DNA of 44,642 bases. It comes from Cellulomonas algicola. GTDB taxonomy: Bacteria; Actinomycetota; Actinomycetes; Actinomycetales; Cellulomonadaceae. The notes under the pieces were generated by a model. It worked only from the letters and a program-made list of their open reading frames with translations. It had not been told where the DNA came from and searched no databases. Below are positions 1-44,642 of this stretch, piece after piece; positions within the stretch are counted from its first letter, which is position 1; each line of letters starts with the position of its first letter. The position numbers and the translations under genes are program-made. Location: contig NZ_BHYL01000050.1 in NCBI RefSeq assembly GCF_003851725.1, positions 1 to 44,642 on the forward strand. Reading direction: 5' to 3'.

Positions 1-164
1 GCGCGCACGTCGAGGCGCGACGCGCTCGCGGTCGCGACCGGGGAGGCGACGACGAGGGCGACGAGCGCGGCCAGGGCGGCGATCCCGCGGCGGCGGTCGC
101 GGCGGCGCGTGGAGCCGGCACGGCGGTCGCGGTGCCGGGTGCGGGCGGTGGAGGTGGCGCTCAT
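1..164 (-). CDS. Secreted protein, SipW-cluster substrate (N-terminus only)
   Basis: Only the first 54 codons are in the window; the gene runs off the left edge. The ATG overlaps the stop of the upstream gene (ATGA), so it is the last visible member of the minus-strand operon and probably translationally coupled. The protein has a very Arg-rich N-terminus of about 27 residues, then a hydrophobic stretch (IAALAALVALVVA), then ATASASRLDV. That A-S-A-S-R-L box recurs in four other proteins of this locus and probably marks the signal peptidase site. It is likely processed by one of the two local SipW-like peptidases (inference). The mature part is out of view, so no function is assigned. Confidence 0.7.
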   Translation of the reverse strand, partial: MSATSTARTRHRDRRAGSTRRRDRRRGIAALAALVALVVASPVATASASRLDVR

Positions 165-583
165 GACAGAGTCACCACGAGGGAGCGGACCGCCGTCGCG
201 GTCACGGGGGCGAACCCGCCGAGGCGCACCGTGGTCGCGCCGGCAGGGAGCGGACCGCTCGCGGACAGCAGCAGGGAGCCGGCGGCGTCGTGCCCGGTGA
301 CGGCGACGGTGCGGCCGGCGCAGGCGGTCGCGTCCACGTCGAGGACGTCGACGGCGGCGACGCGGTCGGTGTCGACACCGCCGACCTGCTCGAACGCCAG
401 ACGGGTCGTGACGTCGACGTCGCACGGGGCGCTCGCGACCGCGGCGCCCGAGGCGACCCGGTCGTGCGCGGCGACGTCGAGGCGCGCCGCCGACGCGGAC
501 GTCAGGCCGCCCACGAGGGCGAGCCCGAGGACGACGACACCCGTGCGGGTGGCGCGGGTGCGCAGGTCAGCGGTCCGAGGCAA
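161..583 (-). CDS. Secreted protein with SipW-type signal region
   Basis: A protein of about 140 residues in the operon with the signal peptidase gene just upstream. I chose the TTG at 583 because AGGAGG at 590-595 sits six bases before it and the overlap with the peptidase stop is only 17 bases. An ATG at 634 is in frame but would overlap by 68 bases and has no visible ribosome binding site. After a short basic N-terminus come a hydrophobic segment (GVVVLGLALVGGLTSASA) and the box ASAARLDV, then HDRVASGAA, a phrase also found in the 1156-1587 product. Two Cys (APCDV, ATACAG) could form a disulfide. The remainder looks like a small beta-rich domain. Probable extracellular matrix or fibre component (inference). 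Confidence 0.75.
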   Translation of the reverse strand: MPRTADLRTRATRTGVVVLGLALVGGLTSASAARLDVAAHDRVASGAAVASAPCDVDVTTRLAFEQVGGVDTDRVAAVDVLDVDATACAGRTVAVTGHDAAGSLLLSASGPLPAGATTVRLGGFAPVTATAVRSLVVTLS

Positions 584-1130
584 CGGGCACCTCCTGGGCG
601 GGCTGGTCGGCGCCCTCCGGGACGGTGCGGTCACGCGCGGGCCACAGCAGCCAGCCCGCGACGACCAGCGCGAGCGCGATCCACGTCGTGGGTGCTGCGA
701 GCACCGGCGTCACGGCGCCGAGTCCCGCCACGTGCCAGCGGACGACGCCCGCGACGTCGTCGGCCGTCGGGTGCCAGACGTCGTCCCAGCCGTTGTTGTC
801 GCCGCGCGTCGTCCAGCCGGTCGCGGCGTCGCCCCCGACGACCCGGTGGACGACGTAGCCGTCGACGCCGTCGGGGCGGTAGACGATCACGTCGCCCACC
901 TCCACGGCGCCGGCGCGCGCGACGACCAGGTCACCCGAGGCGAACGTGGGGTCCATCGACTCGCCGGCGACGACGACGAGCGTGGTCCCGCCGCCCCATG
1001 CCGTGGGCCACAGGAGGACGGCGACGGCGAGGACGAGGGCGGCGGGCACCCACGCCACGACCCGCCGCCAGGGCGCGCGGGTCCGCGTGGTCGCGGTCCT
1101 GGCGGCCGCGGGCGGCGTGGTCGGGGTCAT
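567..1130 (-). CDS. sipW: SipW-like signal peptidase I (Ser/His type)
   Basis: A 187-residue membrane protease that removes signal peptides at the outer face of the membrane. The catalytic serine is in GESMDPTF (Ser58). The second catalytic position lies in YVVHRVVGG, where His95 replaces the Lys of ordinary bacterial LepB. This is the ER/SipW-type Ser/His arrangement. The GDNN box (residues 110-113) is present. One membrane segment lies near residues 25-43 and a second near 148-164, which fits the SipW topology. The ribosome binding site GAGGAGG precedes the ATG. It sits between two small secreted-protein genes and is probably dedicated to them. A paralogue lies at 3735-4373. Confidence 0.9.
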   Translation of the reverse strand: MTPTTPPAAARTATTRTRAPWRRVVAWVPAALVLAVAVLLWPTAWGGGTTLVVVAGESMDPTFASGDLVVARAGAVEVGDVIVYRPDGVDGYVVHRVVGGDAATGWTTRGDNNGWDDVWHPTADDVAGVVRWHVAGLGAVTPVLAAPTTWIALALVVAGWLLWPARDRTVPEGADQPAQEVPVASDR

Positions 1131-1155
1131 GGGCTTCCTCCTCGGCGACGGGTGG

Positions 1156-1587
1156 TCAGGCGTTCTTCACCAGGACGACGGACACGGTGTCGAGCTCGTC
1201 GTGGCTGGTGAGCCCGCCCGCGATGGGCTGCGGGGCGGCGGGGTCGAACGCGATGCCGACGGTGTCGGACGCGCCGACGTAGACGGTGCCGCTCCAGTCG
1301 CCGAGGTCGACGCCGGGGGGCACGTCGGACAGGGCGATCGTGAGGACGACCGGCACGGCACCGGAGGCGTCCGGCGGCGTGGTGCCGTCACGCTCGGTGC
1401 TCAGGGTCGCGACGGCACCCGTCAGCCCGTCGACGTCGGTTGCGACGCCGGACGCGACGCGGTCCTCGGCACCGACGACGAGCTGCGAGGCGGACGCCGT
1501 GGCCAGGCCGGCGATGCCGATCCCGACGAGGGCGACCGCGGCGATCCGCTTGCGGTTGTCCTTCTTCTGGTTCGTCTGCGTGGTCAT
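1156..1587 (-). CDS. Small secreted protein, SipW-type substrate, first gene of operon
   Basis: A 143-residue protein. The ATG at 1587 has AGGAGG at 1594-1599 six bases upstream; the reading frame runs further back to 1806, but that part has no good start signal. The N-terminus is basic and polar (TNQKKDNRKR), followed by a hydrophobic helix (IAAVALVGIGIAGLATA) and ASASQLVVG. EDRVASGVA matches the HDRVASGAA phrase of the 161-583 product. No cysteine is visible in the mature part. The peptidase gene starts 25 bases downstream, so enzyme and substrate are co-transcribed. No known fold is recognised; a TasA-like structural subunit is possible by context only. Confidence 0.85.
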   Translation of the reverse strand: MTTQTNQKKDNRKRIAAVALVGIGIAGLATASASQLVVGAEDRVASGVATDVDGLTGAVATLSTERDGTTPPDASGAVPVVLTIALSDVPPGVDLGDWSGTVYVGASDTVGIAFDPAAPQPIAGGLTSHDELDTVSVVLVKNA

Positions 1588-1777
1588 GGTGCACCTCCTG
1601 GTCCGCGTTTCGTCCCGGTCGGTCCGAGCCGTTGTTGCGAACCGTTCTTGTTGACGCATCCAGGGTGCGGGTCCATGCGAACGCATCGATAGGACGCTGG
1701 TCCCAGCGAATTGGACAAGCGTCCAGACAAACCCACGGCGACCAGCGATGACGCCGCACGGTGTGGATCGCGCCACA
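1588..1777. promoter_or_regulatory. Divergent intergenic region of the SipW operon and the SGNH hydrolase gene
   Basis: About 190 bases separate the minus-strand operon from the plus-strand hydrolase. It contains the inverted repeat CGCTGG/CCAGCG (1695-1700, 1703-1708), nested in GGACGC...GCGTCC. This may be an operator or a transcript hairpin. No convincing -35/-10 pair was found on either strand, though the region must hold the operon promoter. Confidence 0.35.
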
Positions 1778-2590
1778 ATGTCCCGCGTGAGCACCCCCGC
1801 CGACACCCCCCGCTGGAACCGCTACGTCGCGATCGGCGACTCGTTCACCGAAGGGCTCTGGGACTCCCCCGACGGCCCCGACTCGCCGACGCGCGGCTGG
1901 GCGGACGTCCTGGCCGCCCGCCTCTCGCAGCGTCGCACCGCCGCAGGCGAGACCCCGCTCGAGTACGCCAACCTGGCGATCCGCGGCCGGCTGCTGCGGC
2001 CGATCCTCGTCGAGCAGGTGCCCGCGGCCCTCGCGATGAAGCCCGACCTGGTCAGCCTGGTGGGTGGCGGGAACGACATCCTGCGCCCCGCCGCGGACGT
2101 CGACCGGCTGGCCCGGCTGCTCGAGCAGGCCGTCGTGCGGCTGCGCGAGGCCGGCGTCGACGTGCTGCTCGGCACGGGTGTCGACGCCTCCGACAGCCCA
2201 CTCGTGCGGGCGACCCGCACGCGCGTCGGCATCTACAACGCGCACATCTGGTCGATCGCCCGCCGGCACGACGCGCACGTCGTCGACCTGTGGGGCATGC
2301 GCAGCCTGCGCGACTGGCGGATGTGGGCCGACGACCGGATCCACCTGACGTCCGACGGGCACGCGCGCGTCGCGCAGGCCGCGCTCGTCGGCCTCGGGCT
2401 CGAGCCCGACGAGCCGCGCTGGGACGACCCGCTCGCGCCGCTGCCCCCCACGCCCCGGCTCGAGCAGCTCCGCGGCGACGCGCAGTGGCTCCGCGAGCAC
2501 GTCTACCCGTGGGCGACGCGTCGCCTGCGCGGGCGCTCCTCGGGCGACACGCGCGTGCCGAAGCGCCCGGTCCTCACGCCGCTCGACTAG
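1778..2590 (+). CDS. SGNH/GDSL-family hydrolase
   Basis: A 270-residue esterase/lipase-fold protein. Block I is AIGDSFTEG with nucleophile Ser22, the oxyanion residues are in VGGGNDI (Asn99), and the catalytic Asp-His pair is in DDRIHLTSDGH (Asp186, His189). No signal peptide is visible, so it is probably cytoplasmic. The start is uncertain. The ATG at 1778 has no Shine-Dalgarno sequence. A GTG at 1787 lies seven bases after CACAAT (1774-1779), a plausible -10 element, and could be a leaderless start. It sits on the opposite strand between two related SipW operons. Substrate unknown; deacylation of lipids or cell-wall sugars is typical for the family. Confidence 0.9.
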   Translation: MSRVSTPADTPRWNRYVAIGDSFTEGLWDSPDGPDSPTRGWADVLAARLSQRRTAAGETPLEYANLAIRGRLLRPILVEQVPAALAMKPDLVSLVGGGNDILRPAADVDRLARLLEQAVVRLREAGVDVLLGTGVDASDSPLVRATRTRVGIYNAHIWSIARRHDAHVVDLWGMRSLRDWRMWADDRIHLTSDGHARVAQAALVGLGLEPDEPRWDDPLAPLPPTPRLEQLRGDAQWLREHVYPWATRRLRGRSSGDTRVPKRPVLTPLD

Positions 2591-2611
2591 CGGGTCACCG
2601 GCGCGTCCCCG

Positions 2612-3730
2612 TCAGCGGTCGACGACGCAGGTGGAGAACGAGAAGCTCTGCGTCCCGACGATGTTCGACGCCGTCCGCGAGGTGGTCTGGAAGACGTAGG
2701 GACCGCTGAGCGACGGCACGACCGTCCGGTCCAGGCGCCACTCGTCGCCGCCGTACCGCCAGGCGTCGGGCGACCCGCCCGCCGACCGGAGCCGCGCCAC
2801 GGCCGCGGTCATGTCGACCGGCGTCTGCCACGCCACGTAGAACGGCGACGTGCCGTTGCCGGTGACGGTCGTGACCACGCACGCCTCACGGTCGGTCCAC
2901 GTGCCCTGCGCGGACGACACCGTGTAGGCGGACGGGGTCACGACGGCGCCGGGCAGCGAGTAGTTGCACACGGTGACCGTGCGCACCTGGCCGGCGACGA
3001 CCGTGTCGTACGGCTGCCAGACGTCGGTGCGCCCGGAGATCTTGATCAGCCCCGCCGCGCTGGGGGCGCCGAGCTGGTACTTCCACGACTCGTCGCCCTG
3101 CAGCGAGTACCCCGTGCGCGCGCCGTTGAACGGCGCCTGCGCGGTGTCGATCCAGGCGGACCAGACGATCGGCGTCGTGGACCGCGTCGTGACGCGGATC
3201 GTGAAGCACGCCTGCTGCCCGCTCGTCGCGTTGGTGAGGTCCCACGTCACGGTGGTGTCGAACGCCGAGCCGTCGGGTCCCGGGTACACGGGACCGGCGG
3301 CGGCGGGCGGGACCCAGGTGGCGGCCACGGGCCAGCCGTCGCCCGCGACGAGGACGCGCGCGGTCGTCGTGGTCGGGGCGGTGAACGGGGTGCTCGTCGT
3401 GGCGGTGAACGCACCGCCCGCGAGGTGGCCCGTGGAGTCGAGCAGCACGGTCCCGGCGCTCGTGGCGAGCAGGACGCGCCCGGTGGCGCACGTCCCGCCG
3501 AGCCCGGTGACGGTGACCTGCGTGTACTGCCCGCCGACCGCGGAGCCGCTCGGGGTCACGGTCGCGGGGCCGGTGGCGCAGCGCTGCACGGCCGCGGCGT
3601 AGGGCTGCGCGGGCTTCGCGAGGGTCAGGCGGGCCGCGCTCGCCTCACCGAGCCCGAGGACGGCGACGACGAGCACGAGCACCGTGACGACCAGCCCGGC
3701 GGTGCGCGGGCGCAGCAGGGTCCGGTGCAC
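2612..3730 (-). CDS. Large secreted beta-rich protein, SipW-type substrate
   Basis: A 372-residue protein starting at a GTG four bases after the stop of the second signal peptidase gene, so co-translation is likely. The N-terminus (HRTLLRPRTAG, then VVTVLVLVVAVLGLG) leads into EASAARLTL, the box shared by this locus. The mature part is rich in Thr, Val, Ser and Trp, with at least five Cys (RCATG, GTCAT, QACFT, TVCNY, EACVV) and one more near the C-terminal end (STCVVDR). It reads like two or three Ig-like beta domains. No catalytic motif was seen. It could be the tip or adhesin subunit of a surface structure built from the smaller paralogues (inference). Confidence 0.85.
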   Translation of the reverse strand: MHRTLLRPRTAGLVVTVLVLVVAVLGLGEASAARLTLAKPAQPYAAAVQRCATGPATVTPSGSAVGGQYTQVTVTGLGGTCATGRVLLATSAGTVLLDSTGHLAGGAFTATTSTPFTAPTTTTARVLVAGDGWPVAATWVPPAAAGPVYPGPDGSAFDTTVTWDLTNATSGQQACFTIRVTTRSTTPIVWSAWIDTAQAPFNGARTGYSLQGDESWKYQLGAPSAAGLIKISGRTDVWQPYDTVVAGQVRTVTVCNYSLPGAVVTPSAYTVSSAQGTWTDREACVVTTVTGNGTSPFYVAWQTPVDMTAAVARLRSAGGSPDAWRYGGDEWRLDRTVVPSLSGPYVFQTTSRTASNIVGTQSFSFSTCVVDR

Positions 3731-3734
3731 GGCG

Positions 3735-4373
3735 TCAGCCGCCGGCGGGGGTGAGCGCGGGGCGCCGGGTGCCGTCGTCGTCGACGGCCGGCGTCCCGGT
3801 GGGGAGGTCGTCGGCGGCCGGGTCCGGACCGCTGGCAGGTGCGGGGGTCGGGTCGGCGTCGTCGGTGTCGTCCTCGTCGCGCGACGACGGCCAGACGAGC
3901 AGGGCGCCCGCGATGAGCAGGCACGACCCGAACACCCACGGCGACGCGACGAGCCGGCCGACGAGCCCGACCTTCGCGACGTGGAGCTGCGCGACGCCGA
4001 GGACCTGGTCGTTCGTGGGGGCGAACGGGTCGGTCCAGTCGTTGTTGTCGCCCTGGACGACCCAGCCGTTCGTGCCGTCGCCCCCGATGAGGCGGTGGAT
4101 GATCCGCCCGCCGTCGAGCTCGTCGGGGCGGTAGACCACGACGTCGCCGACCTGCGGCTCGCCGCAGCGCGAGACCACGAGGTCGCCCGTCTCGTACGTC
4201 GGCTCCATCGAGTGCCCGGAGACGATCGTCAGCGTCGTGCAGCCGCCCAGGTTCGTCGGCCACAGCAGCCACGCGGCGACCGCGGCCGCGGAGTAGAGCA
4301 GGACCGACGCGACGGCACGCAGCACCCGGTGCGCGAGGTGCGCACCGGGTGCCGTCGTGACGTCGCTGGTCAT
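3735..4373 (-). CDS. sipW: SipW-like signal peptidase I (Ser/His type), second copy
   Basis: A 212-residue protein with the same layout as the peptidase at 567-1130. A membrane segment near residues 22-38 is followed by SGHSMEPTY with Ser55, GDVVVYRP, IIHRLIGGDG with His93, and QGDNN. A second hydrophobic segment lies near 145-161. A charged tail of about 50 residues (many Asp, Pro, Ala) is missing from the first copy. The ATG at 4373 is five bases beyond the preceding stop. The reading frame is open further upstream, but that part overlaps the substrate gene antiparallel to its composition and is a shadow. It probably processes the products at 4379-4804 and 2612-3730 (inference from order). 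Confidence 0.9.
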   Translation of the reverse strand: MTSDVTTAPGAHLAHRVLRAVASVLLYSAAAVAAWLLWPTNLGGCTTLTIVSGHSMEPTYETGDLVVSRCGEPQVGDVVVYRPDELDGGRIIHRLIGGDGTNGWVVQGDNNDWTDPFAPTNDQVLGVAQLHVAKVGLVGRLVASPWVFGSCLLIAGALLVWPSSRDEDDTDDADPTPAPASGPDPAADDLPTGTPAVDDDGTRRPALTPAGG

Positions 4374-4378
4374 CGGTC

Positions 4379-4804
4379 TCAGCCGTCGATGCTGACCGCG
4401 AACGAGGAGATCGTGTTGTAGTCGACGCCGGCCGGGAGTGCGAAGGCGACGAGCGTGGCCGTGGTGTGCGGCGCGGTGAGCGTCTTGGGGGTGAGCTCCG
4501 TGTACGAGCCCGACGCGGTCTTCCACGCGACGCGGATCGTCTTGCCCTGGCAGTCGGCGTCGATGTTGCTGAACTGCACCTCGGACGGCGCGTAGCCGGT
4601 GGTGCCGAGTGTCGGCGTCTTGTACTTGGCGGTGACGGCGCCCGTCGCGGCCTTCTGGCAGGTCGCGTCGACGCTCACGGTGCCCGTCGCGGCGGTGCCG
4701 TTCGAGGTGAGGTTGAGCTGCGACGCGGACGCGAGGGACAGGCCGGCGACGCCGAGGACGGCCAGGCCGACGGCCAGGCCCTTGCGGGTCGAGAACTTCG
4801 CCAT
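4379..4804 (-). CDS. Small secreted protein, SipW-type substrate, first gene of second operon
   Basis: A 141-residue protein. GGAG lies about seven bases upstream of the ATG at 4804. A short basic N-terminus (AKFSTRKG) and hydrophobic stretch (LAVGLAVLGVAGLSLA) lead to SASQLNLTSNG, so the box ASASQL is intact. Two Cys (DATCQKA, DADCQGK) could pair. The mature domain is rich in Thr and Val and probably beta-structured. It is the first gene of an operon that repeats the order of the neighbouring cluster: small substrate, peptidase, larger substrate. A fibre-forming subunit is a contextual guess; no family was assigned from sequence. Confidence 0.88.
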   Translation of the reverse strand: MAKFSTRKGLAVGLAVLGVAGLSLASASQLNLTSNGTAATGTVSVDATCQKAATGAVTAKYKTPTLGTTGYAPSEVQFSNIDADCQGKTIRVAWKTASGSYTELTPKTLTAPHTTATLVAFALPAGVDYNTISSFAVSIDG

Positions 4805-5030
4805 GGTGACTCCTGGATCGTGACGACGCGGGTCGGCGTGTCGTCGATCCGCACGGCCTCCGGTTGCGGAGCGCCGTCGCAGACGCTACGAACCTCCGAT
4901 CGACCGCGGTCGGGCCGGCCTGGGTGCCAGCACCTGGGCCGCCGGGAACGTCGTTTTCTTTCACCCGGAGCGGATCCGGCCGATCCTGGACGACCGTCCA
5001 TGAAGCGGACAGGGCCGGTGTGACCTGCGC
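4805..5030. promoter_or_regulatory. Upstream region of the second SipW operon
   Basis: This region holds the promoter of the minus-strand operon and the 3' flank of the kinase gene. A TAGCGT element in minus orientation at 4883-4888 fits an actinobacterial -10 (TANNNT) and would give a leader of about 70 bases. No clear -35 was seen. A GGTGC/GCACC repeat around 4921-4935 may fold but has a very short loop. Confidence 0.35.
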
Positions 5031-6239
5031 CTACGGCCGAACGGGTGACGCCTTGTGGCCGCCGGTGCCGAGCGGGATGCGCGCGACGAGCCGTGCGCCG
5101 CGACCGGCCCCCGGCTCGAGCGCGACGGAGCCGCCGACGAACGTCAGGCGCTGGCGCATCCGGGCAGTCCCCGACGCGACGCCCGCGGTCCCCTCGTCGT
5201 AGAGCGCGCCGTCGTTCTCGACCGCGACGACGAGCACGCCGTCCTGCACGTCGACCGACGCCGTGATCGACGTCGCCGGCCCGTGCTTGAGCGAGTTCGT
5301 CACGCCCTCCTCGACGACCCGCACCGCGAGGAGCCGCTCGGGCACCGTGAGCCGCGGGTGCGCCGGGTCGTCGTAGGCGCGCACGGCGTCGGTCACGTCG
5401 AGGCGGGTCGCGATGCTGGCGGGGAGCCGCCCGAGCAGCGCGCGCACCGCGGGCACGAGGCCGAGCTCGAGCCGGTCCGGGTACAGCAGCCGGCTCATCT
5501 CGCGCACGTCGGCCGCGCGGGCCTGCTCGAGCTCGCCCCGGATCCAGTGCAGGTCGTCGAGGTCGCCCGGGTCGAGCGGGCCCTGCTCAGCGTGCGCCGC
5601 GATCTGGTCGAGCCGCGCCTCGACGAGCACGAGCTTGTTCTGCAGCGTGCCGTGCAGCCCTTCCGCGACCTCCCGCCGGACGCGGATCTCCTCCTGCTCG
5701 AGCGCCCGGACGGCGTTCTCGACGAGGACCGCCTCACGCTCGGCACCGCGGATCTGCGCACGCAGGCGGCGCCTCGCGACGAGCCCCCACATGCCGATCG
5801 CGCCCGAGATCACCCCGATGACCAGCCCCGAGAACAGCTCGGCCTCGACCACCTCGCGCGTCGGGTCCTCGTAGACGCCCAGCAGCTGCTGCGCGCCGAT
5901 GCGCAGGACCGCGCACGCGGTCGCGGCGAACAGCAGCGAGACGGCCATGTGCCAGATGCGCGTCGCCCGGTGCGCGTTGACGACGGCGAGGACCGCGACG
6001 AGGCCGACGACGGCGGCGAAGTTGGCGCCGAGCCGGCTCCAGACGCTGACCGACTGCCAGTCCTCGACGACGCGGCTGTAGATGTACGTCGTCTGGAGGG
6101 CCGCGCCGACCGCGTAGCCGGTCGCGACGATGCCGCTCGCCCGCAGCAGCCCGACGCGGTCGCTGCGCAGGTCGCGGGCGCGGCGGGCGACGAGGGCGGC
6201 CGACTCGTCGTCGGCGGACGTGCTGCGGGTGGTGGGCAT
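5031..6239 (-). CDS. Sensor histidine kinase, HisKA_3/NarL-type
   Basis: A 402-residue membrane sensor kinase that would phosphorylate the divergent LuxR-type regulator at 6357. Four hydrophobic segments lie between about residues 31 and 155. The dimerisation region contains VRREVAEGLHGTLQNKL, with His196 as the phospho-acceptor. The ATP-binding domain shows VVEEGVTNSLKHG (N box) and later SGTARMRQRL, with a GAGRGARL glycine motif. No extracellular sensing domain is obvious, so the signal may be sensed in the membrane. The ATG at 6239 has GGGA six bases upstream. The frame is open on to 7463, but that stretch is antisense to the response regulator and is not real coding. Confidence 0.88.
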   Translation of the reverse strand: MPTTRSTSADDESAALVARRARDLRSDRVGLLRASGIVATGYAVGAALQTTYIYSRVVEDWQSVSVWSRLGANFAAVVGLVAVLAVVNAHRATRIWHMAVSLLFAATACAVLRIGAQQLLGVYEDPTREVVEAELFSGLVIGVISGAIGMWGLVARRRLRAQIRGAEREAVLVENAVRALEQEEIRVRREVAEGLHGTLQNKLVLVEARLDQIAAHAEQGPLDPGDLDDLHWIRGELEQARAADVREMSRLLYPDRLELGLVPAVRALLGRLPASIATRLDVTDAVRAYDDPAHPRLTVPERLLAVRVVEEGVTNSLKHGPATSITASVDVQDGVLVVAVENDGALYDEGTAGVASGTARMRQRLTFVGGSVALEPGAGRGARLVARIPLGTGGHKASPVRP

Positions 6240-6356
6240 CGTTCGTCCCTGCGGGCCGTGCGGGTGCACCGGACGGGTGCTCGTGCGCGTGGCGTCGGTC
6301 ACGTCAGACGCTCCGGGTGACTGACGCGTGGCGCGGCGACGACGATACTTGCCCCG
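6240..6356. promoter_or_regulatory. Divergent promoter region of kinase and response regulator
   Basis: GATACT at 6344-6349 followed by exactly seven bases and the ATG at 6357 is a typical leaderless start for the response regulator. The kinase on the other strand starts at 6239 with a Shine-Dalgarno sequence. Both genes can therefore be controlled from one short region. Confidence 0.55.
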
Positions 6357-7025
6357 ATGAACGCTGCCGCGAACGGCCCGGTGCGCGTCGCCGTGGTCGA
6401 GGACCAACCACTCTTCCGCTCCATGCTCGAGCGGATGCTCGACGACACCGACGGCCTGCAGGTCGTGGTGGCCACGGGCACGGTGACCGAGGCGACACGC
6501 CTGCTCCCGCCCGGCGCGGTGGACGTCGTCGTGCTCGACGTGGACCTGCCGGACGGCAACGGGATCGCCCTGGGTGTCACCCTGCGGCGCCGTCAGCCCG
6601 CGCTCGGGGTGCTCCTGCTGTCGGCGCACGACGCGATGGACCTGCTGCTCGACCTGCCGCCCGACGTCGCCGCCGGCTGGGGCTACCTGTCGAAGACGTC
6701 GTCGACGAGCGAGGAGGTGCTCGTCTCGGCGGTGCGCGCGGCGGCGGTCGGCGAGACGGTGCTCGACCCGGCGCTGCTCGCCCGGATGGCGCCGCGCGCG
6801 GGGTCGGCGGTGTCGCGCCTGACGGACCGCCAGTACGAGGTGCTGCGGCTGCTCGCCGAGGGCCTGTCGAACGCGGGCATCGGCGCGCGACTGGGGATCA
6901 CGGAGAAGTCGGTGCAGAACCACGTCAACGCGCTGTACGCGACGCTCGGCATCGACACCGACCCGAGTCGGAACCCGCGGGTGAGCGCGGCGCTGCGCCT
7001 GCTCGCGGAGACGGGTCCCGTCTAG
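6357..7025 (+). CDS. LuxR/NarL-family response regulator
   Basis: A 222-residue two-component regulator. The receiver domain (about 9-130) has the acidic pair ED at residues 15-16, the phosphorylation site Asp61 in VVVLDVDLPDG and a Lys in YLSKTSS. The C-terminal LuxR helix-turn-helix reads LTDRQYEVLRLLAEGLSN through GITEKSVQNHVNALY. The transcript is probably leaderless, as GATACT lies seven bases before the ATG. It is divergent from a HisKA_3 kinase, its likely partner. Targets are unknown; the palindrome-rich promoter immediately downstream (7073-7135) has different half-sites and may answer to another regulator. Confidence 0.93.
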   Translation: MNAAANGPVRVAVVEDQPLFRSMLERMLDDTDGLQVVVATGTVTEATRLLPPGAVDVVVLDVDLPDGNGIALGVTLRRRQPALGVLLLSAHDAMDLLLDLPPDVAAGWGYLSKTSSTSEEVLVSAVRAAAVGETVLDPALLARMAPRAGSAVSRLTDRQYEVLRLLAEGLSNAGIGARLGITEKSVQNHVNALYATLGIDTDPSRNPRVSAALRLLAETGPV

Positions 7026-7072
7026 CCCGTCCGGTCCGTCTGCCCTGGTCTGTGGCATTCTTCCGCGATCGC

Positions 7073-7135
7073 TTGACCGGTACAGTCCCATGGATCTACT
7101 GTACCGGTATACCGATCTGTAGCGGTACAGATCGG
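7073..7135 (+). promoter_or_regulatory. Promoter with overlapping palindromic operators
   Basis: TTGACC (7073-7078) and TACTGT (7097-7102) are spaced 18 bases apart and form a good sigma-70-type promoter. Overlaid on it is the perfect inverted repeat ACCGGTACAGT (7076-7086) / ACTGTACCGGT (7098-7108). A perfect ten-base palindrome CGGTATACCG follows at 7105-7114. Then comes a stem CCGATCTGTA (7112-7121) / TACAGATCGG (7126-7135) with a four-base loop, right before the ribosome binding site of the next ORF. The half-site CGGTACAG or a near copy occurs four times. A TetR- or GntR-type repressor is the usual reader of such sites (inference). Confidence 0.7.
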
Positions 7136-7150
7136 AAGGGAGAAGGACCC

Positions 7151-7378
7151 GTGCTCGACCAGTCGATCGGCCTGCTGCTCGCCCGTGACGCGTCCGTCCT
7201 CGAGTCGCACAGCGCCCGCCCCTGGGCCCCCGTGGCCGAGGAGCGTCCCGCCCGCGAGCCGCAGCCGCACCGTCCGCGCGTCCCGCGCACCCGTCGCGCC
7301 CTCGCCCGGGGCCTGCACCGCGTCGCCGACGCCGTGCAGCCGGCCTGCACCTTCGAAGCCGGCCACCCCGCGCGATGA
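7151..7378 (+). CDS. Small Arg/Pro-rich hypothetical protein
   Basis: A 75-residue ORF from a GTG at 7151. A strong purine-rich ribosome binding site (GGGAGAAGG) lies at 7138-7146, and a complete promoter with operators sits just before it. The N-terminus LDQSIGLLLARDASVLESH could form an amphipathic helix. The middle is Pro/Arg/Glu-rich, and RRALARGLHRVADAVQ could form a second helix. There is one Cys near the C-terminus. I recognise no family. The stop overlaps an ATG (ATGA) that opens the LacI reading frame, so the two could be coupled. The promoter and ribosome binding site are the main support for this being a real gene. Confidence 0.6.
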   Translation: MLDQSIGLLLARDASVLESHSARPWAPVAEERPAREPQPHRPRVPRTRRALARGLHRVADAVQPACTFEAGHPAR

Positions 7379-7503
7379 CCGCGACACCCGCCCCGCTCGC
7401 GGCCCCCGGGACCAGCCCGGACGCGACATCCCTCGGGCGGCGCTCCCCGGTGCCCGGCGGCACGACCTACCCTGTCCCGCATGCCGCGGAACAGGGTGGC
7501 GTC

Positions 7504-8550
7504 GTGCCCCGGGTGACCCTCCAGACCATCGCCGACAAGGTCGGCGTCAGCCGCATGACCGTGTCCAACGCGTTCTCGCGCCCCGACCAGCTCTCCGCCG
7601 ACCTCCGGCGGACCATCCTCGACGCCGCCGCCGAGCTCGGGTACGTCGGCCCCGACCCGTCCGCGCGCGCGCTCGCGCGCGGCACCACCGGCGCGATCGG
7701 CCTGCTGCTCACCGCCTGGGTCGGCGAGGCGCTCCGCGACCCCATCGCCGCGTCGTTCTTCGGCGCGATCGCCGAGGAGCTCCAGCCCACCGGCTACGCC
7801 GTCGCGCTCCTCCCCGGCGAGAAGGCCGCGCGCGACATCCCCCTCGACGGCGCGCTCGTCTACGCGTGCGGCGGCGACTCCGCCGCGCTCGACTGGCTCG
7901 TGCGGCGCAAGCTCCCGCTCGTCTTCGTCGACCTCGACCCCATCCCGGGCCACCCGTCGATCGTGCTCGACGACCACGCCGGCAGCCGGCAGGCCGCCGA
8001 GCACGTCCTCGCGCTCGGGCACCGGCGCATCGCGTTCTTCACCATGGGCGGCCGCGAGCGCCACGGCCACCTCGCCGACGGCCGCACCGCGGGCCACGAC
8101 TACGTCTCCCGCGCCCGCGTCGCCGGAGCGGTCGAGGCGCTCGACGCCGCCGGCGTCGTGCCCACCGCGTTCGAGATCGTCGACAACGTCGACCCCTACG
8201 CGCACGAGGGCGCCCGCGCGCTCCTCACCGGCCCCGACCGCCCGACCGCGGTCCTCTGCTTCTCCGACCTCATGGCCACCGCCGTCCTTGACGTCGCCGC
8301 CGAGCTCGGCCTGCGCGTCCCCGAGGACCTGTCCGTCGTCGGCTGGGACGACAGCCCGCTCGCGGCCCGCGTCCGGCCCGCGCTCACCACGCTCCGGCAG
8401 GACCTCGACGCCAAGGGCCGCGCCGCCGCGCGCACCCTGCTCGCCGCGATCGAGCGGTCCCGTGCGGGCGCACCCGTCGACGCCGTCCGCACCGAGCTGC
8501 CCGTCGAGCTCGTGGTGCGCGAGAGCACCGGCCCGGCCCCGACGGACTGA
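7504..8550 (+). CDS. LacI-family transcriptional regulator
   Basis: A 348-residue sugar-responsive repressor. The N-terminal helix-turn-helix is VTLQTIADKVGVSRMTVSNAF and the hinge region is PSARALARGTTGAIGLL. A periplasmic-binding-protein-like effector domain fills the rest (GHRRIAFFTMGG, AVLCFSDLMA, VVGWDDSPLA are family signatures). The GTG at 7504 is preferred because the family motif begins there. TACCCT at 7468-7473 can start a transcript at about 7481 that carries CAGGG upstream of this GTG. An ATG at 7375 overlaps the preceding stop and would add 43 unconserved-looking residues. No sugar genes lie alongside, so the target is unknown. Confidence 0.92.
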   Translation: MPRVTLQTIADKVGVSRMTVSNAFSRPDQLSADLRRTILDAAAELGYVGPDPSARALARGTTGAIGLLLTAWVGEALRDPIAASFFGAIAEELQPTGYAVALLPGEKAARDIPLDGALVYACGGDSAALDWLVRRKLPLVFVDLDPIPGHPSIVLDDHAGSRQAAEHVLALGHRRIAFFTMGGRERHGHLADGRTAGHDYVSRARVAGAVEALDAAGVVPTAFEIVDNVDPYAHEGARALLTGPDRPTAVLCFSDLMATAVLDVAAELGLRVPEDLSVVGWDDSPLAARVRPALTTLRQDLDAKGRAAARTLLAAIERSRAGAPVDAVRTELPVELVVRESTGPAPTD

Positions 8551-8567
8551 CGCCGCCGGCGCCCCCC

Positions 8568-8599
8568 GGCCGCCGCCGGCCGCGCGGTCAGCGGCGGCC
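8568..8599. terminator. Convergent hairpin terminator
   Basis: Inverted repeat GGCCGCCGC (8568-8576) / GCGGCGGCC (8591-8599) lies between the converging stops of the LacI gene and the FMN reductase gene. It has no T-run, which is common in high-GC actinobacteria. It could serve both strands. Confidence 0.5.
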
Positions 8600-8601
8600 C
8601 G

Positions 8602-9189
8602 TCACTGCTCCCGGTCGCCGATGTGCCCCGGCGCCGTCACCGAGAGCACGCGCTGCACGAACGAGCAGTACTCCTCCATGTAGTGCCCCAGGAACTGCTC
8701 GAGCGACGAGTCCGCGACCGACCCGTCGTCGCCGAACGTCTGGTCCGTGACCTGGATGTACACCTCGGGCGAGTTCAGCTGCGGCGCGTTGAGGAAGCTC
8801 AGGACGCTGCGCATCGACGACTGCATGACGGCCGTCCCGACCGCACCGATCGACGCCCCGACGATGCCCGTCGGCTTGCGCGCGAACGAGTTGGTCCCCC
8901 ACGGCCGCGACCCCCAGTCGATCGCGTTCTTCAGCGCACCGGGGATGCTGCGGTTGTACTCGGGCGACACGAACAGGATCCCGTCCGACGCCTCGATCGC
9001 CTCCTTGAGCGCGCGCGCCGGCGCCGGGTAGTCCGCGTCGTGGTCGGGGCTGTAGAGCGGGAGGTCGCCGATCGGGATCTCGGTGAACGCGAGCTCGTCG
9101 GGCGCGAGCGCGATCAGCGCCTGCGCGAGCCGGCGGTTGATCGAGCTGCTCGACAGGCTGCCGACGAAGTAGCCGATGCGGTAGGTCAC
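8602..9189 (-). CDS. NADPH-dependent FMN reductase family protein
   Basis: A 195-residue flavodoxin-like reductase. The phosphate-binding loop GSLSSSSINRRLA (residues 10-22) and the signature VSPEYNRSIPGALKNAIDW (about 74-92) are clear. These proteins bind FMN and reduce flavin, quinones, azo dyes or chromate with NAD(P)H. The GTG at 9189 has AGGAG seven bases upstream. The frame is open back to 9852, but that stretch has no family match and unusual composition, so it was left out. A tail of about 25 residues beyond the core (LEQFLGHYMEEYCSFVQRVL) probably forms a helix. It stands alone with no partner gene. Confidence 0.92.
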   Translation of the reverse strand: MTYRIGYFVGSLSSSSINRRLAQALIALAPDELAFTEIPIGDLPLYSPDHDADYPAPARALKEAIEASDGILFVSPEYNRSIPGALKNAIDWGSRPWGTNSFARKPTGIVGASIGAVGTAVMQSSMRSVLSFLNAPQLNSPEVYIQVTDQTFGDDGSVADSSLEQFLGHYMEEYCSFVQRVLSVTAPGHIGDREQ

Positions 9190-9956
9190 GAGGGTCTCCT
9201 CTCCGCCGACCGGAACCGCGGGTGCAGGCCGGCGCTCGGTGCGGACCCATTCGATTCTCATGCGGTCCGCCCCAACCCGCGCGGCAGCGGAGTGGTGGCA
9301 CCGGGGCACGCCCGTCACAGGCGGTCGCCCGGACAAGACGCGAGCGTTGTCGGCACGGGCAATCGCGGGCGTCGCGGTCATGCTGCTCCTCGCGGGCATC
9401 GCCACGGCCTCGTTTCCCCGCCGTGCCATCCCAGCTCCTGATGCGCTCGCCGGACGCGCTCGTCGGGCCGAGCCGCCGTCGCCTCCCGACGACTCGTGCA
9501 CTTGCTGAGCGCGCCGAATCAGAACCCTCGTAACCGCACAGCCGCAGACGCGCATGCACCGTCGAGCGGCCGGTGGATCGGTCGCCATGCGCTGGAGGCA
9601 CGGTCGGACGGGATGTCTCATCGCCATCGAGCAGCACCGGACTCCGCCGCGCACGCAGGCCATTGTCTCGACGGCGCGTGGAGAGACCCGCGCGCAGTCG
9701 CGCTGTACAACGTGAACCGGCCCGGCACGTCGCGCCGAAGCCGAACAGCACTGCCGCCGTGCATTCCACGTCGAAGGACATGTCGCGCAGCATCTGCCGA
9801 TTCCGACAACATCAACGCGCCAGGCGGCGAGTATTCCCCGGTGAGCCGACAACGTCGGCCCACCGGAGAATCATGCTGGCCTAGATCGCGCTCGAAAGAA
9901 ATGACAAGACCTGCACGCCTGAGCCGTCGATCGTCGATATCGGCCCAGTCATTCTC
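9190..9956. other. 767-base stretch without a supported gene
   Basis: The composition is less GC-rich and the codon-position bias of the neighbours is lost. Several frames stay open on both strands, but none has a convincing ribosome binding site, leaderless start or recognisable domain. A plus-strand ORF at 9239-9508 has one hydrophobic stretch (GVAVMLLLAGIATA) and is the best weak candidate. An interrupted palindrome lies at 9833-9871. The stretch may be decayed DNA from an old insertion. Confidence 0.5.
9833..9871. terminator. Interrupted 39-base palindrome, possible terminator
   Basis: ATTC, CCGGTG and CCGAC on the left pair with GTCGG, CACCGG and GAAT on the right. They are separated by a one-base and a two-base mismatch, with AAC as the loop. 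It lies about 85 bases beyond the stop of the secreted-protein gene at 9957 and could end that transcript. Confidence 0.45.
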
Positions 9957-10334
9957 TCAGGCCGTGATGGTCTTCGTGCTCCCGCAGCTCCGGTAGCCGG
10001 TCTGCGTGTTGACGTTGCAGACGTACCAGGAGATGACCTTCCCGGGAGAAACCACGATGCTAGGCGTGTAAACCACCTGACCACCTGCGCCCTTACCGTT
10101 GGAGAAGGATCCCCACGGGGTAGAGCCGATCTTGTAGTACAGGATGGGCCCCCGGCCGTCTGCGTGGCTGTCCTGCAGTGTGAAGGTGGCCGCCGACGTG
10201 ACCTCGACGCTGCCCCAGGCCGAGCCGTCGCCGCTATACGCGGTTCCACCGTAGTAGGCGGACGCCGCGCTCGGGTAGAGAATGGCACCCACCACTGCGG
10301 CAGCAGCGATTGCAACACTGATGCGCTTGCGCAT
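9957..10334 (-). CDS. Small secreted protein of unknown function
   Basis: A 125-residue protein with a classical signal peptide. Basic RKR is followed by ISVAIAAAAVVGAILYPSAASA, with probable cleavage after ASA before YYGG. The mature part contains TLQDSHADGRGPILYYKIG. The pattern T-x-Q-D-x-x-A-D-G-x-G is one I associate with small secreted actinobacterial proteins of unknown role. There are two Cys near the C-terminus (YVCNV, RSCGS), likely disulfide-linked. GGGGGA lies four bases before the ATG at 10334. Another in-frame ATG at 10346 is possible. It lies in a lower-GC stretch next to a tRNA gene and uses more A/T-ending codons than its surroundings, suggesting acquisition. Confidence 0.8.
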   Translation of the reverse strand: MRKRISVAIAAAAVVGAILYPSAASAYYGGTAYSGDGSAWGSVEVTSAATFTLQDSHADGRGPILYYKIGSTPWGSFSNGKGAGGQVVYTPSIVVSPGKVISWYVCNVNTQTGYRSCGSTKTITA

Positions 10335-10637
10335 AAATTCCCCCATCATTGCTGAGCGATCCGGGCGAACGAGAGCGTAGCAGTCAGCACTGTGGTCATG
10401 TGCGTGTTTGACATCGCAATCTTCTGGCGGCGCCGACAGAGCCGCACGACCTTTGGCGCCCCACCTGCAGCCCATGCCGGTGGGGTGGGAGGAGAAGTCG
10501 TTCCGTCCGACTCGCGCGCAGTGCACCGGCGATCTACGAGCGCCTGCTGCTGTCGCCTGCTGCCCCCGGCAAGGGCGCAGCCCTCCGCTCGCGTCCTACC
10601 TAGGCTTGGACGTCGGAGCGGGTCATGAAACACATTG
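10335..10637. promoter_or_regulatory. Upstream region of the small secreted-protein gene
   Basis: About 300 bases between the tRNA-Thr and the secreted-protein gene. A TACGCT element in minus orientation near 10374-10379 could be the -10 of the gene, giving a leader of about 35 bases. No gene or repeat matching the tRNA 3' end was seen here. Confidence 0.4.
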
Positions 10638-10711
10638 AGCCCCCTGTCGGATTCGAACCGACGACCCCCTGTTTACAAGACAGGTGCTCTGGCCAGCTGA
10701 GCTAAGGAGGC
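10638..10711 (-). tRNA. tRNA-Thr (anticodon TGT)
   Basis: A 74-base cloverleaf on the minus strand. The acceptor stem GCCTCCT pairs with AGGGGGC (one T-G pair), followed by discriminator T. The D-arm is TAGCTCAG..., the anticodon stem CTGTC...CAG surrounds loop CTTGTAA with TGT at the centre, and the T-arm carries GGTTCGAATCC. No CCA is encoded. The lower-GC stretch begins at its 3' end. Confidence 0.95.
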
Positions 10712-10780
10712 GGGCGGGGACCAGGGTACCGGTGCCCCCGCGTGTCCCGGCGCCGGTCCGCGGCGCACGCTGCCACACGA

Positions 10781-10828
10781 GCCGACGGGCGGACCGGGAC
10801 CCGCGCGAGGTCCGGCACGCCCGTCGGC
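10781..10828 (-). terminator. Hairpin terminator of the DsbA-like gene
   Basis: Perfect 11-base inverted repeat GCCGACGGGCG (10781-10791) / CGCCCGTCGGC (10818-10828), with an inner GACC/GGTC pair. It lies just past the stop of the minus-strand gene at 10852. There is no T-run. Confidence 0.6.
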
Positions 10829-10851
10829 GGTGCAGCGGTGTAGTGCGGGCG

Positions 10852-11775
10852 TCAGCCCTTGGCGGCGGCGGCCTGCTCCACGGCGGCGCGCAGGGCGCCC
10901 GGCTGCTGCCAGTTGCCCTCCCACTTCACGCCGTCGATGAGGATGTACGGCGTGCCGAGGTCGGGGAACTGCTGCTGGGCGGACGCGTAGGCGGCCTTGA
11001 TCCAGGGCGCGAACGTGCGCCACTCGCCGTCCTTCGTCGTGGTCTCGCCGTCGGCCTCGACCTCGTAGGTGCCGGTCACCGTCGACGTGAACTTCCCGGT
11101 CACGTCCTCCGGCACGCCGACGCCCTGCGCGATCTCGGCGAGCTCGGCGTCCGACAGGCCCGAGCTGCCCTCGGCGGGCTGGGTGTCCTCGGCGTACAGC
11201 GCGGACATGAAGTCGACCAGGTGCTCGGGCGACTCGTCGGCGACGACGGCGTACGCGTTCGCGGCGCGCGTCGAGTAGAAGGTGCCCTGCGAGAAGTGGT
11301 CGAGGAACGCGAGCGGGTGGAACGCGACGGTCACGCCGTCCGTCTCGGTGAGGGCCTTCACGTCCTCGCCGTTGGTCTGCTCGAACTGGCCGCAGACGGG
11401 GCACATGAAGTCGAAGTAGATCGACAGCACGGTGTCGTCGTCGCCCTGCTCGCCGACACCGGCGGGGCTCACGGGGATGCCGCCCTCGTCGTTCGCGGGT
11501 GCGGGCGCCTCGACGTCCGCGAGCGCGGGCGCGACGACGTCGTCCCCGCCGCCGCCGAACGCGACGCTGCCGTAGGCCTCGGCGCGCTCCTTCGACTGGT
11601 TGACGATGAAGAACACGACGGCACCGAGCGCGAGCACGGCGAGCACGAGGCCGCCGATCGCGAGCATGCGGTTCCGCTTGGCCTTGCGCTCCTGCTCGGC
11701 GCGCATCTGGGCGGCCTTGGCGCGCGCCTCGTCGCGTCGGACCGCCTTGGTGGGGCGGGGTTCGTTCGTGGGCAT
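10852..11775 (-). CDS. Membrane-anchored DsbA-family thioredoxin-fold protein
   Basis: A 307-residue protein. A charged cytoplasmic N-terminus (about 1-36, rich in Lys/Arg/Glu) is followed by one membrane helix (MLAIGGLVLAVLALGAVVFFIV, about 37-58) and an extracellular DsbA-like domain. The redox site is FDFMCPVCGQFE (Cys125 and Cys128), and the cis-Pro loop is GTPYILIDG. Such proteins oxidise or shuffle disulfides in secreted proteins. The ATG at 11775 has AGGAG five bases upstream. The gene for a small membrane protein lies just upstream in the same direction. A shared role in envelope disulfide chemistry is possible, and the Cys-containing secreted proteins of this window are candidate clients (inference). 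Confidence 0.9.
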   Translation of the reverse strand: MPTNEPRPTKAVRRDEARAKAAQMRAEQERKAKRNRMLAIGGLVLAVLALGAVVFFIVNQSKERAEAYGSVAFGGGGDDVVAPALADVEAPAPANDEGGIPVSPAGVGEQGDDDTVLSIYFDFMCPVCGQFEQTNGEDVKALTETDGVTVAFHPLAFLDHFSQGTFYSTRAANAYAVVADESPEHLVDFMSALYAEDTQPAEGSSGLSDAELAEIAQGVGVPEDVTGKFTSTVTGTYEVEADGETTTKDGEWRTFAPWIKAAYASAQQQFPDLGTPYILIDGVKWEGNWQQPGALRAAVEQAAAAKG

Positions 11776-11816
11776 GGGTACTCCTGGTCCGGGAAGAAGA
11801 GGGTCGTGCGGGTCGG

Positions 11817-12308
11817 TCAGACGGCGACGGAGACCGGTGGTCCGCGGACCGGGAGGACGGCGACGAGCAGGCGGTCCCGCAGGACCGGCGCGGCGCGGTC
11901 GACGGGTGCCGCGACGCCGACGGGCAGCTGGACGGCCGCGTCGTCGAGACGGACGACCCAGCGCCGCAGGAGGCGGGTGACCCCACGGGCGGCACGGGTG
12001 ACCACGACGGACGCGCCGAGGCCGCCCGCCGCGAGCGCGAGGTGCGCGAGGACGACGGGCACGGCGACGCTGAGCAGCAGCACGGCGCCGCCGGCGGCGG
12101 GACCGAACGCGTAGGTGCCGTCGGGGCAGTCGGACGCGTCGCTCAGGAGCAGGAGCCGCACGCCCCACGGGCCGACGCCGACGGCCGACACGCACTGGTG
12201 CAGCAGCACCCGGCCGGACAGGGCGATCGCGAGCCCGAGCAGGGCGGCGAGCCCGGCGACGGCGACGAGCGCGCGCGAGTCCGCGAGCGGGGCTCGTCGT
12301 GCGCGCAT
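11817..12308 (-). CDS. Small integral membrane protein
   Basis: A 163-residue protein with three or four hydrophobic segments (ALVAVAGLAALLGLAIALSG, GGAVLLLSVAVPVVLAHLALAAG and weaker ones). Two Cys lie in the first extracytoplasmic loop (LHQCVSA, SDCPDG). The ATG at 12308 is exactly seven bases after TACGCT (12316-12321, minus strand), a textbook leaderless start. An upstream extension to 12365 is therefore rejected. It lies 41 bases upstream of the DsbA-like gene and is probably co-transcribed. Its Cys pair makes a redox link conceivable, but no family was recognised. Confidence 0.75.
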   Translation of the reverse strand: MRARRAPLADSRALVAVAGLAALLGLAIALSGRVLLHQCVSAVGVGPWGVRLLLLSDASDCPDGTYAFGPAAGGAVLLLSVAVPVVLAHLALAAGGLGASVVVTRAARGVTRLLRRWVVRLDDAAVQLPVGVAAPVDRAAPVLRDRLLVAVLPVRGPPVSVAV

Positions 12309-12419
12309 GCGGGACAGCGTAGGGCCACGACCTGTGCGGCAGGGCCGGGCTGGAACGGTTCGCACGTGCCGCGCGGCGCTCGCCGCGGCGTCAAGACGTC
12401 CGGGGGCGTCGCGCGCCGG

Positions 12420-14222
12420 TCACGGCATCGTCGGCGTGGGGAGCGGCCACCAGGTGATCGGGCGGCCGTCGAGCAGGAGGGCGACCAGCACGGCCGCCGC
12501 GGCGAGCAGCACGACGACGGCCACGAGCCCCCCGAGCCGGCCGGGGGCGACGACCGCGAGCGTCCGGCGCGCGCCCACGCGCGTCATGCTCGACAGCGGC
12601 CCCCACCACACGACGAGGACGGCCAGCAGGACCAGCGCGCCGACGACGAGCGAGGCCGTGAGCCCCTGCACGGGCAGCCCGGACGGGGAGCCGTCGATCG
12701 TCCAGCGTCCCGAGTCGAGCAACCACCAGAGCACCCCCACGACGACGACCGCGACGCTCGCGCCGACGACGAGCGACGGCACGAGCCCGGCGGTCGCGCG
12801 CAGCAGGTGCCACGGTCCGGCGGCGACGGTCACGGGGACGTCGGAGCGGCGGACGCCGGACCGCTCGCGGCGGGCGTGCATCGACTCGACGGCGGTGCCG
12901 AAGGTGCGGACGACGAGCACGAGGACACCGACGACGACGAGGGTGACGACGGGGAACAGGGTGCCGGCGGCGGCCACGAGCAGCCCGGCGGCGAGCAGCG
13001 TGCCCCAGCGCCGTTCGGTGGGCGGGCGCACGTACCCCGACCCCTCGGGACCGGGCTCCTCGGACGCGTCGAGGTCGTCCTGGATCCACTCGACGCCCTC
13101 GGGGTCCTCCTCGTCGGACCAGCCGTCCTCGTCCTCCGACCAGCCGTCCCACCCGTCGTCGTCCCCGGCCACGTCGTCGGTGCCGGGCTCGAACGTCCGC
13201 GTCTTCCCGTCGTTGGCGACGAGCGTCGCCGTGCCCGCGGCAGCGGCACCGCCGGGCCGGGCGGCCGCGCCCGCGAGCAGCGCGGTGCCGGTCGCGTCGG
13301 CCGGGTCCAGCCGCGCCGTGTCCGTGGCGTCGCCCGGGCCGACGTGCGTCGTGTCGGTGAGGTCCTGCGCGTGCACGAGGGTCGTCGCGGTCGCGTCCTC
13401 GGTGACGACGTCCCCGTCGGTCGCGGCGACGGTCAGCGCGGCGACGACGTCCTCGGGGTCGGTGCGGGCGTCGGGGTCGGCGACGAGCGCCCCGCGCAGC
13501 GCGGTCGCGGTGAGCGTGCCGAGGCCGTCGAGGTCGGCGGTGCCGGACCGGGCGCGCGACAGCACGGCCTCGAGCGGGCGGGTCCCGAACGGTGCGCGCC
13601 CGGTCGCGGCGAACGCGAGGACGGCAGCCCAGCCCCAGTAGTCGCTCGCCGCGGTGGGCTCGTCGCCGTCGAGCAGCTCGGGCGCGAGGTAGCCGGGCGT
13701 GCCGATGACGAGGCCGTCCGACGTCAGCGGCGCGTCGTCGGCCGCCTGCGCGATGCCGAAGTCGATGAGCACCGGACCGTCGTCGGTCACGAGCACGTTC
13801 GCGGGCTTGAGGTCGCGGTGGACGACGCCGGCGCCGTGCACGGCCGCGAGCGCGGACCGCAGCCCCTCGGCGAGGTCGAGCAGGTCCTGCGCGTCGAGCG
13901 GGCCGCGCTCGCGCACGTGCTCCTCGAGGGTGTCGCCGTCGACGAGCTCGGTCACGAGGAACGCCTCGGTCGAGTCGGCCTCGGCGTCGAGGATCGCGGC
14001 GACGCCCGGGTGCCGGAGCTTCTGGAGCGCGCGGACCTCACGGCGCAGCCGGTCGCGGGCGACGGCGTCGGAGCCGAGCTGCGGGTGCAGCAGCTTGAGC
14101 GCGACGGCCGTGCCGCCGCCGTCGACCGCCCGGTACACGGTTCCCATGCCGCCCGAACCGAGCGGCGCGACGATGCGGTACCCCCCGATGTCCGACCCCG
14201 GCGTCAGACCGATCCGCTCCAT
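12420..14222 (-). CDS. Ser/Thr protein kinase with C-terminal membrane domain
   Basis: A 600-residue protein. The kinase domain (about 14-270) is complete: GSGGMGTVY glycine loop, Lys43 in VALKLL, HRDLKPAN (135-142), DFG (154-156) and GTPGYLAPE (174-182). A Thr/Asp/Ala-rich linker follows, with repeated pieces such as ATDTA and ATGTA, then a very acidic Trp-containing stretch (residues about 360-400). Five or six membrane segments make up the C-terminal part, instead of the PASTA repeats of PknB. The Thr-rich linker looks like a target for autophosphorylation and FHA binding (inference). The ATG at 14222 lies seven bases after TAGGTT (14230-14235), so the mRNA is leaderless. Confidence 0.9.
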   Translation of the reverse strand: MERIGLTPGSDIGGYRIVAPLGSGGMGTVYRAVDGGGTAVALKLLHPQLGSDAVARDRLRREVRALQKLRHPGVAAILDAEADSTEAFLVTELVDGDTLEEHVRERGPLDAQDLLDLAEGLRSALAAVHGAGVVHRDLKPANVLVTDDGPVLIDFGIAQAADDAPLTSDGLVIGTPGYLAPELLDGDEPTAASDYWGWAAVLAFAATGRAPFGTRPLEAVLSRARSGTADLDGLGTLTATALRGALVADPDARTDPEDVVAALTVAATDGDVVTEDATATTLVHAQDLTDTTHVGPGDATDTARLDPADATGTALLAGAAARPGGAAAAGTATLVANDGKTRTFEPGTDDVAGDDDGWDGWSEDEDGWSDEEDPEGVEWIQDDLDASEEPGPEGSGYVRPPTERRWGTLLAAGLLVAAAGTLFPVVTLVVVGVLVLVVRTFGTAVESMHARRERSGVRRSDVPVTVAAGPWHLLRATAGLVPSLVVGASVAVVVVGVLWWLLDSGRWTIDGSPSGLPVQGLTASLVVGALVLLAVLVVWWGPLSSMTRVGARRTLAVVAPGRLGGLVAVVVLLAAAAVLVALLLDGRPITWWPLPTPTMP

Positions 14223-14330
14223 GCCCCGCAACCTAGCCCGCGGTGCGGACGGGCGTCCCCCAACGCGCGGGTGACGTGTGACGCGCGTCGCGTCCTGCCG
14301 TGACCAGGGGCGCTCACCTGGCCCGACGGC

Positions 14331-14354
14331 TAGGGTCGACGCAGACCCGAGGAG
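14331..14354 (+). promoter_or_regulatory. Probable -10 element and ribosome binding site of otsA
   Basis: TAGGGT at 14331-14336 matches TANNNT. GAGGAG at 14349-14354 is followed by two possible TTG starts at 14355 and 14364; only the second leaves a usable nine-base spacing. Confidence 0.5.
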
Positions 14355-14363
14355 TTGATCTCG

Positions 14364-15803
14364 TTGCCTTCCGACGTGCCTGACGCCGGCTACGACCTGC
14401 TCGTCGTCGCGAACCGTCTCCCCGTGGACGTCGCGCTGGGGGACGATGGCGAGCCCACCTGGACCCGCTCCCCCGGCGGTCTCGTGACCGCCCTGGCTCC
14501 CGTGATGGCGGGGGCCGACGGCGCGTGGATCGGGTGGGGCGGCTCACCCGACCTCGACCTCGAGCCCTTCGAGGTCGACGGCACGCAGCTCGTCCCCGTG
14601 ACCCTCAGCCAGACCGACGTCGAGCGGTACTACGAGGGGTTCGCCAACGACACCCTGTGGCCGCTCTACCACGACGTCATCGCCCCGCCCGCGTTCCACC
14701 GGCAGTGGTGGGACGCCTACCAGCGCGTGAACAAGCGGTTCGCCGAGGCCGCCGCGAAGGCCGCGTCGAAGGGCGCGACGGTGTGGGTGCACGACTACCA
14801 GCTGCAGCTCGTGCCGCAGATGCTGCGCGTGCTGCGCCCCGACCTGCGCATCGGCTACTTCCACCACATCCCGTTCCCGCCGCTCGAGATCTTCGCGCAG
14901 CTCCCGTGGCGGCGGCAGGTCGTCGAGGGCCTGCTCGGCGCGGACCTGGTCGGCTTCCAGCGCGCGGGCGACGCCGCGAACTTCGTGCGGATCGTGCGGC
15001 GCCTCACGGACCTCACGACGCGAGGCCAGGTCGTCACGCTCATGAAGCACGGCCGCGTGGACCGGCACGTGCGCGCCGCCGCGTTCCCGATCTCGATCGA
15101 CTCGCACGCGTTCGACGACCTGGCCCGCAGCCACGACGTGCAGATGCGCGCCAAGCAGATCCGGCACGAGCTCGGCGACCCCGAGGTGCTGCTGCTGGGC
15201 GTCGACCGGCTCGACTACACCAAGGGCATCCGGCACCGCATCAAGGCGTACGGCGAGCTCCTCGAGGACGGCCGCCTGTCACCGAGCACGACGACGCTCG
15301 TGCAGGTCGCGAGCCCGAGCCGCGAGAACGTGGGCGCCTACCAGCAGCTCCGCGACGAGGTCGAGCTGCTGGTCGGGCGTATCAACGGCGACTTCGGCCA
15401 GGTCGGGCACGCGCCCGTGCAGTACCTGCACCAGTCGTTCCCGATGGAGGAGATGGCGGCGCTCTACCTCGCGGCCGACGTCATGCTCGTCACCGCGCTG
15501 CGCGACGGCATGAACCTCGTCGCCAAGGAGTACGTCGCGGCCCGCTCCGACGACCGGGGCGCGCTCGTCCTCTCGGAGTTCACGGGAGCCGCCGACGAGC
15601 TGCAGGGCGCGGTCCTGGTGAACCCGCACGACATCGACGGCATGAAGGACGCGATCACGTACGCCGTGCACATGGACCAGCGGGAGGCGCGCAAGCGCAT
15701 GCGCCGCCTGCGTCGCCGCGTGCTCGGCCACGACGTGACCGCCTGGTCGAAGGAGTTCCTCGCGGTGCTGACGGCGATCCCCGCCCGGACGGACCATGTC
15801 TGA
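14364..15803 (+). CDS. otsA: Trehalose-6-phosphate synthase
   Basis: A GT20 glycosyltransferase of about 479 residues making trehalose-6-phosphate from UDP- or GDP-glucose and glucose-6-phosphate. Family motifs are clear: VVANRLPV at the start, RSPGGLVTAL, VWVHDYQLQLVPQML, RIGYFHHIPFPP, GVDRLDYTKGI and DGMNLVAKEYVA. I chose the TTG at 14364 because GAGGAG is nine bases away; the TTG at 14355 directly abuts that site, and a GTG at 14376 is also possible. The stop overlaps the otsB start by eight bases, giving a two-gene trehalose operon. The Ser/Thr kinase gene is divergent from it. Confidence 0.96.
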   Translation: MPSDVPDAGYDLLVVANRLPVDVALGDDGEPTWTRSPGGLVTALAPVMAGADGAWIGWGGSPDLDLEPFEVDGTQLVPVTLSQTDVERYYEGFANDTLWPLYHDVIAPPAFHRQWWDAYQRVNKRFAEAAAKAASKGATVWVHDYQLQLVPQMLRVLRPDLRIGYFHHIPFPPLEIFAQLPWRRQVVEGLLGADLVGFQRAGDAANFVRIVRRLTDLTTRGQVVTLMKHGRVDRHVRAAAFPISIDSHAFDDLARSHDVQMRAKQIRHELGDPEVLLLGVDRLDYTKGIRHRIKAYGELLEDGRLSPSTTTLVQVASPSRENVGAYQQLRDEVELLVGRINGDFGQVGHAPVQYLHQSFPMEEMAALYLAADVMLVTALRDGMNLVAKEYVAARSDDRGALVLSEFTGAADELQGAVLVNPHDIDGMKDAITYAVHMDQREARKRMRRLRRRVLGHDVTAWSKEFLAVLTAIPARTDHV

Positions 15804-16593
15804 CGGCCCCGCGGACGCCGCGGCCCTGCGCGACCTGCTCGCGGGTCTCGCCGCCGATCCCGCGTCGCGCCCGCTGCTCGTCGCGCTCGACTTCGACGGC
15901 ACCCTCGCACCCCTGCAGGACGACCCCCAGACGTCGCGGATCCTGCCCGACGGCGTCGAGGCGCTCACGCGGCTGGCCGCCGCCGAGGGCGTCGCGCTCG
16001 CGCTCGTGTCCGGCCGCGCGATGAACGACCTGCACGCGCTCGCCGAGGTCCCACCCGGCACCTACCTGGTCGGCAGCCACGGCGCCGAACGGGCCAGGGT
16101 CACGCGGTACGGGCTCGACCGCGACGTCGTGCAGCTCACCGACGAGCAGGCGGACCGGCTCGCGGCGCTCGGCGCCGAGGCCGCGCAGGTCGCACGGGGA
16201 CGCGACGGCGTCTGGGTCGAGACGAAGCCGACCGCGGTCGTCGTGCACACCCGGCTGGCCGAGCCCGACGTGGCCGAGCCCGCCGAGGCCGAGGCGATCG
16301 CGCTCGGCGAGCGGCTCGGGTCCGGGGTCCTGCACGGCAAGGACGTCGTCGAGATCTCCGTGCTGCGGGCCAGCAAGGGCGAGGCGCTGACCGCGCTGCG
16401 CGACGAGCTCGGTGCGCCGGTCGTGCTCTACGCGGGCGACGACGTGACCGACGAGCACGCGTTCGCGGCGCTCGGTGAGCGCGACGTCACGGTGAAGGTC
16501 GGGCCGGGCGACACGTCCGCGCGGTTCCGCGTGGACGACCCGCACGCCGCGGTCGACGCGCTCGCCGACCTCGCGGCGCGGCTGCACGTCTGA
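15796..16593 (+). CDS. otsB: Trehalose-6-phosphate phosphatase
   Basis: A 265-residue HAD-superfamily phosphatase that releases trehalose. The nucleophile motif is ALDFDGTLAP (residues 30-39), motif II is LVSGR, and the acidic metal site is AGDDVTDEHAF. GSHGAE is also typical of OtsB. The ATG lies inside the last codons of otsA, so the two are translationally coupled. The length is normal for the family. Directly after the stop begins a degenerate 35-base tandem repeat. Confidence 0.95.
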   Translation: MSDGPADAAALRDLLAGLAADPASRPLLVALDFDGTLAPLQDDPQTSRILPDGVEALTRLAAAEGVALALVSGRAMNDLHALAEVPPGTYLVGSHGAERARVTRYGLDRDVVQLTDEQADRLAALGAEAAQVARGRDGVWVETKPTAVVVHTRLAEPDVAEPAEAEAIALGERLGSGVLHGKDVVEISVLRASKGEALTALRDELGAPVVLYAGDDVTDEHAFAALGERDVTVKVGPGDTSARFRVDDPHAAVDALADLAARLHV

Positions 16594-16690
16594 CCCGACC
16601 GCACCCCGCTGCCCCGCGGAACGACTGACCCGACCGCACCTCGCTGCCTCGCCGAACGTCGGAGCCGACCGCACCTCGCGGCCCGGCCGC
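16590..16690. repeat. Degenerate 35-base tandem repeat downstream of otsB
   Basis: Copies start at 16590, 16625 and 16660. The shared core is GACCGCACC(C/T)CGC followed by a G/C-rich segment. Copies 1 and 2 differ at only a few positions; the third is more worn. Copy 1 includes the otsB stop codon. Confidence 0.7.
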
Positions 16691-16755
16691 GCGCCGCCGG
16701 CGACCTCACCCGCTCCCCGCCCGCGCCCGCGCGGACCCCGGGTTACCGTGACGAG

Positions 16756-18414
16756 ATGTCCGGCCGGATGCAGGACGTGCACCTCGTCGAGGCCGACGAG
16801 CACGACGACCGCACGGTCGCCCCCTCGGGCCGTGCGCGACCCGGCCGCGACCGGCGAGGCCCGGGCGCAGGAGGCCCGACGGGTGCACCGGACGGCGCCG
16901 ACGCGCCCTCCGCGGCGGCGGACGACCGCCACGACACCGACGGTTCCGACGCCTCCCCGGTGCACAGGTGGGTGCGCACGCACCTGCGCCTGCTCGTCCC
17001 CGCGGTGCTCGCGGTCGCCGCGCTGCTCGTGGGAGCCCAGCTGCTCCTCGACGCGCGCGAGCGGGCCCGGGTCGCGGCCCTCGCCGACGTCCGCGGCGTG
17101 CTGCGCCCGGTCGACCCGGGGCTCGGGGTCCGCTGGGCGTCGGGCGCCGAGGACGCGCGCGTGGTCGAGTCGGGCGTCCTCGTCGACGGGCTCGTCGTCG
17201 GCGCCGCACCGCTGCCGGCCGCGCAGGTCCAGGTGCGCGCGCTCGACGAGCTCACGGGCGCGCTGCGGTGGACGCGCGAGCTCGACCTGCCGACGCCCGT
17301 CATGACGCCCGACGCCGCCTCGCCCGCGACGTGGACGGTCTGCACGACGGCGGGCGCGCCGAGCACGTCGACGAACAGCCCGGACGACGCCCGGCCCGTC
17401 GTCGCCTGCCTCGCGCAGCAGCCCGGTTCGGACATCGGCCCGCCGCCGGAGGTGTCGCTGTGGTTCCTCGACGCGCGCGACGGCACGCTGCTGTCGACGC
17501 AGCGGCTCCCGGGCGACGCGGCGTTCACCGTCCTCGACGGCCGGCTCCTCACGGCCGTCCGCGAGGAGGACGAGGACGGCGGCGGCGACCGCTCGACCCG
17601 CTGGCGCGTCACGGCGACCGACCCGGCCACGCAGGAGGCGCTGTGGACGTGGACGACGCCGCCGATCGACGCGCCACGGGTCACGCAGCAGCCGACCGAC
17701 GTGTGGTCGTCGTCGTTCGCGTCGCTCGACGCGCGCGCCGACCACGTGCTGCTCGCGGTGGGCTCGTCGTCGTGGCTGCTCGACACGGACGGGTCGATGC
17801 TGCGCCGCGACGGCCTGGAGCCCGGCTGGTGGCCGGAGCTCGCCCGCGGCGGCGCGGTCGTGCACTCGACGTGGTCGCGGGACGGCCGCCCGCAGTCGCG
17901 TCTGCTGCGGCCCGACGGGTCGCGCACGACGGTCGACGCGACACCGCTGTGGCTCACGGTCGACGACGGCTCGGTCCCGGGCTCGGTGCTGTTCGCGACG
18001 CGTGACGTCGGGCCGTCGGGCGTGGTCGCGTCGGTGTCGGCGCGCGACGCGTCGACGGGTGACCTGCGGTGGCGCGTGACGGGCGTCGAGGCGACGTCGG
18101 CGGTCCTGCTCGACGACCGGCTCTACGTCGTCGGGGCCGACGGGCTCGCAGCGATCGACGCGACGACGGGGGCGGTCCGGTGGACGACGCCGCTCGGCCG
18201 CACGGTCGACGAGCTCTCGACGGACGGCCGCTGGCTGCTGCTGCGCGGGCCCGGTCCCGTGGTCGAGGCGTACGCGACCGCGGACGGCGGGCGCGCGTGG
18301 CGGGCGGACCTCACGGGTGAGGCCCTCGAGCCGGGGACGAACCTGCGGGTCGGGTGGCAGGTGCCGCGGATGTACGCGCTGCGCACCGACGGGTCGGTCG
18401 CGGTGCTCGGCTGA
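16756..18414 (+). CDS. Membrane-anchored PQQ-like beta-propeller protein
   Basis: A 552-residue protein. Residues 1-72 are polar and disordered (cytoplasmic), one membrane helix lies at about 78-98, and the rest is extracellular. Repeated blades show patterns such as LTGALRWTREL, STGDLRWRVTG and TTGAVRWTTPL, which are PQQ/WD-like propeller signatures. No enzyme active site was seen, so it is more likely a scaffold or binding protein than a dehydrogenase. TACCGT (16744-16749) lies six bases before the ATG, indicating a leaderless transcript. It stands alone between the trehalose operon and ugpC. Confidence 0.88.
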   Translation: MSGRMQDVHLVEADEHDDRTVAPSGRARPGRDRRGPGAGGPTGAPDGADAPSAAADDRHDTDGSDASPVHRWVRTHLRLLVPAVLAVAALLVGAQLLLDARERARVAALADVRGVLRPVDPGLGVRWASGAEDARVVESGVLVDGLVVGAAPLPAAQVQVRALDELTGALRWTRELDLPTPVMTPDAASPATWTVCTTAGAPSTSTNSPDDARPVVACLAQQPGSDIGPPPEVSLWFLDARDGTLLSTQRLPGDAAFTVLDGRLLTAVREEDEDGGGDRSTRWRVTATDPATQEALWTWTTPPIDAPRVTQQPTDVWSSSFASLDARADHVLLAVGSSSWLLDTDGSMLRRDGLEPGWWPELARGGAVVHSTWSRDGRPQSRLLRPDGSRTTVDATPLWLTVDDGSVPGSVLFATRDVGPSGVVASVSARDASTGDLRWRVTGVEATSAVLLDDRLYVVGADGLAAIDATTGAVRWTTPLGRTVDELSTDGRWLLLRGPGPVVEAYATADGGRAWRADLTGEALEPGTNLRVGWQVPRMYALRTDGSVAVLG

Positions 18415-18509
18415 CCGGTGGTGCGTGGGGTCCTCGCGCCCGTCGCGCGCAGCGTCGCAGGCCCGCGAGGTGGTTGCCCGGGCCGACGAGACGTGCGTCA
18501 CGCGTGTGG

Positions 18510-18614
18510 CATGATGACCTCGGACCGAGGACGGGCCTTTCGCCCCCCTCGGTCCGTGTCAGCGAAGACACTCTGACACCCTCCACAACGGATCGTCCGG
18601 CACGTACCTGCCGG
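18510..18614 (+). promoter_or_regulatory. Promoter and structured leader of the ugpC/msiK gene
   Basis: CATGAT (18510-18515) is a plausible -10. The leader then carries three hairpins. The first is CGGACCGAGG (18521-18530) / CCTCGGTCCG (18547-18556). The second is GTGTCAG (18556-18562) / CTGACAC (18573-18579), with a competing GTGTC/GACAC pairing to 18567-18571. The third is CCGGCA (18597-18602) / TGCCGG (18609-18614) just before the ribosome binding site. No T-run is present. Confidence 0.55.
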
Positions 18615-18633
18615 TGAAGGGAACGGATCAGAC

Positions 18634-19761
<1,128 letters not shown>

Positions 19762-19779
19762 TCGCTCCCTGCAGCACCG

Positions 19780-19819
19780 CCGACGGGCGGGTCCGGCTCC
19801 GGCCGGGCCCGCCCGTCGG
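19780..19819 (+). terminator. Strong hairpin terminator after ugpC
   Basis: A perfect 12-base stem CCGACGGGCGGG (19780-19791) / CCCGCCCGTCGG (19808-19819) begins 19 bases after the stop. The loop can pair internally. No T-run follows. Confidence 0.75.
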
Positions 19820-19962
19820 GCGTTCCCCGGGTGCTCCCGCTCGTCGCCGGCATGCGCGGCTCGCGCCCACTCGTCACGTTGTGCGGGACGCCCACACGTC
19901 CTCCCCGACTTCCGTGCCCGCCCGCAGGGTCGGTCGTCGGACCACTCTGAGAGGATCGGGTC

Positions 19963-21249
19963 ATGAGCCCGACGCCGCAGCGCCTGCAGATCACCGCGGC
20001 CAACCCGGACCCCGCGCTCCTCGACCTGCCGTGGCAGGTGCCGCTGGAGGACTGGCCGGCCGAGACCCTGGCTGCGCTCCCCCGCGGCATCTCCCGCCAC
20101 ATCGTGCGGTTCGTGCGGCTGTCGGGCCGGGTCATCGCGGTCAAGGAGATCGGCGAGACCGTCGCGTACCGCGAGTACGAGCTGCTGCGCCAGCTCGACC
20201 GCATCGATGTCCCGAGCGTCGTGCCCGTGGGCGTCATCACCGGCCGGCGCGACCCCGACGGCGAGCCGCTCGAGGCCGTGCTCATCACCGAGCACCTGCA
20301 GTTCTCGCTGCCGTACCGCGCGCTGTTCAGCCAGTCGCTGCGCCCCGACACGGCCACCCGCCTCATCGACGCGCTCGCGGTGCTGCTCGTCCGCCTGCAC
20401 CTCGCGGGCTTCTACTGGGGCGACGTGTCGCTGTCGAACACCCTGTTCCGCCGCGACGCCGAGACGTTCGCCGCGTACCTCGTCGACGCCGAGACGGGCG
20501 ACCTGCACGACACGCTGACGACCGGCCAGCGCGAGTACGACCTCGAGGTCGCGCGCGTGAACATCATCGGCGAGCTCATGGACCTCCAGGCGGGCGAGTT
20601 CCTCGAGGAGGACGTCGACGCCGTCGCGATCGGCAACGCGCTCGCCGAGCGGTACCGCGAGCTGTGGCGCGCCCTCACCGAGACCGAGTCGTTCGGCTAC
20701 GGCGAGCGGTGGCGCGTGCAGGCGCGCATCGACCGCCTCAACGACCTCGGGTTCGACGTCGGCGAGCTCGACATCACGACCGACGTCGGCGGCACGACCG
20801 TGCAGATCCAGCCGAAGGTCGTCGACGCGGGCCACCACTCGCGCCGGCTCATGCGCCTGACCGGCCTCGACGTGCAGGAGAACCAGGCCCGCCGCCTGCT
20901 CAACGACCTCGACGAGTACCGGGCCGCGACCGACCGGCAGCGCGAGGACGAGGCGTTCGTCGCGCACGACTGGCTCACCGAGGTGTTCGAGCCCGCGGTG
21001 CGCGCGGTCCCGCGGGACCTCCGCCACAAGCTCGAGCCCGCGCAGGTGTTCCACGAGCTGCTCGACCACCGGTGGTACCTCTCGCAGCAGCAGGGCCGCG
21101 ACGTGCCGATGCCGGAGGTCGTGAAGAGCTACGTGAAGAACATCCTGCCGACGCGCCCGGACGAGGACGCGATCCTGGGCGTGCAGTCGGGCGACATCCG
21201 CGACACCGACATGTTCCCGCAGGTCGAGGACGACCAGCTCCTCGGCTGA
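19963..21249 (+). CDS. DUF4032 / lipopolysaccharide-kinase-like protein
   Basis: A 428-residue protein. The first half has the kinase-like features of the LPS-kinase clan: VIAVKEIGE (a Lys in a beta strand), a Glu in REYELLRQL, LHLAGFYWGDVSLSNTLF in place of HGDLxxxN, and YLVDAETGDL in place of DFG. The C-terminal half matches what I know of DUF4032 in actinobacteria, with HKLEPAQVFHELLDHRWYLS. It is soluble, with no signal peptide. The true substrate is unknown. It stands alone behind the ugpC terminator. The ATG at 19963 has a purine-rich GAGAGGA about nine bases upstream. Confidence 0.88.
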   Translation: MSPTPQRLQITAANPDPALLDLPWQVPLEDWPAETLAALPRGISRHIVRFVRLSGRVIAVKEIGETVAYREYELLRQLDRIDVPSVVPVGVITGRRDPDGEPLEAVLITEHLQFSLPYRALFSQSLRPDTATRLIDALAVLLVRLHLAGFYWGDVSLSNTLFRRDAETFAAYLVDAETGDLHDTLTTGQREYDLEVARVNIIGELMDLQAGEFLEEDVDAVAIGNALAERYRELWRALTETESFGYGERWRVQARIDRLNDLGFDVGELDITTDVGGTTVQIQPKVVDAGHHSRRLMRLTGLDVQENQARRLLNDLDEYRAATDRQREDEAFVAHDWLTEVFEPAVRAVPRDLRHKLEPAQVFHELLDHRWYLSQQQGRDVPMPEVVKSYVKNILPTRPDEDAILGVQSGDIRDTDMFPQVEDDQLLG

Positions 21250-21264
21250 CCGATGTTGTCACTA

Positions 21265-21308
21265 CTGCAACGCCTACTGCAAAGAGCATGTGGCAGTAGC
21301 CGTTGCAG
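21265..21308. terminator. Bidirectional hairpin between converging genes
   Basis: A 16-base stem with one mismatch: CTGCAACGCCTACTGC (21265-21280) / GCAGTAGCCGTTGCAG (21293-21308), with a 12-base loop. It lies between the stops of the DUF4032 gene (21249) and the AlbA_2 gene (21325). Its composition is markedly lower in GC than other terminators in this window. Confidence 0.65.
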
Positions 21309-21324
21309 CTGCCGTTCGCGAGTA

Positions 21325-22590
21325 TCAGGTCAGACGCCACGCCGCCCGTGGGTCCTTGGGTGACTGCCCCTCCCACTTGATCAGGCCAGCGTCCTGCAGT
21401 CGCTGAAGGTGGCGGGACGCCGTAGGGCGCGTGACACCTGCCGCGTCGGCCACCTGCCCTGTGCCGATTGGCCGCCCGACACGGCGCAGCACATCAAGCA
21501 CCTTCAGAGCGCCCGCAGGGAGCGACTCACGCACCTCACGCGGGAGCGCATCCGAGAAGAACAACGTCAGTTGCACGGCTCCGGCCGTCTGCGTGTACAC
21601 CGGATCGGTGAGACCCCGAGCGCGCATCTCATCGAAGATGCGTCGTATGCCCTCGCCCAGTTCCTGTGCGATGCCGAGGTCCGAGCACACGCGCGCAATT
21701 CGTGGATTGCGTGCGTAGCGGCTGATGTCGAGCGGTCGACTCGGGTCGACTAGTCCAGGGAATCGTCCAGGGCTAGCGATCTCCAACCGATCCGGGAAGA
21801 TCTCCACCCGCACGTGATCGCCCGCCATGCTGTAGGAGCGATGAAGCACGGCATTGACGAGGCCTTCGAGCCACGCATCTCGAGGGATCACCGGAATGCG
21901 TTCGAACCGTCCGCTTGCCCCTAACGCACGACGATCGGGCAGGAACCACTCGATGACGTTTGCGGCCTCGGTGATCTGCTGCGGGATCGAACCTTCGCAA
22001 CGAACGTCCGCGGCATCCTCGAGTGTGAGCCCAGCGCCCGTCCCGCGCTCCACGTCGCGGTACCGCAGGATGCGGACATGAGCATTCGGAAATGCGTCCT
22101 GCGGTCGCTCTCCGAACAACAGGTAAGCAGCAACCGTCAAACGCCCCTGACGTGTGAGGAGTCCGCGTGCGCGAAGCATCGACTCTGGTGACGACGAACC
22201 AATCGCCAGCTGATAGGCCGAGACCTGACTCGCGTCGAGGTCCTCGACCCCGAGGTCGACCGTTGTCCCGTCGAAGGGCGCTCCGCCGCGGTCGTACTCC
22301 AGTTCCTGACGCTGAGCGAAGCCAAGCTTCCGAGACTCGTCGCCTACGCGGAGATAACAGTCACCGCTCGTCGTTTCGTGCACTCTCTCACCGGGATCGA
22401 CGCGCAAGAGGAGCACATGTGCCCCGTCGGAGGTCGTCAACACCTCAGCCCGTGTCCGTACGACGGGTTGTGTGAAGTCCTGGGCGACCTCGCGCAGGTC
22501 GTTGAGGCGACCTTCGCCCACACCGTCGACCGCGCCGGAGTGGATCCCCACGACGATGCACCCACCCTCGGCGTTGGCGAACGCCACCAA
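21325..22590 (-). CDS. AlbA_2 (Schlafen-like) ATP-binding/winged-helix protein, start unclear
   Basis: A protein of at least 421 residues. The N-terminal AlbA_2 domain contains VAFANAEGGCIVVGI and CYLRVGDESRKL. The middle and C-terminal part carries ALVNA-type HATPase_c_4 features (GLVNAVLHRSYS, IASPGRFPG, ARNPRIARV, QELGEGIRRI), ending in a winged helix (GQVADAAGVTRPTASRHLQRLQDAGL). The first normal start is TTG/GTG at 22590. However, 28 upstream codons after a TGA at 22675-22677 encode ALADLPEGQWFERKSG, the true beginning of the domain, without any ATG, GTG or TTG. Either a CTG (22656) is used, or a frameshift relative to the TTG at 22678 has broken the gene. GC is lower than its neighbours, suggesting transfer. 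Such proteins act in transcription control or phage defence. Confidence 0.75.
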   Translation of the reverse strand: MVAFANAEGGCIVVGIHSGAVDGVGEGRLNDLREVAQDFTQPVVRTRAEVLTTSDGAHVLLLRVDPGERVHETTSGDCYLRVGDESRKLGFAQRQELEYDRGGAPFDGTTVDLGVEDLDASQVSAYQLAIGSSSPESMLRARGLLTRQGRLTVAAYLLFGERPQDAFPNAHVRILRYRDVERGTGAGLTLEDAADVRCEGSIPQQITEAANVIEWFLPDRRALGASGRFERIPVIPRDAWLEGLVNAVLHRSYSMAGDHVRVEIFPDRLEIASPGRFPGLVDPSRPLDISRYARNPRIARVCSDLGIAQELGEGIRRIFDEMRARGLTDPVYTQTAGAVQLTLFFSDALPREVRESLPAGALKVLDVLRRVGRPIGTGQVADAAGVTRPTASRHLQRLQDAGLIKWEGQSPKDPRAAWRLT

Positions 22591-22693
22591 AGGGACCGCG
22601 AGGTCCCGAGGCGCGATCCGACCAGACTTCCGCTCGAACCACTGCCCTTCGGGCAGGTCTGCGAGCGCCTGCCGTCAAGCCCGTGGGTACGGG

Positions 22694-23698
22694 TTACGAC
22701 GCGCGGCGGCGGGCGACCTCGTAGAGCGCGATCCCCGCGGCGACTCCCGCGTTGAGCGACTCGACGGCCGACGCGATCGGGATGGACGCGATCGCGTCGC
22801 ACTGCTCGCGCACGAGCCGGGACAGGCCCTTGCCCTCGGAGCCGACGACGAGCACGAGCGGGTCCTCGGCGAACGCGACGTCGCCGATCGCGACGTCGCC
22901 GCCGCCGTCGAGCCCGACGACGAACACGCCCGCCTCGCGGTACGCCTGCAGGGTCCGGACCAGGTTCTTCACGCGCGCGACGGGCACGCGCGCCGCGGCA
23001 CCGGCGGACACCTTCCACGCCGAGGCCGTGACACCCGCGGCGCGACGCTCGGGCACGAGCACGCCGTGCGCACCGAACGCGCCCGCGGACCGGAGCACGG
23101 CGCCGAGGTTGCGCGGGTCGGTCACGCCGTCGAGCGCGACGACGAGCGCAGGCTGCTCGGACGCCTCGGCGGCGTCGAGCAGGTCCTCGTCGTCGGCGTA
23201 CGCGTACGGCGGCACCTGGATCGCGACGCCCTGGTGCACGGACCCGTCGGTGAGCCGGTCGAGCTCGGTGCGGCTGACCTCGAGCAGCGGGTAGCCGGAC
23301 TCGGCGGCGGTCGAGACGATCTCGCGCGTGCGGTCGTCGGCCTCGAGCCGTGCCGCGAGGTACACGGTCGACACCGGGATGCCGGCCCGCAGCGCCTCGA
23401 CGACGGAGTTCCGCCCGGAGACGATCTCGTGCGTCGACGACGTCCGGCCGCCGCGGCCCCCGCCCGCGCTGCGCGACGCGGACGCCGAGCGCTGACCCGA
23501 GCGGCCCTGGCCCGCGACCGTGCGCTTCTCCGCGGCGACCTTCTTCTTGTACGCCGCGTGGTACGGGCGGTCCTCCGCCTTGGGCGTCGGCCCCTTGCCC
23601 TCGAGCGACTTGCGGCCGTGCCCGCCGGTGCCGACGGACGCGCCCTTCTTGGACCCCGGCTTGCGGGTGGCGCCTCGGCGCTGGGAGTTGCCGGCCAT
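22694..23698 (-). CDS. rlmB: 23S rRNA (guanosine-2'-O)-methyltransferase RlmB
   Basis: A 334-residue SpoU/TrmH-family (SPOUT) enzyme that methylates the 2'-O of G2251 in 23S rRNA using S-adenosylmethionine. Residues 1-85 form a basic, low-complexity N-terminal tail (many Lys/Arg/Ser/Gly). Then come the L30e-like substrate domain (VSGRNSVVEALRAG, HQGVAIQV) and the SPOUT core (DPRNLGAVLRSA, VVGSEGKGLSRL, SIPIASAVESLNAGVAAGIALYE). It lies directly downstream of cysS in the same orientation, a common actinobacterial pairing. The long disordered tail is typical for this phylum. Confidence 0.96.
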   Translation of the reverse strand: MAGNSQRRGATRKPGSKKGASVGTGGHGRKSLEGKGPTPKAEDRPYHAAYKKKVAAEKRTVAGQGRSGQRSASASRSAGGGRGGRTSSTHEIVSGRNSVVEALRAGIPVSTVYLAARLEADDRTREIVSTAAESGYPLLEVSRTELDRLTDGSVHQGVAIQVPPYAYADDEDLLDAAEASEQPALVVALDGVTDPRNLGAVLRSAGAFGAHGVLVPERRAAGVTASAWKVSAGAAARVPVARVKNLVRTLQAYREAGVFVVGLDGGGDVAIGDVAFAEDPLVLVVGSEGKGLSRLVREQCDAIASIPIASAVESLNAGVAAGIALYEVARRRAS

Positions 23699-23793
23699 GG
23701 GTGCTGTCTCCTACGTCTGGTGGTGCGAACGTCTGGTGCGGGTCGGGCCCGCGCGGTTCCGGTCGGGCGGCGGCGGCCGCAGCGGGGTGGCGG

Positions 23794-25218
23794 TCAGCCC
23801 TCGGGTCGCAGGGACCAGCGGGCCCCCGTCGGCGAGTCCTCGACGACGACCCCGGCGGCCGCGAGGCGGTCGCGGATCGCGTCGGCGGTCGCGAAGTCGC
23901 GGTCGGCGCGCGCCTGGGCGCGGGCCTCGAGCTGCCCGGCGACGACCGCGTCGAGGGCGCGTGCGTACCGCTCGTCGCCGCCCCGCCCAGCCCACTGCGG
24001 GCTGCCCGGGTCGAGGCCCAGGACGTCGAGCATCGCGCGCAGCGCGACCATCTCGGTCCGGGCCACGACCAGGTCGCCCGACGCGAGCGCGCCGTTGCCG
24101 AGCCGCAGGTGCTCGTGCACGACCGCGAGCGCGGCGGGCACGTTGAGGTCGTCGTCCATCGCGGCGACGAACGCGTCGGGCAGGTCGGCCTTGGCGACCT
24201 CGTCGAGGTCGGCGGCGCCGACCTTCTCGGCCGCGCGCTCGACGAACCCGGCGAGCCGGTCCCACGTCGCCTCGGCCTCGCGCAGCGAGTCGTCGGTCCA
24301 CTCGAGCATCGACCGGTACTGCACGGCCGTGAGCGCGTACCGGAGCACCGCGGCACGCACGCCCTGGAGCACGACGTCGACGAGCAGCCCGTTGCCGAGC
24401 GACTTGCTCATCTTCGCGCCGCCCTGCGTGACCCAGCCGTTGTGCAGCCAGTACTGCGCGAACCCGTACCCGGCGGCGCGCGACTGCGCCTGCTCGTTCT
24501 CGTGGTGCGGGAACCGCAGGTCGAGCCCGCCGCCGTGGATGTCGAACGCGTCGCCGAGGTACCGCCGCGCCATCGCGGAGCACTCGAGGTGCCAGCCCGG
24601 TCGCGCACGGCCCCACGGGGTGTCCCACGACGCGCTCGTGGGCTCGCCCGGCTTCGGCGACTTCCAGAGCGCGAAGTCCCGCGCGTCGCGCTTGCTGATG
24701 CCCGACGCGTCGTCGGGGGCGGGGACCATGTCGTCGACCCGCTGGTTGGTGAGAGCGCCGTACTCCGGGTACGAGCGGACGTCGAACCACACGTCGCCCG
24801 GGCCGGTCGTGTACGCGTGGCCTGCGTCGACGAGCCGGTCGACGAGCTCGACCATGGCAGGGACGTGCCCGGTGGCGCGCGGCTCGTACGTCGGCGGCAG
24901 GACACCGAGCGCGTCGTACGCGGCCGTGAACGCGCGCTCGTTCGTCGCCGCCCACGCCCACCACGGCTCGCCCGCGTCGGCGGCCTTGGCGAGGATCTTG
25001 TCGTCGATGTCGGTGACGTTGCGGACCAGCGTGACGCGGTGGCCCGTGCGGCGCAGCCAGCGCACCAGCACGTCGAACGCGACGCCGGACCGGACGTGGC
25101 CGATGTGCGGGGGCGCCTGGACGGTCGCGCCGCACAGGTAGATGCCGACCTCGCCCGCGGTGAGCGGGACGAAGTCGCGCACCGTGCGGGTCGCGGTGTC
25201 GAACAGGCGCAGGGTCAC
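23794..25218 (-). CDS. cysS: Cysteinyl-tRNA synthetase
   Basis: A class I aminoacyl-tRNA synthetase of about 474 residues that charges tRNA-Cys. The Zn ligand Cys29 is in YLCGATVQ, the HIGH motif is HIGH (38-41), further Zn-site residues are in HLECSAM and HHENE, and KMSKS is in [10 protein letters not shown] (about residue 268). The GTG at 25218 is exactly seven bases after TACGAT (25226-25231), so leaderless translation starting [13 protein letters not shown] is favoured. The ATG at 25227, three codons earlier, overlaps that -10 element. rlmB follows 95 bases downstream. Confidence 0.96.
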
Positions 25219-25265
25219 GCCCGTCATCGTACGGGGACGGAGGGGAGGCGCGGAGTGACGTGGAA

Positions 25266-25288
25266 GGTGACGACCGCAGGTCGTCGCC
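25266..25288. promoter_or_regulatory. Ten-base hairpin upstream of cysS
   Basis: GGTGACGACC (25266-25275) and GGTCGTCGCC (25279-25288) pair with one G-T wobble around the loop GCA. It lies about 40 bases above the proposed leaderless transcription start, so it is more likely an operator or the end of the upstream transcript than a leader structure. Confidence 0.4.
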
Positions 25289-25408
25289 TGGAACAGCACG
25301 CAGCGACTCCCCGACCGACGAGCACCGGCTGCTCACGCGGGGTCGGTCCCCGCAGGCCCGCTCGGCCGGGGCGCCCGACGTGGCCGCTCGACGGGACGCC
25401 GCACCACC

Positions 25409-25425
25409 GTCCGGGCGGACCGGAC
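25409..25425 (-). terminator. Short hairpin after the aldolase gene
   Basis: GTCCGG (25409-25414) / CCGGAC (25420-25425) with a five-base loop, 14 bases past the stop of the minus-strand gene. The stem is weak, so this is a tentative call. Confidence 0.35.
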
Positions 25426-25438
25426 GTCGCGGCCGCGC

Positions 25439-26707
25439 TCAGCCGAAGGTGCGCCCCTCGCCCCGGTACGTCGGCACGGTCGCCTCGACGGACGTGCCGC
25501 GCACGAGGTGCACGTCGGAGAACCGCTCCATGACCTCGCCGGCCTTGGCGTGCCGGAACCACACGCGGTCCCCGACGCGCAGGTCGGCGCCCGACGACAG
25601 CCGCAGCGGCGTCTGCACCTCGCCCGCACCCTCACGGCTGGTGAGCGCGAGCCCGCCCGGCCACACGGGACGCGGCAGACGCGTCTTCACGGCCGGGCCG
25701 GACGCGACGTACCCGCCACCGAACACGGTCGCCCAGCCGGGCCCGGGGACGCGGACGACGTCGAGGCCGAAGAACGCGGCGGGACGCGGCTCGAACGCGC
25801 GGTACCGGTCGAAGAGCGTCGGCACGAACAGGCCCGAGCCGGCGGTGACCTCGGTGACGGTGGCGTCGGAGACGCTCGTCTCGACCGACCCGGACCCGCC
25901 CGAGTTCACGAGGTCGAGCGAGTGCCCCACGGCGTCCTGCACGGCCTCGACGACGGCGGCACGGCGGACCGCGAGGTCGGCGACGGACAGCCGCTTCACG
26001 GCCCGGACGGCGGGGCTGGTGTCGGGCAGGCCTGCGACCTGCGCCTCGTAGAACATGACGCCGCGCACGACGAGCGGCCCGCGGGCCTCGACGGCGGCGG
26101 CGAGCACGGCGGCGTCGGCGGCGGAGTGCACCGGGGAGCGGCGGACGCCGAGGTGCGCGCGCAGCGGGCCGAGCCGCACGCGGAGCGACGCGTCGACGTC
26201 GAGGCACACGCGCAGCGTCGTCCCGTGCGCGCGGGCCGCGGCCGCGGCGAGGTCCGCCTGCGCGACGTCGTCGACCATGAGCGTGACGGCCGCCGCGGCG
26301 CGCGGGTCGGCGGCGAGCTCGTCCAGCGCACCCGTGTCGACGCTCGGGTAGCCGAGCAGCACGTCGTCGACGCCCTCGCGCGCCAGCCACACCGCCTCAC
26401 GCACCGAGTACGCCATGACACCCGCGAACCCGGGCCGGGCAAGGACGTCGTGCAGGACGTGGCGCACGCGGACGGACTTCGACGCGACGCGGACCGGCGT
26501 CCCGCCCGCCCGGTGGACCAGGTCGGTCGCGTTGGCGTCGAGCGCGTCGAGGTCGACCACCGCGAGCGGTGCCGGGAGGCCGCGCGTCGCCTCGTCGAGC
26601 CGCACCCCGAGCGTGCCCGTCGCCGGCGCCGACGCGTCGGCGGTGCGGACGGTCGCGGTGGTGGAGGGGGACGTGGGCGGGACGGTGCCGCGGGCGGTGC
26701 CGGTCAC
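25439..26707 (-). CDS. PLP-dependent amino acid deaminase/aldolase (D-threonine aldolase-like)
   Basis: A protein of about 422 residues with the alanine-racemase-type barrel. After a Thr/Ala-rich N-terminal tail, the domain starts at PLAVVDLDALDANA. The PLP lysine is Lys77 in RVASKSVR, followed by GVMAYSVREAVWLA and LLGYPSVD. The C-terminal beta domain contains LRVGDRVWFRHAKAGEVMERF. Members of this family act on D-amino acids or beta-hydroxy amino acids; the exact substrate is unknown. The GTG at 26707 overlaps the MFS stop (GTGA), so it is the third gene of the TetR-MFS-aldolase operon. In other actinobacteria this type of gene often neighbours the FAD-linked oxidase seen here at 28863. Confidence 0.85.
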   Translation of the reverse strand: MTGTARGTVPPTSPSTTATVRTADASAPATGTLGVRLDEATRGLPAPLAVVDLDALDANATDLVHRAGGTPVRVASKSVRVRHVLHDVLARPGFAGVMAYSVREAVWLAREGVDDVLLGYPSVDTGALDELAADPRAAAAVTLMVDDVAQADLAAAAARAHGTTLRVCLDVDASLRVRLGPLRAHLGVRRSPVHSAADAAVLAAAVEARGPLVVRGVMFYEAQVAGLPDTSPAVRAVKRLSVADLAVRRAAVVEAVQDAVGHSLDLVNSGGSGSVETSVSDATVTEVTAGSGLFVPTLFDRYRAFEPRPAAFFGLDVVRVPGPGWATVFGGGYVASGPAVKTRLPRPVWPGGLALTSREGAGEVQTPLRLSSGADLRVGDRVWFRHAKAGEVMERFSDVHLVRGTSVEATVPTYRGEGRTFG

Positions 26708-28038
26708 CGGGACGCCTCGTCCGTGGGCACGACGCCGCCCGAGGCCGTGACCGGGCCGACCGACGTGGCCGAGTCGCCTGCGTGGGCTCCCGTGTCGACG
26801 CCGCTCGCGCCGACGCCGCCCGCGCTGTCGCCGCCGTCGTCCGCGCTGCGCCGTCCGAACCGCGGCGCGACCACCGCGACGGCGACGACGAGCAGCACGG
26901 GCACGACGAACCCGGCGCGCAGCGTCGACCCGGAGCCGATCGCGCCGACGAGCACCCCGCCGAGGACCGCGCCGACGTAGTTGAAGATGTTGAGCCGCGC
27001 GACGACGGCGTCGGCGTGCCCGGGCGCGAGCGCGCCGGCGGCCGAGAAGCACAGCGGCGCGACGACGCCGAGGCCGGCGCCGGTGACGGCGAACCCGAGC
27101 AGCGCGACGGGGGTGCCCGGCGCGACGACGACGAGCACGAGCCCGGTCGCACCGACGACGGCCGCGACGCGGACGACCGCGGCGCGCCCGTGCCGGCGGA
27201 CCAGCGGGTCGCCCGCGACGCGCGAGACGAGCGTCGTCGCGAGGTACGCGGCGTACCCGAGCGGGGCGATCCGTGCCGTCGCGTCGAGGACGTCGCCCAG
27301 GTAGATGGTCGACCAGGTCGAGACGGCGGTGTCGGCGACGTAGTACGCGACGACGCCGAGCCCGAGGAGCAGGACGGGACCCCACGGGACGCGTCCGGCG
27401 ACGTCCGTCGACGCGTCGGACGCAGGCTCGCCCGACCGGTCACGACGCCACCCGGCGGCGGCGACGAGGACGGCCGCGAGCGAGGCGACGAGGATGCCCG
27501 ACCACAGCACGTACGCGACGGGCTCGAGGGGCGTCCGCCCGGCGGTCACGGACACGAGCACGGCGCCGGCGATCCCGCCGACGGACCACGCGGCGTAGAA
27601 GCCCGTGAGCAGCGACCGCCCGTAGACGCGCTGGACGGAGACGGCCTGCATGTTGGTGCCGGCGTCGACGAGCCCGAGCCCGAGCCCGTAGACGGCGAAC
27701 CCGAGGGCCAGCACCGCGAACGTCGGCGCGGCCGACACGACGGCGACGGCGGCGACGAGCACGCACAGGCCGGACGCGAGCGCCCCGCGGCTGCCCGCAC
27801 GCCCGCGTGCGACCCGGTCGGCGACGAGCGTGCCCACGGCGGCGAGCGCGCACACGCCGAGCACGACGAGGGTGATCTGCCCGTCGTCGACGCCGTACCG
27901 GTCCTTGAACTGCTCGAGGCTGGTGAGCAGGAGCGCGTAGACGAACCCCTGGGTGGCGAACCCGCCGGACGTCGCGACCCGGGCGCGCCGGGCCGCCGTC
28001 GTGACCGTGCTGCTGCTCCCCCTGGCCTCGGCGCTCAC
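26704..28038 (-). CDS. Major facilitator superfamily transporter
   Basis: A 444-residue integral membrane transporter with about 12 hydrophobic segments in two six-helix halves. VADRVARGRAGSRGAL is the loop 2-3 motif A position, and GLGLGLVDAGTNMQAVSVQ resembles sugar and fucose-type permeases of this superfamily. The C-terminal tail of about 50 residues is Gly/Asp/Ser-rich and probably disordered. The GTG at 28038 overlaps the TetR stop (GTGA), and its own stop overlaps the next gene, so all three are tightly coupled. Import or export of a polyol or sugar-acid related to the adjacent oxidase is a contextual guess. Confidence 0.88.
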   Translation of the reverse strand: MSAEARGSSSTVTTAARRARVATSGGFATQGFVYALLLTSLEQFKDRYGVDDGQITLVVLGVCALAAVGTLVADRVARGRAGSRGALASGLCVLVAAVAVVSAAPTFAVLALGFAVYGLGLGLVDAGTNMQAVSVQRVYGRSLLTGFYAAWSVGGIAGAVLVSVTAGRTPLEPVAYVLWSGILVASLAAVLVAAAGWRRDRSGEPASDASTDVAGRVPWGPVLLLGLGVVAYYVADTAVSTWSTIYLGDVLDATARIAPLGYAAYLATTLVSRVAGDPLVRRHGRAAVVRVAAVVGATGLVLVVVAPGTPVALLGFAVTGAGLGVVAPLCFSAAGALAPGHADAVVARLNIFNYVGAVLGGVLVGAIGSGSTLRAGFVVPVLLVVAVAVVAPRFGRRSADDGGDSAGGVGASGVDTGAHAGDSATSVGPVTASGGVVPTDEASR

Positions 28039-28706
28039 GCGGTCGTCTGCTGGTCCGCGCGCGCGGACGCGCCGGGCGGCAGGCCGTGGTCGAGCGCCTC
28101 CGGGGCGAGCTCGACGGGCACGGCCATGGTCGCGAGGTACTGCCCGAAGCCCTGCAGACCGCGCCGCGCGGCCTCCGAGTCCCCGTCGACGAGCCACGCG
28201 AGCGAGAACCCGTCGACGACGGCGACGACGGCCCGCGCGACGTGCGCACGCGGCACGGTCCAGCCGACGTGCGCGGCCTTCTCGACGAGCTCGAGCACCT
28301 GCTCGGCCGCCGACCACTGGCCGCGGTACTGCTCGATCGCGACCTGGTTGAGCTCGGCGTGGCGCAGCGACGACGTCGTGAGCTCGTACGAGAGCAGCTG
28401 CGGGCCGCGCGCGGACGCGATGGTGTCCCACAGCGCGTCGAGGACGGCACCCACGATGACCGCGACGTCCGCACCCTCGGGCAGGTCGTCGAGGCTGCGG
28501 GCGAGGTTCTGCGCGGTGATGGCGTGCGCCATGGACCGCAGCAGCTCGTCCTTGTCCTGGAAGCAGTAGTGCACGACGCCGAGCGAGACGCCTGCCTCGG
28601 CGGCGATGGCGCGCACGGTCGCGGCGTCGATGCCGTCGCGGCTGGCGACGGTCAGCGCAGCCTCGATCAGCTGCTCGCGCCTCTCGGCGACGGGCAAGCG
28701 GTTCAT
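28035..28706 (-). CDS. TetR-family transcriptional regulator
   Basis: A 223-residue repressor. The N-terminal helix-turn-helix spans about residues 9-55 (RREQLIEAALTVASRDGIDAAT, then AIAAEAGVSLGVVHYCFQDKDELL). The C-terminal part is an all-helical ligand domain (TetR_C type). It is the first gene of the operon with the MFS and aldolase genes and is divergent from the FAD oxidase gene. An inverted repeat at 28816-28838 is a candidate operator for both directions. The ATG at 28706 has an AGGGAGGGG ribosome binding site. Confidence 0.92.
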   Translation of the reverse strand: MNRLPVAERREQLIEAALTVASRDGIDAATVRAIAAEAGVSLGVVHYCFQDKDELLRSMAHAITAQNLARSLDDLPEGADVAVIVGAVLDALWDTIASARGPQLLSYELTTSSLRHAELNQVAIEQYRGQWSAAEQVLELVEKAAHVGWTVPRAHVARAVVAVVDGFSLAWLVDGDSEAARRGLQGFGQYLATMAVPVELAPEALDHGLPPGASARADQQTTA

Positions 28707-28815
28707 CCGGGTCCCCTCCCTCGATGCGACGTGCCCTCACCGGCCCGACCGCCGGTTGCGTCGAGGGTCCCGTCGCGTCTCCCCACGCCATATCTCAATG
28801 TCAGTCGTGACGATA

Positions 28816-28838
28816 GTCAAGGTATGTACGCACTTGAC
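28816..28838. promoter_or_regulatory. Candidate TetR operator
   Basis: Inverted repeat GTCAAG (28816-28821) / CTTGAC (28833-28838) with an 11-base spacer, in a markedly A/T-rich patch between the divergent TetR and oxidase genes. It lies just upstream of the oxidase ribosome binding site (AGGAGG, 28853-28858). Confidence 0.5.
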
Positions 28839-28862
28839 TTGGACAACCGACCAGGAGGACCG

Positions 28863-30239
28863 TTGTCCACGATGGGCAAGACGTCGGCCGCCACGCCCTG
28901 GCAGAACTGGGCCCGCACCGCGCACGCGACGCCGCGCAGCGTGGCGCACCCCCGTGACCTGGGCGAACTCGTCGCGACGGTCCGCGCCGCGGCGCACACC
29001 GGCCTGCGCGTGCGCGCGGTCGGCGGCGGCCACTCCTTCACCCCCGCCGCGGTCACGGACGGCGTGCAGGTTCACCTGGACGCGATCGACGCGCTCGAGC
29101 GTGTCGCCCCGCAGCCCGACGGCACGACCCACGTGACGGTCGGCGCCGGGATCCGGCTGCGCGCGCTCAACACGCTCCTCGCGCAGCACGGCCTCGCGAT
29201 GCGCAACCTCGGCGACATCGACAAGCAGTCGATCGCCGGCGCCGTCTCGACCGGCACGCACGGCACGGGCTCACGGCTCGGCGGCCTCGCGACGCAGGTC
29301 GTCGGCGCACGCCTGGTCCTCGCCGACGGCGACGTGGTCGAGGTGTCCCCCACGCGTCACCCCGAGCTGTTCGAGCTCGCCCGCCTCGGGCTCGGCAGCG
29401 TCGGCGTGCTGGCGGCCGTGACGCTCGAGGTCGTGCCCGCGTTCCGCCTCGAGGCGCGCGAGGAGCCGTGGCCGCTCGACCGCGTGCTCGACGAGCTCGA
29501 GGGTCCCGACGGCCTCGTCGACGGCAACGACCACTTCGAGTTCTACTGGTTCCCGCACACGCGGCGCGCCCTCACCAAGCGCAACAACCGGGTTCCCGAC
29601 GACGTCGTCCGGCCGCTGAGCCCCGTGCGCTCGTGGATCGACGACGAGCTGCTCTCCAACGCGATGTTCGCGCTGACCAACCGCATCGCGACGCTCGTGC
29701 CGCCCGCGACCGTCGGCATCAACCAGCTCAGCAGCCGCGCGCTGTCCGCCCGCCGCTACACCGCCCCGTCGGCCGAGGTGTTCGTCTCGCCGCGCCGCGT
29801 GCGCTTCCGGGAGATGGAGTACGCCGTCCCGCGCGAGAGCGTCGCCGACGTGCTCGCCGAGGTCGACGCGTGGATCGAGGCGTCGGGCGAGCGCCTCCCC
29901 TTCCCGGTCGAGGTGCGGTTCGCCGCCGCCGACGACCTGTGGCTGTCGACCGCGCACGGCCGCCCGACGGCCTACGTCGCGGTCCACCAGAACGCCCACC
30001 TGCCCTACACGCGCTACTTCACGGCGGTCGAGCGGATCGCCGCGCAGGTCGGTGGCCGCCCGCACTGGGGCAAGCTGCACTGGCTCGACTCCGAGGCGCT
30101 CGCACGCGTCTACCCGCGGCTGTGCGACGCCCAGCGGGTGCGTGCGGAGGCCGACCCGGGCGGCACGTTCAGCAACGCGTACCTCGACCAGGTGCTCGGT
30201 CCCGTGCCCCACGACGAGCGGGCACCGCGCGCGGCCTGA
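28863..30239 (+). CDS. FAD-linked oxidase, D-arabinono-1,4-lactone oxidase type
   Basis: A flavoprotein of about 458 residues. The N-terminal FAD-binding domain (FAD_binding_4 type) has HPRDLGELVATVRAA, RAVGGGHSFTP (the first His is a typical covalent-FAD position), and SIAGAVSTGTHGTGSRLGGL. The C-terminal ALO domain ends with RPHWGKLHWLDSEAL. Family members oxidise sugar lactones or alditols with O2. The TTG at 28863 lies four bases from AGGAGG; the ATG at 28872 is 13 bases away, so the start is unsettled. An ATG at 28824 lies inside the operator and is unlikely. It is divergent from TetR-MFS-aldolase and probably shares its regulation. Confidence 0.9.
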   Translation: MSTMGKTSAATPWQNWARTAHATPRSVAHPRDLGELVATVRAAAHTGLRVRAVGGGHSFTPAAVTDGVQVHLDAIDALERVAPQPDGTTHVTVGAGIRLRALNTLLAQHGLAMRNLGDIDKQSIAGAVSTGTHGTGSRLGGLATQVVGARLVLADGDVVEVSPTRHPELFELARLGLGSVGVLAAVTLEVVPAFRLEAREEPWPLDRVLDELEGPDGLVDGNDHFEFYWFPHTRRALTKRNNRVPDDVVRPLSPVRSWIDDELLSNAMFALTNRIATLVPPATVGINQLSSRALSARRYTAPSAEVFVSPRRVRFREMEYAVPRESVADVLAEVDAWIEASGERLPFPVEVRFAAADDLWLSTAHGRPTAYVAVHQNAHLPYTRYFTAVERIAAQVGGRPHWGKLHWLDSEALARVYPRLCDAQRVRAEADPGGTFSNAYLDQVLGPVPHDERAPRAA

Positions 30240-30281
30240 GCGACCCGCGCTGGACGTCCGACCAGGTCGGGACGGGTCAGG

Positions 30282-30297
30282 TCACCCGCGCGGGTGA
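30282..30297. promoter_or_regulatory. 16-base perfect palindrome
   Basis: TCACCCGCGCGGGTGA is a perfect palindrome, 43 bases after the oxidase stop and about 60 bases before the quinone oxidoreductase start. With no loop it is more likely an operator for the downstream gene than a terminator. Confidence 0.45.
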
Positions 30298-30359
30298 TGG
30301 TGTGCATGCGGACGCATCAACCCTGGCGGCGAACGGGTGACCGGTGCAGGCTGTGCCGG

Positions 30360-31310
30360 GTGAGTGTCACGAGCAGGGCTGTCGTCGCGACCGCGTTCGG
30401 TGGGCCGGAGGTGCTCCGCACCGTCGAGACGGCACCGACGGACCCCGGACCGGGCAACGTGCTCCTCGAGGTGAGGGCCGCCGCGGTCAACCCGATCGAC
30501 TGGAAGATGTACGCCGCCGGGCCCGGCAACGACCCCTCCAGGCTGCCGATCCGGCTCGGCCTCGAGGTCGCGGGCGTCGTCACCGCCGTCGGACCGTCGG
30601 TGCGCTGGCTCACCCCGGGTGACGAGGTGATCGCCTGGCGCGTCACCGGCGGGTACGCGTCGCACCTCGAGGTGTCCGAGCAGGTCACGTGCCGCCGGCC
30701 GCAGACGCTCGACTGGGCCGCCGCGTCGGGGCTGCTGCTCGCCGGGACGACCGCGGTGCACACCCTCTCCGCGACCGGCACGCACGACGGCGACGTCGTC
30801 CTCGTGCACGGCGGCTCGGGCGGCGTCGGCCGCATGGCGGTGCAGCTCGCGGGCCTGCGCGGCGCCCGGGTCGTCGCGACCGGGTCGCCCGCGACGCACG
30901 ACGACCTGCGGGAGCTCGGCGCGGTCCCCGTCGCGCACGGTCCCGGGCTGCTGGACCGCGTCCGCGAGATCGAGCGGACGACGGGCCCGGTGACCGTCGC
31001 GATCGACACCGTCGGGTCGGACGAGGCGCTCGACGTGTCCGTCGCCGTCGTGGCCGACCGCCACCGCGTCGCGACCATCGCCGGCTTCGGCCGCGCGGCC
31101 GAGCTCGGCATCACCGCGCTCGGCGGCGGGCCGGGTGCCGACCCCGGCACCGCGGTCCGGGAGGCGGCCCGCGCGCAGCTCGCGGAGCTCGCCGCGGACG
31201 GGTCGCTCGACGTGCGGGTCGCGCGCACCTTCCCGCTCGACGACGCCGCCGAGGCGCACCGTGAGAGCCGCGACGGTCACGCCCGCGGCAAGCTGGTCCT
31301 GATCCCCTGA
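30360..31310 (+). CDS. NADP-dependent quinone oxidoreductase (zinc-less MDR family)
   Basis: A 316-residue medium-chain reductase. The N-terminal GroES-like fold has AAAVNPIDWKMYAAG and LGLEVAGVVTAVG. The Rossmann domain carries VLVHGGSGGVGRMAVQLA. No zinc-ligand Cys/His set is present, so it belongs to the quinone oxidoreductase branch. The GTG at 30360 is seven bases after CAGGCT (30347-30352), so it may be leaderless. The open frame back to 30294 is rejected because family similarity begins with VTSRAVVATAFGGPEVL. It has no operon partner, and a palindrome at 30282 may control it. Confidence 0.92.
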   Translation: MSVTSRAVVATAFGGPEVLRTVETAPTDPGPGNVLLEVRAAAVNPIDWKMYAAGPGNDPSRLPIRLGLEVAGVVTAVGPSVRWLTPGDEVIAWRVTGGYASHLEVSEQVTCRRPQTLDWAAASGLLLAGTTAVHTLSATGTHDGDVVLVHGGSGGVGRMAVQLAGLRGARVVATGSPATHDDLRELGAVPVAHGPGLLDRVREIERTTGPVTVAIDTVGSDEALDVSVAVVADRHRVATIAGFGRAAELGITALGGGPGADPGTAVREAARAQLAELAADGSLDVRVARTFPLDDAAEAHRESRDGHARGKLVLIP

Positions 31311-31369
31311 CCGGGCGTGCACGGCGTGCCTGCGCCCGCATGCCGCGCGAGGCGACGTCGGCGGTGCCG

Positions 31370-31600
31370 CTAGAACGTCACAGGCGGCGGGGCGTCCTGA
31401 CCGAGCGTGCGACGGTGCTCGTCGTCCAGGCCGGCGAGGCCCTGCTCGGTCGCCTCGAGCACCTCGGCGGGCACGCGCACGCGCAGCCGGACGCGGTTGC
31501 CCGGTTGACGCAGCGGGAGGGACGACGACCCGGAGCGGGCAGCCGAGAGCGCTCCCACGCCTTCTGGCGCAGGCCCCTGCTCCTCGGACCACTCCGTCAC
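31370..31600 (-). CDS. Small hypothetical protein
   Basis: A 76-residue ORF. GTG at 31600 follows TAGCGT by eight bases, consistent with leaderless transcription. The C-terminal half (PGNRVRLRVRVPAEVLEATEQGLAG) would form a beta strand plus helix and resembles a ribbon-helix-helix or small regulator shape, but no family was recognised. It lies downstream of the LysR gene in the same orientation and converges with the oxidoreductase gene. Support rests on start signal, codon bias and compact size only. Confidence 0.5.
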   Translation of the reverse strand: MTEWSEEQGPAPEGVGALSAARSGSSSLPLRQPGNRVRLRVRVPAEVLEATEQGLAGLDDEHRRTLGQDAPPPVTF

Positions 31601-31670
31601 GAACCGGGACGCTATCCCACGACAGGGCGGCCACGCGAGCCCCCGTGCGTGTGGTTCGTGGCGCCGCCGC

Positions 31671-32582
31671 TCACGACGCGGTGGGGCCGCCGATGCGGTC
31701 CGCGAGCGCGCGCAGCTCGTCCAGGACGCGCCGCACGACGACCCGCTCGGCGCGGTCGGCACGGAGCAGCGCGTCGATGCGCCGGCCCGCCCGGACGTCC
31801 GCGAGAGGCACCAGGCGCACGCGCGGGTCGTCGCCAAACGTGTATCGCGGCAGCAGCGCGACGCCGTGACCTGCGGCGACGAACGACGCGGCCACGTGGA
31901 AGTCGTTGATGCGGTGCACGACGCGCGGCACGTCGCCCGACCTGCGCGCGACGGCGGCGAGCACCGTCGCGACGGGGAAGCCCTCCCGGACGGCCACCCA
32001 GTCGACGCCCGCGAGCTCCCCGGGCGGCACGGACCGGCGCCGGGCGAACGGGTGGTCGGGCGGGACCGCGACGTCGAGCGGCTCGCGCAGCAGCGGCACG
32101 ACCTCGACGCCGGGCGCCGACCACGAGCGGCCGTCGTCCGGGCGGTGCGCGACGACCACGTCGACCTGGTCGGTGAGCGCGACGAAGTCGTCCTGCGCCA
32201 CGTCCTCGTCCGAGCACTCCACGACGACGCCCTCGAGGTCCGCGACCCGGCTCAGCAGGCCGGGCAGGAGGAGCTGCGCGCCGCTCTGGAACGCGCTCAC
32301 GCGCACGACGCCCGCCGGACGCGCGAGGTAGGCGTCGACGGCGCCGCGGGCGCGTGCGAGGGCGACAGCGACGTCGACGGCGGCGTCGGCGAGCGCGACT
32401 CCCGCCGCCGTGAGCCGCAGCCCCCGGCCGACGCGTTCGGTCAACGGGACGCCGACCTCGCGCTGCAGGCCGGCGACATGCTGCGAGACCGCCGACGGCG
32501 TCAGGTGCAGCGTCGCGGCAGCCGCGGTCACGCCGCCCTGGACGTGCACGGCGCGGAGGATCTCGAGCGAGCGGGCGTCCAC
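31671..32582 (-). CDS. LysR-family transcriptional regulator
   Basis: A 303-residue regulator. The N-terminal winged helix reads SLEILRAVHVQGGVTAAAATLHLTPSAVS..., followed by a linker helix and a two-lobed effector-binding domain (VRVSAFQSGAQLLLP, VVVAHRPDD, FVAAGHGVALLP). The GTG at 32582 lies seven bases after TAGGGT (32590-32595), a leaderless start. It is divergent from the EamA exporter gene, the classic LysR arrangement, so it likely controls that gene in response to the exported metabolite (inference). Confidence 0.93.
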   Translation of the reverse strand: MDARSLEILRAVHVQGGVTAAAATLHLTPSAVSQHVAGLQREVGVPLTERVGRGLRLTAAGVALADAAVDVAVALARARGAVDAYLARPAGVVRVSAFQSGAQLLLPGLLSRVADLEGVVVECSDEDVAQDDFVALTDQVDVVVAHRPDDGRSWSAPGVEVVPLLREPLDVAVPPDHPFARRRSVPPGELAGVDWVAVREGFPVATVLAAVARRSGDVPRVVHRINDFHVAASFVAAGHGVALLPRYTFGDDPRVRLVPLADVRAGRRIDALLRADRAERVVVRRVLDELRALADRIGGPTAS

Positions 32583-32679
32583 GCCGCCGACCCTACGCCT
32601 GACTGTTCAGTGGGACTGCATCGTCGCGTCGTGACAACTCGATGGTGCTGAAGTGTGCCAGCGGGTCATGCTGCGTGAC
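32583..32679. promoter_or_regulatory. Divergent LysR/EamA promoter region
   Basis: Both flanking genes appear leaderless: TAGGGT (32590-32595) for LysR and CATGCT (32667-32672) for EamA, each seven bases from its start codon. Between them, CATCG...CGATG forms a widely spaced inverted repeat that could be the LysR site. Confidence 0.45.
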
Positions 32680-33846
32680 ATGCCCGCCCGCGACCGCGCC
32701 CTCGCCGTCCTCGTCGCCGTGCTGTGGGGGCTGAACTTCACGGCCATCCACCTCCAGCTCGAGCAGTTCCCGCCGTTCCTCCTCGTCGCGCTCCGGTTCG
32801 CGCTCATCGCGGTCCCGACGGTGGTGCTCGTCAAGCGCCCGGCCGCCCCCTGGCGCTGGGTGCTGCTGTACGGCCTCGGGTTCGGGGTGCTGCAGTTCCT
32901 GTTCCTCTACCTGGCCATGGACTCGGGCATGCCGACCGGGCTCGCGTCGCTCGTGCTCCAGTCGTCCGCGCCGTTCACCGTCGTGCTCGCGGCCGCGCTG
33001 CTGCGCGAGCGGATCAGCGCACGACAGGGCCTGGGCGTCGCGGTCGCGGTCGTCGGCCTCGGCGGCATCGCGCTGCACCGCGCGGGCCTCGACGGCGGTG
33101 CGACCCTCCTCCCCGTCGTGCTCACGCTGTGCGGCGGGCTCGGCTGGGCCGTCGGCAACCTCGGCAACCGGCTCGCCATGCGCGCCGCCCCCGGGGAACC
33201 GCTGCGGCTGCTCCTGTGGATGTCGGTCGTCCCGCCCGTGCCGATGCTCGCCGCCTCGCTCGTCGTCGAGGGCCCGGAGCGGATCGCCGCGTCGTTCGAG
33301 GGCCTGGCCACGACGCAGGGGCTGCTCGCGATCGGCGGTCTGCTCTACACCGTGCTGATCGGCACGCTGCTCGGGTCGGGGCTGTGGACCGCGCTCATGG
33401 GCCGGCACCCGTCGAGCACCGTCGCACCGTTCTCGATGCTCGTGCCGGTCGCCGGCATCGCGGCGTCGTGGCTGCTGCTGCGCGAGCCGACCCCGCTCGT
33501 CGAGATCGCGTGGGGTGCCGTCGTGGTCGGCGGCGTGCTGCTCGGCAGCACCCGCGCGGTCCCGTCGTGGTGGCCCGGCGTGTCCCGTCAGCCGCGGGCG
33601 GGTCAGCCGGCGACGGACGAGCCCGTCGCGGGGCAGCCGGCGACCGGTGCGCTGGTGGCACGTCAGCCGGAGACGGGTGCGCGCGTGGCGGGTCAGCCCG
33701 CGACGGGGACGACGAGCGCGGTCGCGACCGCCGCGACGCCCTCGCCACGACCCGTCAGCCCGAGCCCGTCGGTCGTCGTGGCCGAGACGGTCACGGGCGC
33801 TCCCGCGGCCGACGACAGCGCCGCCTCCGCCTCCGCGCGCCGCTGA
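32680..33846 (+). CDS. EamA-family (DMT) transporter with repeat-bearing tail
   Basis: A 388-residue protein. Residues 1-300 are a normal ten-helix drug/metabolite exporter ([19 protein letters not shown] at the start, [19 protein letters not shown] at the last helix), of the type exporting amino acids or related metabolites. From about residue 307 there is a non-membrane tail. It has four copies of a ten-residue repeat, (G/R)QPxTxxxVA, encoded by 33601-33720, then a Ser/Thr/Pro/Ala-rich end. The last 154 bases overlap the 3' end of ispF on the other strand. The ATG at 32680 is favoured over GTG 32653 because CATGCT lies seven bases before it. Confidence 0.88.
33601..33720 (+). repeat. Four in-frame 30-base tandem repeats
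   Basis: Units begin at 33601, 33631, 33661 and 33691, each opening with (G/C)G(T/G)CAGCC and encoding (G/R)QPxTxxxVA. The last unit crosses the ispF stop codon on the opposite strand. Confidence 0.8.
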
Positions 33847-34190
33847 CCGAGCCGCGGGCGGTTGCCGATCACCTGCACGGCGACGTTGCCGACCTCGAAG
33901 CCGGCGGCCCGCACGCGGCGGGCGGCCTCCGCGAGGAGCGTCGTGCCCGCGGCGCCCTTCCACTGCGGCTCCGACGTGCCGAAGTTCGACCCGAGGTCGC
34001 CCAGGCCCGACGCCGAGAGCAGCGCGTCCGCGGCGGCGTGCGCGGCGACGTCGGCGTCGGAGTGGCCCGCGAGCGGCCGCTCTCCCGGCCAGGCCAGCCC
34101 GGCGAGGTGCAGGACCGCGTCGGGCGCGGGGTCGGGGTCGTAGGCGTGCACGTCGACGCCGATCCCGGTCCGGGGCAGCAGCGGGGTCAC
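33693..34190 (-). CDS. ispF: 2-C-methyl-D-erythritol 2,4-cyclodiphosphate synthase
   Basis: A 165-residue enzyme of the MEP isoprenoid pathway. Metal-binding residues are in GIGVDVHAY (Asp and His), and [20 protein letters not shown] carries the third metal His and the substrate loop. [16 protein letters not shown] is the expected second block, and [15 protein letters not shown] is the conserved end. The ATG overlaps the ispD stop (ATGA). The 3' end lies antisense to the tail of the EamA gene. Confidence 0.95.
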
Positions 34191-35143
34191 AGGGCCTCCT
34201 CGGCTGCGGACGTGGCGGAGGTCGAGACCGCGGCGGCGTCGGCGCGCGGCGGGACGGCGTCCGGCGAGCCGGCCGCGTCAGCCGGGTCGGACGCGACGGA
34301 CAGGTCGGCAGGGGCCGCGCCGCCCGCCCGAGCCGCGGACAGGACCAGCTCGGCGACCGCGAGGTCGCGCGCGGTGGTCACCTTGGCGGCGTCCTCGTGC
34401 CCCTCGACGACCCAGACGGGACCGCCCGCGAGCTCGACGAGGCCCGCGTCGTCGGACGCGGCGAGCGCCTCGTCGTGCGCGACGTGCGACCCGTGCGCGT
34501 GCGCGGCGACGAGCACGTCGAACCGGAACCCCTGCGGCGTCTGGACGGCGCGCAGGTCGCCTCGGGGGACGGTCCGCACGACGGGCAGGGCCACGGGCAC
34601 GACGGCAGGCGCCGCACGGCGTGCGGCGCCAGGAGCCGTCGCCGGCGACCCGTCCGCGACCGGGGCACCGGGGGCACCGCGACCGGGCGCGGCCTGCCCC
34701 ACCTGCTTGACGGTGTCGGTCACGGGCACGCCGGGGACCACCGCGTCGTGCCCGGCGCGCACGGCCTCGACGACGCGCGCCACGAGGGCGGGCGGCACGA
34801 GCGGGCGGGCGGCGTCGTGGACGAGCACGACGTCGACGCCGTCGCGGGACGCGAGGACGTCGAGCGCGGCGGCGACCGACGACTGCCGCGTCGGCCCCCC
34901 ACGCACGACGACCACGTCGCCACCGAGCCCCTCGAGGAGGGAGCGGACGGTGTCGACGTGGTCGGCGGGTGCGGTGACCACGAGGGTCACGACGTGCTCA
35001 CCGGCGGCCGTGCGGGCCGCCAGAAGCCGTCGTGCGGCGTGCACGACGAGCGGTTCGCCACCGAGCGGCACGAGGGCCTTCGGCAACGTGTGGCCGAGGC
35101 GCGAACCGCTGCCGGCGGCCGTGAGGACGGCGGCGACGCTCAC
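34187..35143 (-). CDS. ispD: 2-C-methyl-D-erythritol 4-phosphate cytidylyltransferase with insertion
   Basis: A protein of about 318 residues; the family norm is about 230. The nucleotide-binding loop [43 protein letters not shown] and [10 protein letters not shown] are canonical. After TDTVKQV there is an Ala/Pro/Gly-rich insertion of about 40 residues before [15 protein letters not shown] second low-complexity extension of about 45 residues forms the C-terminus. The active-site motifs are intact on both sides, so the insert is probably a surface loop. The GTG at 35143 begins [11 protein letters not shown]. The gene follows carD by 47 bases and overlaps ispF by four. Confidence 0.93.
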
Positions 35144-35189
35144 CGGGACGCGGGGGCGGGGTGAGCGAGGCCGACGTGCTGGACGGGGG

Positions 35190-35672
35190 TCAGGACGCGA
35201 GGACCTCGTCGAGGATGGCCTCGGCCTTCTCCTCCTCGGTGTGCTCGGCGAGCGCGAGCTCCGAGACGAGGATCTGACGGGCCTTGGCGAGCATGCGCTT
35301 CTCGCCCGCGGACAGGCCGCGGTCGGCGTCACGACGCGACAGGTCACGGACGACCTCGGCCACCTTGATGACGTCGCCCGAGGCGAGCTTCTCGAGGTTG
35401 GCCTTGTAGCGGCGCGACCAGTTGGTCGGCTCCTCCGTGTACGGGGCGCGGAGCACCTCGAACACGCGGTCGAGGCCTTCCTGGCCCACGACGTCACGCA
35501 CACCCACGAGGTCGACGTTCTCCGCCGGCACCTCGATGGTCAGGTCCCCCTGGGCGACCTTGAGCTTGAGGTAGATCTTGTCCTCTCCGCGGATGGTCCT
35601 GGTCTTGATCTCTTCGATCAACGCTGCACCGTGGTGCGGGTAGACAACGGTCTCCCCAACAGTGAAAGTCAT
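35190..35672 (-). CDS. carD: CarD-family RNA polymerase-binding regulator
   Basis: A 160-residue protein that binds the RNA polymerase beta subunit and stabilises open promoter complexes, especially at rRNA promoters. The N-terminal RNAP-interaction domain starts [20 protein letters not shown]. The C-terminal helical DNA-binding domain contains [15 protein letters not shown] with the Trp that wedges into the promoter bubble, followed by [19 protein letters not shown] precedes the ATG at 35672 by about ten bases. Upstream lie a clear -10 (35701-35706) and a palindrome (35738-35757). ispD and ispF follow in the same direction. Confidence 0.97.
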
Positions 35673-35700
35673 CTGCAGGCGTCCCCTTTCGCAGACGTGT

Positions 35701-35757
35701 ATCTTATCACGCCCGATTTGACTCCCCGACGGCGTGAGACCTGCATCACTGCAGGTC
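35701..35757 (-). promoter_or_regulatory. carD promoter with upstream palindrome
   Basis: TAAGAT in minus orientation (35701-35706) is a strong -10 element, giving a leader of about 25 bases. Perfect inverted repeat GACCTGCA (35738-35745) / TGCAGGTC (35750-35757) lies just above the expected -35 position and is a likely activator or repressor site. Confidence 0.6.
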
Positions 35758-36018
35758 AGCGCGGTGCTCGTCGGCAGCACCGCACACCGGCGCCCTCGAC
35801 GCGCGGGACGTCGGACCCACGACCTGGGCGAACGCCCGGGTAGGTTCCTCCCGGGCAGGTCGCGCGCGTGCGCCGCGCCCGGTCGCGGCCCGCGGGCGGC
35901 TAGGCTGACCGTGCGGTCGTCCTCGACGCTCGCCGGCAACCCGCCGGCGCAGCCGTGCGACGGCCGTCGACCTGACCGGATCCCCGCACTGGGGCACCCG
36001 ACGCCCCGAGGAGTCATC
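35758..36018 (+). promoter_or_regulatory. Upstream region of the lipoprotein gene
   Basis: This completes the roughly 345-base carD/lipoprotein intergenic space. TAGGCT near 35900-35905 fits a plus-strand -10, giving a leader of about 110 bases. That leader is G/C-rich with short complementary pieces such as GCCGGC. No riboswitch class was recognised, and no second gene is supported. Confidence 0.4.
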
Positions 36019-36600
36019 GTGACCTCGCCCCGCCTCCGCACCCCCCGGCTCCTCGCGATCGCCGGCGCCACCGCCGCCGCGCTCGCGCTCGCGGGCTGCT
36101 CGGCCACCAACCCGATCACGACGCAGGACGAGTACGCGGCGTCCGACGGCGTCCGCGTGACCGTCGGCGAGATCCGTGGCGACAACCTCATGGTGCTGTC
36201 GGACGGCGACGGCGCCCCGGGCGTCCTGCACGGCGGCCTCGTCAACGACGGCTCCGAGGACGAGCGCGTGACGTTCACGTTCGAGGGCTCCGAGCCCACG
36301 ACGGTCGACGTGCCCGCAGGCGCCACGGTGCTGCTCGACGGCACGGACGGGGACGACCGCGCCGACGTGCGCCTCGCCGCGGTCGAGACGATCCCGGGCG
36401 GGCTCGTCTCGCTGACGCTGGGCACGGACACGTGGGGCGCGTCGACGTTCGACGTCCCGGTCCTCGACGGCACGCTGCCGGAGTACGCGGGTCTCGTCCC
36501 GACGCCGACCCCCACGCCCACCCCGACGCCGACTCCGACGGCCACCGAGACCGCGTCCGCGGAGCCCACGCCGACCCCGACGGCGACCGCCGAGGGCTGA
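36019..36600 (+). CDS. LpqE-like lipoprotein
   Basis: A 193-residue exported lipoprotein. The signal peptide ends with [10 protein letters not shown], a good lipobox with the lipidated Cys in LAGC. The mature domain is a beta-rich fold ([39 protein letters not shown]). A C-terminal Pro-Thr repeat (PTPTPTPT) forms an extended tail. GAGGAG at 36008-36013 lies five bases before the GTG. The gene is divergent from carD, the same neighbourhood as lpqE and carD in mycobacteria, which is why I suggest LpqE-like. The frame is open upstream to 35734, but without any start signal. Confidence 0.85.
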
Positions 36601-36675
36601 CGCAGCGGGCGGCGCGCTCGGCACCCGCACCCCGCACCGCCCGTGCACCACGCACCGCCTGCGCACCACGCACGA

Positions 36676-36710
36676 CGAAGGCCCGACCGGATCACCCGGT
36701 CGGGCCTTCG
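36676..36710. terminator. Strong bidirectional terminator
   Basis: A perfect 15-base stem CGAAGGCCCGACCGG (36676-36690) / CCGGTCGGGCCTTCG (36696-36710) with the loop ATCAC lies between the converging lipoprotein and pstB genes. Confidence 0.85.
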
Positions 36711-36741
36711 CGCGTCCCGGGTCGTGCCCGGCCGGGACGGG

Positions 36742-37521
36742 TCAGCCGAAGCGGCCCGAGATGTAGTCCTCGGTGGACTGCTCGCGCGGCGAGGAGAAGA
36801 TCGTCGACGTCTCGTCGATCTCGACCAGGCGGCCGGGCTGGCCGGTGCCGGCGAGGTTGAAGAACGCGGTGCGGTCGGACACGCGCGCGGCCTGCTGCAT
36901 GTTGTGCGTGACGATGACGATCGTGTAGCTCGCCTTGAGCTCGGCGATGAGGTCCTCGATCGCGAGCGTGGAGATCGGGTCGAGCGCGGAGCACGGCTCG
37001 TCCATGAGCAGCACCTGCGGCTTGACGGCGATGGCGCGCGCGATGCACAGACGCTGCTGCTGACCGCCGGACAGGCCCGAGCCGGGGCGGTCGAGGCGGT
37101 CCTTGACCTCGTTCCAGAGGTTCGCGCCGCGCAGGGACGCCTCGACGAGGTCCTGCGCGTCGCCCTTCGAGATGCGGCGGTTGTTGAGCCGCACGCCCGC
37201 GAGCACGTTCTCGGCGATGGACATCGTCGGGAAAGGGTTGGGGCGCTGGAACACCATGCCGACCTGGCGGCGGACCGCGACGGGGTCGATGTCGTTGCCG
37301 TAGAGGTCGACGCCGTCCATCGCGACGGTGCCCTCGACGCGCGCGCCCGGGATGACCTCGTGCATGCGGTTGAGCGTCCGCAGGAACGTCGACTTGCCGC
37401 AGCCCGACGGGCCGATGAAGGCCGTGACCGAGCGGGGCTCGACGGCCATCTCGATGTCGGCGACGGCGCGGAAGTCGCCGTAGAAGATGTTGAGGTCCTT
37501 GACGTCGATGCGCTGAGACAT
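36742..37521 (-). CDS. pstB: Phosphate ABC transporter ATP-binding protein
   Basis: A 259-residue ATPase driving high-affinity phosphate import. Walker A is GPSGCGKST, the Q-loop is FQRPNPFP (diagnostic for PstB), the signature is [14 protein letters not shown], Walker B is [13 protein letters not shown] and the H-loop is VTHNMQQA. It is the last gene of pstSCAB and lies nine bases beyond the pstA stop. Confidence 0.97.
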
Positions 37522-37530
37522 GCGGGGTCC

Positions 37531-38490
37531 TTAGCCGAGGTTCTTGGGAGCGAAGAAGCGGGTGATGAGGCGCGCGACCAGGTTGAGCAGCATGACGATG
37601 AGGATCAGCGTCAGCGCGGCGGCCCAGGCCCGGTCGTAGTTGATGGTCGCGACGCAGTCGACGGCGTCCGGCGCGCACGGCACGAGGCCCTGCTGGTACT
37701 GCCGGTACACGTAGACGGGCAGCGTCATCATGCGGCCCTCGAAGAGGTTGAAGTTGATCGAGTCGATGACGCCGACCGTGACGAGCAGCGGGGCGGTCTC
37801 GCCGATGACGCGCGCGATCGCGATCATCACGCCCGTGCCGATGCCCGCGACGGCGGTGCGCAGCACGACCTTGACGATCGTGAGCCACCGCGGCACGCCG
37901 AGCGCGAGCGCCGCCTCGCGCAGCTCGTTGGGCACGAGCCGCAGCATCTCCTCGCAGGACCGCACGACGACCGGGATCATCAGCACGGACAGCGCGACCG
38001 ACCCGACGATGCCCATCCGGACGCCCGGGCCGAGGATCACGGCGAACAGCGCGTACGCGAACAGGCCCGCGACGATCGACGGGATGCCCGTCATGACGTC
38101 GACGAAGAACGTCACCGACCGGGCGAGCGCGCCGCGGCCGTACTCGACGAGGTAGATCGCGGTGAGCAGGCCGATCGGCACCGAGATGAGCGTCGCGAAG
38201 AGCGTGATCTCGACCGTGCCGACGATCGCGTGGTAGATGCCGCCGGCGTCCATGCCGCCGAAGACTCCGCGCATGGAGTGCGTGAGGAAGTACGCGTCGA
38301 ACCGCTCGATCCCGTGCGCGAGCACGGTCCACGTGACGGAGACCAGCGGGAGCATCGCGACGACGAACGCGCCGACGACGAGGCCCGTCATGAGCCGGTC
38401 GCGGCGGCGGCGGCCCTTGTCGACGGCGGACAGCACCCGACGCAGGTCGGCGTCGCCCGCGGGGGCGACGGGAGCGGTGGCGGCGGTCAT
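37531..38490 (-). CDS. pstA: Phosphate ABC transporter permease PstA
   Basis: A 319-residue permease with six membrane helices. The cytoplasmic EAA loop reads [24 protein letters not shown], preceded by [28 protein letters not shown] is typical of PstA. An extra soluble stretch with two Cys (PCAPDAVDC) lies in the last periplasmic loop and could hold a disulfide. The ATG shares one base with the pstC stop. Confidence 0.96.
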
Positions 38491-39509
38491 CAGTTGGCTC
38501 CCGAGAAGTCCTTGCGGCGCGCGACGATCGCGCGGGCGGCCATGTTGACGAGCAGCGTGATGACGAACAGCGCGAGGCCCGTCGCGATGAGCGCGGAGAC
38601 GCCCAGCGGGTTGGCCTCGGGGAACTGCGCCGCGATGTTCGCGGCGATCGTCTGCTGCTGACCGGCGACGAGCAGCTTGAACGAGTAGAGGAACCCGGGC
38701 GACAGGATCATCAGGACGGCCATCGTCTCGCCGAGCGCGCGCCCGAGGCCGAGCATCGCGGCGGAGATGATGCCCGAGCGCGCGAACGGCAGCACCGCGG
38801 TGCGGATCATCTCCCAGCGGGTCGCGCCGAGCGCGAGCGCCGCCTCCTCGTGGAGGCGCGGCGTCTGCAGGAACACCTCGCGGCTGACGGCGGTGATGAT
38901 CGGCAGCAGCATGACGGCCAGCACCAGGCCGACCGTGAGGATGACGCGCGCGGTGGGCGACACGTCGCCGCCGAACAGCGGGATCCAGCCGAGGTACCGG
39001 TTGAGCCACGCCCAGACCGGCTGGACCAGCGGCGCGAGCACCAGGGCGCCCCACAGGCCGTAGACGACCGACGGGATCGCGGCCAGCAGGTCGACCAGGT
39101 AGCCGAGGCCTGACGCGAGCCGGCGCGGCGCGTAGTGCGAGATGAACAGCGCGATGCCGAGCGCGATGGGCGTCGCGATGAGCAGCGCGAGGGCGGCGGC
39201 GAGGACCGTGCCGAACACGAGCGGGCCGACGAACGCGGCCAGCGAGTCCGCGCCGCGCAGCCACGTGATCTTCTCGGTCAGCTCGGCGGCCGGCGTCGTG
39301 AGCGCGGGCCACGCGCGCAGCACGAGGAAGACCGCGACCGCGGCGAGGACGACCAGGATGAGGGCACCCGCACCGGTCGCGGCCCAGCGGAACACACGGC
39401 TCGCGCCCCGGTCCCGCACGCGGCCGGAGCGGCGCAGGGCCGGAGCGGGGCGCGACGGCGGCCCGTCGCTGCGTCGGCCCGCCGTCGGGGGGCTCGTCGT
39501 ACTGGTCAC
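38490..39509 (-). CDS. pstC: Phosphate ABC transporter permease PstC
   Basis: A 339-residue permease. After a polar Pro/Arg-rich N-terminus of about 35 residues come the membrane helices; the EAA loop is LHEEAALALGATRWEMIRTAVLP and AIPSVVYGLWGALVLAP is a PstC signature. The GTG at 39509 has AGGAG four bases upstream, and the open frame to 39602 would read through the hairpin behind pstS and is rejected. A large hairpin separates it from pstS. Confidence 0.95.
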   Translation of the reverse strand: MTSTTSPPTAGRRSDGPPSRPAPALRRSGRVRDRGASRVFRWAATGAGALILVVLAAVAVFLVLRAWPALTTPAAELTEKITWLRGADSLAAFVGPLVFGTVLAAALALLIATPIALGIALFISHYAPRRLASGLGYLVDLLAAIPSVVYGLWGALVLAPLVQPVWAWLNRYLGWIPLFGGDVSPTARVILTVGLVLAVMLLPIITAVSREVFLQTPRLHEEAALALGATRWEMIRTAVLPFARSGIISAAMLGLGRALGETMAVLMILSPGFLYSFKLLVAGQQQTIAANIAAQFPEANPLGVSALIATGLALFVITLLVNMAARAIVARRKDFSGAN

Positions 39510-39562
39510 GGTTCTCCTGATCTGAGAGAGGGGGCGGGCGCAGGCGCCCCACGTGCGAGGAG

Positions 39563-39605
39563 CCGGTGACCGACCCGCATCCCCCCGGTGCGGGTCGGTC
39601 ACCGG
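39563..39605 (-). terminator. Large hairpin between pstS and pstC
   Basis: A perfect 17-base stem CCGGTGACCGACCCGCA (39563-39579) / TGCGGGTCGGTCACCGG (39589-39605) with a nine-base loop, eight bases past the pstS stop. It probably ends most transcripts or protects the pstS mRNA end, so that pstS outnumbers pstCAB. Confidence 0.8.
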
Positions 39606-39612
39606 CGTGCCG

Positions 39613-40725
39613 TCACGCGGCGGCGATCGCCTCGACGGCAGCCTGCGCGTCGGCCGCGAGCGCGTCCGACAGGGGCGCGGAGCCCGCGGCCTGCGCGGCC
39701 GCCTCCTGCCCCTCGGTGCTCACGACGTAGCCGAGGAAGCCCTTGACCAGGTCGGCCGTCTCGGCGTCCTCGTACTGGAGGCACGCGACCGCGTACGAGA
39801 CGAGGAACAGCGGGTAGGCACCCGACTCCGTGGTCTCACGGTCGATGTCGATGACGATGTCGTGCTCCGCACGGCCCTCGGCCCGCGGCGACGCGTCGAG
39901 CGCGACCGCGACGGCGTCCGCCGACGGGGCCACCCACTCCTCGCCGACCTTGATCGACGCCTTGCCGAGCGAGCCCGCGGCCGACTCGTCGGCGTAGGTG
40001 ATCGTGCCGTTGCCGCCCTGGACCGTCTGGATCACGCCGGACGTGCCCTGCGCGGACTCGCCGCCCTCGATCGGCCAGTTGCCGTCGGCCTCGTGGGCCC
40101 ACACGCCGCCCGACGCCTTGCCGAGCCAGTCGGTGAAGTTCTTCGTCGTGCCCGACTCGTCGAGGCGGTGCACGGGCGTGATCGCGACCGCGGGGAGCGT
40201 CGCGTCCGGGTTCTCGGCCTTGATCTCGGCCGCGTCCCAGCTCGTGATGGTGCCCTCGAAGATGCCCGCGATGGTGGTCGCCGAGAGGTTGAGCTCGGTG
40301 ATGCCCTCGAGGTTGAAGACGACGGCGATGGGGCTGACGTACACGGGGATGTCGATCGCCTCGGCCGAGCAGGTCTCCTGCGCGGTGGCGAGCTCCTCCT
40401 CGTTCAGCGCCGAGTCGGTGCCGGCGAACTGCACGGCGCCCTCGAGGAACTGGGTGCGACCGCCGCCCGAGCCGACCGGGTCGTAGTTGACGGTGACGTC
40501 GGGATTGCCGCTCTGGAAGCCGGCGCGCCACGCGTCCATGGCCTTCTCCTGCGACGAGGCACCCGCGCCGTTGAGCTCACCGCTGAGGGTGCTGACGCTC
40601 TCGTCGGATCCGGAGGTCGCGTCGCCGGAGCCGGTCGGGTCGTCCGATCCGCACGCCGCGAGCGCGAGGGCGAGAGCGCCGGTGAGGGCGACCGCCCCGG
40701 CGCGGCGGTGGAGGGAGAGCTTCAC
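39613..40725 (-). CDS. pstS: Phosphate-binding lipoprotein PstS
   Basis: A 370-residue substrate-binding lipoprotein. The signal sequence ends ALALAACGSDD with the lipobox Cys, then a Ser/Gly/Asp linker. The binding domain begins ELNGAGASSQEKAMDAW. Phosphate-contact motifs are visible (GSGGGRTQFLEG, FAGTDSALNEEE, RLDESGTTKNFTDWL). The GTG at 40725 has AAGGA about ten bases upstream. A PHO-box-like direct repeat lies at 40810-40828. It is the first gene of pstSCAB, with regX3-senX3 upstream in the same direction. Confidence 0.96.
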   Translation of the reverse strand: MKLSLHRRAGAVALTGALALALAACGSDDPTGSGDATSGSDESVSTLSGELNGAGASSQEKAMDAWRAGFQSGNPDVTVNYDPVGSGGGRTQFLEGAVQFAGTDSALNEEELATAQETCSAEAIDIPVYVSPIAVVFNLEGITELNLSATTIAGIFEGTITSWDAAEIKAENPDATLPAVAITPVHRLDESGTTKNFTDWLGKASGGVWAHEADGNWPIEGGESAQGTSGVIQTVQGGNGTITYADESAAGSLGKASIKVGEEWVAPSADAVAVALDASPRAEGRAEHDIVIDIDRETTESGAYPLFLVSYAVACLQYEDAETADLVKGFLGYVVSTEGQEAAAQAAGSAPLSDALAADAQAAVEAIAAA

Positions 40726-40809
40726 TGTGGTCCGTCCTTTCGTGCCGGCACCGGGGTGTGCGCGGCGAGGCCGACGGTAGGAAGCCCACGTGACGCGCCG
40801 GACGGCGGT

Positions 40810-40828
40810 GGGTGAACCACGGGTGAAC
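40810..40828 (-). promoter_or_regulatory. PHO box upstream of pstS
   Basis: GGGTGAAC occurs at 40810-40817 and 40821-40828, an 11-base period. On the pstS strand this reads as two GTTCACCC units, the known actinobacterial PhoP/RegX3 recognition pattern. It lies about 90 bases above the pstS start. Confidence 0.8.
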
Positions 40829-40918
40829 GGTGGCCGACGAAGTGCGCGGCGGCCTTGATCGTCAGGCCGTCCCGGACGTATCGGACGCCCGCGTGCCGCC
40901 GAACCTGCGACGACGCGA

Positions 40919-40948
40919 CGAGACCGCGACATGGATGTCGCGGTCTCG
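40919..40948 (-). terminator. Terminator of the regX3 operon
   Basis: A perfect 12-base stem CGAGACCGCGAC (40919-40930) / GTCGCGGTCTCG (40937-40948) with the loop ATGGAT, 38 bases past the regX3 stop. Confidence 0.8.
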
Positions 40949-40985
40949 GGCGGAGGTCACGGTCTCGGGCGACGGGACGGCCGGG

Positions 40986-41702
40986 CTAAGCCTCTTCGAG
41001 CTTGTACCCGAGGCCGCGCACCGTGAGCAGGAGGGTCGGGTTGGCCGGGTCCTCCTCGATCTTGGCGCGCACGCGCTTGACGTGGACGTCGAGCGTCTTG
41101 GTGTCGCCGACGTAGTCCGAGCCCCAGATGCGGTCGATGAGCTGCCCGCGCGTGAGGACGCGGCCCGCGTTGCGCAGCAGCATCTCGAGCAGCTCGAACT
41201 CCTTGAGGGGGAACGGCACGACCTCGCCGCGCACCTTCACGGTGTGCCGGTCGACGTCGAGCTCGACCGGGCCGCTGACCAGCAGCTCCTCCTCGACGAC
41301 CGGGCCCGCGGGTGCCGCGGTCGCACCGGCGGTGACGGCGGCCTCCCGGCGACGCAGCACCGCGCGCATGCGCGCGAGCAGCTCGCGCGACGAGTACGGC
41401 TTGGTGACGTAGTCGTCGGCACCGAGCTCCAGGCCGACGACCTTGTCGATCTCGTCGTCCTTCGCGGTGAGCATGATGACGGGCACGTCGCTCGTGAGCC
41501 GCAGGCGGCGGCACACCTCGGTGCCGGGCAGCCCGGGCAGCATGAGGTCGAGCAGGACGAGGTCGGCGCCGTGCTCCTCGAACCGCTCGAGCGCCTCGGG
41601 ACCGGTCGCGGCGGTGACCACGTCGTAGCCCTCGCGCTCGAGCTGGTACGTCAACGGCTCGCGGTACGACTCCTCGTCCTCGACGAGCAGGATGCGGGTC
41701 AT
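40986..41702 (-). CDS. regX3: Phosphate-responsive response regulator (RegX3/PhoP type)
   Basis: A 238-residue OmpR-family regulator. In the receiver domain the acidic pair is ED (8-9), Asp52 in LVLLDLMLPG is the phospho-acceptor and Lys101 in YVTKPYSSREL is the conserved lysine. The C-terminal winged helix contains LKEFELLEMLLRNAGRVLTR and VHVKRVRAKIEEDP, LTVRGLGYKL. The ATG overlaps the kinase stop (ATGA). Together with the adjacent pst genes and PHO boxes, this supports the phosphate regulator assignment. Confidence 0.94.
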   Translation of the reverse strand: MTRILLVEDEESYREPLTYQLEREGYDVVTAATGPEALERFEEHGADLVLLDLMLPGLPGTEVCRRLRLTSDVPVIMLTAKDDEIDKVVGLELGADDYVTKPYSSRELLARMRAVLRRREAAVTAGATAAPAGPVVEEELLVSGPVELDVDRHTVKVRGEVVPFPLKEFELLEMLLRNAGRVLTRGQLIDRIWGSDYVGDTKTLDVHVKRVRAKIEEDPANPTLLLTVRGLGYKLEEA

Positions 41703-42901
41703 GAGGCGTTCCGCCGCACGGTGTCTCCCTGGGGGATGGTCGTGGACGTCAGGTCGACGACGTCCGAGCTGGTGAGGTCCGCGCGCGGCAGGCGGATCGT
41801 GAACGTCGACCCCCGCCCGGGCTGCGACCAGACGGCCACGTCACCGCCGTGGTCCGCGGCGACGTGCTTGACGATCGAGAGGCCGAGGCCCGTGCCGCCG
41901 GTGTCGCGCGAGCGCGCGGGGTCGACGCGGTAGAACCGCTCGAACACCCGCTCCTGCTCGGCGGCCGGGATGCCGATGCCCTCGTCGACGACCGCGATCT
42001 CGACCAGGCCGTCGACCTCGCGCACGCCGACGCCGACGTGCGCGGCCTCGCCCGAGTACGCGACGGCGTTGTCCACGAGGTTGCGGACCGCCGTGACGAG
42101 CAGGTCGTGCTGGCCGAGGACGCGCGTGCCGTGCACGCCGCCGATGTCGAGCCGGACCTTCTTGGCGTCGGCGCGCGTGCGGGCACGGTCGACGGCCTCG
42201 GCGAGCACCGCGTCGACGTCGACGACCGCGACCTGGCCGACCGCGCCGGCGACCTGCAGGCGGGACAGCTCGATGATCTCGTGCACGAGCGCGGACAGCC
42301 GGGCCGCCTCCGCCTGCATGCGGTCGGTGAAGCGGCGCACCGCGTCGGGGTCGTCCGCCGCGTCGTGCACGGTCTCCGCGAGGAGCTGCAGCGCACCGAC
42401 CGGCGTCTTGAGCTCGTGCGAGACGTTGACGACGAAGTCGCGGCGCATCGCCTCGATCCGGCGGGCCTGCGTGAGGTCCTCCGCGAGGACGAGCACGTGG
42501 CGGGGCGTCACCTGCGCGACGCGCACCTGCACCATGAGGATGCCGGAGCCGACCGGCCCGCGCGGGACCTCGAGCTCCTCGTCGAGGATGACGCCGTCGC
42601 GCCGCACCGCGGCGATCATCTCCCGGATGGACGCGGGCACGATCCGGCCGTCGCGGACCAGGCCGAGCGCGTGCGCGGGCGCGCTGGCCCGCACGACCGT
42701 GTCCTCCTCGTCGAGCACGATCGCCGCCGAGCGCAGGACCGCGAGCGCCCGCACCAGCCCCTCGTCGAGCTCGGGCTCCGGCAGCGCCACCGGGACCTTC
42801 TGGGCGCGCTCGCTCACGCGGAACGCCAGGGTGGCCCCGATGCCGGTCAGCAGTCCGAGGCCGCCGGCGAGGAGCAGCGCAAGGCCGTCGAACCCGTCCA
42901 C
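41699..42901 (-). CDS. senX3: Phosphate sensor histidine kinase (SenX3/PhoR type)
   Basis: A 400-residue kinase. A short membrane segment (about 6-27) is followed by a PAS-like domain (about 52-145). The dimerisation domain has FVVNVSHELKTPVGAL with His162. ATP-binding motifs are LVDNAVAYS (N box), DEGIGIP, FERFYRV and GGTGLGLSIVKH. Little extracytoplasmic sequence exists, typical of SenX3, which senses the Pst complex rather than phosphate itself. TACGCT (42908-42913) lies six bases before the GTG at 42901, so it is leaderless, and the open frame to 43000 is not coding. A split PHO-box-like repeat lies 72-100 bases upstream. Confidence 0.93.
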   Translation of the reverse strand: MDGFDGLALLLAGGLGLLTGIGATLAFRVSERAQKVPVALPEPELDEGLVRALAVLRSAAIVLDEEDTVVRASAPAHALGLVRDGRIVPASIREMIAAVRRDGVILDEELEVPRGPVGSGILMVQVRVAQVTPRHVLVLAEDLTQARRIEAMRRDFVVNVSHELKTPVGALQLLAETVHDAADDPDAVRRFTDRMQAEAARLSALVHEIIELSRLQVAGAVGQVAVVDVDAVLAEAVDRARTRADAKKVRLDIGGVHGTRVLGQHDLLVTAVRNLVDNAVAYSGEAAHVGVGVREVDGLVEIAVVDEGIGIPAAEQERVFERFYRVDPARSRDTGGTGLGLSIVKHVAADHGGDVAVWSQPGRGSTFTIRLPRADLTSSDVVDLTSTTIPQGDTVRRNAS

Positions 42902-42972
42902 GCCTCCAGCGTAGGCCGCCGACGGGAGAGCACCGACGACGCCGCACGACTGCGCCGGGACCGTCGCCCAGC

Positions 42973-43001
42973 GTTCACCGAGCCGTCCGCGACCGTTCAC
43001 C
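42973..43001. promoter_or_regulatory. Split PHO-box-like repeat upstream of senX3
   Basis: GTTCACC at 42973-42979 and again at 42995-43001, exactly 22 bases apart, or two 11-base periods, with a degenerate middle unit. It suggests autoregulation of senX3-regX3. The orientation is opposite to the pstS box relative to the gene. Confidence 0.5.
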
Positions 43002-43039
43002 GCGCCGCGGACGGCGGGCCCCCGTGTCGACCCGGCCCG

Positions 43040-43522
43040 TCAGCCGAACGTCTCGAGCAGCGTCGAGCGCTCGCCCTCGGTGAGGTTCGTCGCGACGAGC
43101 GTCGAGTGCAGCCCGTGGAACCGCTCGCCGAGCCGGTCGAGGTCGCCGTCGGTCGTCACCGCGCACAGCAGCGACGTGCCGGGCGTGACCTGCTCGCGGA
43201 TGGTCTGGAGCTGCGCCTCGTCGATCCCGACCGCGGCGACCGCCTTGGAGATCGAGCCGATCGCCGCGCCCGCGGCCGCACCGAGGAGCGGGACGAAGAA
43301 GATGCCGCCGAACAGCAGGCCCCAGAACGCGCCCCAGCCCGCGCCGCGCTTCTTGTCGTCGTTGCTGTGGTGCACGTCCGGGCGGGCCGCGTCAGCGGGC
43401 CACTCCACGAGCGCGTGGTCGACGATCGTCACGAGCCCGTCCTTCGCGGCCTCCTTGAGCGCGGTCTCCGCGCGCCGGGCACCGTCGGGGCTGTCGAACT
43501 TCCACGCGGTGAACGTCGTCAT
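43040..43522 (-). CDS. DUF1269-family membrane protein
   Basis: A 160-residue protein. The start FTAWKFDSPDGARRAETALKEAAKDG, then VDHALVEWP, and a Gly-rich hydrophobic segment (WGAFWGLLFGGIFFVPLLGAAAGAAIGSIS, about 83-112) are the hallmarks of DUF1269. The C-terminus (VTPGTSLLCAVTTDG) forms a second alpha/beta unit. Function unknown; the family is often stress-associated. AAGGGAAGG precedes the ATG at 43522. The next gene upstream encodes a small membrane protein, probably in the same transcript. Confidence 0.88.
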   Translation of the reverse strand: MTTFTAWKFDSPDGARRAETALKEAAKDGLVTIVDHALVEWPADAARPDVHHSNDDKKRGAGWGAFWGLLFGGIFFVPLLGAAAGAAIGSISKAVAAVGIDEAQLQTIREQVTPGTSLLCAVTTDGDLDRLGERFHGLHSTLVATNLTEGERSTLLETFG

Positions 43523-43552
43523 CGTGCGCCTTCCCTTCGTCCGTCCGGACCG

Positions 43553-43954
43553 TCAGGAGACGGCCCGCTCGACCTCCTCGCCGTGGACGATCAGCGCCCA
43601 CAGCACCACGACGTCCAGCACGATCACCGCGAGCGACCACCATGGCGTGATCGGCAGGGACACGAACTGCGCGACCAGGTTGAGCACGACGAGCACGCTC
43701 GCGGTCCAGCGGGCCCACGCGGCGCCGGTGAAGAGCACGAGCCCGAGCGCGACCATCGCGGCGCCGAGGATCAGGTGCACCCAGCCCCACGTGGAGACGT
43801 CGACGATCGTCACGCCCTGGCCGGACCACGCGAGCACCTTGTCCTCCGAGAAGACCGCGATCAGCCCGGACACGACGTTGAACAGCCCCACGGTGAGGAG
43901 GCAGAACGCGCCGAACCAGACCCAGCCGACCCAGCCCGTCACCGTGCGTGCCAT
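43553..43954 (-). CDS. Four-helix small membrane protein
   Basis: A 133-residue protein with four hydrophobic helices (WVWFGAFCLLTVGLFNVVSGLIAV, GWVHLILGAAMVALGLVLF, WTASVLVVLNLVAQFV, WWSLAVIVLDVVVLWALIVHG). It matches the small actinobacterial family often labelled DUF7144. The ATG at 43954 has GAGAGGGG about eight bases upstream; the open frame to 44101 before it is Arg/Ala-rich shadow. It lies 30 bases upstream of the DUF1269 gene, so the pair is probably an operon. Function unknown. Confidence 0.85.
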   Translation of the reverse strand: MARTVTGWVGWVWFGAFCLLTVGLFNVVSGLIAVFSEDKVLAWSGQGVTIVDVSTWGWVHLILGAAMVALGLVLFTGAAWARWTASVLVVLNLVAQFVSLPITPWWSLAVIVLDVVVLWALIVHGEEVERAVS

Positions 43955-44031
43955 CGCGTGCCCCTCTCGTCGACCGCCGTCGGCCCTGGTCCGGGCCGCT
44001 CGCCGACACTGTCGCGCGGCGCGCGCGGGCG

Positions 44032-44101
44032 GTGCCTCACCCGCGCCGGGTGACTGCCGGACGGGCGCCGCCGCGCATATCACCCGACGGGCGTGAGGCA
44101 C
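44032..44101. promoter_or_regulatory. Nested inverted repeats in a divergent promoter region
   Basis: The outer pair is GTGCCTCAC (44032-44040) / GTGAGGCAC (44093-44101). The inner pair is GGGTGA (44048-44053) / TCACCC (44080-44085). They lie between the divergent membrane-protein gene and the 73-residue gene. The centre spacing is too wide for a simple terminator; paired operator sites are more likely. Confidence 0.5.
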
Positions 44102-44153
44102 GCGGTACCCCTGCTCGGGACCCTGGTCCGGTCGGTCCGACGAGGGAGCTGCC

Positions 44154-44375
44154 GTGCTCTACCACATCCGCGTGGACGGGTCGCCGGGGGGCGCCGACCT
44201 GGAGCAGCTGCTGCGCGAGCACGCCGACGTGGTGGCCACCGCGACCCCCGACGGGACCGTGCTCTCGTGCCGTCTGCCCGACACCGCGGCGCTCACCGGC
44301 GTCGTCGCGCTGCTGCACGACCTGGGGCTCGTGCTGGTCGAGGCGCACGCCGTCCCGGACCCCGCCGAGGACTGA
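44154..44375 (+). CDS. Small hypothetical protein
   Basis: A 73-residue ORF from GTG 44154 with GAGGGAG about five bases upstream. The pattern of strand (LYHIRVDG), helix (GGADLEQLLREHADVV), strands, helix (TGVVALLHDLGL) and strand suggests a small alpha/beta fold of ferredoxin type. It is acidic, with no signal peptide and no Cys cluster. No family recognised. It is divergent from the membrane-protein pair and converges with the LuxR-type gene. Confidence 0.7.
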   Translation: MLYHIRVDGSPGGADLEQLLREHADVVATATPDGTVLSCRLPDTAALTGVVALLHDLGLVLVEAHAVPDPAED

Positions 44376-44413
44376 GGGCGCGGACCGCGTCGAGAGGAGG
44401 GCGCAGGCCCCGT

Positions 44414-44642
44414 CTAGAGGAGGCCGCGCTCCGCGGCGACGCGGATCGCGTCGCGACGGCCGGCGACGCCGAGCTTGCGGTAGATCGAGCGCTGGTGCGT
44501 CTTGACGGTGTTCGTCGAGACGAACAGGACCGCGGCGATCTCGGTCGTCGTCATGGTCGACCGCAGCCGTACGAGCACCTGGTGCTCACGCTCGGTGAGC
44601 TCGAGGTTGCCCCACCCGCCGCGCTGCGCTCGCCGGGGCGCG
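44414..44642 (-). CDS. LuxR-type transcriptional regulator (C-terminus only)
   Basis: The last 75 codons of a gene that enters from the right edge. The C-terminal LuxR helix-turn-helix is complete: LELTEREHQVLVRLRSTMTT, EIAAVLFVSTNTVKTHQRSIY and RKLGVAGRRDAIRVA. The stop is TAG. Whether the missing N-terminus is a receiver domain or a large MalT/LAL-type ATPase cannot be seen. Confidence 0.85.
   Translation of the reverse strand, partial: APRRAQRGGWGNLELTEREHQVLVRLRSTMTTTEIAAVLFVSTNTVKTHQRSIYRKLGVAGRRDAIRVAAERGLL

Follow-up and report, generated by a model that had tools for sequence, protein, structure and literature searches.

A conserved SipW-like secretion cassette of Cellulomonas with a new family of putative substrates

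The 44,642-nucleotide stretch of Cellulomonas algicola DNA analyzed here (the window) begins with seven minus-strand genes that form two cassettes, each encoding an ER/archaeal-type (Ser-His) signal peptidase together with secreted proteins. The locus is a conserved SipW-like secretion cassette of a known kind, as its ER-type peptidases are encoded with their putative secreted substrates, and the substrate family is new. We favor, with a probability of about 0.55, a reading in which the two are paralogous SipW-like secretion cassettes whose mature subunits associate with the cell surface and are joined by an adhesive, at times sugar-binding, head. In these soil bacteria, the cassettes would probably serve to construct and decorate a structure on the cell surface, along a route described so far for Bacillus biofilms but with new building blocks.

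The window opens contig C50 in a 4.5-Mb assembly, and its closest named matches were C. septica (95%) and C. fimi HM71 (86%). The initial annotation had listed seven minus-strand open reading frames, and all of them were recovered with the same coordinates and strand. Cassette 1 starts with substrate A (P0001, 141 aa; 4379..4804, minus strand), composed of the signal GVAGLSLASASQL and one beta domain with two conserved cysteines, followed by peptidase P0002 (3735..4373, minus strand) and substrate B (P0003, 372 aa; 2612..3730, minus strand), in which a signal and an A-like N-terminal domain precede an exchangeable C-terminal head (about residues 147-372). Cassette 2 encodes a first substrate, a family member without the two cysteines (P0004; 1156..1587, minus strand), peptidase P0005 (567..1130, minus strand), a second substrate with a TTG start that overlaps the peptidase gene (P0006; 161..583, minus strand), and a two-domain substrate (P0007; 1..164, minus strand). 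The position and strand of this last gene were called correctly, with the correction that it is incomplete, being cut by the contig end. It continues on contig C234 (locus L114), which has the first 100 bases of the window in common; keeping the contigs separate, we obtained by arithmetic a completed two-domain protein of ~281 aa. Past P0007, C234 carries an opposite-strand frame, which we take to be uracil-DNA glycosylase-like from its motif, and this layout parallels that of the complete relative L040. Between the cassettes, and in the direction opposite to them, lies a gene for an SGNH/GDSL hydrolase (1748..2590, plus strand). On the other side of cassette 1 are the genes for a histidine kinase (5031..6239, minus strand, start taken at 6239), whose HATPase_c domain scored 26.0 bits, just under the cut-off of 26.4, and for a response regulator with a receiver and a LuxR-type DNA-binding domain (6357..7025, plus strand). 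A promoter scan of the locus found none, the three weak terminator-like sites all fell inside genes on the other strand, and a repeat search returned chiefly the peptidase paralogy.

Both peptidases exceeded the curated cut-off of the TIGR02228 model for archaeal/ER-type signal peptidase I (P0002, 53.7 bits; P0005, 67.7 bits; cut-off, 51.85) and were 47% identical to each other, in agreement with the earlier call of two diverged Ser/His peptidases. The predicted catalytic residues of P0002 are Ser55, His93, Asp109, and Asp115. Among distinct peptidase rows, Ser and His were kept in 85 of 87 and both Asp in all 87, the exceptions being L092_3838 (T/G) and one fragment. By these residues, the window peptidases have a Ser-His rather than a Ser-Lys active site, as PMC10269814 describes for ER-type signal peptidases. 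One further S26 match in the genome was located on contig C277 (130.5 bits). The proposed SipW/TasA kinship survived only in part: the slot position is common to other SipW-type cassettes, while a strict SipW identity did not hold, as P0002 and P0005 reached only 25.2 and 27.1 bits on the SipW equivalog NF046067, whose cut-off is 190. We reduced 91 peptidase matches to 87 distinct rows and built a tree from 85 of them, leaving out L092_3838 and a fragment. In this tree, whose long branches are unsure, the cassette 2 type forms a single clade of five rows (99/95) that stands beside a clade of 58 first-type rows (98/97). Thus, the twin cassettes derive from a single old duplication. Another, independent doubling of the cassette was found in genome G602 (L117); the doubled cassette is a trait of a few species.

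The secreted proteins of the window belong together. Iterated profiles seeded by P0001, P0003, P0004, and P0006 each recruited the others, and at 1e-4 they collected 142 to 147 frames per profile, with family frames in 53 of the 61 sources searched. As judged from this mutual recruitment, the five substrates listed in the initial annotation are one family. The window proteins are rows of alignments A5, A6, and A7 and are included in the iterated profiles, so that their own matches arise by construction. P0001, P0004, and P0006 are single-domain proteins, and P0003 and P0007 add a C-terminal domain. The two cysteines were invariant in 31 aligned single-domain proteins, a set without the P0004 types; P0004 and its counterparts lack them. 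Pfam, NCBIfam, and PDB sequences gave no match for the five substrates (PDB at E up to 10), PDB profile searches with alignments A5 and A6 returned nothing, and TIGR04088, the SipW-dependent signal, matched neither the five (E up to 1) nor the 31 aligned proteins (0.1). Chance Pfam and NCBIfam matches among the 31 rows of A5 concerned one or two members each and stayed below the cut-offs. At the level of sequence, the substrate family is therefore new to the libraries searched, and it extends SipW-like dedicated secretion to proteins that have no library model.

In all five secreted proteins, an invariant A-S-A-x-x-L closes the hydrophobic stretch. The ASA cleavage motif is identical in both cassettes and so lends no support to the dedicated peptidase-substrate pairs per cassette proposed earlier. 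The mature +5 residue was hydrophobic in 93 of 96 distinct substrates; the Leu at +3 is there by construction, because the 96 were picked by ASA-x-x-L. Sites of the Ala-x-Ala type could also be cleaved by an ordinary signal peptidase. Lipoproteins, which had been named at the outset as an outcome that would count against the proposal, and sortase substrates were both rejected, as pattern searches found no lipobox or LPXTG-like motif (P0007 was checked up to the contig end). Tat export was rejected as well, P0001 having no twin-arginine by eye. A signal-only profile run over the genome, read up to an E of 10, gave 17 matches. At the top stood four window substrates (1.6e-15 to 1.3e-8); the best outsider, on contig C331 (E 0.0017, 22 of 38 positions, on the hydrophobic part), ranked above the fifth, which reached an E of only 0.0145, and whole-domain profiles were thus needed for it. 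At E 0.001 or less over their own genome, the domain profiles detected the five locus substrates and nothing else; weaker rows of the two-domain profile began at 0.017 with a broken frame inside cassette 1 and at 0.1 elsewhere. Thus, the substrate set looks closed, although the signal by itself does not suffice to say so. That the secreted proteins are substrates of the adjoining peptidase we infer from their adjacency and shared signals.

The better-supported unit is wider than the twin cassettes: it is a chromosomal slot flanked by the two-component system and the SGNH gene. In 41 Cellulomonas genomes that have both flanks, the genes stand in the order regulator, kinase, A, peptidase, B, sometimes C, followed by a convergent SGNH gene (B is missing in L056 and L088), and this recurrence makes the cassette more than a chance arrangement. 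Kinase matches (1e-15) were present in 76 of 81 genomes and SGNH matches (1e-60) in 75; 73 genomes had both, 65 on one contig and 64 within 12 kb. The 64 slots, assigned to types by hand, comprise 41 with this cassette, 13 with another SipW-type cassette, 2 with a peptidase remnant only, and 8 that are nearly empty, with gaps of 17 to 439 bases (six of the eight were read directly). All 56 filled slots contain an ER-type peptidase frame, with Ser and His intact in 54; the peptidase of the 13 alternative cassettes is an intact Ser-His enzyme. The count does not include G069, whose kinase and SGNH genes are 2.55 Mb apart, and eight more cassette-bearing genomes fall outside it, with flanks on different contigs or one of them missing. 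In G001, an alternative cassette occupies the slot and the present one lies beyond the SGNH gene. As even nearly empty slots retain the kinase and SGNH genes at their sides, both are constant neighbors, and for the same reason we rejected the SGNH hydrolase as a probable component. A strict co-occurrence of kinase and cassette was likewise rejected, the kinase being found in 76 of 81 genomes versus 51 for the substrate profile. The two-component system may serve something else, as the kinase stays beside nearly empty slots.

The alternative cassettes (L158-L168, L048, and L092) resemble those of the window in position, in their ER-type peptidase, and in the heads of their last proteins; they differ in signal type, and their bodies have no relation detectable by profile comparison. 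Their signals read AAW[ST]D or ANWSD in 11 of the 13 non-empty slots examined. Nine of the ten alternative-slot frames scanned exceeded the TIGR02228 cut-off, and the tenth was a frame of G017 without the catalytic Ser. Such a Ser-less, peptidase-like frame is all that the slots of G017 and G032 hold; in G002 and G068 it also adjoins a complete alternative cassette, and it is open in all four genomes. It was much closer to the peptidase of the window (35% over 117, 4e-14) than to an alternative one (33% over 45, 0.009). It may be a peptidase that has taken on a different role, or else the leftover of a first-type cassette that was replaced.

By eye, several kinds of C-terminal part can be told apart among the B proteins. 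A ricin-type lectin head was recognized in B of L062 and L067 (1.4e-19 and 1e-21), that is, in just 2 of 39 B proteins. In the alternative cassettes, like heads follow a signal of the other type. Lectins were found in L159 and L160 (9e-15 and 1.1e-12), with 31% over 148 between an alternative-cassette lectin and L067, and further pairs comprised the heads of L161 and L058 (72% over 221 columns), L160 and L053 (58% over 118), and P0003 of the window and L163 (40% over 256). Thus, heads seem to have moved between the two secretion systems, and their sharing is the strongest pointer to B ending in an adhesin-like piece. The shared slot together with the exchangeable heads supports an equivalence with SipW/TasA- or Bsa-like matrix systems as well as an adhesive head. 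The slot amounts to a natural experiment, in which two SipW-type systems replace each other at one chromosomal position and share heads, and it opens the question of how Cellulomonas attaches to polysaccharides to tests by single gene removals.

In the reading that we favor, the substrates would exit through Sec, the local peptidase would cut after Ala-Ser-Ala, and the mature proteins would associate at the surface, with the single-domain proteins as main subunits and the two-domain protein as the adhesive, at times sugar-binding, head. The likeliest, if unproven, way of assembly would be strand exchange via the mature N terminus (x-x-Leu-x-[Leu/Val]), and the likeliest way of switching, equally unproven, would be through the neighboring kinase and regulator. 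Against this reading, no anchor, chaperone, or sortase partner was noticed. According to PMC9674648, TasA donates a strand formed by its mature N terminus with F29, I32, and F39, and the likeness of the substrates to it serves as a lead. Bacillus subtilis tapA-sipW-tasA is similar in that an ER-type peptidase adjoins its substrates, that the mature N terminus is conserved and hydrophobic, and that there is one main-type and one accessory-type substrate. In contrast to that operon, the Cellulomonas substrates have no sequence relation found to its own, the peptidase stays well short of the cut-off of the SipW model, some species have heads of the lectin type, and a two-component system flanks the cassette. 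The sipW-bsaABCRSD operon of Clostridium perfringens, as PMC7395162 presents it, also brings together a peptidase, several secreted proteins, and a two-component system, and it includes a kinase and a regulator needed for its expression; these regulators lie inside the operon, whereas in Cellulomonas they are outside neighbors. This precedent makes control of the cassette by the kinase plausible. In the titles and abstract starts of open-licence papers on SipW in Cellulomonas or on SipW/TasA in actinobacteria, nothing concerned this system.

The cassettes may form fibers, and these might be of the true TasA type, with substrates that are highly diverged TasA relatives polymerizing by donor-strand exchange. 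Cassettes that use the same slot and have like heads encode first proteins that almost reach TIGR04088 (15.7-18.8 bits in 4 of 10 alternative proteins scanned, equal to 4 of 6 first-gene ones; cut-off, 19), the hydrophobic mature N terminus is conserved as in the TasA donor strand (PMC9674648), and the iterated profile seeded by P0004 strayed into the alternative cassettes, recruiting two of their substrates, L048 (3.6e-11) and L092 (4.2e-7). We nevertheless consider this unlikely: the substrates had no match to TasA/CalY in Pfam, to PDB chains at E up to 10, or to TIGR04088, and profile-profile comparison of the substrates (A5) with 11 alternative ones (A8) gave a probability of 17 over 12 columns, indicating no relation. 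The structure models were mediocre (pLDDT 59 for P0001 and 66 for P0003), of too low a quality to judge the TasA-like fold suggested initially, a jelly roll with a donated N-terminal strand, and they matched nothing clearly. Foldseek with both models returned no match at E 0.001 or less, and the best VIA-align values, Z 6.5 (rmsd 3.7, 101 aligned) and 6.6 (4.4, 130), are in a range common for unrelated models. The rows were headed by mu-homology and MATH/TRAF domains and included FnIII domains; the CBM chain 3ndy_E (Z 5.2, 104 aligned, rmsd 3.7) was indistinguishable from the others. TasA was absent among the fold matches listed, which excludes nothing.

The same weak all-beta matches, Ig/FnIII-like ones included, and the lectin heads of some B proteins would suit a secretion route dedicated to carbohydrate-binding proteins, soluble or attached to the wall, that never form polymers, the small substrates acting as stabilizers or partners of the two-domain protein. 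This, too, we regard as rather doubtful, since an arrangement of subunits and head accounts better for a set of small homologous subunits that accompany a single two-domain protein, and for the swapping of position with other SipW-type cassettes. Least probable is that the housekeeping peptidase processes the proteins as ordinary Sec substrates, with the ER-type enzymes acting elsewhere or being redundant. The Ala-x-Ala form of the motif and the further S26 protein on C277 would allow it, but peptidase and substrates occur together in 41 slots and in six of seven loci from other families, and the conserved motif reaches into the mature part.

Beyond the surface-associating cassettes with an adhesive head, we tentatively entertain a bolder picture. 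The proteins could be a new surface-fiber family of the Cellulomonadaceae that has deep relatives here and there in other lineages of actinobacteria, and whose small subunits are processed by their own ER-type peptidase and bear an exchangeable carbohydrate-binding cap. The slot would be a socket in which one fiber system takes the place of another, unrelated one; heads would be passed on between them, and at some sites a dead peptidase would remain. If true, socket and head exchange could allow these cellulose degraders to switch the materials to which they adhere.

The distribution of the system is uneven. The peptidase matched at 1e-6 in 75 of 81 Cellulomonas genomes, a number that includes other SipW-type peptidases, and the substrate family was present in 51. 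Within the taxonomic family, the substrate family was found in 84 of 221 genomes and 9 of 25 genera, and in the phylum sample in 9 of 396 genomes, with C. algicola itself counted in. Leaving out an eighth, weak match, we examined seven loci from other families of the phylum, one of which ends at a contig end; in the other six, an ER-type peptidase stands beside the substrates.

In two loci from relatives, we found that a signal peptidase of the alternative Cellulomonas type lies past the SGNH gene (L045, 8591-9217; L046, 8912-9715), at the position that the second cassette occupies in the window. This site is possibly a second slot. In another genus of the same family, the first-type cassette has been doubled independently (L117, genome G602).

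Inside the slot between the two-component system and the SGNH gene, an open peptidase-like frame without the catalytic Ser was detected in L156 (genome G017), L157 (G032), L158 (4075-4716; G002), and L092 (3838-4422; G068). These frames are related to the window's peptidase and may be either remnants or pseudo-peptidases put to new use.

A third substrate is encoded 3' of substrate B in L076, L078, L079, and L081-L087; its signal differs (LGCAGLAVSMARA), and its MAHEH start is conserved. In the alternative cassettes of L159, L160, and L168, an AAWT[DN]-type signal is followed by ricin-type lectin sequence, assigned by Pfam for L159 and L160 and by reading the sequence for L168. Last, contig C234 (L114) of the same assembly, which has at least 100 bases in common with window positions 1-114, completes the two-domain fifth substrate (P0007; 1-164, minus strand) cut by the contig end.
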